Shown: piece by piece, positions 1 through 43,233 of the stretch
How the letters are laid out: each line of letters opens with the position of its first letter
Numbering within the stretch: the stretch's first letter is position 1
NCBI GenBank assembly: GCA_017514345.1
Contig: JAFWKC010000096.1
Span: 1-43,233 of the forward strand
Length of the DNA stretch: 43,233 nt
Origin: Eubacterium sp.
Lineage (GTDB): Bacteria; Bacillota; Clostridia; Oscillospirales; Acutalibacteraceae
Reading direction: 5' to 3'
Made by a program: the position numbers and the translations under genes
The notes under the pieces: model-generated
Told to the model about the DNA's origin: nothing
The model's database searches: none
Seen by the model: the letters and a program-made list of their open reading frames with translations, nothing else

Positions 1-141
1 GACGGCGACAGTGACAGTCCGCATGTCGCGCTCGCCAATATTAAAGAGCGCCTCCAAATGATGTGCGGCGGCACGCTGACGATTATATCGTCGTCAGCAG
101 AAGGCACGACTGTAAAAATTTTCATCCCCATCAAAGCATAG
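1..141 (+). CDS. C-terminal end of a sensor histidine kinase (partial)
   Basis: The window opens inside an open frame that ends with TAG at 139-141. The last 46 residues contain a run of the form HVALANIKERLQMMCGG, followed by a Ser-rich strand and EGTTVKIFIPI. This matches the end of the HATPase_c domain of LytS/YesM-type sensor kinases, where an N-[IV]-[RK]-E-R-L helix precedes a GTT-hydrophobic strand. Such kinases pass an extracellular signal to a response regulator. The sensor, dimerisation and most of the ATP-binding parts lie outside the window. A terminator follows within 70 nt, so this gene ends its transcript. The family is fairly sure from this short piece; the signal sensed is unknown. 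Confidence 0.75.
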   Translation, partial: DGDSDSPHVALANIKERLQMMCGGTLTIISSSAEGTTVKIFIPIKA

Positions 142-208
142 GCATTCAGGAATGGAAATAAAATTGAAAACTAAAATAGAAAAACGCAATTATAAATGTA
201 ATAAAATA

Positions 209-248
209 CTGGCGCAGCTCCGATTTTGGAACTACGCCAGTTTTCTTT
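209..248 (+). terminator. Rho-independent terminator after the histidine kinase
   Basis: CTGGCG (209-214) pairs with CGCCAG (235-240). Further inner pairs AG/CT and TCC/GGA surround a short loop, and TTTTCTTT follows. It lies 68 nt after the kinase stop codon on the same strand. Confidence 0.8.
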
Positions 249-308
249 ATACCCTACAAAGCAAACGCTTAACCCTACCGTTTACTTTGTACCCCACAAA
301 GCAAACGC
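245..308. repeat. Two-copy direct repeat of about 24 bp, 40-bp period
   Basis: Positions 245-268 and 285-308 share the pattern CTTTRTACCCYACAAAGCAAACGC with two mismatches, 40 bp apart. The rest of 309-582 is AT-rich, and I see no gene, RNA or promoter I can support there. The short open frame at 152-361 crosses the terminator and the repeat and is probably not a gene. Confidence 0.55.
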
Positions 309-582
309 CAACTACATACGTTGATATTGTAAATTCTATCTTTATAAGACTCACCCTGTAAGCAACACAAACTATGTTTACCATATCTAAGAATTTAGCT
401 CACCACTTAATACATGTTCTTTCAGGCAATCTCACTGCGCCTGTGAAATCATTCTTTTAATACATATTAATTATCATCAGTTTTGCAAATCCTGGTTTTT
501 CGAATTAATATTAGTTTACAATAATCAGTTTCGCTCACTTCAATATGCAAATGCATAGAAGTTTCCTCTAATTCCCGCCTAT

Positions 583-1257
583 TTAATAATCAAAATACAT
601 CTCACCATTATCTTTCCATCGAGCACATTCTGCACTAGCGTAATATTCATTTTTTGTTTTATCAAAATAGCCAAAATCGCCGTTTCCCTTATTAAACTCA
701 AGGTAATCATCGCAGAAAACAAGCCAACCATTTTTATCAATATAAGGGAATTTGTTTTCGACAGATTTTACATAGCTATTTGTTTGAGATACCACAACAA
801 ATGTGTCCTCTTTATTATCATATTTAAATTCGCCTCCGTCTTCAGTATAATATAAAACATCATTTAAACTATTATACTCAACACCTTGTCTGTCATAATA
901 CTTTTTTACAGACTCTTCGGTTACAACATTTTGTTCAAAAACAACATAATTGTTATACACACTTTTGGCATACGAACTTACAGCCGTCAATACTAGACAT
1001 AAAACCAATGCATATATGCTAATTTTTTGTTTGACAAGATTCTTTGACTTAATACTATTTATGCTTTCAATAATAACGGAAAGTGTTCCGAAAACCAATA
1101 CAAAAAAATAGAATGATACGGCACGCTTGTTTTTGTTTTTTGTGTCGCTTATCCAATAATATAAGGTTAAAACAATATTAATTGCAAAGAAAACAATAAT
1201 ACCAAAAATGTAATTTTTTTCGAATAAATGATTTTGTACTACACTAAACATATACAT
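583..1257 (-). CDS. Unknown membrane protein behind an RHS fragment
   Basis: I do not recognise the family. The 224-residue product has three hydrophobic segments at about residues 17-36, 47-64 and 79-95. A charged, Tyr- and Asn-rich region of about 125 residues follows and should lie outside the membrane, ending in acidic and aromatic residues. TGGAG sits 8 nt before the ATG at 1257, supporting this start. The gene begins 38 bp after the end of a decayed RHS/YD-repeat gene on the same strand. In polymorphic-toxin loci that position is often held by an immunity or orphan-cassette gene. An immunity role is inference from position only. The low GC and isolation from housekeeping genes fit transferred DNA. 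Confidence 0.6.
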   Translation of the reverse strand: MYMFSVVQNHLFEKNYIFGIIVFFAINIVLTLYYWISDTKNKNKRAVSFYFFVLVFGTLSVIIESINSIKSKNLVKQKISIYALVLCLVLTAVSSYAKSVYNNYVVFEQNVVTEESVKKYYDRQGVEYNSLNDVLYYTEDGGEFKYDNKEDTFVVVSQTNSYVKSVENKFPYIDKNGWLVFCDDYLEFNKGNGDFGYFDKTKNEYYASAECARWKDNGEMYFDY

Positions 1258-1294
1258 CTTTTATACTCCAACAATTAATGCGATTCAATATACT

Positions 1295-1879
1295 TCACAA
1301 TTGGAATTCTGGCTCCTTTAAAAGTGGTTTTTGTAAATGTTTGTAAAACACCATATTGTCCACCGTTCTTCTTGTTACTGTTTCCTGTGCAACATTGCCG
1401 ACTGAGTCGTAAACATAAGAACTGGATTCACCGTTGCTATTTGTTTCAGTCAGAACTCTACCGCTACTATCATAAGTATACACCATTGTGTCAAAGCAAG
1501 TCAATGAAGAATCATATGTAGTTGGAATTACGCCCTCATAATCTTCTTTGAGTGTTGCAGAAACAAGAACATTACCATTGCTATCGTAGGTATAATACGT
1601 GTAATCGTTTCCTACTTTTTCTCTTACAACTCTATTATTTGAATCATAGGTGTAACTGGAGTTGCTTTCTGTATCATCAGTTGTATACGATTTTAAATTG
1701 CCATTGTCATCATATTCATATTCAGTGGTTTTTGTACCTACAGTTTCAGTTAACACACGCCAATAATAATCATAAGTAAATGTTGTTGTTATGGGACTGG
1801 TTAAAAAACCAGTCCCGTTATTGTCATAATCCTTGCTGTATTCAACTCTCAATTTAAGATGGAATCCATTAAGGGCGCC
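1295..1879 (-). pseudogene. RHS/YD-repeat protein remnant
   Basis: The frame is open from 1879 back to 1295 but has no credible ATG or ribosome site; only an internal TTG at 1852 could start it. The 185-195 residues hold about six YD repeats, such as YTYDSNGNVL and YVYDSVGNVA. These are the building block of secreted RHS/wall-associated proteins that enclose a C-terminal toxin. The conserved RHS core (DPxGx plus NxYxYxxNNP) that should precede a toxin tip is missing, as are the signal peptide and most of the shell. After the last repeat the protein ends in an unrelated Lys/Leu-rich tail. This looks like the leftover 3' end of a large gene, cut at both sides. Confidence 0.75.
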
Positions 1880-1920
1880 TTATTTAATATTATTTATTAA
1901 CACATTATTAAAAGGCAATG

Positions 1921-1954
1921 AAAAAAGCGTATAATGAAATAAATCATTATGCGC
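1921..1954 (-). terminator. Terminator-like hairpin, minus strand
   Basis: GCGTATAATGA (1927-1937) pairs with TCATTATGCGC (1944-1954) over 11 bp with one G-T pair. On the minus strand it is followed by TTTTTT (1921-1926). It would stop transcripts running leftward from the tRNA-Asn region. The rest of 1880-2014 shows no gene. Confidence 0.6.
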
Positions 1955-2011
1955 CCATACATCTTAAAAAGGTAATAGTACAATCCCAAAATTTGTATTT
2001 TTGAAATTAAA

Positions 2012-2042
2012 AATGACCTCTTGGCATTAAAGTCAAGAGGTC
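2012..2042 (-). terminator. Hairpin behind the duplicated tRNA 3' end
   Basis: GACCTCTTG (2015-2023) and CAAGAGGTC (2034-2042) form a perfect 9-bp stem, with an ATTTTTAATTT tail on the minus strand. It stands in the same position relative to the tRNA-end copy at 2043-2065 as the terminator at 2167-2199 does to the true tRNA. Confidence 0.65.
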
Positions 2043-2065
2043 TATTGGCTCCCCTTGTCGGACTC
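2043..2065 (-). repeat. Duplicate of the tRNA-Asn 3' end (possible attachment-site scar)
   Basis: These 23 bp are identical to 2199-2221, the CCA end, acceptor strand and start of the T arm of tRNA-Asn. No other tRNA part is present here. A direct repeat of a tRNA 3' end is what integrases leave at the far border of an element inserted in a tRNA gene. Here the copies are only 156 bp apart, so any element has been lost, or the copy belongs to the adjoining inverted-repeat element. Confidence 0.7.
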
Positions 2066-2153
2066 TCCTCTCAACTATCGAACAGTCCACCGGACTGTTC
2101 TCCCAATCGGCGCACGAATGCGCGCCTCTTGGAGTTCGTTTCTCGTCCGACAA
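2055..2153. repeat. MITE-like or structured repeat with 9-bp terminal inverted repeats
   Basis: TTGTCGGAC (2055-2063) and GTCCGACAA (2145-2153) are exact inverted repeats bounding 99 bp. Inside are a perfect 9-bp hairpin, GAACAGTCC (2080-2088) with GGACTGTTC (2092-2100), and a GGCGC/GCGCC stem (2109-2113, 2122-2126). The left end coincides with the tRNA-end duplicate. The open frames crossing it are by-products of its composition. A similar block next to tRNA genes in other gut Clostridia is a recollection I cannot verify here. Confidence 0.6.
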
Positions 2154-2166
2154 CATTGATAATAAC

Positions 2167-2199
2167 AAATAAAGGATACCGCAAGGGTATCCTTTATTT
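2167..2199 (-). terminator. Terminator of tRNA-Asn
   Basis: Two 14-bp arms, 2167-2180 and 2186-2199, pair perfectly around a GCAAG loop. The core is GGATACC/GGTATCC and the arms carry AAA/TTT flanks on both sides. It begins 2 nt after the tRNA 3' end on the minus strand and could work in both directions. Confidence 0.85.
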
Positions 2200-2201
2200 A
2201 T

Positions 2202-2277
2202 TGGCTCCCCTTGTCGGACTCGAACCAACGACAACTCGGTTAACAGCCGAGTGCTCTACCAACTGAGCTAAAGAGGA
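2202..2277 (-). tRNA. tRNA-Asn (anticodon GTT)
   Basis: Read on the minus strand, the 76 nt fold as a complete tRNA. The acceptor arm is TCCTCTT with AAGGGGA. The D arm contains AGCTCAGTTGGTAGAGC. The anticodon arm is CTCGG-CTGTTAA-CCGAG with anticodon GTT. The T arm contains GGTTCGAGTCC. The discriminator is G and CCA is encoded. It reads Asn codons AAC/AAT. It lies between purA and the inverted-repeat element and has its own terminator. Confidence 0.95.
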
Positions 2278-2343
2278 ATGTTTCACTTTTAAGTGCTTAA
2301 ATATAATAACAAATAAAAGTGTTGATGTCAATATTTTTTTTCA

Positions 2344-2382
2344 TTTTTTCAAAAAAATATCGGGAGGTGTTATCCTCCCGAT
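2344..2382 (-). terminator. Terminator of purA
   Basis: ATCGGGAGG (2359-2367) and CCTCCCGAT (2374-2382) form a 9-bp stem. On the minus strand it is followed by ATTTTTTTGA. It starts 4 nt after the purA stop codon. Confidence 0.9.
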
Positions 2383-2386
2383 TTGC

Positions 2387-3664
2387 TTATTTATTTCTGT
2401 AGATAATTGCTTCGCGCTCAGGTCCGTTTGAAACCATTGTGATATTGCAGCCCATTTCGTTTTCAATGAACTCAACATAGTCGCGCGTTTCCTTGGGAAG
2501 CTCGTCGTAATTCCTGATACCTCTGATGTCGCAGTGCCAGCCCTTGAGCGTTTTGAGCACGGGCTTTGCCTTTTTGAGCAGAGGAGTTGTTGGGAAGTCC
2601 TTTGTAACCTCGCCGTCAATTTCGTAGCCAACGCAAACCTTGATTTCCTCGAGGTATGAAAGGCAGTCAAGCGCGGTCATAACGACCTGAGTTGCGCCCT
2701 GACACTCGATACCGTAGCGTGAAGCAACGCAGTCAAACCAGCCTACGCGGCGCGGTCTGCCCGTTGTAGCGCCGAACTCGCCCTTGTCGCCGCCGTGGAT
2801 ACGAAGCTCCTGAGCCTCGTCGCCGAAAATTTCGCTGACAAACTCGCCTGCACCAACAGCAGACGAATAAGCCTTTGTTACAACAACGATGTCCTCAATT
2901 TTGTGAGGCGGAATACCTGCGCCCACAGCGCCGTAGCCTGCAAGCGTCGATGAAGACGTAACCATAGGATAAATACCGAAATCGGGGTCCTTAAGCGTGC
3001 CAAGCTGACCTTCAAGAAGTATGTTCTTGCCTGCCTTGATAGCTTCTGCAAGATAGGTGTGAGTATCGCAAACGTAAGGCGCAATCTTTTCCTTGTATTC
3101 CATACACGTTTCAAAAAGCTCGTCCTCGTCAAGAAGCGGCTTGTGATAAACGTGCTCAAGCGTAAGGTTTTTGAGCGTGCAGATGTTTTTGAGCTTTGCT
3201 CTGAGCACCTCGTCGTCAAACAGCTCGTTAACCTGAATGCCTATTTTACTGTATTTGTCCGAGAAAAACGGCGCAATACCGCTCTTAGTTGAGCCGAAAG
3301 CGTTTTTGCCGAGGCGTTCCTCCTCGTATTCGTCAAGCAGAATGTGGTACGGCATAAGAATCTGCGCCCTCTCGCTTACAAGAAGATGCGGATTAAGCCC
3401 TGCCTTTTTCACCTGCTCAAGCTCATTGATGAATTTGTTGATATCAAGCGCAACGCCGTTGCCGATAATACAGGTTGTGTGGTCGTAGCACACTCCCGAC
3501 GGCATCAAATGAAGCGCAAATCTGCCGTGCTCGTTAATAATCGTGTGACCTGCGTTAGCGCCGCCCTGAAAACGAATTACAATATCGCTCTTTTCGGCGA
3601 ACATATCGGTGATTTTGCCTTTGCCTTCGTCGCCCCAGTTGGCTCCTACAATTGCTCTTACCAT
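2387..3664 (-). CDS. purA: Adenylosuccinate synthetase
   Basis: The cytoplasmic enzyme joins IMP and aspartate with GTP to make adenylosuccinate, the first committed step to AMP. The 425 residues match the usual 420-430. Visible motifs are the GTP-binding GDEGKGK near residue 11, the IMP/Mg site GGANAGHT near 34-41, the loop GATTGRPRRVGWFD near 300, and LDCLSYLEEI toward the C-terminus. AAAGGAG lies shortly before the ATG at 3664. The gene follows the AICAR transformylase gene on the same strand after 94 bp, so AICAR-to-IMP and IMP-to-AMP steps are probably co-transcribed. A strong terminator closes the unit. Confidence 0.97.
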   Translation of the reverse strand: MVRAIVGANWGDEGKGKITDMFAEKSDIVIRFQGGANAGHTIINEHGRFALHLMPSGVCYDHTTCIIGNGVALDINKFINELEQVKKAGLNPHLLVSERAQILMPYHILLDEYEEERLGKNAFGSTKSGIAPFFSDKYSKIGIQVNELFDDEVLRAKLKNICTLKNLTLEHVYHKPLLDEDELFETCMEYKEKIAPYVCDTHTYLAEAIKAGKNILLEGQLGTLKDPDFGIYPMVTSSSTLAGYGAVGAGIPPHKIEDIVVVTKAYSSAVGAGEFVSEIFGDEAQELRIHGGDKGEFGATTGRPRRVGWFDCVASRYGIECQGATQVVMTALDCLSYLEEIKVCVGYEIDGEVTKDFPTTPLLKKAKPVLKTLKGWHCDIRGIRNYDELPKETRDYVEFIENEMGCNITMVSNGPEREAIIYRNK

Positions 3665-3758
3665 TGTTGATTCTCCTTTGTTAATTGAGAGTTGTTGGTA
3701 ATTTTGTACACGAATTCTTTAATTTAGTATAGCGAAAGAATTGGTGTTTTTTGTTATA

Positions 3759-4934
3759 TTAATGATGGAACAGTCTGATGCCTGTCATTGTCATCGCGAT
3801 TCCGTGCTTGTCACAGCACTCGATAACCTGCTCATCTCTTACTGAGCCGCCTGGCTGTGCGATGTACTTAACGCCAGATTTAACAGCGCGCTCGATGTTA
3901 TCCTCAAACGGGAAGAACGCGTCTGAGCCGAGAGCTACGTTATCCATTTTCTTGTGCCACTCAGCCTTTTCCTCAGCGGTGAACGGCTCGGGACATTCTG
4001 TGAAATATCTCTGCCATACGCCATCCTTAAGCAGCTCGTCGTAATCCTCGCTGATGTAAAGGTCGATTGCGTTGTCTGCGTCGCATTTTCTTACGCCGTC
4101 AATAAACGGAAGATTAAGCACCTTCTCATTTCTTCTGAGCCAGAGCATATCAGCCTTGTTGCCTGCCATACGCGTGCAAAGGATACGGCTCTGCTGTCCT
4201 GCGCCTACGCCGAGAGTCTGTCCGCCCTGTGCGTAAACGACTGAATTTGACTGTGTGTATTTAAGCGTAATCATCGAAATAAGCAAATCGATTTTTGCTA
4301 TTTCGGGGATATCCTTAATTTTTGTCGGCATATCGTCAAACAAATCCATTGTGATTTTTGCGTTGTTGCGCTTTTGCTCAAACTTGATGCCGAAAACCTG
4401 CTTCGTTTCCATTTCTTCTGGAACGTAGTCGGGGTCAATTTTGATAACGAGGAAGTTGCCGCGGCGCTTGCTCTTGAGAATTTCGAGCGCCTCGTCGGTA
4501 TAGTCGGGCGCGATAATTCCGTCCGAAACCTCTTTTTGAAGGAACGTAGCGACGGAAGCGTCGCAGGTGTCCGAAAGTGCGGCAAAATCGCCGAAGGAGG
4601 ACTGACGGTCACAGCTTCTTGCGCGTGCATACGCTTCGGCAATCGGTGTCAGCTCAAGTCCGTCGGGAACCATACAAACCTTACGGTCAGTTTCGCTGAG
4701 CGGCTGTGCAACTGCAGCGCCTGCGGGCGAAACGTGCTTGAACGAAGCGGCGCTCGGAAGTCCTGTTGCTTCCTTAAGCTCCTTAACGAGCTGCCACGAA
4801 TTGAATGCGTCGAGCAGGTTGATATATCCTGCGGCGCCGTTCAGAATTTCAAACGGAAGCTCCTTGCCGTCCATATGAATTCTTGCGGGATTCTGATTAG
4901 GATTACATCCGTATTTAAGCGTGTATTCTGTCAT
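3759..4934 (-). CDS. Stand-alone AICAR transformylase (PurH-like, no IMP cyclohydrolase domain)
   Basis: The enzyme transfers a formyl group from 10-formyltetrahydrofolate to AICAR to give FAICAR, the ninth step of purine synthesis. The 391 residues cover only the transformylase part of the usual PurH of about 510. The catalytic Lys-His pair is in SFKHVSPAGAA near residue 65, with SSFGDFAALSD near 111. SNSVVYAQGGQTLGVGAGQQ lies near 230-250, and the C-terminal block DAFFPFEDNIERAVKSGVK is followed by QPGGSVRD. The MGS-like cyclohydrolase domain is absent, so ring closure to IMP must be encoded elsewhere. The start follows an AGGAGG ribosome site. A sigma-A-type promoter at 4966-4994 lies just upstream, and purA follows. 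Confidence 0.93.
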   Translation of the reverse strand: MTEYTLKYGCNPNQNPARIHMDGKELPFEILNGAAGYINLLDAFNSWQLVKELKEATGLPSAASFKHVSPAGAAVAQPLSETDRKVCMVPDGLELTPIAEAYARARSCDRQSSFGDFAALSDTCDASVATFLQKEVSDGIIAPDYTDEALEILKSKRRGNFLVIKIDPDYVPEEMETKQVFGIKFEQKRNNAKITMDLFDDMPTKIKDIPEIAKIDLLISMITLKYTQSNSVVYAQGGQTLGVGAGQQSRILCTRMAGNKADMLWLRRNEKVLNLPFIDGVRKCDADNAIDLYISEDYDELLKDGVWQRYFTECPEPFTAEEKAEWHKKMDNVALGSDAFFPFEDNIERAVKSGVKYIAQPGGSVRDEQVIECCDKHGIAMTMTGIRLFHH

Positions 4935-4965
4935 CCTTTTTTCCTCCTGAAATTAATACGTTGCT

Positions 4966-4994
4966 ATTTTACAATACTTGATTGAAAAATGCAA
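4966..4994 (-). promoter_or_regulatory. Promoter of the purine pair
   Basis: On the minus strand TTGCAT (4989-4994) and TAAAAT (4966-4971) are separated by 17 nt, 32 nt upstream of the AICAR transformylase start. It overlaps the divergent promoter at 4982-5010, so the two probably cannot fire at the same time. I see no purine riboswitch in the short leader. Confidence 0.55.
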
Positions 4995-5010
4995 GATAAC
5001 ATATTATAAT
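4982..5010 (+). promoter_or_regulatory. Promoter of the ATP-grasp pair
   Basis: TTGAAA (4982-4987) and a consensus TATAAT (5005-5010) are 17 nt apart. GAGGGTG and the ATG at 5033 follow. It overlaps the minus-strand purine promoter. Confidence 0.65.
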
Positions 5011-5032
5011 AAATTGCAAAGAGGGTGAAAAA

Positions 5033-5848
5033 ATGACAGGATTTTTAGTTGTAAATGCGTATCTTGAGGGCAAAAAGTTTAACACCTTGCACAAGCATTT
5101 AGCTGACTGCGCCGAAGGTATGGGTATTTCGCTGAAAATTAAAAATAATGAAGAAATGCTTTTTTGCGAGGAAGCGCCCGACTTTGTCCTGTTCTGGGAC
5201 AAGGACGTAAACCTTGCAAAGCTGCTTGAAAACAGGGGACTTCCCGTCTTTAACAGCGCGCGCTCAATAGAGCTTTGCGACGATAAGGCTAAAACTTATC
5301 TTGCGCTTGAAGGCGTGGTAAAACAGCCGAAAACGATAATTGCGCCGCTGTCATTTTTTGATGCGGATTACGGCGTGTTTGTCAAAAAGGCAGTAGAAAA
5401 ATTAGGACTCCCGCTTGTGTTCAAGGAGTGCTTCGGCTCGTTCGGCGAACAGGTTTTTCTGTGCAGAAGCGAAGCGGAAATCCTGAGCCATATTAACCAA
5501 AAACCGTTTCTTTTGCAGGAATTTATCGCTGACTCGGAGGGCGAGGACGTTCGCCTTGAAATCGTCGGCGGAAAATGCGTTGCGGCGATGAAGCGCACGA
5601 ACAAAAACGACTTCCGCTCAAACGTAACAAACGGGGGCACGGCTGAGCCGTACACACCGACTGACGAGGAGATTTCTGCCGCTGTTACGGCGTGCGAAAC
5701 GCTCGGTCTTAGCTTTGGCGGAGTGGATATTCTGCGCGGTGGCTACGTATGCGAGGTTAACTCAAACGCGCATATTATCAACATTATGAACGCTACGGGA
5801 ATTGACGTTGCGCCGTATATTTTTGACGCGATAAAAAGAATGATATGA
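5033..5848 (+). CDS. RimK/LysX-like ATP-grasp ligase, first of a tandem pair
   Basis: ATP-grasp enzymes of this type join a carboxylate to an amine through an acyl phosphate, as in RimK adding glutamate or LysX in lysine synthesis. The 271 residues show an N-terminal Rossmann-like domain (1-95). The ATP-grasp fold follows: LVFKECFGSFGEQVF near 130-145 is the phosphate-binding loop, FLLQEFIADSEGEDVRL near 160-178, a basic patch at MKRTNKNDFRSN near 192, and the metal-binding end CEVNSNAHI near 243. The substrate is not predictable. The next gene starts inside this stop codon (ATGA), so the two proteins are translationally coupled and probably work together. No precursor peptide gene or biosynthetic partner is visible nearby. 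Confidence 0.85.
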   Translation: MTGFLVVNAYLEGKKFNTLHKHLADCAEGMGISLKIKNNEEMLFCEEAPDFVLFWDKDVNLAKLLENRGLPVFNSARSIELCDDKAKTYLALEGVVKQPKTIIAPLSFFDADYGVFVKKAVEKLGLPLVFKECFGSFGEQVFLCRSEAEILSHINQKPFLLQEFIADSEGEDVRLEIVGGKCVAAMKRTNKNDFRSNVTNGGTAEPYTPTDEEISAAVTACETLGLSFGGVDILRGGYVCEVNSNAHIINIMNATGIDVAPYIFDAIKRMI

Positions 5849-6567
5849 AAACGATTTTAGTATATTCACAAAAGGAAGCGGCACGCAACGCGTTTGCCGT
5901 TCAGAAATTTAAAAGTGAGCTCGGCGCAGAGCTTGTAACGCCCGATTACAGGGGCGAAGCCGACGTCGTAATCAACCGCTCAAACGATTACAGAATTGCC
6001 GAATTTTACGAGAGCAGGGGCGTCCGCGTGTTCAATCCCGCGGACTTCACAAAGCTTGCCAACGACAAGCAGGCGGCGTACGATTTTATGGAAAAAAACG
6101 GCATAGAAATAATGCCGACGAGATACGCCGTGCCGCCGTTTGTCAAAAAGCCGCGTGACGGCCACGGCGGGCAGGGCGTTGTTATGTGCAAAAACGCTGA
6201 TGAATACGACGAAAGCTTCGTATGCCAGAAGCCCGCTTCCGACCTCGGAAAGGATTTGCGCGTCTGGGTGCTCGGCGGTAAAATTATGGCTTCCGTTCTG
6301 CGCGTCAGCAAAACCGATTTTCGCTCGAACTTCTGCCTTGGCGGCGACGCTTTGCCGTACACGCTGAGCGATGACGAAACGGCGCTTGTAAAAAAAATAA
6401 TCTCCCTTGTAAACGGAGATTATTACGGAATTGATTTTGTTTTTGATAAGGGCAGAATCGTTTTTAACGAGCTTGAGGACGCAGTCGGCGCGCGTATGCT
6501 TTATGCAAGCACGGATATTGACATTATTGGTGAATATTGTAATTACATCAAAAAAAGTGAGTTATAA
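5845..6567 (+). CDS. Second, shorter ATP-grasp ligase of the tandem pair
   Basis: This 240-residue ATP-grasp protein is a paralogue of its neighbour. The fold elements are FVKKPRDGHGGQGVVM near 94-109, FVCQKPASDLGKDLRVWV near 124-141, the basic segment RVSKTDFRSNFCLGG near 150-165, and a metal-binding end FNELEDAVGAR. Its terminal acidic motif is NELED, where the first protein has EVNSN, so the metal sites may differ. The start overlaps the previous stop by 4 nt. The stop codon sits inside the bidirectional hairpin that also ends the convergent methyltransferase-like gene. The pair could be a heterodimer or act in sequence on one substrate; both are inference. Confidence 0.82.
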   Translation: MKTILVYSQKEAARNAFAVQKFKSELGAELVTPDYRGEADVVINRSNDYRIAEFYESRGVRVFNPADFTKLANDKQAAYDFMEKNGIEIMPTRYAVPPFVKKPRDGHGGQGVVMCKNADEYDESFVCQKPASDLGKDLRVWVLGGKIMASVLRVSKTDFRSNFCLGGDALPYTLSDDETALVKKIISLVNGDYYGIDFVFDKGRIVFNELEDAVGARMLYASTDIDIIGEYCNYIKKSEL

Positions 6568-6583
6568 CAAACTCACTTTTTTT
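6550..6583. terminator. Bidirectional terminator between convergent genes
   Basis: AAAAAAAGTGAGTT (6550-6563) pairs with AACTCACTTTTTTT (6570-6583) around a six-base ATAACA loop, with a T run on either strand. It overlaps the 3' ends of the ATP-grasp gene and the methyltransferase-like gene. Confidence 0.9.
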
Positions 6584-6941
6584 GCGCTTCAAAGTACGCG
6601 TAGTGTCCCATTGTGTGATAGGAATTTACGTCGAATTTTTCCTTTAGCACCGTACGGAAATTGTCGCTCGGCTTAAGGCACGCGATAAAGGTACCCTCGT
6701 CACGAAGTACTCTGTGTATCTCGCCGAGCGATGTATTGATGTCGCCGAGCTTGTGAAGCTTCAGACATACTGCCATATCAACGCTTTTGTCGTCAAGGTC
6801 GATTTTGCCCCAGAATTTATTAACGGGAATAATTTCGGCTTTCGGGCAGATGTGTTCAAGCTTGTTCCTTAAATCGAGTATAACTCCGTCGAAATCCTCG
6901 GGAATATACTGTAAGGTTTTTTCTTTAATATCCTTTTTCAT
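6573..6941 (-). CDS. Short SAM-methyltransferase-like protein lacking the SAM-binding motif I
   Basis: From the ATG at 6941, preceded by GGTGAT, the product has 122 residues. The middle, DDKSVDMAVCLKLHKLGD followed by LGEIHRVLRDEGTFIAC, resembles the second half of class I methyltransferases (motifs near the L-x-x-x-x-R-V-L-K-P-G-G turn). The glycine-rich E/DxGxGxG SAM loop of motif I is absent, and the N-terminal 45 residues only suggest one Rossmann strand. It may be a degenerate or minimal relative without activity, or a binding protein. Upstream in-frame codons to 7001 lack a ribosome site. It converges on the ATP-grasp pair and is divergent from ddl. Confidence 0.6.
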   Translation of the reverse strand: MKKDIKEKTLQYIPEDFDGVILDLRNKLEHICPKAEIIPVNKFWGKIDLDDKSVDMAVCLKLHKLGDINTSLGEIHRVLRDEGTFIACLKPSDNFRTVLKEKFDVNSYHTMGHYAYFEAQKK

Positions 6942-6994
6942 CGTAATCACCAAATGTATTATAACAATAAACGGCGCATTTGTAAATGTTAATA

Positions 6995-7023
6995 TAGACA
7001 TTTTTGAAAGAATATATTATAAT
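6995..7023 (+). promoter_or_regulatory. Promoter of ddl-murF
   Basis: TAGACA (6995-7000) and consensus TATAAT (7018-7023) have a 17-nt spacer. The AGGAG before the ATG at 7055 follows 20 nt later. Confidence 0.65.
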
Positions 7024-7054
7024 ATATTGAATGAAATTTTAGGAGATACCAATT

Positions 7055-8080
7055 ATGGATATAGTTGTACTGGCTGGCGGCACAAGCACAGAGCGCGACG
7101 TGTCGCTGATTACAGGCAAAAATGTTACTAAGGCGCTTCGCCGAAAGGGTCACCGCGCAACGCTTCTTGATGTGTTTATGGGCTACGAGGGCGATACGGA
7201 AACCTTTTTTGACACCGACGGAATTGACGAAACGCTTAAAATAAGCGAAACCGACCCTGATATCAAGGGAATTCTCACATCGCGAAAGGGCGACGCAAAG
7301 GGGCTTTTCGGCGAAAACGTAGTGTCGCTCTGCAAGGCGGCTGATGTTGTATTTATCGCGCTTCACGGCGAGGACGGCGAGGACGGAAAGGTTCAGGCGG
7401 CGTTTGACCTTATGGGCATAAAATACACGGGCTCAGGCAACTTCGGCTCTGCGCTCGCGATGAACAAGTATTATTCAAAGCAGATTATGGACGCGCACGG
7501 AATAAAAAATGCGAAGTACATAATCACAAAGGGCGGCGACAACGCGCCCGATTTTCCGCTTCCGTGTGTAATCAAGCCGTTTTCGGGCGGCTCAAGCGTC
7601 GGCGTATCAATAGTAACCGACAAGGCTGAGTACAAAAACGCCATTAAGCAGGCGGCTAAGTACGAGAGCGATATTATTATCGAGGAATACGTTAAGGGAC
7701 GCGAATTTTCGCTCGGCATTGTCGGCGGCAAGGCGCTTCCGCCGATAGAGATTATCCCGAAGGAAGGCTTTTACGACTACAAGAACAAGTATCAGGAGGG
7801 TATGACAATCGAAATTTGTCCTGCTGAGCTTGACGATACGCTTACGAAAAAAATGCAGAACGACGCAAAAGCCGTTTTCAAGGCGCTCGACCTTGAGGTT
7901 TACGGAAGGATTGACTTTATACTCAGGGAAGGCACGGACGACTTCTACTGTCTTGAAGCAAACTCGCTTCCAGGTCTTACACAGATGAGCCTGCTTCCTC
8001 AGGAGGCTGCGGCTGTCGGTATTGATTACGACGAGCTTTGCCAGCAGATTATTGACCTTTCACTTGAAAAATACAACTGA
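7055..8080 (+). CDS. ddl: D-alanine--D-alanine ligase
   Basis: This cytoplasmic ATP-grasp enzyme joins two D-alanines into the dipeptide used by MurF. In its 341 residues the Ddl signatures are in order: AGGTSTERDVS near 7-17, HGEDGEDG at 104-111, KPFSGGSSVGVS near 174-185, FYDYKNKY at 239-246, and EANSLPGLTQMS near 300. The omega-loop Lys-Tyr pair at 245-246 is the form seen in true D-Ala-D-Ala ligases; D-lactate ligases have Phe at the second position. A vancomycin-resistance role is therefore not indicated. murF begins 17 bp after the stop, giving a two-gene peptidoglycan-precursor operon under the promoter at 6995. Confidence 0.96.
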   Translation: MDIVVLAGGTSTERDVSLITGKNVTKALRRKGHRATLLDVFMGYEGDTETFFDTDGIDETLKISETDPDIKGILTSRKGDAKGLFGENVVSLCKAADVVFIALHGEDGEDGKVQAAFDLMGIKYTGSGNFGSALAMNKYYSKQIMDAHGIKNAKYIITKGGDNAPDFPLPCVIKPFSGGSSVGVSIVTDKAEYKNAIKQAAKYESDIIIEEYVKGREFSLGIVGGKALPPIEIIPKEGFYDYKNKYQEGMTIEICPAELDDTLTKKMQNDAKAVFKALDLEVYGRIDFILREGTDDFYCLEANSLPGLTQMSLLPQEAAAVGIDYDELCQQIIDLSLEKYN

Positions 8081-8097
8081 TTATACGGAGAGTAATA

Positions 8098-9471
8098 ATG
8101 AACACCCTTAAGCTTTCTGAAATAGTTAAAAATATAGACGCAGCCTGCGATTTCAGCGGCGATATCGTTATACAGGACGTAAACACCGACACGCGTACGA
8201 CAAAAAAGGGCGACCTGTTTATCGCGCTTGTAGGCGAAAAATTCGACGGTCACGATTACGTTAACAAGGCTGTTGAAAGCGGTGCTGTTGCCGTTGTATG
8301 CTCAAAACCAGTTGATACGACAGTTCCCGTTGTTATCGTTCCCGATACGGAAAAGGCGCTTCAGCAGATTGCCGCGTATTATCTCGCCACGCTTGACATC
8401 AGGGTTGTTGCAGTTACGGGTAGCAACGGCAAAACGACAACGCGCAATATGATTACGCGCGTGCTTAAAACAAAGTATAATGTTTATTCTACAAAAAAGA
8501 ATTTCAATAACGAAATCGGACTGCCGAAAAGCGTGCTCGAGATTGATAATTCCTATGATGTTGCAGTGCTTGAGATGGGAATGAACCATCTCGGCGAAAT
8601 CAGCACGCTGACTAATATTGCAAAGCCTGACCTTGCTGTTATAACGAATATAGGCAAGGCGCATATCGGCAATCTCGGCTCGCAGGAAAACATCTGCAAA
8701 GCGAAGTTCGAGATATTAGAGGGACTGAAGGACGGCGGAACGATAGTGCTCAACGCCGACGACCCATATCTGTATTCTGCTGATAAAAAAGGCTTTAACA
8801 CGGCGTTTATCGGCTTTGACAAATCAAAGGGCGCAGTTCTGACGGCAGAAAATATTGTTTCAAACGGCGAGGGTACAAGCTTTACCGTTGATTATAACGG
8901 CAAAAAGACCGACGGCTTTATTCCGCTTCCAGGAAAGTACAACGTTGCTAACCTGCTCGAAGCCGTTTACTGCGGTATATACTTTGGTATTGACGTGAAA
9001 ACGGCGCTCGCTTCAGTGCGCGACTATGCGCCCGAGGCTATGCGTACCGACGTAATCGAAAAAAATGGAATTTCGGTTATCCGCGACTACTATAATTCAA
9101 GCCCCGACTCTGCAAGAGTGGGACTTGAAACGCTGAAATCGTACAATGAAAACGGCAAAAAATATGCCCTGCTCGGCGAAATGCTTGAGCTTGGCGAATA
9201 CAGCGCCGACGAGCATAAAAAGCTCGGTGAGCTTTGCGCGAAGCACGACCTTGACGGCGTGTTCTTTATCGGCAAGGATTACGTTTCCTTCGGCGACGGT
9301 ATGCCCGAAAAGGCTATTTGCTGTGACGCGGCGGAGCGCGAATACTTCCTCGGCAAAATTGAAGAATTTGCAAAAAGCGGCATACTTAAGCCTGACGACG
9401 TCATACTCGTCAAGGGCTCGCGCGGTATGAAGATGGAAGAGGTATACGACCTTTTGATTGAATTAATATGA
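8098..9471 (+). CDS. murF: UDP-MurNAc-tripeptide--D-Ala-D-Ala ligase
   Basis: MurF adds the dipeptide made by Ddl to the UDP-MurNAc-tripeptide, the last cytoplasmic ligation in peptidoglycan synthesis. The 457 residues have the three Mur-ligase domains. The N-terminal UDP-binding part contains DTRTTKKGDLFIAL near 31-44. The P-loop is GSNGKTTT at 108-115. The central domain carries NNEIGLPKSVLEID, EMGMNHLGEI and LNADDP. The C-terminal domain has RDYYNSSPDSAR and KGSRGMKMEEV. A CGGAG ribosome site precedes the ATG. The operon with ddl is a common arrangement in Clostridia, and a terminator follows 10 nt after the stop. Confidence 0.96.
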   Translation: MNTLKLSEIVKNIDAACDFSGDIVIQDVNTDTRTTKKGDLFIALVGEKFDGHDYVNKAVESGAVAVVCSKPVDTTVPVVIVPDTEKALQQIAAYYLATLDIRVVAVTGSNGKTTTRNMITRVLKTKYNVYSTKKNFNNEIGLPKSVLEIDNSYDVAVLEMGMNHLGEISTLTNIAKPDLAVITNIGKAHIGNLGSQENICKAKFEILEGLKDGGTIVLNADDPYLYSADKKGFNTAFIGFDKSKGAVLTAENIVSNGEGTSFTVDYNGKKTDGFIPLPGKYNVANLLEAVYCGIYFGIDVKTALASVRDYAPEAMRTDVIEKNGISVIRDYYNSSPDSARVGLETLKSYNENGKKYALLGEMLELGEYSADEHKKLGELCAKHDLDGVFFIGKDYVSFGDGMPEKAICCDAAEREYFLGKIEEFAKSGILKPDDVILVKGSRGMKMEEVYDLLIELI

Positions 9472-9481
9472 GCAAAATAAT

Positions 9482-9517
9482 GGAGCTATCTCAAAACGAG
9501 ATAGCTCCTGTTTTTTT
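9482..9517 (+). terminator. Terminator of ddl-murF
   Basis: GGAGCTATCTC (9482-9492) and GAGATAGCTCC (9498-9508) form a perfect 11-bp stem, followed by TG and seven T (9511-9517). Confidence 0.95.
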
Positions 9518-9611
9518 AATTCAAAAATGCAACTAAGCCTACGCCGAGTCCGCTTACTGCCATAAGCGCGGCAAGAATTATTGCAATAATACGAGTTGTG
9601 TTACTATGCAT
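9516..9611 (-). CDS. 31-residue hydrophobic membrane peptide
   Basis: The ATG at 9609-9611 is preceded by AAGAGGTG at a normal distance, and the frame ends with TAA at 9516-9518. The peptide begins MHSNTTR and continues as one hydrophobic helix with AxxL and GxGxG steps, ending in FLN, so a single membrane span with the N-terminus inside is likely. It starts 10 nt after the phosphohexomutase stop and should be co-transcribed with it. I do not recognise a family. The good ribosome site and clean composition argue for a real gene too short for usual gene callers. Confidence 0.6.
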   Translation of the reverse strand: MHSNTTRIIAIILAALMAVSGLGVGLVAFLN

Positions 9612-9621
9612 AGCGCACCTC

Positions 9622-11334
9622 TTATTTCATAAATTCATTTGCAGCTGTAATGAGCTTTTCAGCAACTGCAGCCGCGCCGTCCTTGCTGTCGCCGATAGCC
9701 GTAATGTACGCCTTAATCTTCGGCTCTGTGCCGCTCGGACGAACGATAACCTTGTTGCCGCCGTCAAGCGCAAAAGCAAGCACGTTCGATTTCGGAAGGT
9801 CAATTGCTTCCTCGCCGCCGTCAGTAAATGTGGTTTTGCTTGTCTTGTAGTCTGATACTGCAACAACCTTGTAGCCGCCGATTTCAGCAGGCGGATTTTC
9901 GCGAAGCGTGTCCATAATGCCCGCCATTTTTTCCATACCTGCCGCACCCTCAAAGGTGTACGACTCAACCGTGTTGTTGTAGTAACCGAACTCATCGTAA
10001 AGCGCGTTCATAACGTCGACAAGGTTCATACCCTTTGATTTGTAGTAAGCAGCCATTTCACATATAAGCATCGAAGCGACAACGGCGTCCTTATCTCTTG
10101 CGTGCGTTCCTGCAAGATATCCGTAGCTTTCCTCAAAGCCCATTACAAAGTCGCTCGCTCTGCCCTCGTCCTCAAGGTTGGTAATAAGCTCACCAATGTA
10201 CTTGAAGCCTGTAAGGAGGTTCTTGAAGGTGCAGTTATATTTCTTTGCGATAACCTCTGCAAGGTCAGTCGAAACGAAGCTCTTTACTGCAATAGCAGTT
10301 GACGGAAGCGTACCCTTTGCCTTGCGCTCGCTGAGAATATAATTAAGCAGCATTGCGCCGACCTCGTTACCGCTCATAAGCACAAGCTCGCCCGACTTGT
10401 CGGGAACTGCAATACCTACACGGTCACAGTCCGGGTCGGTTGCAAGAAGAATGTCTGCGCCGATATTCTTGTTCATTTCAAGACCGATTTCAAATACCTG
10501 CTTGATTTCCGGATTCGGGAAAGGACAGGTCGGGAAGTTTCCGTCAGGATTTTCCTGCTCGGGAACAACGTAAACCTTGTCAATGCCTATTCTGTCAAGA
10601 ATCTGGCGTACAGGCTTGTTGCCCGTGCCGTTAAGAGGTGTATAAATAACCTTGAGGTCTGCGCTTTTTACAATTTCGGGGTTAATGCACTGCTTTTGCA
10701 CCTCGTCAAGAAATACGTCAATAACCTCTTGTCCTATGTATTCAATTCTGCCGTCAGCGACAGCCTCGTCAAAATCAACCTTTTTGATACCCGTAAAGTA
10801 GTCAACCTTCTGGATGAAGTCGTATGTTTCGGCAGCCTCCTCATCGGTCATCTGATAACCCTTCGGGTTGTAGCACTTGTAGCCGTTATACTTTGCTGGG
10901 TTGTGAGAGGCGGTAAGGATAATACCGCTTGAGGTATGGAAGTGACGGATAGCAAACGAAAGACACGGCGTTGGCTCAAGCTCCTCATAGATGTAAACCT
11001 TGATACCGTTAGCCGCAAGGATAGAAGCAGCCTCCTTGCTGAAATAGTCGCTCTTGATTCTTGAATCGTATCCGATAGCAATTGAAGGATTTTCATAATT
11101 CTTGTTGAGGAAGTCCGAAAGTCCCTGTGTAGCTCTGCCGACTGTGTAGATGTTCATTCTGTTTGTGCCTGCGCCGATAACTCCGCGCAGACCTGCAGTA
11201 CCGAATTCAAGACTGCGGTAAAAACGGTCGAGGATTTCCTCCTCGTTTCCCTTAATGCCTTCAAGCTCTGCCGTAAGGTCGGGGTCGCCGACAGCCTTTT
11301 CGAGCCATTCGTTATATAAAGCGTTAATGTCCAT
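9622..11334 (-). CDS. Phosphoglucomutase/phosphomannomutase family enzyme
   Basis: Alpha-D-phosphohexomutases interconvert hexose 1- and 6-phosphates through a phosphoserine. The protein has 570 residues from the ATG at 11334, which AAAGGAG precedes. An in-frame ATG 30 nt further up (11364) would place the ribosome site inside the gene and is rejected. Motifs are FGTAGLRGVIGAGTNRMN near 45, the catalytic loop TASHNPAKYNGYK at 141-153 with phospho-Ser 143, the metal loop DPDCDRVG near 305, GFEESYGY near 400, and the phosphate-binding RPSGTEPKIK near the end. The length and substrate loop fit clostridial PgcA-type phosphoglucomutases; a mannose role cannot be excluded. Confidence 0.93.
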   Translation of the reverse strand: MDINALYNEWLEKAVGDPDLTAELEGIKGNEEEILDRFYRSLEFGTAGLRGVIGAGTNRMNIYTVGRATQGLSDFLNKNYENPSIAIGYDSRIKSDYFSKEAASILAANGIKVYIYEELEPTPCLSFAIRHFHTSSGIILTASHNPAKYNGYKCYNPKGYQMTDEEAAETYDFIQKVDYFTGIKKVDFDEAVADGRIEYIGQEVIDVFLDEVQKQCINPEIVKSADLKVIYTPLNGTGNKPVRQILDRIGIDKVYVVPEQENPDGNFPTCPFPNPEIKQVFEIGLEMNKNIGADILLATDPDCDRVGIAVPDKSGELVLMSGNEVGAMLLNYILSERKAKGTLPSTAIAVKSFVSTDLAEVIAKKYNCTFKNLLTGFKYIGELITNLEDEGRASDFVMGFEESYGYLAGTHARDKDAVVASMLICEMAAYYKSKGMNLVDVMNALYDEFGYYNNTVESYTFEGAAGMEKMAGIMDTLRENPPAEIGGYKVVAVSDYKTSKTTFTDGGEEAIDLPKSNVLAFALDGGNKVIVRPSGTEPKIKAYITAIGDSKDGAAAVAEKLITAANEFMK

Positions 11335-11391
11335 AAAAATATCTCCTTTGTAAAAATACTTCACCCTCTATTTTAATATTATTATTTGGTG

Positions 11392-11420
11392 TTGTCAATA
11401 TCGTAGTTTTAATGTATAAT
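11392..11420 (+). promoter_or_regulatory. Promoter of the comM operon
   Basis: TTGTCA (11392-11397) and consensus TATAAT (11415-11420) have a 17-nt spacer. The comM ribosome site GGTGAT and the ATG at 11436 follow immediately, so the leader is very short. Confidence 0.75.
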
Positions 11421-11435
11421 ATTTTTGGTGATTAT

Positions 11436-12959
11436 ATGTTTGCAAAAATAAAAAGTGAAGGGATTTACGGTATCAACACGTTTGACGTAACCGTTGAGGC
11501 TGACATAAGCTCGGGACTTCCGCGCTTTGACGTGGTCGGACTTCCCGACGCCGCGGTTAAGGAAAGCCGCGAGCGCGTCCGCGCTTCAATAAAAAACAGC
11601 GGCTACACGTTCCCCATATCGCGCATAACGGTGAATATCGCACCTGCCGACGTAAAAAAGGAAGGCTCCTTTTACGATTTGCCGATACTCGTTTCACTTC
11701 TTAAAGCAAGCTCGCAGCTAAAGGGCGCAACATACGATTATTCGTTTATCGGCGAGCTGTCGCTTGACGGTGAAATAAGGGGCGTAAACGGCGTGCTTCC
11801 TATGGTGCTGCAGGCTAAGGAAAACGGCGTCGGCGCTGTGTTCGTTCCATTTGAAAACGCCGATGAGGGCTCAGTTGTTAGCGGAATTGACGTTCTTCCC
11901 GCAAGGCATATAAACGACGTTCTCGCTCATCTTTCGGGCGAAAAGCTGATTACTCCTGCGTTCAAAGAGCTTGATGAGGAAAGCGTACTTATGGAAACGC
12001 TCGATTTTGCCGACGTAAAAGGACAAGCAAAGGTCAAGCGCGCGCTCGAGGTTGCGGCGGCAGGCGGCCATAACTGTATTATGATTGGTACCCCTGGAAC
12101 GGGTAAATCAATGATGGCAAAACGCCTCGGCTCGATTATGCCGCAGATGACCTTTGACGAGCAGATAGAAACTACAAAAATCTATTCCGTAGCGGGAGAG
12201 CTTCCGCGCGGAGCAAGACTTATTGCAAAAAGACCGTTTCGCGCTCCACATCACACAGTCAGCGCGCAGGGACTTACGGGCGGTGGCACCTCGCCGAAGC
12301 CGGGCGAAATCAGCCTTGCTCACAACGGCGTTCTGTTTATGGATGAATTTCCCGAATTTGACCGACGCGCCAAGGAATCGCTTCGACAGCCGCTCGAGGA
12401 CGGAATTGTGACGATAACAAGAGCGTCGGGCACCGTAACGTATCCGAGCGACATTATGCTCGTTGCGGCGATGAACCCGTGTCCGTGCGGCTATGCTGGA
12501 CACCCGACAATTGAGTGTACCTGCTCTGACGCGGCGCGCAAGAGGTATAACGATAAAATTTCAGGACCGATTCTTGACAGAATTGATATTCACGTCGAGG
12601 TTTCCACCGTAAATTATGAACAGCTTCGCGGCGATAAAAAAGAGGAGAGCAGCGAGCAAATCAGACAGCGCATTAATACGGCGCGAAGCATCCAGAACGA
12701 ACGCTTCAAGGGTACGCCTGTTAAATGTAATGCAAAAATGACGCCCGCTATGACGAGAAAGTTTTGTATTCTCAGCGAGGATGCGGACGCGCTAATGAAC
12801 GCAAGCTATGACGCGATAGGAATGTCGCCGCGCGCTCACGACAAAATTCTGCGTATTTCGCGCACGATTGCTGACCTTGCTTCAAGCGAAACGATAGAGG
12901 TTTCGCACGTTGCCGAGGCCATTCAGTACAGAACTCTCGATAGGAAATATTGGAGATAA
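11436..12959 (+). CDS. comM: ComM/YifB-type Mg-chelatase-like AAA+ ATPase
   Basis: ComM-family helicases act on branched DNA during natural transformation; YifB is the E. coli name. The 507 residues start at 11436, where GGTGAT gives a ribosome site; the upstream ATG at 11412 overlaps the promoter. The N-terminal ChlI-like domain has GLPDAAVKESRERV near 35. The AAA+ core has Walker A GTPGTGKSMMAKRL near 214, GGGTSPKPGEISLAHNGVLF with Walker B near 290-310, and FPEFDRRAKESLRQPLEDG. The MNPCPCGYAGH Cys cluster is near 345, and a C-terminal Mg-chelatase domain follows. LUD and GT-C genes follow closely and may share the transcript. Confidence 0.93.
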   Translation: MFAKIKSEGIYGINTFDVTVEADISSGLPRFDVVGLPDAAVKESRERVRASIKNSGYTFPISRITVNIAPADVKKEGSFYDLPILVSLLKASSQLKGATYDYSFIGELSLDGEIRGVNGVLPMVLQAKENGVGAVFVPFENADEGSVVSGIDVLPARHINDVLAHLSGEKLITPAFKELDEESVLMETLDFADVKGQAKVKRALEVAAAGGHNCIMIGTPGTGKSMMAKRLGSIMPQMTFDEQIETTKIYSVAGELPRGARLIAKRPFRAPHHTVSAQGLTGGGTSPKPGEISLAHNGVLFMDEFPEFDRRAKESLRQPLEDGIVTITRASGTVTYPSDIMLVAAMNPCPCGYAGHPTIECTCSDAARKRYNDKISGPILDRIDIHVEVSTVNYEQLRGDKKEESSEQIRQRINTARSIQNERFKGTPVKCNAKMTPAMTRKFCILSEDADALMNASYDAIGMSPRAHDKILRISRTIADLASSETIEVSHVAEAIQYRTLDRKYWR

Positions 12960-12974
12960 AGTAAGGAGAATTAT

Positions 12975-13619
12975 ATGGAAAAGTATATCGAAACAACGAT
13001 GAAAAATCTTGAAAAAAACGGTATGAAGCCGTACTACTGCGAAACTAAGGAGGAAGCGTTGGAAATCGTGAAATCGCTCATAAATAAGGGTGAAAGCGTT
13101 TCTAACGGCGGAAGCGAAACGCTCAAAGAGTGCGGCGTATTTGAAGTACTCAAAAGCGGCGACTACGATTTTATTGACCGTACGGGGCTGACGGGCGAAG
13201 CAGTACGCGACGCATACGTCAGGGCGTTCGGCTGCGATACGTATTTCTGCTCGTCAAACGCAGTTACCGAGCGCGGCGAGCTGTATAACGTTGACGGAAA
13301 TTCAAACCGCGTTGCGTGTATCGTTTACGGTCCGCGTCAGGTTGTAATGCTTGTCGGCAAAAACAAAATTGTTCCCGACATCGACGCGGCAATAAAGCGC
13401 GTAAAGGAAAAAGCCGCACCGCCAAACTGCGTGCGACTGAGCCTTGCAAATCCTTGTGCAAAAACGGGAAAATGTGTGTCGCTTAATCTTGACGACCCAT
13501 ATATGTGCGACGGCTGCGCTCTCGACAGCCGCATTTGCTGCAGCTACGTTGTAAGCGCAAAGCAGCGCCACAAGGACAGAATAAAGGTAATCATCATTAA
13601 TGAGGATTTAGGATATTAG
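12975..13619 (+). CDS. LUD-domain protein (LutC/DUF1121-like)
   Basis: LUD proteins are relatives of the LutB/LutC lactate-oxidation subunits. This stand-alone clostridial type has no defined reaction. The 214 residues show SNGGSETLKECGVFEVL near 42-58, FCSSNAVTERGELYNVDGN near 93-111, and YGPRQVVMLVGKNKIVPD near 118-135. A Cys-rich tail contains NPCAKTGKC and CDGCALDSRICC, possibly for a metal or iron-sulfur site, although the spacing is not that of a classic 4Fe-4S ferredoxin. AAGGAG precedes the ATG. It lies 15 bp after comM and 3 bp before the glycosyltransferase gene, suggesting an operon of unrelated functions. No LutA or LutB is in the window. Confidence 0.8.
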   Translation: MEKYIETTMKNLEKNGMKPYYCETKEEALEIVKSLINKGESVSNGGSETLKECGVFEVLKSGDYDFIDRTGLTGEAVRDAYVRAFGCDTYFCSSNAVTERGELYNVDGNSNRVACIVYGPRQVVMLVGKNKIVPDIDAAIKRVKEKAAPPNCVRLSLANPCAKTGKCVSLNLDDPYMCDGCALDSRICCSYVVSAKQRHKDRIKVIIINEDLGY

Positions 13620-13622
13620 TTT

Positions 13623-15356
13623 ATGAAAAACGTGACGAAGAGCAGTACCGCGTTGTCAAAGGTGTTTCTGCTTGTCGGAATTGCCGTAAGAATAGTTTTT
13701 TTCATTATTAATCTGTTTGTTGGAGGTTATAACTACGATGAGGTTATGACCTCCTTAAACGCATTTTCTCTTGCGGAAAAAATGACTGATATTGCAGGCG
13801 AAAGACTGCCCGTTTATTTCGACACGTGGATAATCGGCGGACAGTCGCCTTTTGCAACGTATCTGAGCGCTCTTGGCGTAAAGCTTTTCGGCTTAAACGA
13901 TTTCGGCGTCAGGATATTCTCTTTGGTTTTCAGCATAATTGCGCTTTTTGCGCTTTACGGCTTTGCAAAGGAGGTTTTCGGCGAAACGAAATACGGCATC
14001 GCCTTTTTCGGATTGGGATGCGTTTCGCCGTGGGCTATTTTTTCAGGCACGATTATGCTTGACTGCAATTTTCTCGGCCACGTTTTAATGATTGCGCTGT
14101 ATTTCTTTTCAAAGGCGCTGAACACCGAAAAAACGAAATACTACGTTTTTTCGATGATATTTTTTGCACTCGGCTTTTATTGCTATATTGCCTCGGTGCT
14201 GTTTATTCCGATTTTGTTATTGCTGCTTTATCTTGTTTTAATAATAAAAAGGAAAATATCGTTTAAAAATCTTGCGGCAAGCGTGCTGACGGTATTTGTT
14301 GTTTCTCTGCCGTTTATTGCTTTCGGACTTGTCAGCGTCGGCGTAATAAAGCCGTTTGAGCTTTTCGGCTTCAATTTCAGCACTATGCCAGGATACGTCA
14401 GATCCGATACTGTGGTTTACTCAGGAGGTTCGCTTGCTCAGATAATAAAAGACGTTTTTGTAAGCGGAGTTTTCGGCTTTATACTTATTATATTTGCCGA
14501 CCTCGCGCTCGTTTCGCTTGGAACAAGCGTGTTCCAGTACGCAAATCTTTTTTGCGGTGCGTTCGTGCTTTTCGGCTTAGTAGTTCTTATTCTGGAGTTG
14601 TTCAAGAAAAGCAAGAAGCTTAACTTCAATCAAAAGCTTTTTGCGCTTGCGTTTTTTGTATCGGTTATGTTTTTTGCGTCCTCGATAAGCGACGTAAATC
14701 TCGGAACTGTATACAGAATAAGCATTTTTTCCTATTTCATAATATACATAGAGGCGATAGGTCTTGCAGAAGCCTTCAGTAAGCTCAAAAAAATAGATTT
14801 CAAAAAGGTGCTGTCAGTATATCTTGCGCTGTCACTTGCGCTTTTCAGTCTGACGTATACGTTCGTTTACGCCGCCCAGATGAATCCGAATATCGACGAT
14901 GACAAATTCAGCTTTAATTACGGCGACGCATATTACGCCTGCCTTGATTTTGCCGAGGAGCAGAACGGCGACAGAATTGTAACGTACAAGTCGGTTTCGG
15001 CTCAGTTTCCCGTTCCCGTGTATATCAGGCATTATTATTACGACAAAATTGATTCGTTCATACCGATTGACGATGAATTTATTGATGCGCTCTACAGGCT
15101 GAACGCTTCTGACGAAGACGAAATAAAGCGCATTGAAACCAGCCTCGGACAATCAAAGCTGACAATGAACGACGACGGCTCATATTCATATACTGACGAC
15201 GGCAAGCTCGCCTTTAAGTATTACGAAAAGGGCGATACGCTGACTGACGACATCTGCGTTGTTGAAACGCGTTTGCTCGACAACGTAAAGTATGACAAGC
15301 AGAAGTATTCGGTCAAAACTTATTGCTTCTGGAGCGTTGTGTACAAAACCAGTTAG
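13623..15356 (+). CDS. GT-C membrane glycosyltransferase (PMT/ArnT-like)
   Basis: The 577-residue protein has about a dozen hydrophobic segments from residue 15 to about 415, then a soluble C-terminal domain of about 160 residues rich in Asp, Tyr and Ser. The first extracytoplasmic loop holds YNYDEVMTSLNAFSLA, matching the acidic motif by which GT39/GT83 enzymes use polyprenyl-phosphate sugars. Such enzymes move a sugar from a lipid carrier to a protein, lipid A or wall polymer on the outer face of the membrane. The acceptor here is unknown. It starts 3 bp after the LUD stop. The family is likely; the exact group is uncertain. Confidence 0.75.
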   Translation: MKNVTKSSTALSKVFLLVGIAVRIVFFIINLFVGGYNYDEVMTSLNAFSLAEKMTDIAGERLPVYFDTWIIGGQSPFATYLSALGVKLFGLNDFGVRIFSLVFSIIALFALYGFAKEVFGETKYGIAFFGLGCVSPWAIFSGTIMLDCNFLGHVLMIALYFFSKALNTEKTKYYVFSMIFFALGFYCYIASVLFIPILLLLLYLVLIIKRKISFKNLAASVLTVFVVSLPFIAFGLVSVGVIKPFELFGFNFSTMPGYVRSDTVVYSGGSLAQIIKDVFVSGVFGFILIIFADLALVSLGTSVFQYANLFCGAFVLFGLVVLILELFKKSKKLNFNQKLFALAFFVSVMFFASSISDVNLGTVYRISIFSYFIIYIEAIGLAEAFSKLKKIDFKKVLSVYLALSLALFSLTYTFVYAAQMNPNIDDDKFSFNYGDAYYACLDFAEEQNGDRIVTYKSVSAQFPVPVYIRHYYYDKIDSFIPIDDEFIDALYRLNASDEDEIKRIETSLGQSKLTMNDDGSYSYTDDGKLAFKYYEKGDTLTDDICVVETRLLDNVKYDKQKYSVKTYCFWSVVYKTS

Positions 15357-15431
15357 CTGTAAGCCGTGAGCAGTTAGCAGTTGTCGGTTACTCGCTTCGC
15401 TCAACACTCAACACTTAAAGCTCAGAGCCAA

Positions 15432-15461
15432 AAAAACAAGCCTTGAAAAAGGCTTGTTTTT
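15432..15461. terminator. Bidirectional terminator between the GT-C and GH3 genes
   Basis: AAAAACAAGCCTT (15432-15444) and AAGGCTTGTTTTT (15449-15461) pair perfectly around GAAA, giving T runs on both strands. The 75 bp before it (15357-15430) are low-complexity GCAGTTAGCAG-like sequence without a gene. Confidence 0.92.
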
Positions 15462-15463
15462 AA

Positions 15464-17887
15464 TTATAATTTGATTTCAATAACTGAGTTGAGTACGTTT
15501 ATTGCGCTGCGCTGGATTTCGCCGACGGTAATGCCGAAGGGTTTGCCGAGTGAGGAGAGAAGCGTTCCGTCTGGCTTGCGATTTGTAACGCGCGCACCGC
15601 CTGGCATAAAGAGGTCAACCTGCGCCCTAATCCTGTAAGCCTGGTCTTTGACAGCAGGATTTTCTGGGCTGTGCTCGCTTTGCATCCACCAGTCGGTCAT
15701 AACGTTGCCCTTGTAGCCCCATTCGCCCCTAAGAATTGTGGTGCATAAATCGTAATTGTAATGACCGTAAACGCCGTTAATACGGTTGTATGAGGTCATA
15801 ATGTTTTTCGGCTGAGCCTCTTTGATACAGATTTCAAAGCCCTTCAGATAGATTTCACGAAGCGCCCTTTCCGAAAGGCGGCTGTCGTTCTTGACGCGTC
15901 GCATTTCCTGATTGTTGCACGCGTAATGCTTCGGGCAAGCCGAAAGTCCAGTGCTCTGAATGCCCCTTACTGCCGCCGCAGCCATTTTTCCCGTGATGTA
16001 CGGGTCTTCGCTGTAATACTCGAAGTTTCTTCCGCAAAGCGGATTTCTGTGAATATTAATTCCAGGAGCAAGAAGCACGTCGCTTCCTCTGTCCTTCATT
16101 TCCTTTGCAATTTCGCTGTACAGCTCCTCAACAAGCGCTGTGTTGAACGAGCACGCGAGCAGCGTACCTATTGGAATAAGCGAGCAGTTAGCGGCAAGCC
16201 TGATGCCCGAAGGTCCGTCAGTCGTAATAACAGCGGGAATGCCCTTGTCGCGAAGTGACGGAAGCACGCCGCCGTATGCGCCAGCGTTGCCCTTTGCGCC
16301 GAGCTTGCTGTCCATCTTGTAGTCGCCGCGCGTCAGCGCTTCGAGCTCGTCGAGGCTTAGCTGAGAAACGAATTCCTCCATCGTAACCTTGCCGTCCTTG
16401 ACGTCGACAAGCTTGTAGCCCTGGTCACCCTTGATTTCTATGTCCTTAGGTAAATTGTTATTAATTCGTGTGGCAAGGTCGTACTTCTGTTTTGCAACGG
16501 CCTTTTTGCGAAGCACCTTTTTGCCGTCGATGATTTCTGCGTGAAGCACGTCAAAATGCTCCTGCGGAGCGGCAGCCTGCTTGTGCTGTATGTAGACCTC
16601 GGTTTCCTCCTGATAATATGAGAACACCTTTTCGGCGTCGCGTACGTTTTTGCCGAGATAGAAGGAGTATTCGCCCTCCTCGGCAACGTATGCGCCAGCG
16701 TTGTTAGTTGAGCCGCAGTCGTCAAAAGAGGTCAGCTGATATGCGTCAACCCAGAGCTTGAGCTCCTCGCTCTCGTTTGATTTCAGCTCCTTAGTTTTTG
16801 CAAAAGCAACAAGCTCTCTTGACGGGTTGCCGAGCTTTCCGCACGGCTTTTCGGCGTAAAGCTGTACAACCTCTTTGCCGCTTGCTTCGCCGACGTTAGT
16901 AACCTTAACTGTAATCTCAAAGCCGTCGTCAAAGGCTTCCGTATCAACGTAGCTGATGTCAAAGTCGGTGTAGCTCAGACCGAAACCGAACGGATAAAGC
17001 ACGTTATTCTTGTCAAAGTTCTCAAAATATCGGTAGCCGACAAAAATGTCCTCAACGTAATTATTCACGTTGCGTCCTGCGAAGTTTTCGCTTGACGGGT
17101 AGTCAAAATAGCTCTTTGCGATTGTGTCGGCAAGCCTGCCACTCGGGTTTACGTCGCCGCAAAGCAGGTCGGCAATTGCGTTTCCGCTTTCCATACCGCC
17201 CTGGAATACGTACATAACAGCGCTGATTTTGTCGCCATATTTTTTAACCCACGACATATCAATTATGTTGCCTGTGTTAAGAAGCACGATAACCTTGTCA
17301 AAATTGTCGCATACTATATTGAGCATTTCAATCTCGCCGTCGGCAAGAAGATAACATCCGTTTTCGTACGCCGAATCTCTGTCCTCGCCTGCAGCTCTAC
17401 CGATTGATACAACGGCCGTGTCGCTTTCGCCCTTTACGCTTTGAAGCGTAACGACGTCAAGCGGCATTTCCTTTTGGCTGTAAGGCCACGTTGCCCACGT
17501 TCCGTGATTTGCAGGATTATCCTTTATCCATCCTTCGTATATGGCGGCGAGCTTTTCGTTTAGCTCGAGCGAAGCGCAGTTTCTGATACCGTCTGCAAGG
17601 TTAACCTTGCACGGACAGTTAACGTCGCCACCTGAGCCGTAGCCTACAAAAAACCAGTCAAGCTGTGTGCGTGAAAACAGCGAAACAACCGTTCCTTTTT
17701 TGAGCGGGAGCGTGCCGTCGTTTTTGATAAGCACTGCGCCCTCTGCAGCAGCAAGCCTGCTGACGCGTTTGATTTCATCAGTAATAATTCCGCCGCCGTC
17801 AACGCCTGTGTTTTCAGCCTGAGAAGTAGACGAAATAGTTGAAACAGCGTCGCTGATTTTACTTTTTACCTTATCCATTAACCCCAT
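15464..17887 (-). CDS. GH3 beta-glucosidase with reversed domain order
   Basis: The enzyme hydrolyses beta-linked glucosides or related sugars. It has 807 residues from the ATG at 17887, which AGGTGG precedes; the longer frame to 17947 lacks a ribosome site. The GH3 C-terminal alpha/beta domain comes first (about 30-330), with AAEGAVLIKNDGTLPL, GRAAGEDRDS and YPFGFGLSYTDF. An Fn3-like domain follows (about 335-440). The TIM-barrel domain is last (about 490-800), with TTDGPSGIR, CPKHYACNNQE and the nucleophile Asp in VMTDWW near 730. This swapped order is known in Ruminococcus and Butyrivibrio glucosidases. There is no signal peptide, so it should act on imported oligosaccharides. The substrate is unknown. 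Confidence 0.94.
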   Translation of the reverse strand: MGLMDKVKSKISDAVSTISSTSQAENTGVDGGGIITDEIKRVSRLAAAEGAVLIKNDGTLPLKKGTVVSLFSRTQLDWFFVGYGSGGDVNCPCKVNLADGIRNCASLELNEKLAAIYEGWIKDNPANHGTWATWPYSQKEMPLDVVTLQSVKGESDTAVVSIGRAAGEDRDSAYENGCYLLADGEIEMLNIVCDNFDKVIVLLNTGNIIDMSWVKKYGDKISAVMYVFQGGMESGNAIADLLCGDVNPSGRLADTIAKSYFDYPSSENFAGRNVNNYVEDIFVGYRYFENFDKNNVLYPFGFGLSYTDFDISYVDTEAFDDGFEITVKVTNVGEASGKEVVQLYAEKPCGKLGNPSRELVAFAKTKELKSNESEELKLWVDAYQLTSFDDCGSTNNAGAYVAEEGEYSFYLGKNVRDAEKVFSYYQEETEVYIQHKQAAAPQEHFDVLHAEIIDGKKVLRKKAVAKQKYDLATRINNNLPKDIEIKGDQGYKLVDVKDGKVTMEEFVSQLSLDELEALTRGDYKMDSKLGAKGNAGAYGGVLPSLRDKGIPAVITTDGPSGIRLAANCSLIPIGTLLACSFNTALVEELYSEIAKEMKDRGSDVLLAPGINIHRNPLCGRNFEYYSEDPYITGKMAAAAVRGIQSTGLSACPKHYACNNQEMRRVKNDSRLSERALREIYLKGFEICIKEAQPKNIMTSYNRINGVYGHYNYDLCTTILRGEWGYKGNVMTDWWMQSEHSPENPAVKDQAYRIRAQVDLFMPGGARVTNRKPDGTLLSSLGKPFGITVGEIQRSAINVLNSVIEIKL

Positions 17888-18039
17888 AATACCACCTATC
17901 ATTAAAAGTTCAAATTGTATTATAACATATATTATTTTGCGATACAAGAAGTTTTAAAAGCGAAACGCTACACAATAAGACACATTTTGCAAAACGGGTT
18001 ATATATAATCGTATCATCTTATTAATCGGGGACGTTAAA

Positions 18040-20154
18040 ATGGCTGTAATACAAAGAGCGTTGGTTGAAAAAAGCGGAGAAAAACTGAAAACAAATAAAG
18101 GACTTGCCTTCCTTTTATACTTTGCGCTTGGCTTTTTGCTTAGCTTCGGGCGGGTGGTAGGCGACGTTACGCCGTTTTGTATTTCGATTACTGCCGCTTC
18201 GCCTAAGCGTTACTTTCCTTTTGCCGCGGCAGGCGCGGCGCTCGGCTGTGCTTTTGGCGGAATAAACGCCGTTTCTGCAAAATACTTTGCAGGAATTACG
18301 CTTGCGCTGCTCGGCGCGCTTGCCGCAAATGCGTTTGACCTGTATTACAAGCCGTCGTTTGTTATGGCAGTTGCGTTCGTTTCTGATTTTGTTAGCGGCG
18401 CGGTGCTTTGCCTGCGGCTCGGAAGCACGGCTGGGGAATACGTACTCCTGCTCGGAGAAGCAGTACTGTGCGGCGGCGGAGCTTTCTTTTTCTACAGAAG
18501 TATTAATTCGAGCTATAAACGGCTTAGATTTCGCGCGCTTCCGATTAGCGACGTCAGCTGTATCGTCATTTCGCTCGGCATAGTTACGATGAACCTGTCA
18601 TCAATATGTATCGGAAAAATCTGTCCAGCAAGGGCGGCGGTGATGCTGCTTATACTGCTTGCAGTTCGGTATTCGGGCGAACGGCGCGCGCTCATACTTG
18701 CGCTTGCGCTCGGCTTTTCGCTGTCGATAGCGCAAAAGGGCGAGCTGTTTATTGTCGGTGCGCTCGCGTTTTCTACTCTTGTTGCGTCGCTTTTCAGCAG
18801 TCTGTCTGTGTTCGCGACGGCAGGAGCCTTTTTGTGTTCGGTAGGCTTTTTTGCCGCGGCAGAAAACGGCGAAGTATCGCTTCCGTTATTTCTTGAATGT
18901 GCAATCAGCGCAGTTTTGTTCGTGCTTATTCCTCAGAGCCTTAACGATAAGCTCGCGTTTATGCTCGAAGCTGACGAAGCCGAAGCGCACGACGGCTCGC
19001 TTCGCCAGAACCTTGTGCTTAAGCTTCGCTTTGCTTCAAACGCTATGGCGGCGATAAGCGAAAGCGTCGACACCGTTCGCGAAAGGATTAATGAAATAAC
19101 GCGGCAGAAGAACGACTACGACCGTGAAAATCTGTCGGAGGAGGAATACATACGCCGCGAAATTGTGCTTGAAAAAACTAACCAGATAAGGATGGTCGCG
19201 TCCGATCAGTTCTTTTCTATATCAGATATGCTCGAGGACCTGGCGTTCGAGTTTGACGAGGCTGAAATCTTTGACACAGCCGCCGCGTCAAGGATACGGC
19301 GCTTGCTCGGAGACTATGACATATACGCTGACAGCATATGCGTTATTGAGGACAAGTTCGGGCGAATACGCGTAGAAATTCTGACGGACAGCGACACGGC
19401 GTTTTTCGACAGAAAAAGCCTTGTTGAGGAAATCGGCAAAACGGTAGGGCGTTACTTTGATACGCCGCGCATTACAAACTTCAAAAACGAAACTATGCTG
19501 TCGTTTACTGAACGCGCGAATTATAAGCTGTCAGTCGGGTATGCTCAGCACAGCGCCGAGGGAAAGCTTTGCGGCGACACGGTCAAGGCAGTCAGCGACG
19601 GCAGAGGACACAGTCTGCTGATTATCAGCGACGGTATGGGCAAGGGCTCGCGCGCGGCGCTTGACGGTGCGATGGGCGCAGGACTGATATCAAAGCTGCT
19701 TACGGCAGGCTTCGGCTTTGACAGCGCGCTTAAGGTTGTTAACTCTGCTTTACTCGTAAAAAGCAGCGACGAAAGTCTTGCTACGCTCGATATAGCAAGC
19801 GTCGATTTGTATACAGGAAAGCTCGAAATATACAAGGCTGGCGCGCCTGCGAGCTACATAATTAAGAATAAAAGCGTGACAAAATGTGAGCTTACCTCGA
19901 TGCCTGCTGGTATACTGCGCGGCGTTGAGTTTGCAAAACGGACGGCTGTGCTCGGCTGTGAAGACAGCGTCGTTCTGATGAGCGACGGTATTTGCGACCT
20001 TGGCTCAGAGTGGATAGAAAAAACGCTGCTGTCGCTTGACGGTCTTGGCGTACAGGAAACTGCGGACGCGGTATTAACACGCGCCCTTAACGAACGTGAT
20101 GGAAAGAAGCTTGACGATATGAGTATTATCTGTGCAAAACTTGAAAGGAATTAG
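18040..20154 (+). CDS. spoIIE: Stage II sporulation protein E (PP2C phosphatase)
   Basis: SpoIIE dephosphorylates SpoIIAA to release sigma-F in the forespore and helps polar division. In its 704 residues, about ten hydrophobic segments occupy roughly 20-300. A coiled, acidic linker of about 300-480 follows, then the PP2C/SpoIIE phosphatase domain to the end. Metal-binding motifs are visible at SDGRGHSLLIISDGMGKGSR (about 519-538) and VLMSDGICDLGSEW (about 645). It is shorter than the B. subtilis protein (about 827) but has the same order of parts. The ribosome site is a weak GGGGAC before the ATG at 18040. It shows that the organism is a spore-former or descends from one. The GlmS-like gene follows after 9 bp. 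Confidence 0.93.
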   Translation: MAVIQRALVEKSGEKLKTNKGLAFLLYFALGFLLSFGRVVGDVTPFCISITAASPKRYFPFAAAGAALGCAFGGINAVSAKYFAGITLALLGALAANAFDLYYKPSFVMAVAFVSDFVSGAVLCLRLGSTAGEYVLLLGEAVLCGGGAFFFYRSINSSYKRLRFRALPISDVSCIVISLGIVTMNLSSICIGKICPARAAVMLLILLAVRYSGERRALILALALGFSLSIAQKGELFIVGALAFSTLVASLFSSLSVFATAGAFLCSVGFFAAAENGEVSLPLFLECAISAVLFVLIPQSLNDKLAFMLEADEAEAHDGSLRQNLVLKLRFASNAMAAISESVDTVRERINEITRQKNDYDRENLSEEEYIRREIVLEKTNQIRMVASDQFFSISDMLEDLAFEFDEAEIFDTAAASRIRRLLGDYDIYADSICVIEDKFGRIRVEILTDSDTAFFDRKSLVEEIGKTVGRYFDTPRITNFKNETMLSFTERANYKLSVGYAQHSAEGKLCGDTVKAVSDGRGHSLLIISDGMGKGSRAALDGAMGAGLISKLLTAGFGFDSALKVVNSALLVKSSDESLATLDIASVDLYTGKLEIYKAGAPASYIIKNKSVTKCELTSMPAGILRGVEFAKRTAVLGCEDSVVLMSDGICDLGSEWIEKTLLSLDGLGVQETADAVLTRALNERDGKKLDDMSIICAKLERN

Positions 20155-20163
20155 GTGAACGTA

Positions 20164-21927
20164 ATGAGTGGAATTTTTGCATATATCGGCAGGGACGAGC
20201 CTTCAAAACTGCTTCTTGACGGGCTTGCTATGCTTCAGCATCGCGGCGGCGAGGTAAACGGCGTTGCAGTTAAGGTTAAGGACGGCTTCAGCACGGCGAG
20301 AGCGGAAGGGGGAATTGAAGAGCTGAGAAAAGCCGCAAAGAAGGTTGCCGACGGAAGCTGCGGTCTTGCCCAGACGTCAAGGCAGACGAGGTGCCGCAGT
20401 GAAATCAGCGCCGCCCCGTCGTCCAATAATATGTATGCGGCGGTGTGCGACGACAGCATACAGAACTTTAACTTTCTCAGGCGCTGGAGCAAGGAGCCGT
20501 TTTCGATTAACACCGACGAGGATTTGCTCCTTGCGTGCCTTTGCATTACTAATTCACGCGACAGAATTGAGCTTACGCAGAAAATAAAAGCGGCGCTTCT
20601 CGGCTCGCCTGGCTTCGCTTTTATCGCCTCTGATGAATGCGCCGTGTACGCCTGCGCTGGAAGCAGTCAGCTGTTTGTCGGTACGGGCGAGGAAGGTCTG
20701 TTTCTGTCGAGCGAGCTTGCGCCGCTGTTTTCCACGTGCGACAAATACGCCGTGCTGAAAAAGAGCGAGCTTGTAAAGCTGAAAACCGAAAAGGCGCAGT
20801 TCTTCGACGAAAAGGGCAAAAAGGCAAAGAAGAGCTTTATTCCTATGCCCGACAGAGTTTATTATGAAAACGATTATAGCCTGAGCGACGAAATATACTG
20901 CTGCAGCGTTGCGGCAAAGGAGGTTTATCAGCGCTTTGCAAAAAATTCAAAGCTGAATTTTGACAGCGTTAAGCTCTCAAAGCGAAGCGTTGAGCGCCTT
21001 TCGCGCATAATCCTCGTCGGTGAGGGAAGCTCGTATAACAGCGCGCTTTATTGCCGACATATGCTCGAAATGATGACGGACATTCCGTCCTTTGCCTATC
21101 CAGCGGGTGAATTCAGATACGCAAAAGGCGTAATCGACAAAAACACGCTCGTTATTGCCGTATCTCACAGAGGCGACGCGCCTGATACGCTTGCTTGCGT
21201 CAGCCGTGCAGAGTCAGTCGGCGCGAAAACGCTTGCCGTTACGGGCTCTGACACCTCGTCGCTTGCGCTTCTGTCGGACAAGCTGCTCTTTACGGGCTGC
21301 GACCTGTCGTATGGCGTGTCACTCCGCACCTTTATTGGCGAGAGTCTTTGCCTTGCGCTGCTGTCGCTTTATATCGGCGTCAAGGACGACGTTGTTACAG
21401 ATTTGTACCTCAACGTCGCAATCAAAATGGCAGAGATTATTTCGGGAAAAATCGCTTCAGCCGTCAAGGATAACACTGCGTACGTTAATGCCGTTAACCT
21501 GATAAGCGCGGCGGATACGGTATACGCCTGCGGCATCGGCGCGGACTTTTCGGCAGCACGCGAAGCGGCGGATAAAATGCGTAGAATAACGGGTAAAAGC
21601 TGTTTTGCACTCACTCTCGGTGAGCTTGCATTATACGGTGAAAACAGCCTTTGCGGCACAACGGTGCTTGCGTTTGCGACTAACCGCGACAGGGCGCCCG
21701 CGTGCGACGTTATGCTGAGCAGAATAAAAACTCTCGGCGCGCGCGTCGTGCTGTTTACAACCGAAAGCATCGAGGAGGACATCACGGCTTTTGATACGGT
21801 TATCAGCGTTAATGACACGCTCCCGATTTACAATCCTCTGCCGTGCGTTGCGGCGTCGTATAAGCTTTCGATGATGCTCGAAAGCGCAAAAGAAAAAAGC
21901 GGCGAAGCTGAGCCTGCCGCGTCATAA
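20164..21927 (+). CDS. GlmS-like protein with the glutaminase Cys replaced by Ser (probable pseudoenzyme)
   Basis: The layout is that of glutamine--fructose-6-phosphate aminotransferase: an N-terminal Ntn domain (1-225) and two SIS domains (about 265-400 and 435-575). Real GlmS starts MCGI, with Cys as nucleophile. Here the protein starts MSGIFAYIGR and continues LQHRGGEVNGVAV instead of the usual LEYRGYDS-GVAV. The first SIS loop reads SHRGDAPDT where GlmS has SQSGETxDT, and the catalytic C-terminal NLAKSVTVE is missing. Amide hydrolysis and isomerisation should both be lost. AGGTGA before the ATG at 20164 sets the start. It sits 9 bp after spoIIE and is probably co-transcribed with it. A sugar-phosphate-sensing or regulatory role is inference. 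Confidence 0.85.
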   Translation: MSGIFAYIGRDEPSKLLLDGLAMLQHRGGEVNGVAVKVKDGFSTARAEGGIEELRKAAKKVADGSCGLAQTSRQTRCRSEISAAPSSNNMYAAVCDDSIQNFNFLRRWSKEPFSINTDEDLLLACLCITNSRDRIELTQKIKAALLGSPGFAFIASDECAVYACAGSSQLFVGTGEEGLFLSSELAPLFSTCDKYAVLKKSELVKLKTEKAQFFDEKGKKAKKSFIPMPDRVYYENDYSLSDEIYCCSVAAKEVYQRFAKNSKLNFDSVKLSKRSVERLSRIILVGEGSSYNSALYCRHMLEMMTDIPSFAYPAGEFRYAKGVIDKNTLVIAVSHRGDAPDTLACVSRAESVGAKTLAVTGSDTSSLALLSDKLLFTGCDLSYGVSLRTFIGESLCLALLSLYIGVKDDVVTDLYLNVAIKMAEIISGKIASAVKDNTAYVNAVNLISAADTVYACGIGADFSAAREAADKMRRITGKSCFALTLGELALYGENSLCGTTVLAFATNRDRAPACDVMLSRIKTLGARVVLFTTESIEEDITAFDTVISVNDTLPIYNPLPCVAASYKLSMMLESAKEKSGEAEPAAS

Positions 21928-21993
21928 AACTATAGACAAAAAATCGTATATATGTTAAAATATCCTCATCAAAGCTATGCGGAGGATATTCGT

Positions 21994-23304
21994 ATGAAAC
22001 AGTTTAAAAAGTGGGCGAAAAAGCCGCCTCTCGGCTGGAACAGCTGGGACTGCTTCGGCGCGGCTGTTAATGAAAAACAGCTCAGGGAAAACGCCGATTA
22101 TATGGCGAAAAACCTTAAGGAATACGGCTGGGAATACGTCGTTTGCGACATTCAGTGGTATGAGCCCCACGCCGACAACAACGACTATCATAATTTTACT
22201 GAGCTTTGTATGGATGAATACGGACGGCTGCTGCCTGCCGTAAACCGTTTTCCAAGCGCGAAGGACGGAAAGGGCTTTTCGGAAATTGCCGATTACGTTC
22301 ATTCCCTCGGGCTGAAGTTCGGTATTCATATTATGCGCGGCGTTCCGCGTCAGGCTGTGGCGCAAAACTGCAAAATTCTCGGCAGCAGCTCAACCTGCCG
22401 CGATATCGCGCATCATTTTTCCGTCTGCTCCTGGAACACCGATATGTACGGCGTTTACAACTGCGAGGCGGCACAGCAGTATTACAATTCAATCATAAAT
22501 ATGTACGCCGAATGGGGCGTTGATTTCATCAAGTGCGACGATATATGCGTTACGGAATACAGAAAATGGGACAACCCGTATTCAGCCGATTATGAAATAG
22601 AGATGCTTCGCAAAGCGATTGACGGCTGCGGCAGGGAAATTGTACTGTCGCTGTCGCCTGGACCTGCGCTTCGCGACAAGGCTGAGCATCTTTGCAAAAA
22701 CGCTAATATGTGGCGCCTTACGGGCGACTTCTGGGACGTGTGGGACAAGCTGTATGATATGTTCGACAAGTGCAAGGAGTGGGAGGGCGTAACAGCCGAG
22801 GGCAACTTCCCCGACTGCGATATGCTGCCGATAGGCAGAATAGCGAAGAACAGCACCTACTACGGAAAAAATAACAGAATGAGCCAGTTCACCGAGCCCG
22901 AGCACTACACGCTTATGACGCTTTGGGGAATTTTCAGAAGTCCGCTGATGATTGGCGGAAATCTTCCCGAAAACGATGCCTTCACGCTGTCGTTGCTCAC
23001 AAATGCCGAGTATATGAATATGAACCAGAATTCCTACGGCGCAAAGCAGATTTTACGCGACGAGAAAAACGGAAAAGGCACTATCATATGGGCGTCAAAC
23101 GGAAAGGGCTGTAAATACGCCGCAATATTCAACACGGACGCAAAGGAGCGTAAAATAAAATTTGACCTCACCGAAATCCTTATGCCCGATACGTCATATA
23201 ACGTATATGACGTATGGCAGAAAGCGGAAATCGGACAGGTCAGAAACACGCTGACAGTAACGGTAGCGCCCCACGGCGCAAGGCTGTTCAAGATAACAAA
23301 ATAA
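21994..23304 (+). CDS. GH27 alpha-galactosidase
   Basis: GH27 enzymes cleave terminal alpha-galactosyl residues, as in raffinose-type sugars and galactomannan side chains. From the ATG at 21994 (GGAGG 8 nt upstream) there are 436 residues and no signal peptide, so it is cytoplasmic. Family blocks are PPLGWNSWDCFG at 11-22, CDIQWYEP near 51, the nucleophile Asp182 in FIKCDDI, and the acid/base Asp245 in WRLTGDFWD. WGIFRSPLMIGG is near 310. A C-terminal beta-sandwich of about 85 residues ends in PHGARLFKI. The longer frame to 21952 precedes the ribosome site. Some members act as alpha-N-acetylgalactosaminidases or isomaltosidases; the substrate cannot be fixed from sequence. Confidence 0.92.
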   Translation: MKQFKKWAKKPPLGWNSWDCFGAAVNEKQLRENADYMAKNLKEYGWEYVVCDIQWYEPHADNNDYHNFTELCMDEYGRLLPAVNRFPSAKDGKGFSEIADYVHSLGLKFGIHIMRGVPRQAVAQNCKILGSSSTCRDIAHHFSVCSWNTDMYGVYNCEAAQQYYNSIINMYAEWGVDFIKCDDICVTEYRKWDNPYSADYEIEMLRKAIDGCGREIVLSLSPGPALRDKAEHLCKNANMWRLTGDFWDVWDKLYDMFDKCKEWEGVTAEGNFPDCDMLPIGRIAKNSTYYGKNNRMSQFTEPEHYTLMTLWGIFRSPLMIGGNLPENDAFTLSLLTNAEYMNMNQNSYGAKQILRDEKNGKGTIIWASNGKGCKYAAIFNTDAKERKIKFDLTEILMPDTSYNVYDVWQKAEIGQVRNTLTVTVAPHGARLFKITK

Positions 23305-23306
23305 CA

Positions 23307-23331
23307 AAAGGGCTTGCCTCGCAAGCCCTTT
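23307..23331. terminator. Bidirectional terminator between convergent genes
   Basis: AAAGGGCTTGC (23307-23317) and GCAAGCCCTTT (23321-23331) form an 11-bp perfect stem with a CTC loop between the GH27 and M28 genes. Confidence 0.88.
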
Positions 23332-23344
23332 AATTTGTGCTGAA

Positions 23345-24604
23345 TTAGTCTTTCTTCGGAAGACCTTCCTTGTCGTACATACATACGGTTTCAATCATAA
23401 TTTCGATTGCAGCCTCGATTGCTTCTGGACGAAGATTTTCAGGATTGTCCTTGCGCGTATGATAGTAATCTGCAGGAGCGGGGTCCATAGCGGCGAAGCC
23501 TGTTGACGGAATGCCTCTCTGCTCAAATGCAGCGGCGTCGCAGGCACCGATATAAATTGACTCAAACTTGAGGTCGTAGCCGCAGTTTGCAGCAGCGTTC
23601 TTTACAAGATATTTTGCACCCCAGTCGTGCTGAAGCGTACCCGAAAGGTCACGGTCATAAACTGCGATGTATTCAAGATCTCTGAAGGTGTCAAGACCGA
23701 TTGCAACTGTCGGGATATCCTTAAGCTCTTTTTCGTGTGCTTTTGCGTAAGCCTTTGCACCGCGAAGACCAGCCTCCTCTGAGCCTGAGCAAATAACTCT
23801 GATTTCAGTCTGATTGAGGTCAACGCCTGCTTCGCGCATAGCCTTGAGCGTGCCGATACCAACGTAGCAGCCCGAAAGGTTGTCGGAAGCTCCTGGAACA
23901 GATTTTGTCCAGCTCTGGAAGAAAATGAACGAAATCTCAAACGGGATAAAGATAATACTTACGATGAAGAACAGCTTGAAGAACCAAGTTGCGCTTGTGA
24001 TGTCGCCTGCTGCGCCGCCCTTGCCTACAATAGCGCAAACGAGCGCAAAAATTGTCTGGATAACAAGACCTACAACAGCGGGAACCTCAACAAGAAGCTT
24101 TGCCTTAAGTCCGCCGAGAAGCAGGTTAATCGGCCATTCAAACTGGCTGTCGCTGTGACCTACAAGAAGAATTCTCTGCTTAGTTTCGCCAAGCGGAGCT
24201 CTTGTGGCAATAAGGTTATGAGATGTCTGCTTCGGGAAAAGAAAATCATCAAATTCCTTGTACATAAGGAATTCAAGAATAAGCGGAACAAATGCGAGTA
24301 TGCACATAATAAACGCGATAAGCGGCTTGCCGAACCAGTTAACAAAAACTGATGCAACGCCCATACATACCGTAAACGGAATGAAGCCCATAAAGCCCTG
24401 ACGGTGAAGCGTAAAATCTTCAATCTCAGTCTTGTCGCTGATTTTATCAAGCGTCTGCTGCATAAACTTCTGCGCTTTAAGCTCCTCTGGTGAGCCTGGC
24501 TTACGCGGACCGATGTTGTTACAGATATCTGTAATCTGCTCTACAGAAAAATCGGTATTGCTCTTTGTGTCAAAGCTCGGAGCATATTCATTAGCAATTT
24601 TCAT
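23345..24604 (-). CDS. Membrane-embedded M28-family metallopeptidase
   Basis: M28 peptidases are two-zinc aminopeptidases. From the ATG at 24604, preceded by AGGAG, the protein has 419 residues; the frame extends about 150 residues upstream through the divergent transketolase gene, which is not real. The likely metal ligands are in order: His150 (VGHSDS), Asp241 (GASDNLSG), Glu276-Glu277 (SGSEEAG), Asp305 (GLDTF) and His382 (YYHTRKDN). Unusually, about four hydrophobic segments (72-92, 93-112, about 168-193, 208-230) interrupt the peptidase fold between the first and second metal ligands. That makes it a membrane protein related to the Fxna-like M28 group. The substrate is unknown. Confidence 0.85.
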   Translation of the reverse strand: MKIANEYAPSFDTKSNTDFSVEQITDICNNIGPRKPGSPEELKAQKFMQQTLDKISDKTEIEDFTLHRQGFMGFIPFTVCMGVASVFVNWFGKPLIAFIMCILAFVPLILEFLMYKEFDDFLFPKQTSHNLIATRAPLGETKQRILLVGHSDSQFEWPINLLLGGLKAKLLVEVPAVVGLVIQTIFALVCAIVGKGGAAGDITSATWFFKLFFIVSIIFIPFEISFIFFQSWTKSVPGASDNLSGCYVGIGTLKAMREAGVDLNQTEIRVICSGSEEAGLRGAKAYAKAHEKELKDIPTVAIGLDTFRDLEYIAVYDRDLSGTLQHDWGAKYLVKNAAANCGYDLKFESIYIGACDAAAFEQRGIPSTGFAAMDPAPADYYHTRKDNPENLRPEAIEAAIEIMIETVCMYDKEGLPKKD

Positions 24605-24683
24605 AAAATAACATCTCCTGTTTATTAAAATATGGTCTATTTTACCATATTTGAAAAAGTATTTCAATATAAACTTAATATTA

Positions 24684-24712
24684 TTGCAGTTTTTTATTTT
24701 TTTTGTTACAAT
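24684..24712 (+). promoter_or_regulatory. Promoter of the transketolase genes
   Basis: TTGCAG (24684-24689) and TACAAT (24707-24712) are separated by 17 nt of mostly T. The AAGGAG of the first transketolase gene follows within 20 nt. Confidence 0.6.
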
Positions 24713-24742
24713 AGGAGTGACAAAATTTAAGGAGTGTTTCCT

Positions 24743-25585
24743 ATGGACAATAACAAAAAACGAGAGCTTCAGCGATTTGCTGCTCAGATTCGACTTGGAA
24801 TTATCGAAAGCACTCACGCCGCAAAGGCGGGACATCCAGGCGGTTCGCTTTCTGCCGCAGACGCGTTTGCGTATCTTTACGGCGCCCAGATGCGCTACAG
24901 GGCGGACGAGCCAAAGTGGGACGGCCGCGACCGTTTCGTGCTTTCTAAGGGACACTGTGCGCCAGGTCTTTACAGCGCGCTTGCCTACAAGGGCTTTTTC
25001 CCAGTAGAAGATTTGAAAACGCTTCGTCATATCGGCTCTTACCTTCAGGGTCACCCGAATATGAACACCGTTCCAGGAGTTGATATGAGCACGGGCTCGC
25101 TTGGCCAGGGTATCAGCGTTGCGGCAGGTATGGCTAAGGCGGCGAAGTTTATGAACAAGGATATTAACGTATACACCTTGCTCGGCGACGGCGAGATTGA
25201 GGAGGGTCAGGTTTGGGAAGCTATGATGTTTGCGTCGCAGTACAAGCTTGACAATCTCTGCGTTATCATAGATTCAAACGGACTCCAGATTGACGGCGCG
25301 TGCGCTGACGTTATGAGCGCCGAGCCTATTGACGACAAGCTCAGAGCCTTCGGCTTCGAGGTCGTTGTGATTAATGGAAACGATTTTGACGAGCTCGAAA
25401 AAGCCTTTGCCGCGTTTGACGAAAACAAGGACAAGCCGTTTGGTATTGTTATGAAAACGGTTAAGGGACTCGGCGTGTCGTATATGGAGAACGCCGTTGA
25501 TTGGCACGGCAAGGCGCCCAACGACGAGGAATATGAAATCGCGATGAGCGAGCTCAATGCTAAATTAAAGGAACTGGAGGCGTAA
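24743..25585 (+). CDS. Transketolase, N-terminal (thiamine diphosphate-binding) subunit
   Basis: Transketolase moves two-carbon units between sugar phosphates in the non-oxidative pentose phosphate pathway. This 280-residue protein is only the first half. It has HAAKAGHPGGSLSAADAFAYL near 22-42, the FVLSKGHCAPGLYSAL block near 66, TGSLGQGISVAAGMA near 116, and the thiamine-diphosphate motif GDGEIEEGQVWEAM near 148-161. Split transketolases are normal in many anaerobes. The ATG at 24743 follows AAGGAG by 8 nt. The second half starts 3 bp after the stop. The upstream GTG at 24734 overlaps the ribosome site. Confidence 0.95.
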   Translation: MDNNKKRELQRFAAQIRLGIIESTHAAKAGHPGGSLSAADAFAYLYGAQMRYRADEPKWDGRDRFVLSKGHCAPGLYSALAYKGFFPVEDLKTLRHIGSYLQGHPNMNTVPGVDMSTGSLGQGISVAAGMAKAAKFMNKDINVYTLLGDGEIEEGQVWEAMMFASQYKLDNLCVIIDSNGLQIDGACADVMSAEPIDDKLRAFGFEVVVINGNDFDELEKAFAAFDENKDKPFGIVMKTVKGLGVSYMENAVDWHGKAPNDEEYEIAMSELNAKLKELEA

Positions 25586-25588
25586 GGT

Positions 25589-26524
25589 ATGGCAGAAGTA
25601 AAGAATATTGCAACGCGTGACAGCTACGGTAACGCGCTAAAGGAGCTGTACAGCGAGGGCGCTGACAAGCTTGTTGTGTTTGACGCTGACCTTTCAGCCG
25701 CTACGAAAACAGGCATTTTTAAAAAGGCGTATCCCGAACGCCACATCAACTGCGGTATTGCCGAGGCTGATATGATGTGTATCGCCGCAGGCTTTTCGAC
25801 AATGGGCTTCGTTCCGTTTGCGTCGAGCTTTGCAATGTTTGCCGCGGGCAGAGCCTTTGAGCAGGTGAGAAATTCAATCGGCTATCCTCATCTTAATGTA
25901 AAAATCGGCGCAACTCACGCAGGAATCAGCGTAGGCGAGGACGGCGCAAGCCATCAGTGCTGCGAGGACTTTGCGCTTATGCGTTCAATCCCTGGTATGG
26001 TGGTTATCTGTCCTGCCGACGATGTTGAAGCAAGACAGGCGGTTAAGGCTGCATATTATCACGACGGTCCCGTTTATCTTCGTTTCGGCAGACTTGCAGT
26101 GCCCGTATTCCACGATGATAATTATAAATTTGAAATCGGCAAGGGCGAGGTTGTATGCGAGGGTACGGACGTTACTATTGTTGCAAACGGTCTTATGGTT
26201 GCCGAAGCAATCAGCGCCGCAGAGCAGCTCAGGGCTGACGGCATCAGCGCCGAGGTAATCAATATCGCGACTATTAAGCCGCTCGATGAGGAGCTGATTA
26301 TCAAGTCGGCAAAGAAGACGGGTAAGGTTATCACCGTTGAGGAGCATAACGTTATCGGCGGTCTCGGCGAGGCTGTATGCTCAGCGCTCAGCGAAAAATG
26401 CCCGACCCCCGTTAAGCGCATCGGCGTTAACGACGAGTTCGGACATTCAGGCCCCGCAAAGGACCTGTTAAAGCAGTTCGGCCTCAGCGCAGAAAATATT
26501 GTAAAAACAGTAAAAGAATTCTAA
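25589..26524 (+). CDS. Transketolase, C-terminal (pyrimidine-binding) subunit
   Basis: This is the partner half, 311 residues. It has the Pyr domain with the catalytic Glu in NCGIAEADMMCIAAGFS near 52-68 and GATHAGISVGEDGASHQ near 108-124. A C-terminal regulatory-type domain carries EEHNVIGGLGEAVCSAL near 248. It must pair with the preceding subunit to form the thiamine-diphosphate active site, and both come from one transcript with a 3-bp gap. Stand-alone pairs like this can also be 1-deoxyxylulose-5-phosphate-synthase-like or sugar-specific. Transketolase is the better fit because of the His-rich donor motifs in the first half. Confidence 0.94.
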   Translation: MAEVKNIATRDSYGNALKELYSEGADKLVVFDADLSAATKTGIFKKAYPERHINCGIAEADMMCIAAGFSTMGFVPFASSFAMFAAGRAFEQVRNSIGYPHLNVKIGATHAGISVGEDGASHQCCEDFALMRSIPGMVVICPADDVEARQAVKAAYYHDGPVYLRFGRLAVPVFHDDNYKFEIGKGEVVCEGTDVTIVANGLMVAEAISAAEQLRADGISAEVINIATIKPLDEELIIKSAKKTGKVITVEEHNVIGGLGEAVCSALSEKCPTPVKRIGVNDEFGHSGPAKDLLKQFGLSAENIVKTVKEF

Positions 26525-26539
26525 TGAAAGGATGTCATT

Positions 26540-28045
26540 ATGAAAAAGATTATCAGTGTTTTAGTATCTGCCGTTTTAGCTATAACTTCAATTATGAGCA
26601 TAGGCTTTTCGGCATATGCAGCAACAGATTTTTCAAAAGCAGTAAATATTAATGTTAACACACCTATATCGGGAAACATTACAAACGGTAGTAACTATGA
26701 ACAAGATATATACCGTGTAACTATCAAGGACAACGGTGTTTTTATAATAAACATGAAAACTCCGCTACAAGCAGATGCAAAGAGCTATTGGAGAGTTCTT
26801 TTATACAACGGCGAATATGAAAAAATAACAGAATTAGCTGTATACGGAAACAAGGCTTCTACAGATGCTGTAAGCACAGGCGTTGCTGCAGGCACATATT
26901 ATGTCATTGTACAAAGTGCAGAGGCTTATTCTGTAAAATCAACCGATACATATAATTTATCTGTTAATTATGAAAAAACTAATTATTGGGAAAAGGAATT
27001 AAATGAAAACTTTTCAACGGCAACTGAAATAGCACTTAATAGTGATTATTACGGATCAACTGATGATGCAGGCAACTATGAAAAGGATTATTATACCTTT
27101 TCACTTCCTTCTGCAGAAGCAGTAACTATAAACTTCAACGTTCCGTTACAGGCAAATTCAAAAACATACTGGTATATTTATCTCTATAACAGCGAATACA
27201 AGGAAATAATGGCATATGACGTACAAGGCAACAAAAGCCAAAACGAATTGCCTACTGTCGGCTTGCCTGCTGGTAGATATTATTTAAGGATACATTCAGC
27301 AGGTGCATATTCTGTAATGTCAACTGACGTTTATACACTCAGATTAGCAGCTCAGGTTTCTGATGTATGGGAAAAGGAGCTTAATGAGGATTTTGCTTCT
27401 GCAACAAGTATTAATTTAAATACACCTTATTACGGTACAACTCACGCGAGCGGAAATAAAGAAAAGGACTTTTTCAAATTTACTGTATCAAAGGCAAATA
27501 GTTATATCGTTAATTTTAAAACTTCTAATTTGAACAACTCAGAAGCATATTGGAAAGTGTATCTGTATGACGGATTATACAAAGAAATTGCAAGCCTTGA
27601 CATCAAAGGTAATACTACATCAAACAACATTGTAAAATATCTTTCCGCAGGCACTTATTATGTTAAGGTTGTTTCTGCAAACTCTTATAATCTAAAAAGC
27701 AGTAGCAAGTACACGTTAACAGTAAATGAGTTAATCGTCAAGAATAACCCCCTGACGGCAAAAGGAAAAACGGTTAAGCTTAAGTATTCCAAGCTTAAGA
27801 AAAACAAGCAAACTATTGCGCGAAAGAAAGCGATTGCAGTAAGCAACGCAAAGGGTACTGTAACATATAAAAAGGTAAAGGGCAATAAAAAGATTACCAT
27901 TAACAAAACCTCAGGTAAAATTACCGTAAAGAAGGGTCTGAAAAAAGGCACTTATAAGGTAAAGGTAAAGGTTAAAGCTGCAGGTAATACCTATTACAAA
28001 GCAGGTAGCAAAACAGTTACTGTTACAATAAAAGTAAAGAAATAA
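26540..28045 (+). CDS. Secreted protein with three PPC-like repeats and a Lys-rich C-terminal domain
   Basis: A signal peptide (1-28, ending SAYA) starts this 501-residue protein, so it is exported. Three similar beta-rich units of about 115-125 residues follow (about 30-145, 150-270, 275-390). Each has an F/Y-x-[FV] strand, an aromatic Y-W turn and AGTYYVxV. Units two and three open with WEKELNE-x-F-x-x-AT. They resemble bacterial pre-peptidase C-terminal (PPC) domains. Residues 395-501 form the very basic domain with KKGTYKVKVKVKA found at the end of many clostridial surface proteins, perhaps for wall or polymer binding. It has lower GC than the transketolase genes 16 bp upstream and marks the start of the accessory region. 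Confidence 0.8.
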   Translation: MKKIISVLVSAVLAITSIMSIGFSAYAATDFSKAVNINVNTPISGNITNGSNYEQDIYRVTIKDNGVFIINMKTPLQADAKSYWRVLLYNGEYEKITELAVYGNKASTDAVSTGVAAGTYYVIVQSAEAYSVKSTDTYNLSVNYEKTNYWEKELNENFSTATEIALNSDYYGSTDDAGNYEKDYYTFSLPSAEAVTINFNVPLQANSKTYWYIYLYNSEYKEIMAYDVQGNKSQNELPTVGLPAGRYYLRIHSAGAYSVMSTDVYTLRLAAQVSDVWEKELNEDFASATSINLNTPYYGTTHASGNKEKDFFKFTVSKANSYIVNFKTSNLNNSEAYWKVYLYDGLYKEIASLDIKGNTTSNNIVKYLSAGTYYVKVVSANSYNLKSSSKYTLTVNELIVKNNPLTAKGKTVKLKYSKLKKNKQTIARKKAIAVSNAKGTVTYKKVKGNKKITINKTSGKITVKKGLKKGTYKVKVKVKAAGNTYYKAGSKTVTVTIKVKK

Positions 28046-28158
28046 CAGGTGCGGACAATATTTGCCCAATAAACAAAAAAGGATTTGCTTAGGCGAGGTG
28101 CGGTAACGAAGGATAGGTTTTGACTGTGTCCTTTGTCACTAAAACAATTAAAAATCCC

Positions 28159-28204
28159 CTGAAGGCGTCCACTCCATAAGGAGGGTGGATGCCTTCAGTT
28201 TTTT
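28159..28204 (+). terminator. Terminator of the PPC-repeat gene
   Basis: CTGAAGGCGTCCAC pairs with GTGGATGCCTTCAG (one mismatch), extended by TCC/GGA around ATAA, then TTTTTT. The 110 bp between the PPC gene and this hairpin hold no gene I can support. Confidence 0.9.
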
Positions 28205-28270
28205 AATCAGCCGATGTTTGATTGTAGGTAAAGAAAACGAATATCAATTAATCATACGGAGGATTATTTT

Positions 28271-28657
28271 ATGAAAAAGTATATTACTGATGAAAAAACA
28301 GGTATTAGCTATACACTTGTAGGTGATGTGTATTTACCTAATCTTGTTTCAACGGAAACAAACTATAAGATTGGTCATTGGGGACAAAGACACCGTGATT
28401 ATATTAAGCAACATCATAAGGTGCTTTATAACTCCCTTTTGACGAGTTGTAATCTCAACTCATATTTGCATGACGTTGATGTCAGAGCAAGCGAGATGTT
28501 TGACCGCCTTGTGAATCAGCTCAAAGAGCAACAAGGTATTACGGAGCAACTTAAAGCAGACAATATGATGGATTGGGTACGGGCTATGAATAGCATTGCC
28601 AATCAAGCAAGAGAGGTTGTTGACAACGAAATCATCTGCTCGAAAGGTGGTGTTTGA
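28271..28657 (+). CDS. TnpV-family transposon protein
   Basis: The 128-residue protein matches the TnpV family of clostridial mobile elements such as Tn4451. An N-terminal beta part ends in VYLPNL, then the family block GHWGQRHRDYIKQHHKVLYNSLLTSCNLNSYL lies near 36-67. A helical end of the form RLVNQLKEQQGITEQLKA continues into EIVxNE-like EVVDNEI. TnpV has no proven biochemical role; a small accessory or excision factor is often assumed. GGAGG lies 8 nt before the ATG. A second tnpV starts at 43031, so such genes stand at both ends of the richest accessory stretch. No recombinase is adjacent, so this copy may be a leftover. Confidence 0.85.
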   Translation: MKKYITDEKTGISYTLVGDVYLPNLVSTETNYKIGHWGQRHRDYIKQHHKVLYNSLLTSCNLNSYLHDVDVRASEMFDRLVNQLKEQQGITEQLKADNMMDWVRAMNSIANQAREVVDNEIICSKGGV

Positions 28658-28658
28658 T

Positions 28659-29018
28659 GTGAAAAAGTGTTTATCAATCATCATGGCTTTAATCGTTTTG
28701 TTTTCGGCAAGTGTAAATTCAGGAGTGATACCTGCATCAGCAAAAATGCCTGTTACAATAGCGGCAAACGTAAATACAAAAGCCCACAAAGTGAAAAAGC
28801 ATAAACACAAGCACAATGTTCCAAAAGGTAATATGGGCAAATGGTTCAAATCCAGAAAAGCACTAAAAAAACATGTCAACAAGGTTATGAAGTGTTGGGC
28901 TGACAAGGAAGAGTGTGGAGAAATTACCCGCGAGGAATACTACAAAAAATGTCCATGCGGATATGAAGCGTGGTCGTGTTCCTGCGGAAAATGGACCGGT
29001 AATTTCAAATACGATTAG
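28659..29018 (+). CDS. Small secreted Cys-rich protein, unknown function
   Basis: The start is GTG at 28659, one base after the tnpV stop, with AAGGTGG 8 nt upstream inside tnpV; the two genes are coupled. The 119 residues begin with a signal peptide (MKKCLSIIMALIVLFSAS, cleavage after about residue 31, PASA). A very basic His/Lys stretch (HKVKKHKHKHN near 49-60) follows, then a C-terminal cluster with KCW, EECGE, CPCGYEAWSCSCG. The last part looks like a zinc-binding or disulfide knot. I do not recognise the family. The basic His-rich segment could bind metal or anionic polymer. It is cargo of the TnpV-carrying element or its host. Confidence 0.65.
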   Translation: MKKCLSIIMALIVLFSASVNSGVIPASAKMPVTIAANVNTKAHKVKKHKHKHNVPKGNMGKWFKSRKALKKHVNKVMKCWADKEECGEITREEYYKKCPCGYEAWSCSCGKWTGNFKYD

Positions 29019-29058
29019 GCGGCGAAGGATTTACAACAAAATCACATACATAAGCAAG

Positions 29059-29090
29059 GGCGAGGATGAAAATCCTCGCCTATTCCTTTA
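29059..29090 (+). terminator. Terminator after the secreted Cys-rich gene
   Basis: GGCGAGGAT (29059-29067) and ATCCTCGCC (29072-29080) pair perfectly around GAAA, followed by TATTCCTTTAT. Confidence 0.88.
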
Positions 29091-29231
29091 TATATAAGAT
29101 TGTCGTCTTGAGCAGTAAAAATTGGAAATCATAAAACAGAAACGATTGAATGATGAAAGATACGAATAAACAAAACTGAGCAGATAATTGCAATAATTAT
29201 CAGGTCAAGAGCAGAAAAAACTATCATTTTT

Positions 29232-29308
29232 TGAGCTTTTCGTAAATACTTTTTATTTACCGATGGATTTAGAAAGCTCAGACGGTTATAGTAATAAGCC
29301 GTCTTTTG
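29232..29308 (+). terminator. Intergenic stem pair with a terminator-like end
   Basis: TGAGCTTTTC (29232-29241) pairs with GAAAGCTCA (29272-29280) and encloses GTAAAT/ATTTAC (242-247, 255-260). Directly after it AGACGG (29280-29285) pairs with CCGTCT (29299-29304), then TTTTG. The rest of the gene-free stretch 29091-29385 shows no coding region. It may hold the end of a lost gene. Confidence 0.45.
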
Positions 29309-29385
29309 CTTCCATCTTTACGTGGTATGAAAACGGTACATCAATAATGGTATTGTATTAGTAGAACGAAACGGGAGGTTTTGTT

Positions 29386-29928
29386 ATGGAACTGAAGGAA
29401 ATGAAAACTGAAAGAATAACTCTTCGAGAAATCAACAAGGAGGATTGGAATAACTATGTAAATCATGTAATAGATGCTGATGATATTTATGTTCAGTACG
29501 GTTATGAACCTACTCCCGGATTGATTGATTATATTCAGGATCCAACGCCGGAAGTAATATACTATTCAATAATTGATAATGCTGCAAACGAAATGGTAGG
29601 ATACATAGGAATTCTTGAAGAAAACAACAGCATTGAATTCTATACCTTTAAAGAATACAGAAACAATAATTATTGCACTGAAGCACTTAAACTATTTGTT
29701 AAATCATATCTGAATGGTGATATGACCGGAACAAAGCATAATGAAATTGTTGGAGAAACGCTTTCGAAAAATGAAGCATCAATCCATATTTTAAAGAAAG
29801 CAGGCTTTGAAAAAGAAGCCATTGGCTTAAGACTGAGTTTTGATGAAGATTCCGACGATATTACCGCCGCAACTGGTTTAAGAAAATATGTTTACAAAAA
29901 GGAGAAACAAAATGGACACGAAGAATAG
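29386..29928 (+). CDS. GNAT-family N-acetyltransferase (RimJ/RimL-like)
   Basis: GNAT enzymes move an acetyl group from acetyl-CoA to amines. The 180 residues open with KTERITLREINKEDWNNYV (about 7-25), the classic start of RimJ/RimL-type GNATs. EMVGYIGILEENNSIEFYTF follows near 68-87, and EYRNNNYCTEALKLFVKSYL near 90-109 corresponds to the CoA-binding loop and helix in a relaxed form. The end, NEASIHILKKAGFEKEA near 138-154, is the usual motif B. The acceptor is unknown. CGGGAGG precedes the ATG. The next gene starts 17 nt inside this one, so the products are coupled. Confidence 0.85.
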   Translation: MELKEMKTERITLREINKEDWNNYVNHVIDADDIYVQYGYEPTPGLIDYIQDPTPEVIYYSIIDNAANEMVGYIGILEENNSIEFYTFKEYRNNNYCTEALKLFVKSYLNGDMTGTKHNEIVGETLSKNEASIHILKKAGFEKEAIGLRLSFDEDSDDITAATGLRKYVYKKEKQNGHEE

Positions 29929-30907
29929 AATTATAGATGAATGCGGTTTTTCCAATGAAATGAAGGAATACCTGAAAACACAGGAATTAAGCGATTATAA
30001 ACTCACCTGCATGGTTGCGGGTTCTCTTTTGAAGCTTGAAGAAAAGATGAAGCCATATAAGCTGATTGATGACGCGGATGACGATTATTATTTCAGCGCA
30101 AGACAGTTTTATGATGAAACCGAAAAGGCAATAGCAGAACTTAAACTGAAAGACGATGAAATCTTTGCTCTGCATGAGTGTTGGTACGATGACGATATCC
30201 TTGATGAAAAACGGGAATTCAGCGAGCCGTTTACAACCTTTGAAGCAGCTAAGAAATATCTGAAAGAATTGATTAAGGATGAAGAGTGGGACGAAACTAC
30301 TCTTTGTTGGACAATTCTTGAAAAGTGGGTTCCAAAGGGCGACGAAACAATGGAAAACACCTATACCTATTATCTTGTTAATGATGAGATTGTATATTTT
30401 GAAAGAGAAGGCGCCGCTCACGGATTTGAGGGATATGTTAACAGTATGAGCCTTAATCTTCCTATTCCGTTTAAGGTCGGTGATATAGTAACTCTTAACA
30501 GTGTTCCGTTTGCTCCTCCTAAGCAAGCGATTCTGCTCGAGGTTGAAAATATGGATTGCTGCGGCGTGCAGATACTCTATCGTCTTGAAAACGGATTGTG
30601 GGAAACGGGAGCGTTAAAACACGGTCATGGTTGGGGATACGGATTTCCGATGCTGTCCACCCTTTATCGACTTTCAAAATTCACAGGTGAACTAAAAGAC
30701 AAGGATAAGCTGATGCTTGAAGTGCAGGAATACATCCGCAAAAATGAGGAAAACGGCAGAACGCTTTGGGATGCTTTCTTCCTCAATAAATATTGTGGTG
30801 AAAGTACCGCTTATCACGAAAACCTCATAAGAAGTATTATAAAAAACAAAACTGAAGCTTTTACTTTTAAAGGTGATGTTGAAAGTGAAGGAAAGCGCAA
30901 TGAATAA
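29912..30907 (+). CDS. Unknown protein of 331 residues in a coupled operon
   Basis: The start at 29912 has AAAGGAG 7 nt upstream, inside the GNAT gene. I do not recognise a named family. The protein is acidic and rich in aromatic residues. An N-terminal helical part (1-100) includes LLKLEEKMKPYKLIDDADD. A region with ECWYDDDILDEKREFSEPF (about 90-110) is followed by beta-rich sequence around GDIVTLNSVPFAPPKQAILL (about 190-210) that resembles a small SH3-like fold. The C-terminus is helical. There are no membrane segments. The start overlaps the GNAT gene, and the stop overlaps the next start (ATGAATAA), suggesting a fixed three-gene unit. Short acidic proteins like this recur in clostridial accessory islands, with unknown job. 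Confidence 0.65.
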   Translation: MDTKNRIIDECGFSNEMKEYLKTQELSDYKLTCMVAGSLLKLEEKMKPYKLIDDADDDYYFSARQFYDETEKAIAELKLKDDEIFALHECWYDDDILDEKREFSEPFTTFEAAKKYLKELIKDEEWDETTLCWTILEKWVPKGDETMENTYTYYLVNDEIVYFEREGAAHGFEGYVNSMSLNLPIPFKVGDIVTLNSVPFAPPKQAILLEVENMDCCGVQILYRLENGLWETGALKHGHGWGYGFPMLSTLYRLSKFTGELKDKDKLMLEVQEYIRKNEENGRTLWDAFFLNKYCGESTAYHENLIRSIIKNKTEAFTFKGDVESEGKRNE

Positions 30908-31226
30908 ACGAGGGGTGTTTTGGATAGTTGATAACAAACTTTTGGCTTTCCCGTTTGATGAAACGGCAACCGAAGGCATCGCCAAATCAGGCAATACATA
31001 CAACCATATACTGCTTTGGGAGTGTGTCAACCCTTGTAATAAGCCTTATGATTATTACCCCAGAGGAAGAGTGGATTATAATGCAAGAGGTGTTGCCATT
31101 ATATATATGAATCCGTATATTGAGGACAAGTATATTAGTGAAATCAAAAGCGCATTTGGCATAACATCTGAACCTGTTATCAAATATGATTATAGCGAAC
31201 ATTATAAATGCTATTTGGACAAATAA
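30900..31226 (+). CDS. Unknown protein of 108 residues, third gene of the coupled operon
   Basis: The ATG at 30900 overlaps the previous stop and has AAGGAAAG upstream. The product begins MNKRGVFWIVDNKLLAFPFD and contains HILLWECV and YYPRGRVDYNARGVAIIYMNPYI. It ends in a YKCYL segment. The hydrophobic pattern suggests a small alpha/beta fold without membrane segments or a catalytic motif I can name. Its length and terminator position show that it is the last gene of the unit begun by the GNAT gene. The family is unrecognised. Confidence 0.6.
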   Translation: MNKRGVFWIVDNKLLAFPFDETATEGIAKSGNTYNHILLWECVNPCNKPYDYYPRGRVDYNARGVAIIYMNPYIEDKYISEIKSAFGITSEPVIKYDYSEHYKCYLDK

Positions 31227-31246
31227 CTATGCGGCAAAAAAAGTAC

Positions 31247-31287
31247 ATCTCTCTGTTTATAATGACCTTGTAAACGGAGAGATTTTA
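31247..31287 (+). terminator. Terminator of the GNAT operon
   Basis: ATCTCTCTGTTTA (31247-31259) and TAAACGGAGAGAT (31271-31283) form a 13-bp stem with one T-G pair, then TTTTAT. Confidence 0.82.
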
Positions 31288-31304
31288 TCATCAGGAGGTA
31301 CGAT

Positions 31305-33311
31305 ATGATTTACTATAAAATTAAATGTAAATATACGCTTGAAGAAGAAAAAGATGAAAAGCGCCTCAAAAGACTCTGGGAAGACATCAACAATGACTAC
31401 GAATATGGCGAACACGCTATGAAACTGTATATATATGAAAATAAGGATCAGGTTTTTAGTGCGCTGTTAGCGTTTTCAATGAAAGACAATACCCTTTCAT
31501 CTGTAAAAAAATATATTCTCAATGATCTTGTTTCAAGTCACGAGTTAATTAAGAGTGTAAGTTTTGTTGGTACACCTGAAGAAATAACTGTTGAAAAGGC
31601 AATTGGTCTTGTATACAAAGGAATGAGAAGCGGGTATGGCAGAGGCGCAAAAAGAAACGCAGCTGATTACTGTAATGCAGTTTATGCCCATGATAAAGAC
31701 GTACAATTTGAAGAACATGTTTTACCACATGCACATTTGACCTATTCAGAAGCAATTGACGAAGCTCACAGCATTCTAGCTGACGATTCCCTCTATGAGG
31801 AACTTGAGAGAATATATTCGCCACTGAACAAGCATAAGTTTTACGGTAATCCTGTGCATTATAAGATTAACGCTGTATCAAGAGAAACTGCAAAAAGAAT
31901 CGTCAATCTCTTGACGAAAGCACTCTATTCAAATCAGAGACTGCTTAGCACAAGAGTAACTTATGTTACCGACACAGACTATGATTCGTTTGATTGTGAT
32001 TTAAACGATCTCTGCAGTAATTCATATGCATCTATTGTTGCTATTGAGTGTGATGATAAGAATAGCGACAGTGATGGATATGCAAGAGGTCTCGAAAAGG
32101 AATGCGAAACAATACGTGAAACAGTTAACGAATATGCTACGCAAACTATGTTCGTATTGGTGGATCTCGGAAGCAAAGTTTGCAAGCAGGTTGTTCAGCA
32201 GCTTATACATAAAGATGAAATGAATTTCATTGAAATGTATGAAGGTAAAGGTGATAAAAAGGCAGGAAAGGACTACCTTACTTCACTTTTAAAGGAAAAC
32301 AAAGTTCCCTATGCAAAGGCTGATTTTGTATTACCAGAACAGAAAGATTATACAGTAAGCGATATTGTTGCCGTTTACAAAGACATTAAGAAAAACAGCA
32401 TTAAGAACAGTATTTATAAAGCGTACAAGGAAGCGAAAACCATAGATGTCGATGCGCCGAAGTCACTTTCAAGCAGCTATGACAAACTCCAAAGCATGGT
32501 GGGGTTAACAGAAATCAAGTCAATCATAGATCAGATTATCTCTGCTCAGAAGATTAACAAACTCCGCAGAAATATGGGCCTTGATGTTACTGGTACGGCA
32601 AAGCATATGATTTTTACCGGTAACCCCGGAAGCGCTAAGACTACGGTTGCTAGACTTCTCGCTTCAATCCTCTATGATGAGCATGTACTTGAAAGCAACA
32701 AGTTTATTGAGTGCGGCCGTCAGGATCTAGTAGGCAAGTATGTTGGCTGGACAGCCAAACTGGTTGAAGAACAGTTTCGCAGAGCAAAAGGTGGAATTCT
32801 CTTTATCGACGAGGCGTATTCGCTTGTTGAAAAAGGCGGATACTATGGAGACGAAGCCATTAATACTATCGTTCAGATGATGGAGAACTATCGAGATGAT
32901 GTTATCGTTATCTTCGCCGGTTATCCCGATAAGATGAAGAAATTCCTTGAAAAGAACGAAGGTCTCCGTAGTCGTATTGCCTTTCACATTGACTTCCCCG
33001 ATTATAACGGCGAAGAACTTTGTGATATACTTAAACTCATGATTAAGGATAAAGGTTATACTCTTGAAGAAGATGCTGAAGACAAGTGTAGAAATATATT
33101 TGAAGTTGCATCTCATAATGCAGAATTCGGCAACGGCAGATTTGTGCGAAACGTTCTTGAACAGGCAATCATAAAACAGTCCGCACGCATTGTGAATGAA
33201 TTCAAAGGAGAAAAGGTTGACGAAAAGGTTATCTCAATTCTTTCTGCTTCCGATTTTGATATCAATGCCGCCGCGACCTACAAATCCCCCAAGGTTGCGA
33301 TAGGGTTTTAA
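31305..33311 (+). CDS. CfxQ/CbbX-type AAA+ ATPase with a large unassigned N-terminal region
   Basis: The C-terminal 270 residues form an AAA+ domain of the CfxQ (CbbX/SpoVK-like) group. It starts at MVGLTEIKSIIDQIISAQK near 400, with Walker A GNPGSAKTT at about 439-447 and Walker B ILFIDEAYSL at about 497-506. A sensor region with VIVIFAGYPDKM is followed by the arginine part LRSRIAFHIDFPDY and the late AEFGNGRFVRNVLEQAI. Ser replaces the usual Gly/Thr within the P-loop. Residues 1-400 show no motif I can name. Relatives remodel protein complexes; in accessory regions they often sit beside phosphatases or effectors. AGGAGG gives a strong ribosome site. Confidence 0.88.
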   Translation: MIYYKIKCKYTLEEEKDEKRLKRLWEDINNDYEYGEHAMKLYIYENKDQVFSALLAFSMKDNTLSSVKKYILNDLVSSHELIKSVSFVGTPEEITVEKAIGLVYKGMRSGYGRGAKRNAADYCNAVYAHDKDVQFEEHVLPHAHLTYSEAIDEAHSILADDSLYEELERIYSPLNKHKFYGNPVHYKINAVSRETAKRIVNLLTKALYSNQRLLSTRVTYVTDTDYDSFDCDLNDLCSNSYASIVAIECDDKNSDSDGYARGLEKECETIRETVNEYATQTMFVLVDLGSKVCKQVVQQLIHKDEMNFIEMYEGKGDKKAGKDYLTSLLKENKVPYAKADFVLPEQKDYTVSDIVAVYKDIKKNSIKNSIYKAYKEAKTIDVDAPKSLSSSYDKLQSMVGLTEIKSIIDQIISAQKINKLRRNMGLDVTGTAKHMIFTGNPGSAKTTVARLLASILYDEHVLESNKFIECGRQDLVGKYVGWTAKLVEEQFRRAKGGILFIDEAYSLVEKGGYYGDEAINTIVQMMENYRDDVIVIFAGYPDKMKKFLEKNEGLRSRIAFHIDFPDYNGEELCDILKLMIKDKGYTLEEDAEDKCRNIFEVASHNAEFGNGRFVRNVLEQAIIKQSARIVNEFKGEKVDEKVISILSASDFDINAAATYKSPKVAIGF

Positions 33312-33323
33312 GTGTGGTATAAT
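33295..33323 (+). promoter_or_regulatory. Promoter inside the end of the AAA+ gene
   Basis: TTGCGA (33295-33300) and consensus TATAAT (33318-33323) are 17 nt apart, just before GAGGTGA and the ATG at 33342. The -35 lies in the last codons of the AAA+ gene, so the 238-residue gene can be expressed alone. Confidence 0.6.
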
Positions 33324-33341
33324 AAACACAGAGGTGAGATT

Positions 33342-34058
33342 ATGCAAAATAATGAATTTCGTAATGCATCACGCTTTTTATTGTTTACATATTTTGGCTT
33401 GGATTTTAATGTAGACAAAACTGAAGCTATTAAAAAAGCTATTGATATAGCTTACAATGATGCAACTCTAATGGGAGCGTTCAATACAAAAAAAGATAAA
33501 AATGACAATGGTGAAGATAGAAAGAACAAAGTTGTTAAGGCATTAGAAGACCAAATTGACGATTTTAAAAAGTGGCACTCTGACTTGTGTTCTGATTTAG
33601 AAGACAATGACAAAGGATTCAGCTTTGGAAACGCACAAAAACTTGTCAATATGACAATAAAGAATATGCATATTATTTATTCAGTAATAAATGAGTTTAA
33701 CCCCGATAATAAATTTGTATCATTCTTTAAAGAAAGATTTCTTCCTCATTATAGTGCTTTTCATATTCCCGTAGACGACTATATACTAGAAGCTGCTTGG
33801 GTTCTGGAAAGCGAAAATGATAAAAGAGATAGTAAGATAATTAAATTCCCAATAAAAGATTCTGCTTGTAAAACAAAGTACGGAAAATATAATTCAGAAA
33901 AGATTACTAGGTGGAGTTCTTGGAACGATGAAACATATTATGCTTTTCAAAACTCTTTAAAAGATTTCATTAGAAAGGATAATCCTGAAAAAAGCCCATT
34001 AGACTGGGAATATGACGCATGGATAGCAACAGCAAAAAAAAGAAAAGACCAAAAATAG
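33342..34058 (+). CDS. Unknown helical protein of 238 residues
   Basis: The start at 33342 follows GAGGTGA. The protein is charged and mostly helical: ASRFLLFTYFGLDF at 9-22, a Lys/Asp-rich loop with KKDKNDNGEDRKNK near 50, long helices to about 130, then FFKERFLPHYSAFHIPVDDYILEAAW near 126-151. A Trp-rich end (RWSSWND, SPLDWEYDAWI) closes it. There is no membrane segment and no catalytic motif I know. Its codon use is the most AT-rich of the neighbourhood. Its own promoter lies in the AAA+ gene and its own terminator follows directly, so it is probably a single-gene insertion or cassette. Confidence 0.6.
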   Translation: MQNNEFRNASRFLLFTYFGLDFNVDKTEAIKKAIDIAYNDATLMGAFNTKKDKNDNGEDRKNKVVKALEDQIDDFKKWHSDLCSDLEDNDKGFSFGNAQKLVNMTIKNMHIIYSVINEFNPDNKFVSFFKERFLPHYSAFHIPVDDYILEAAWVLESENDKRDSKIIKFPIKDSACKTKYGKYNSEKITRWSSWNDETYYAFQNSLKDFIRKDNPEKSPLDWEYDAWIATAKKRKDQK

Positions 34059-34060
34059 AG

Positions 34061-34089
34061 AGATGCGTCGGAAACGGCGCATCTTTTCT
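34061..34089 (+). terminator. Terminator with a GAAA tetraloop
   Basis: AGATGCGTCG (34061-34070) and CGGCGCATCT (34075-34084) pair over 10 bp with one T-G pair around GAAA, followed by TTTCTG. The sequence CATCTTTTCTGATATT after it recurs after the phosphatase gene at 34568. Confidence 0.9.
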
Positions 34090-34114
34090 GATATTATATA
34101 TTCAGGTGATGAAT

Positions 34115-34582
34115 ATGAATATCAAAATATTAAGCAGAACGAAAGCGGTTAAGCTGAGCTATACCGATTTTGAAAAAGACAAGGTAATTATTTCAATCAG
34201 GGACCCGTGGGCTGAAAAAGCGCAGTTTAACGATGGTAACAGTTCAATTAAGGAAATACTGTATCTTTCGTTTTACGATATAAGTGAGGAAACAAAGGAT
34301 ATCTTTGACGGTTACAGCTCAATGTCTCCCGATGACGCCCTGAAAATCGCTCACTTTGTCAACAAATGGAAGGATAAGGTTGACACCATTTGGGTACACT
34401 GCGAGGTCGGTGTATCCCGCAGCGCAGGAATCGCAATGGCAATTATGGAATACTTGAACTTGGACTTAGCCCCGATATTTGAAAACCCAATCTATTGCCC
34501 GAACATGCTATGCTATGAATTAACCAATCAGGCATTTAAAAATCAGAGAGTACATACAAAAAATGACGATGCGCCGCTTTAG
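34115..34582 (+). CDS. Dual-specificity/tyrosine phosphatase-like protein
   Basis: The 155 residues contain IWVHCEVGVSRSAGIAMAI near 95-113, the HCxxGxxRS phosphate-binding loop of Cys-based protein phosphatases (Cys nucleophile, Arg for phosphate). The order of parts fits the dual-specificity fold: an N-terminal beta region with KVIISIRDPW near 24-33, an acidic loop DISEETKDIFDGYSS near 58-72 that could carry the general acid, the P-loop, and a short helical end. The start at 34115 follows AGGTGAT. Close relatives in bacteria include phage and element-borne types; the target is unknown. The gene lies between two nearly identical terminator modules, which suggests movement as a cassette. Confidence 0.82.
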   Translation: MNIKILSRTKAVKLSYTDFEKDKVIISIRDPWAEKAQFNDGNSSIKEILYLSFYDISEETKDIFDGYSSMSPDDALKIAHFVNKWKDKVDTIWVHCEVGVSRSAGIAMAIMEYLNLDLAPIFENPIYCPNMLCYELTNQAFKNQRVHTKNDDAPL

Positions 34583-34597
34583 GTGCATCTTTTCTGA
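34568..34597 (+). terminator. Terminator of the phosphatase gene
   Basis: GATGCGCC (34568-34575) and GGTGCATC (34582-34589) form an 8-bp stem with one G-T pair, then TTTTCTGATATT. The left arm lies within the last codons of the gene. It matches the module at 34061-34097. Confidence 0.8.
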
Positions 34598-34614
34598 TAT
34601 TGTATTCTTGGATT

Positions 34615-34830
34615 CGGGAGAGGTCCCGTTTCTTGAATTATTGCGAAGCTTTAATTTACCTGAGGCGTTGCACTATGCCTCGTTAAACAAGAGGTGACCG
34701 TGTCGGACTACGAGACCGAACAGCTCGCCTGAGCCAAATCAGGCAGGCTCCTGTGCCGGAAGTCTTTACGGGAAGCCATGGCACCCCGACCTGCGGCTCG
34801 CTGAACCGCCGCCGCAGGAGGCACAATTTT
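34615..34830 (+). ncRNA. Candidate structured noncoding RNA, about 215 nt
   Basis: This gene-free stretch (34598-34933) is GC-rich inside an AT-rich region and packed with pairings: CGGGA/TCCCG (615-619, 624-628), GAGGC/GCCTC (662-666, 677-681), CCTC/GAGG (678-681, 691-694), and GAGCC/GGCTC (731-735, 746-750). GTGCC/GGCAC (753-757, 780-784) and CTGCGGC/GCCGCAG (791-797, 811-817) follow. A long-range TGCCTC/GAGGCA pair (676-681, 818-823) comes just before ATTTTTATACTTTTG. No open frame covers it. It has many helices rather than the single long hairpin of 6S RNA. An ornate clostridial RNA such as the raiA motif is one candidate, which I cannot confirm. Confidence 0.6.
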
Positions 34831-34884
34831 TATACTTTTGACTAACTCTCAAATCTGAAACGGTTATTAAAGTTATTAATACGC

Positions 34885-34913
34885 TTTACAGAAATGGCAA
34901 AATGTTGTATCAT
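34885..34913 (+). promoter_or_regulatory. Promoter of the UDG-like gene
   Basis: TTTACA (34885-34890) and TATCAT (34908-34913) are 17 nt apart. GAGGTG and the ATG at 34934 follow. Confidence 0.55.
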
Positions 34914-34933
34914 CGAAAATGAGGTGAAAAACT

Positions 34934-35641
34934 ATGAGTATTAAGAATAAGGAAAAAGAACTATTTAAGCGTTGGAAAGAAGAAAGAAATTATCCATATT
35001 TTATTAATGACGGTCTTTTTTGTGAAGAAGTATGGAACGAACAGCAAATAAAGATCCTTTATGTTTTGAAAGAAGCGGATTGGGAAAATGCAGATTTAGA
35101 CTTATGCGAGTTTCTCTTATCTGAAACGAGTCCAACTTACTGGAAAACATGGAACAATATTACCCGTTGGACACAAGCGATTCGTTATGGAGGAAATTAT
35201 CCGGAAAATGTTAGCAGTTCCGACAAGACCGCTTGTTTAAAAACCATAACAGCAATAAACATTAAAAAGGTTGGCGGAGGCGCACAATCTAATGACGAGG
35301 AAATACGTCAGTACGGAGAAAGAGATTCAGAATTCATAAAATGCCAAATTGAGCTTTATCAGCCTGATATTATCATATGCTGTGGACGGGGTAACGGTAA
35401 AAATGCCGATATACTGTACAACTATGTTTTTGACAAAAAGTCCGAATGGCAAACACCAATAAAGAGTTATAGTTTCAAGTATAGTTATAATTGGTATTTA
35501 GCGTTACTTGAATCAGGCAAAACCATTCCCGTCGTTTCTTTCAGACATCCGCAAATTCGTGGAAATCATAAGACTTTTAAAAAGTATTATGATGATATGT
35601 TAGCATTATCAACAGAACTAAAAAATCGCGGCTTGATTTAA
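34934..35641 (+). CDS. Possible uracil-DNA-glycosylase-fold protein, function unproven
   Basis: The 235-residue protein contains IKILYVLKEADWE near 38-50, then TAINIKKVGGGAQSNDEEI near 107-125. After those come FIKCQIELYQPDIIICCGRG near 133-152 and VVSFRHPQIRG near 208-218. This pattern of a first strand ending in a loop, AxINxKK, PDIIIxCG and a late His-Pro recalls the uracil-DNA-glycosylase superfamily fold in loosely related bacterial proteins. The catalytic motif of true UDG is not obvious, so activity on DNA is only a suggestion. GAGGTG precedes the start. The PPP phosphatase gene starts 1 bp after its stop, so both are coupled. Confidence 0.5.
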   Translation: MSIKNKEKELFKRWKEERNYPYFINDGLFCEEVWNEQQIKILYVLKEADWENADLDLCEFLLSETSPTYWKTWNNITRWTQAIRYGGNYPENVSSSDKTACLKTITAINIKKVGGGAQSNDEEIRQYGERDSEFIKCQIELYQPDIIICCGRGNGKNADILYNYVFDKKSEWQTPIKSYSFKYSYNWYLALLESGKTIPVVSFRHPQIRGNHKTFKKYYDDMLALSTELKNRGLI

Positions 35642-35642
35642 T

Positions 35643-36341
35643 ATGACCTATGTAATATCAGACCTGCACGGTTACCCTATTGAAAAACTGAAAATGCTGC
35701 TCAAGAGGGCGAACTTCGGCGAGGATGATTTTCTGTATATCCTCGGTGATGTTGTAGATAGAAACGGCGACGGCGGCGCGAGCATTCTGCTCTGGCTGCT
35801 GGAGCAGTATAACGTTCAGCTCATTCTCGGCAATCACGAGGCAATGCTCCTTTCCTGCGATTTTGTTTTTGACGAGATTACCGAGGACAGCGTTGCGGCG
35901 ATGAATAGCGAAAAGATTGAGTTGCTGAATAACTATATGCTTAACGGCGGCGACGTAACGCTCAAAGCGCTCCGCACTCTGCCGAGAGAAAAGCAGCAGG
36001 ATATTCTCGATTATCTGCGTGACTGTCCGCTTTACGAAGCCGTTACCGCAGGCGGTAGGGATTTTATTCTTGTTCATTCCGGCTTTGACAATTTCAGCAA
36101 AGACAGAAAGCTTTCCGACTATTCAGCAGACGAGTTTATCTGGGCGTGGCCCGAGCTCACGGACGAATACTTTGACGATATTCATACAGTATTCGGTCAC
36201 ACTCCGACTATGAACTACGGCGATGAATACAAAGGTAAAATCATAAAAACGCGGACCTGGACGGATATTGACTGCGGCGCCGCCTACGGCAACGAGTCGA
36301 TTCTCTTACGACTTGATGATTACAAGGAATTCAAATTATAG
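35643..36341 (+). CDS. PPP-type Ser/Thr phosphatase (metallophosphoesterase)
   Basis: The 232 residues carry the metallophosphoesterase signatures in order: DLHG at 7-10, GDVVDRNGDG near 35-44, GNHEAML near 60-66, VHSGF near 142 and FGHTP near 184. This matches the lambda-phosphatase/PrpA-type group that removes phosphate from Ser, Thr or His in proteins, using two metal ions. Related enzymes are carried by phages and gut Clostridia. Its GC is higher than that of the UDG-like gene upstream, although the two are 1 bp apart, which suggests different origins. The Phd-Doc promoter starts directly after its stop codon. Confidence 0.9.
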   Translation: MTYVISDLHGYPIEKLKMLLKRANFGEDDFLYILGDVVDRNGDGGASILLWLLEQYNVQLILGNHEAMLLSCDFVFDEITEDSVAAMNSEKIELLNNYMLNGGDVTLKALRTLPREKQQDILDYLRDCPLYEAVTAGGRDFILVHSGFDNFSKDRKLSDYSADEFIWAWPELTDEYFDDIHTVFGHTPTMNYGDEYKGKIIKTRTWTDIDCGAAYGNESILLRLDDYKEFKL

Positions 36342-36396
36342 TTGACAAATCAAATAATATGTATATAATAAAAGTAGGATATATTTGTCCTACTTT
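36342..36396 (+). promoter_or_regulatory. Phd-Doc promoter and palindromic operator
   Basis: A near-perfect promoter has TTGACA at 36342-36347, a 16-nt spacer and TATAAT at 36364-36369. Immediately after it AAAGTAGGA (36371-36379) and TCCTACTTT (36388-36396) form an inverted repeat over the start site. That is where an autoregulating Phd antitoxin would bind; as RNA it could also form a leader hairpin. Confidence 0.75.
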
Positions 36397-36415
36397 TTAT
36401 AATGGAGATGATAAA

Positions 36416-36661
36416 ATGTTAATTGACACCAACACTATGTTTTCTATGACGCAGGCAAATCAGAACTTCTCTGCTGTTGCAAGGTCTGTTGACAGAAACG
36501 GCGAAGCAGTTGTTCTGAAAAACAATAAACCGAAATATCTTGTTGTTGATATGGAAAACGAGGATTTCATTCTTGATTTAACGGATGATGAGAAAATTGA
36601 CATCGTTGCAAAACGTGTTCTTCAAAGATACCTTCCTGCGTTTAAGGAGCTGGCAAAATGA
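36416..36661 (+). CDS. Phd/YefM-family antitoxin
   Basis: The 81 residues begin MLIDTNTMFSMTQANQNFSA, followed by VARSVDRNGEAVVLKNNKPKYLVVDM. This is the Phd/YefM N-terminal DNA-binding fold, in which an SxTxARxNFS-like segment is followed by PxxxLV. The C-terminal 30 residues are the flexible toxin-binding tail. GGAG precedes the ATG at 36416; the longer frame to 36359 runs through the operator. It should repress its own promoter and neutralise the Doc protein, whose gene starts inside its stop codon. Confidence 0.9.
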   Translation: MLIDTNTMFSMTQANQNFSAVARSVDRNGEAVVLKNNKPKYLVVDMENEDFILDLTDDEKIDIVAKRVLQRYLPAFKELAK

Positions 36662-37035
36662 TTAAATTCAGTAAAGAGAAAATACTGCTTTTACATCAGG
36701 TAATGGCGGAGGCAACCGGCGGAGATATCGGCGTGCGTGATGAAGCGTTGCTTGAATCGGCGATTGAAACAATCTATTCCACCTTTGACGGCGTTGAGCT
36801 GTATCCTACAAAAGAAGAAAAAGCGGCAAAGCTCGGCTACTCCCTGATTTCAAATCACGCCTTTGTTGATGGCAACAAGCGAATCGGAATGTATATTATG
36901 ATATCCTTCCTTGAACTCAACGGAATTAAGGTTGATGCAACAAACGATGAGGTTTACAAGCTCGGAATGGCGGTTGCGGACGGCTCTGCAGACAATGATG
37001 ATATCCTGAAATGGATAAATGAACACAAAATCTAA
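36658..37035 (+). CDS. Doc-type toxin (Fic fold)
   Basis: Doc toxins phosphorylate elongation factor Tu and block translation. The 125 residues include GGDIGVRDEALLESAI near 21-36 and the Fic signature HAFVDGNKRIG near 63-73, which fits the Doc form HxFxDANKR with Gly for Ala. The tail GSADNDDILKWI is also typical of Doc. The start overlaps the antitoxin stop (ATGA), coupling toxin to antitoxin. A terminator follows 12 nt later. The pair probably stabilises the mobile region. Confidence 0.93.
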   Translation: MIKFSKEKILLLHQVMAEATGGDIGVRDEALLESAIETIYSTFDGVELYPTKEEKAAKLGYSLISNHAFVDGNKRIGMYIMISFLELNGIKVDATNDEVYKLGMAVADGSADNDDILKWINEHKI

Positions 37036-37047
37036 TACAACTTTATT

Positions 37048-37078
37048 GCCCACGGAGAAATTCGTGGGCTTTATTTTT
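37048..37078 (+). terminator. Terminator of Phd-Doc
   Basis: GCCCACG (37048-37054) and CGTGGGC (37063-37069) pair perfectly, followed by TTTATTTTTT. Confidence 0.9.
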
Positions 37079-37247
37079 TAATAAAGATTTTTGACTTTAA
37101 TTTGGATTTTTCTCGATTATTATATATGAACGGCAATTTAATATGGAGTTATTTTGTCCCATTAGAAATGTTAATCTGTGTTTGAAAGGAAAAGAACATA
37201 AATAATTTGAATTAAACCGACTAAACAGTGTTTATCAAACGGTTATT

Positions 37248-37276
37248 ATTAAGGATTAGTAGCTTTAATCCTTAAT
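37248..37276 (+). promoter_or_regulatory. Leader hairpin before the lipoprotein gene
   Basis: ATTAAGGATTA (37248-37258) and TAATCCTTAAT (37266-37276) form a perfect 11-bp stem with no T tail, 6 nt before the GGAAGGAGGG ribosome site. It may stabilise the message or bind a repressor. The rest of 37079-37297 shows no gene. Confidence 0.5.
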
Positions 37277-37297
37277 GCATATGGAAGGAGGGATATA

Positions 37298-37660
37298 ATG
37301 AAAAAATCAAAGGTATGGCTTTGCGTTTTATTAATCGTTTTAGCGGCAATGCTGGTGTTTTCGGGATGTTCTAAATCGGAATATGATGAAAACGATTACG
37401 AAACCGAGGAAACCACAGCGGCAACAGTAGAAACAACACAAGCTACAGCCAGGTATAACCACGTTGCTATTCAAAACTGTGTTGTCAACAAGCAGGACGG
37501 CTCGCCTGATTTTGAATACTATTACAAGTGCGATGCGTGCGGGTATATGGGCGACTGGCCGAAAACTGCAAGCTCAACGGGCGATAGTGTTGCAGATAGC
37601 TTTTTCTGCGACACATGCAATGACTGGAAAATGGTATATATTGATACCTACCCTCAGTAA
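37298..37660 (+). CDS. Small lipoprotein with a zinc-ribbon-like Cys pattern
   Basis: The 120 residues start with a lipoprotein signal; the lipobox VFSGC places the modified Cys at 24. An acidic Thr-rich linker (EETTAATVETTQAT) should hold the rest away from the membrane. Two CxxC pairs, CDACGYMGDWP near 75 and CDTCNDWKM near 101, suggest a zinc ribbon or disulfide-held outer domain. The family is not recognised. The ribosome site GGAAGGAGGG is very strong. It ends 72 nt before the retron RNA and is closed by its own terminator, so it is probably independent of the retron. Confidence 0.75.
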   Translation: MKKSKVWLCVLLIVLAAMLVFSGCSKSEYDENDYETEETTAATVETTQATARYNHVAIQNCVVNKQDGSPDFEYYYKCDACGYMGDWPKTASSTGDSVADSFFCDTCNDWKMVYIDTYPQ

Positions 37661-37673
37661 ATAAATATTGAAG

Positions 37674-37695
37674 CAGCCCCTTGTGGGCTGTTTTT
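37674..37695 (+). terminator. Terminator of the lipoprotein gene
   Basis: CAGCCC (37674-37679) and GGGCTG (37685-37690) form the stem, followed by TTTTTG. Confidence 0.82.
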
Positions 37696-37731
37696 GTGCC
37701 ACAGCATATGATACTTTATTCTTGAAGGAGG

Positions 37732-37869
37732 CAGTCGGCGGCAGAAGATTGAAATGACGTGTTTTCGTTTCAGGCGAGTGCGAGTCGTGCTCGTTAAATA
37801 AAAGTCCAACAAAGCGATGAACATTAGCATTGCTTCGCAATGCAAACTATACTCAGGTGCCGCCGGCTG
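37732..37869 (+). ncRNA. Candidate retron msr-msd RNA with a1/a2 inverted repeats
   Basis: CAGTCGGCGGCA (37732-37743) pairs with TGCCGCCGGCTG (37858-37869) over 12 bp with one G-T pair, as a1 and a2 of a retron do. The right arm ends 8 nt before the ATG of a retron-type reverse transcriptase. Between the arms are three hairpins: TGAAA/TTTCA (37750-37772), an imperfect GAG/CTC stem (37775-37791), and the perfect GCATTGC-TTC-GCAATGC (37828-37844). The last could be the msd stem copied into DNA. I cannot assign the branching G or the msd ends by eye. The pairing next to an RT of the right type is strong circumstantial evidence. Confidence 0.7.
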
Positions 37870-37877
37870 TTAATATT

Positions 37878-39458
37878 ATGAAATTACAGATTGAAGATTT
37901 TGAAAATGTAAAAGTAGATATAAAGGAGTTTATTGAATATATTATGCCAAGCAATAAACAATCCATGAATAAACTTGCAAGAATTCTATATCCCGACAGC
38001 AACGAAAAGGATTATGATTCTTTAACCAATTATCTTTACGTAATGCTTGACGGTATTGAAAAAGATTACGAAGAATTCACGATAAAAAAGAAAAACGGAA
38101 AACTGAGAACTATCAGCAAGCCCAACGAAGCACTTGCCGATATCCAAAAGCGTATATATGAATACATTTTAAGAAATGCTCCTGTTTCACCTTGCGCGGC
38201 AGCGTATGTTAAAGGCAAATCAATTCGCGATGCAACAGCCAAACATATCGGTCAGCCCATACTGATAAAGATAGATGTAAAAGACTTCTTTTACAATATA
38301 TTTTTTGATTCGGTAAACGATGCTTTTACCAATCTTGGCTTTGATAAGTATCAGGCAATTACGCTTGCAAATTTTTGCTGCTATAAAGGCAGCTTACCGC
38401 AAGGCACATCAACTTCTCCAATGCTTTCAAACTTGGTTTTCAGAGATTTTGACGATGAAATGGAAAAGCTTTGCTTAAAGTACAATATCAGGTATACAAG
38501 ATACAGCGATGATATGCTGTTTTCCGGTAGCTTTGATAATGAGTTTGATACAAAGCGTTTTGTGCCTTATGTTAAGTTTATGCTTGAGGATTTCGGCTTT
38601 CAGATGAACTTAAGCAAAACAAAGATTATAAAGCAGGGACAGCGCCAAACTGCTCTCGGCGTAGTTCTTAACGAAAAGCAACAGGTTACAAAAGAATATC
38701 GTAAGCAGATAAGACAGGAAATTCATTATTGCTCGGAGCATTCAGTAAAATCTCATCTTGAACATATTCAAGATGAGAGATTTCTGCTCCCAAACGGCGA
38801 GCCTGACTATATCGGATATATTGATAATCTTAACGGCAGAATAAACTTTGCTCTGCAGATTAACCCCGATGACATGGAAATGGTATCCTACAAAAACTCG
38901 TTAAAATCCTTATCGTCTTCAATGTACCAAGCCAAAGTTGTTGAGCAGAATCAGCTTATGGAATGCTTATACAAGGTGTTTTCCGATTATGTCAACAGCA
39001 AAATAAAATATACAATACTGTATAAAAAACTACTTGAATACGGTTTTAGTAATTCTCAATTAAGCAAAATAGGAATTTATGAAGAAAAAATAGTGTATGG
39101 ATTTGACGAGGTGTATTTAACAAAAGATGATAAAGGAAACTATTTGTCATTGATTACCAAACACAGTTGCAGTGAGCACTTAGGAAATGTAATAATTAAT
39201 CCTTATTGCGATGGATTCTTCGGAAGCAGGTTTGATAAGAACCTCGGTTATCTGACCGTTACATCGGATAAAATCGCCGCAGTTACAAGCGGGCTTACCA
39301 ACTATGTTTCCTTCAACAACGCACCGAGCAAGTTTTTCCTCTCAAAGAAAAAGCTTGAAATGATACGGAAATATGGCAACAAAGTAGTTGTTGCCGATTG
39401 CTCGGGAGCGGAATACATACGCCTTCAGATGATAGCAAATCATATTGAAGTAATTTAA
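37878..39458 (+). CDS. Retron-type reverse transcriptase with a C-terminal extension
   Basis: Retron RTs copy part of their own RNA into a DNA branch, and most act in anti-phage defence. From the ATG at 37878 there are 526 residues; the frame upstream (TTG at 37830) runs through the msd hairpin and a2 and is not coding. RT motifs are KIDVKDFF at 131-138, LPQGTSTSP at 173-181, the catalytic YSDD at 209-212, and TALGVVLN at 258-265. YRKQIRQEIHYC at 274-285 matches the post-motif helix of retron RTs. Residues 346-526 exceed the usual retron RT and show no known motif; they may be a fused effector. A DnaB-like ATPase gene follows after 14 bp. Confidence 0.88.
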   Translation: MKLQIEDFENVKVDIKEFIEYIMPSNKQSMNKLARILYPDSNEKDYDSLTNYLYVMLDGIEKDYEEFTIKKKNGKLRTISKPNEALADIQKRIYEYILRNAPVSPCAAAYVKGKSIRDATAKHIGQPILIKIDVKDFFYNIFFDSVNDAFTNLGFDKYQAITLANFCCYKGSLPQGTSTSPMLSNLVFRDFDDEMEKLCLKYNIRYTRYSDDMLFSGSFDNEFDTKRFVPYVKFMLEDFGFQMNLSKTKIIKQGQRQTALGVVLNEKQQVTKEYRKQIRQEIHYCSEHSVKSHLEHIQDERFLLPNGEPDYIGYIDNLNGRINFALQINPDDMEMVSYKNSLKSLSSSMYQAKVVEQNQLMECLYKVFSDYVNSKIKYTILYKKLLEYGFSNSQLSKIGIYEEKIVYGFDEVYLTKDDKGNYLSLITKHSCSEHLGNVIINPYCDGFFGSRFDKNLGYLTVTSDKIAAVTSGLTNYVSFNNAPSKFFLSKKKLEMIRKYGNKVVVADCSGAEYIRLQMIANHIEVI

Positions 39459-39472
39459 GCGGAGGTATAAAA

Positions 39473-40165
39473 ATGGAAAACAACGCTACTATTACAGGAA
39501 TAACAAAGTTGGATGAAATACTTGACGGCGAACTAAAAAAAGGTGCTTTATATCTGATTGCATCACAGCCCAATTACGGAAAAACAAGCTTTGCAATACA
39601 GACAGCTGCAAGTATTGCCGAAAGCGAAAAGAAGGTGTTTTTCTGTTCGCTTGGAATGATAAAAGAGCAGATAAAAGACCGTTTAGCAAAGCAAGGAAAA
39701 GAAAATGTGTCAATCGTAATTGAAGACAGAAGTGGCATAACCCCTTGTGAAATAAAAGAGATGCTTATTGCTCAAAATGCAGAAGTTGCAATTATTGATT
39801 ATTTGGGGCTTATTTATATTGATGGAAAATTCGAAAACAGACGTCAAGAAATAACAGAAATAACCCGTCAACTAAAAGTTATTGCAAAAGAACTTCAAAT
39901 ACCTATAATTTGCCTATCTCAATTATCCAGAAGAGCGATGTTTGTAAGAGGAAAAGGGCATATTCCACGTCCCAAATTACCGGAAGATTTGCGCGTGTTC
40001 GGTAGTATTGAACAGGATTGCGATGTAATAATATTTCTACACAGAGAAGAAGATGCAACGGATAGCAACGTGGAAATAATAGTTGCCAGAAACCGTTATG
40101 GACAATGCGGAACTATAGAAGCAACGTTTGATAAAGAAAGACTATTATTCACAGAAAAAGAGTAA
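39473..40165 (+). CDS. Stand-alone DnaB-C-like RecA-fold ATPase
   Basis: This is the C-terminal motor domain of DnaB replicative helicase without the N-terminal domain. In 230 residues the motifs are Walker A SQPNYGKTS at 31-39, Walker B IIDYLGL at 107-113, SQLSRR at 149-154, LRVFGSIEQDCDVIIFLHRE at 173-192, and ARNRYGQCGT at 205-214 with the finger region. These are the DnaB signatures in the right order, shortened in the middle. GGAGG precedes the ATG, and the gene lies 14 bp after the RT gene in the same direction. It could be the retron partner or a replication or remodelling factor of the element. DNA unwinding by itself is uncertain, since ring assembly normally needs the missing domain. 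Confidence 0.85.
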   Translation: MENNATITGITKLDEILDGELKKGALYLIASQPNYGKTSFAIQTAASIAESEKKVFFCSLGMIKEQIKDRLAKQGKENVSIVIEDRSGITPCEIKEMLIAQNAEVAIIDYLGLIYIDGKFENRRQEITEITRQLKVIAKELQIPIICLSQLSRRAMFVRGKGHIPRPKLPEDLRVFGSIEQDCDVIIFLHREEDATDSNVEIIVARNRYGQCGTIEATFDKERLLFTEKE

Positions 40166-40170
40166 GCTTG

Positions 40171-40204
40171 AGCGGGTGGGTGATTTTAATCCCACCCGCT
40201 TTTG
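40171..40204 (+). terminator. Terminator closing the RT-ATPase unit
   Basis: AGCGGGTGGG (40171-40180) and CCCACCCGCT (40191-40200) form a perfect 10-bp stem followed by TTTG. The RT and ATPase genes therefore share one transcript end and are separated from the helicase. Confidence 0.88.
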
Positions 40205-40230
40205 TACAATCCGATTAAGGCGGTGAGAAT

Positions 40231-43050
40231 TTGAAGGACAAGCAAATAAGGAAAATCCTAATTGAATATTTGAAAGCAAGTAACTCTCGAATTAGAATAT
40301 TTCAGGAGAAAAGTATTGGCTCATCAATTTGTGATGTTATGACGGTTACAGATTGCCTTACCGGATATGAGATAAAAAGCGACTCGGATAATTATCAGCG
40401 CTTTGAATCGCAACAAAATTCTTATGACAGATTCTTTGATAAAAACTATATTGTTGTTGGTGAAAGTCATATTAAATCCGCAGAAAACAAGGTGCCTTCT
40501 CACTGGGGTATCGTTTGTATAAAAAGCAATAATATTGAGGTTATAAGAACTGCAAGAAAGAATCAGGATGTTAGAAGAAGGTCACAGCTTTCTGTGCTTT
40601 GGAAACTGGAACTGAAAAACTTGCTTATTATTAACAGTATGCCGCTATTTGCTCAAAAGGACAAAGGCTATATATCCGACAGAATTGCCGAAATAGTTGA
40701 CAGCGATACCCTTGGAAAGCAGATTGCAAACGAGCTTTTTAACAGGGATTACTCTACATACGAAGCGGAAGATTACACAATCAAGCAGGACAATCCTATA
40801 GTAACAAATCTTCCGGAAGCGGAAATTGTTGACAGCCTTTCGGAAGAAAATCTTACTGAATACACACTTGACCAGTGGATTGCACTTTATCATAGAGCGC
40901 AGATTGTTAGAGAAAAGAAAACTTTTGATTACGATAAGCAACTTGTTAAACGCACGGAGCATAATATCAAGTATACCGACATTACGCCAACGCTCGGTGC
41001 GCCCTGGATTTCGGAAGGCATTATTAATGAGTTTATTCAGTACTTATATGGAGAAGACGAATATAGACGGACATATCGTAAGCCGTATGCAAGAAGGGAG
41101 CCAATTACAGGAAGCTGGAATGTTTCCGAAAAGAAAGCTGACTCTACTTCATACAATACAAACATGACAAACACTTTTGGTACAAATCGTTTCAATGCGC
41201 TTCAGATATTGGAATCAACTTTGAACCTTCGTGAAATAAAAATCCACGACGCTACTGTTTTTAATCAAAAGGAAACGGTTGCGGCTCTTGAAAAGCAAAG
41301 AGTAATTGTTGAAGAATTTAATGAATGGGTGTGGAAAAGCGATGACAGAATATGGGAAATTGAAGAAGCGTATAACAAACTTTTCGACGGCTTTGAAAAA
41401 ACGTCTTATGACGGAAGCAAACTTGTATTTCCAGAAATGAATCCCAATTTTGAGCTTTATGATTACCAGAAGGATGCAGTACAAAAGATAATAACAACAA
41501 ATAATACACTCCTTGCTTTTGATGTTGGGGCAGGCAAAACATACATTATGATTGCCGCTGCAATGAAGCTCCGCGAAATGGGCGTTTCAAGGAAGAATAT
41601 GTTTGTTGTTCCTAACAATATTGTTGGTCAGTGGGAGAAAATCTTTACAGATCTGTATCCAAAAGCAAAGGTTTTAACAATTGAACCCAAAACGTTTAAA
41701 CTCAATATGCGAACCAAGGCGCTTGAACAGATGCGCGATGGTGATTACGATGGAATAATCATTGCTTACAGTTGTTTTGAAATGATACCGCTTTCGGTTG
41801 ATTATGTTAACCAGGAGCTGACGCGTAAAGTAAGAGTGATTGAAAACGCAATCGGTGAAATGCGGAGCAATTGGGAAACATGGGGCTCTTCGGCTCTTGA
41901 AAGAGAGAAAACCTACATTAAAAAAACTGTCTTTGATTTGATAGACAGTGTAAACTATGAATATCAGGGTATAACTTTTGATGAGCTTGAGGTTAACACT
42001 CTCTTTCTTGATGAGGCACACAACTATAAAAATATACCAATAAGAACTGCTCTGAAAAACTTGAACGGTATCAACACGAAGGGCTCTTTGAAATGTCTTG
42101 ATATGCAGAAAAAGATTAAATGCGTTCAGGATAATAACGGAGGCAGAGGGGCTGTACTTGCAACAGGAACGCCTCTTTGTAATTCTATTTCGGATGCATA
42201 TGCCATGCAGCTATATCTCCAACCGGATGAAATGAAGAAAAGAGAACTTGACAGATTTGACAACTGGGTAAAGACCTTTGCAATGCCTGAACAGCTTTGC
42301 GAAATTGATGTTGATACATCAAAATTCAGGATGGTTCGACGTTTTGTAAAATTCTTTAATCTGCCCGAGCTGTCGAAAATGTTTTCTCAGGTTGCTATAT
42401 TCCATGCGGTTGAGCCAAGGGACCTTCCCGATTTTAACGGCTACAATGATATAGTTATAAAGAAAAACCCCGCATTGTCGGCATATATGCTTTCGTTAAG
42501 TGAAAGAGCCGATTTGATTCGTGATAAAGCCGTGGACAAGCATACTGATAATATGCTTAAAGTAAGTACAGACGGAAGAAAAGCTGCACTTGATTTAAAC
42601 CTTGTAAGATGTGAACAGGCGTATGATGATTATTCAAAGGTATACCGCTGCGCAAAACAGGTTTATGAAGTATACAAATCAGATAAAACGTGTTCGCAGT
42701 TGATATTCTGCGATTACTCTACTCCCAAAACCGATGAGTTCGATGTATATAATAAGGTCAAAGAACTATTAATGTCCTTCGGTGTTATAGAAAATGAAAT
42801 AGCCTTTATTCATTCCTACACAACCGAGACAAGAAAACTAAAGTTGTATGAAGCCGTAAACAATGCTAAAATCAAAATCCTTATCGGCTCAACATTCAAA
42901 CTCGGTATAGGTGCAAATGTTCAAACAAAACTTAAAGCAATTCATCATCTTGACGCACCATGGAGACCTGCAGATGTAGGACGGATTTTGCGGACATTCA
43001 AAATAAAAAAGAATGTGGAGGTAACAGACAATGGCAAAGACAATTTTTGA
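40231..43050 (+). CDS. Nuclease-like (sce7726-type) plus SNF2 helicase fusion, C-terminally truncated
   Basis: The start is TTG at 40231 after GGTGAGA. Residues 1-100 look like the sce7726/MmcB group of PD-(D/E)xK nuclease-like domains, with Asp35 and the GYEIKSDSD segment (Glu47, Lys49). Residues 400-930 form an SNF2/superfamily-2 helicase: FELYDYQKDAV near 408, Walker A DVGAGKT at 431-437, LDEAH at 593-597, ATGTPLCNS at 644-652, and GIGANVQTKLKAIHHLDAPW near 900. It then reads RPADVGRILRTF and stops, where full-length relatives continue into the QxxGRxxRxGQ motif VI. The last codons overlap the tnpV start. The motor is probably inactive or altered. Confidence 0.85.
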   Translation: MKDKQIRKILIEYLKASNSRIRIFQEKSIGSSICDVMTVTDCLTGYEIKSDSDNYQRFESQQNSYDRFFDKNYIVVGESHIKSAENKVPSHWGIVCIKSNNIEVIRTARKNQDVRRRSQLSVLWKLELKNLLIINSMPLFAQKDKGYISDRIAEIVDSDTLGKQIANELFNRDYSTYEAEDYTIKQDNPIVTNLPEAEIVDSLSEENLTEYTLDQWIALYHRAQIVREKKTFDYDKQLVKRTEHNIKYTDITPTLGAPWISEGIINEFIQYLYGEDEYRRTYRKPYARREPITGSWNVSEKKADSTSYNTNMTNTFGTNRFNALQILESTLNLREIKIHDATVFNQKETVAALEKQRVIVEEFNEWVWKSDDRIWEIEEAYNKLFDGFEKTSYDGSKLVFPEMNPNFELYDYQKDAVQKIITTNNTLLAFDVGAGKTYIMIAAAMKLREMGVSRKNMFVVPNNIVGQWEKIFTDLYPKAKVLTIEPKTFKLNMRTKALEQMRDGDYDGIIIAYSCFEMIPLSVDYVNQELTRKVRVIENAIGEMRSNWETWGSSALEREKTYIKKTVFDLIDSVNYEYQGITFDELEVNTLFLDEAHNYKNIPIRTALKNLNGINTKGSLKCLDMQKKIKCVQDNNGGRGAVLATGTPLCNSISDAYAMQLYLQPDEMKKRELDRFDNWVKTFAMPEQLCEIDVDTSKFRMVRRFVKFFNLPELSKMFSQVAIFHAVEPRDLPDFNGYNDIVIKKNPALSAYMLSLSERADLIRDKAVDKHTDNMLKVSTDGRKAALDLNLVRCEQAYDDYSKVYRCAKQVYEVYKSDKTCSQLIFCDYSTPKTDEFDVYNKVKELLMSFGVIENEIAFIHSYTTETRKLKLYEAVNNAKIKILIGSTFKLGIGANVQTKLKAIHHLDAPWRPADVGRILRTFKIKKNVEVTDNGKDNF

Positions 43051-43233
43051 GGAAATGGGCGGCAAATACGAAAGGCAAGGCGATTATTTAATACCGTGCT
43101 TAACTGTACCCGCCGAAGAAGAACAGCCGATAGGCATCTGGGGACAGCGGCATTTGGATTATCTGAAGCATCACTGCAAAGTTACATACACCAATCTTCT
43201 TACAAGCGGCAGACTTAACGCTTACCTTGCCGA
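43031..43233 (+). CDS. tnpV: TnpV-family protein (cut by the window end)
   Basis: The ATG at 43031 follows GGAGG. The first 67 residues match the TnpV start very closely: MAKTIFEEMGGKYERQGDY, then CLTVPAEEEQPIGIWGQRH and LLTSGRLNAYLA. This copy is nearer to the usual form of the family than the one at 28271. The gene overlaps the end of the helicase frame by 20 nt in another frame. The rest of the mobile element, and any recombinase, lie beyond the window. Confidence 0.92.
   Translation, partial: MAKTIFEEMGGKYERQGDYLIPCLTVPAEEEQPIGIWGQRHLDYLKHHCKVTYTNLLTSGRLNAYLA

Follow-up and report, generated by a model that had tools for sequence, protein, structure and literature searches.

The analysed window, a stretch of 43,233 nt from a Eubacterium sp. 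assembly, carries a retron. According to Pfam and NCBIfam, the genes around it encode, in order, a metallophosphatase, a dual-specificity phosphatase, a Doc toxin-antitoxin pair, a lipoprotein, the retron itself, a DnaB motor domain and an SNF2/sce7726 protein. The PhdYefM/Doc pair occupies positions 36359-37035, 0.7 kb before the retron. The span 37732-39458 given for the retron in a preliminary description is correct. Its boundaries stand, but some 190 C-terminal residues inside it are not reverse transcriptase (RT) sequence and had been overlooked; neither this domain nor the displaced Shine-Dalgarno (SD) sequence considered below was mentioned there. The features are listed in the table.

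Table. Features of the retron locus (window coordinates)
Feature	Position	Strand	Evidence
AAGGAGG, SD-like, directly 5' of a1; putative upstream half of a split ribosome binding site for the RT gene	37725..37731	+	anti-SD duplex energy
a1 arm (core 37732-37743)	37730..37743	+	inverted repeat, fold, a1/a2 scan
Candidate branch-point guanosine: G37744 (first base past a1) or G37747 (invariant AG column, alignment A4)	37744..37747	+	position and invariant columns A17 G18
msr hairpin 1, 8 bp	37750..37772	+	fold; both-sided changes in 3 of 8 pairs when window and G025 are compared
msr hairpin 2 with invariant GCGAGTCG (37780-37787)	37773..37795	+	alignment of relatives and covariation
Presumed msd template, with 7-bp hairpin 37827-37843	37796..37857	+	fold
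a2 arm (core 37858-37869)	37858..37871	+	inverted repeat, fold, a1/a2 scan
Retron-type RT domain, residues 1 to ~345, with YSDD and LPQGTSTSP	37878..38912	+	PADLOC, Pfam RVT_1, tree
C-terminal extension (residues 337-526), degenerate, DnaG-primase-core-like; aligned stretch 39006-39398	38886..39455	+	hhalign against DnaGs
Stand-alone DnaB C-terminal motor domain, 230 aa, 14 nt past the RT stop	39473..40165	+	Pfam DnaB_C, 4.1e-49

The RT gene starts at the ATG 37878 and encodes 526 amino acids, in which both motifs reported earlier, YSDD and LPQGTSTSP, were found. The best of the 62 PADLOC families is RT_Ec107-like (1e-95, 318.6 bits, residues 42-344); RT_III-A gives 2e-92, and Pfam RVT_1 matches at 3.2e-22. 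The NCBIfam model retron_St85_RT yields 202.6 bits (7.5e-60), under the model cut-off of 235, versus 55.3 bits (5.7e-15) for the group II model. The profiles do not bear out the opinion that without its RNA the protein could be taken for an ordinary RT of the group II kind. Among sequence matches in PDB, retron RTs rank first, and group II and other RTs score far lower. The RT part itself extends to about residue 345, where fusion-free relatives stop. No other RT was found by Pfam RVT_1 over the assembly of the window (2.0 Mb, 147 contigs). The sole full-length relative found is a protein with 44% identity from G025, a genome of the same genus. Retron RTs have motifs named NAxxH and VTG. The former is altered in both proteins, to DATAKH in the window and to STAVH in G025, while N[AT]..H is matched by 14 of the 15 other RTs listed; the latter is ALG in the window and VTG in G025.

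In the RT tree (32 rows), the window and G025 proteins form a pair with support 100/99. This pair falls within a group of 19 clostridial retron-type RTs (80/83, unstarred), apart from the Ec67 pair. Placement with group II or DGR enzymes, named in the preliminary description as an argument against a retron, was not observed, the window RT grouping with retron-type RTs. The rows resembling group II and related RTs (L009-L011, L013 and L014), labelled by eye, lie across a deep branch with support of only 84/77, and the long-branched retron RT L104 is beside them. The outgroup-like row L012, its identity again judged by eye, sits on the side of the window, and the programme issued a long-branch warning. 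The tree fits the retron reading, but is no proof of it, and the RNA weighs more.

The inverted repeat reported directly before the RT gene is present. Its arms, 37732-37743 and 37858-37869, are 12 nt long, complementary at 11 of 12 positions (92%) and separated by 114 nt. Folding of 37724-37877 extends them to an a1/a2 stem of 14 pairs (37730-37743 with 37858-37871) with outer G-U pairs, and reproduces the three enclosed hairpins, including the perfect 7-bp stem. The 8-nt gap claimed between the repeat and the gene also holds, the repeat ending at 37869 and the ATG occupying 37878-37880. The fold has an energy of -55 kcal/mol (z -4.80), and none of 200 shuffles is as stable. In a scan for a1/a2 pairing upstream of the RT start the window scores 33.4, versus a shuffle maximum of 28.6 (n=60). 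Retron priming occurs from a guanosine placed like the candidates in the table. By analogy with retron anatomy, the segment 37796-37857 would serve as the msd template. Promoter and terminator scans gave little above shuffles.

The RNA of G025 can be aligned with that of the window over its whole length, and compensatory changes are present. Seven pairs are changed on both sides, which is reached by 1 of 500 shuffles, the structure being derived from the same two sequences. Close RT homologues lacking a1/a2 pairing had been named as another possible argument against a retron; however, G025, the sole close homologue, has a 10-bp a1/a2 stem at the same place. In 11 of the 20 retron-type loci scanned, among them the window, no more than 1 of 60 shuffles equals the a1/a2 stem. 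Weak cases are G025 itself (9 of 60 shuffles) and L026 (50 of 60).

The second msr hairpin is conserved at larger distances. The GCGAGTCG hairpin is invariant in all 15 aligned clostridial relatives; L100 has no GCGAGTCG, as judged by eye. The helix is 95.6% paired, with 30 cells changed on both sides versus 11.3 in shuffles, none of 500 shuffles reaching 30. In these 15 clostridial retron RNAs (alignments A4 and A5) the hairpin has an AGT loop. This invariant hairpin may define an undescribed family of retron RNAs; no retron family of Rfam was found in the window. The RNA of the window is short, 142 nt versus 165-201 nt in most relatives and 143 nt in L003. Relatives with unclear arms (L005, L022, L024, L026) were dropped from the RNA-length comparison, the GCGAGTCG alignment and the SD comparison, and L100 was also left out of the GCGAGTCG alignment; L023 and L027 are nearly identical to each other.

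A covariance model (R2) was built from 13 relatives, window and G025 excluded. It locates the RNA correctly, in front of the RT, at five further sites (L029 twice, L026, L005, L024) with E from 3e-8 to 0.02. One of the five is the RNA of the G025 fusion retron itself (21 bits, E 0.02); L022 is weak (E 0.31). In the window, however, the RNA is only the second-best match (37734-37811, 12.5 bits, E 0.52 over 43 kb, all model pairs standard), the best one lying elsewhere, at 628-703 (E 0.36). Another model, R1, consists of the two fusion retrons only, and its matches to both prove nothing. G025 contains a second, broken retron about 4 kb before the fusion retron (L029:6631-7758), with an RNA scoring 47.3 bits with R2 and an interrupted RT frame. 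The RT profiles, the RT tree and the conserved RNA all support the original retron reading, and the locus is a real retron.

The placement of the SD sequence is unusual. No SD-like sequence was found in the 20 nt before the ATG, either in the window (-1.7 kcal/mol) or in G025 (+0.4 kcal/mol). The anti-SD duplex energy of the region 37710-37731, immediately before the RNA, is -11.5 kcal/mol, and 7 of 4000 random 22-mers from the window are as low. In G025 there is AAAGGAG at the same place before a1, with -8.9 kcal/mol (80 of 4000 random 22-mers as low). Of the 14 fusion-free relatives, 12 have an SD sequence at -6.7 or lower between a2 and the ATG, and none has an energy below -2.9 before a1 (for L028 a start other than ATG was used). 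Across the 16 loci compared, an SD sequence before a1 with a start codon after a2 is confined to the two fusion retrons, an arrangement noted after the fact. Four other retrons, L098, L102, L103 and L104, have no strong SD in the 20 nt before the RT.

When a1 and a2 are paired, the distance from SD to AUG is about 8 nt in the window and 14 nt in G025. Thus the stem could bridge the SD and the start codon, making a split ribosome site. On the other hand, the predicted fold leaves the AUG and part of the SD half paired. An alternative is that translation starts at M23 (37944), which has AAAGGAG 15 nt upstream. This start is possible; however, conserved residues K16, E17 and I22 precede M23, favouring the ATG 37878. 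According to PMC3014915, the distance from SD to AUG in T4 genes 38 and 25 is shortened by an intervening RNA structure. The bridging of a distant SD is similar to what is proposed here, but 22-27 nt are bridged there and a whole retron RNA of about 140 nt in the window. No report linking retron msr and the Shine-Dalgarno sequence was found in the literature on the two. If the a1/a2 stem indeed completes the ribosome site, the template RNA would control the amount of its own RT that is made.

The C-terminal extension is intact in the window and in G025, with 34% identity between the two. Profile scans of 391 class, 80 genus, 398 phylum and 398 family genomes (partly overlapping sets, with E up to 0.01 admitted in the phylum scan) gave homologues in these two only. 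The other matches were a DnaG (G804), a methyltransferase-like ORF (G836) and weak ones in G956 and G962, which we take as chance. A search of genome contigs gave one RT-only locus. No relatives were found in the viral contigs scanned, and of the matches in 45 phage and 188 plasmid records none covers over 80% of the query. Pfam, PHROGs, PADLOC and PDB sequences yielded no DnaG match, only weak unrelated ones.

The profile of the two extensions picks DnaG in one genome (9.2e-4). Aligned by hhalign with 29 DnaGs of the class, it scores 51.0 (90.3%, P 1.5e-6), with 127 columns aligned collinearly. By comparison, 150 column shuffles reach 27.7 at most. Of 196 protein pieces used as single sequences, the fusion of G025 itself is the highest at 40.5 and the next is 31.5; pieces from the window are absent from the best 15 of 196. 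The match is carried by the G025 extension, which alone scores 53.0, the window one alone being weak (19.9, P 0.06); BLASTP against DnaGs gives 2.2e-4 and 0.021, respectively. The first half of the domain is significant by itself (37.2 versus 20.8 in shuffles), and the Toprim-side half is not (26.9 versus 27.7 for the best of 60 shuffles). The resemblance to DnaG is supported by these comparisons, and the extension is probably, though by no means surely, of DnaG-core origin.

It is also conceivable that the retron carries an unrelated domain, the DnaG match being a chance likeness of a short helical motif. Indeed, the half-domain and single-sequence scores are weak, no library match was found, and the methyltransferase-like ORF of G836 matches the same first half at 1.2e-5, better than DnaG does. 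However, the score lies far outside those of shuffles and other proteins, and the second half is collinear, which makes chance likeness a somewhat unlikely explanation.

The catalytic residues E277, D321 and D323, present in 29 of 29 DnaG rows, correspond to T, C and G in the window and to L, E and G in G025 (alignment read by eye). Since neither protein retains the aligned residues, it is unlikely that they act as primases or Toprim nucleases. A Toprim domain of the Ec67 type was considered for the extension and rejected, as the C-termini of two Ec67-family members do not match it and the catalytic E and DxD are missing.

Retron types differ chiefly by effector. The closest known systems are Ec107-like (type III-A) retrons, which consist of a phosphoribosyltransferase (PRTase), a DNA-binding protein, the ncRNA and the RT; the usual order PRTase, small protein, RT is observed in L100 (Vagococcus). 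The window retron has the same RT family and the a1/a2 RNA directly before the RT, but it has the C-terminal fusion and no adjacent PRTase gene: Pfam and NCBIfam found neither PRTase nor DNA-binding partner genes among the ten proteins at 33312-43050. The clostridial relatives scanned are, as judged by eye, mostly an RT with its RNA and no evident shared partner gene. Ec67/Eco2 (type I-C, RT-Toprim) also combines a retron RT with a C-terminal domain in a single protein, and Toprim is part of the DnaG core as well. However, it lies on a separate branch of the tree, and according to PMC12405507 it has a Toprim of the OLD-like kind whose E/DxD site is intact and which works as an RNase. Retron-Sda1 is described in PMC12548924 as having type III-A1 RNA and RT with HipA/DUF3037 instead of PRTase. 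It is similar in the swapped effector of a type III RT, but there the effectors are separate genes, whereas here the domain is fused to the RT. This retron provides a precedent for the swapping of effectors by type III RTs (PMC12548924).

The window retron is a variant with a fused primase-like extension, and it presumably acts against phages. The reading we favour, with about even confidence in it as a whole, is that of a working clostridial retron of the Ec107/III-A kind whose RT is fused to a dead binding module derived from the DnaG core, which replaces the PRTase and has a presumed antiphage role. The RNA 37730-37871 would fold through a1/a2, and the RT would copy the msd into branched msDNA. 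The C-terminal domain, with the catalytic residues lost, would be neither a primase nor a Toprim nuclease, but most likely a module that binds single-stranded DNA, a helicase or some other component of the replisome. It would take the place of the PRTase effector of type III-A retrons and tie the msDNA complex to replication, presumably in defence. By fusing an RT with a catalytically worn domain of primase origin, such a retron would link msDNA to DNA replication in a manner that we have not found described. Among the papers listed on retrons with primase, DnaG or DnaB/helicase, none was described as dealing with an RT-DnaG fusion, nor did one appear in the accessible parts of PMC8934634 and PMC8867640, and the novelty is claimed within this scope.

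The DnaB_C gene next to the RT is a possible partner. Genes for the metallophosphatase (or its remnant), DnaB_C and the phosphatase recur around G025, G048, G052 and G055, and those for the metallophosphatase and phosphatase in G046, without DnaB_C in the stretch examined; as this set recurs, the site looks like an accessory-gene hotspot. Retrons occur at it in the window, in G025 and in G046 (L007, with the RT directly before the metallophosphatase). In G052, L095:4131-7064 (minus strand) encodes a protein of 977 aa in which PHP, DNA polymerase III alpha and finger parts are joined to a DnaB_C motor. Within the genus, nothing matches the window protein 39473-40165 better than this DnaB part (44%).

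The effector could be the DnaB_C ATPase, the RT with its primase-like domain holding the motor and freeing it upon infection. Both genes are on the same strand, 14 nt apart. Short DnaB_C frames exist in 5 of 80 genomes of the genus (G000, G025, G048, G055, G824), both fusion genomes included, the 177-aa frame of G824 resembling a piece of housekeeping DnaB, and a protein similar to PHP/PolIII-alpha is fused to DnaB_C at the same hotspot in G052. However, the G025 gene is on the opposite strand and looks broken, with the match spread over two frames, and G048 and G055 carry DnaB_C without a retron match to the window RT. A single hotspot by the metallophosphatase gene may account for the linkage, and we consider an effector role of DnaB_C quite unlikely.

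A decaying orphan retron, with the extension as a recent accidental fusion without function, is more improbable still. It would agree with the presence of the extension in two genomes only, the altered retron motifs and the other, clearly broken retron 4 kb away in G025. On the other hand, the two proteins, 44% identical, are encoded by uninterrupted frames of 526 and 525 aa, and their RNA covaries, so both fusion retrons have been maintained over a long time. The view that the locus is no retron, but a group II, DGR or other RT preceded by a hairpin, has nothing in its favour except the weak group II profile score and is hardly conceivable, group II and DGR identity being ruled out by the profiles and the tree, and the RNA being contrary as well.

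A combined mechanism may also be considered, although we regard it as unlikely in its entirety. Paired a1/a2 would join the SD and the AUG, so that the fusion protein would be made only from folded, uncut RNA. The dead primase core would then read or block the replisome, in a hotspot shared with other worn replication proteins, the DnaB motor and the PolIII-alpha-like fusion.

Traces of rearrangement were observed at the metallophosphatase gene. In G025 it is reduced to the first 16 codons, just before the retron. In G052 the region L095:7846-7899 duplicates the final 54 nt of this gene, with 91% identity to window positions 36287-36340, as if cassettes entered at its 3' end.
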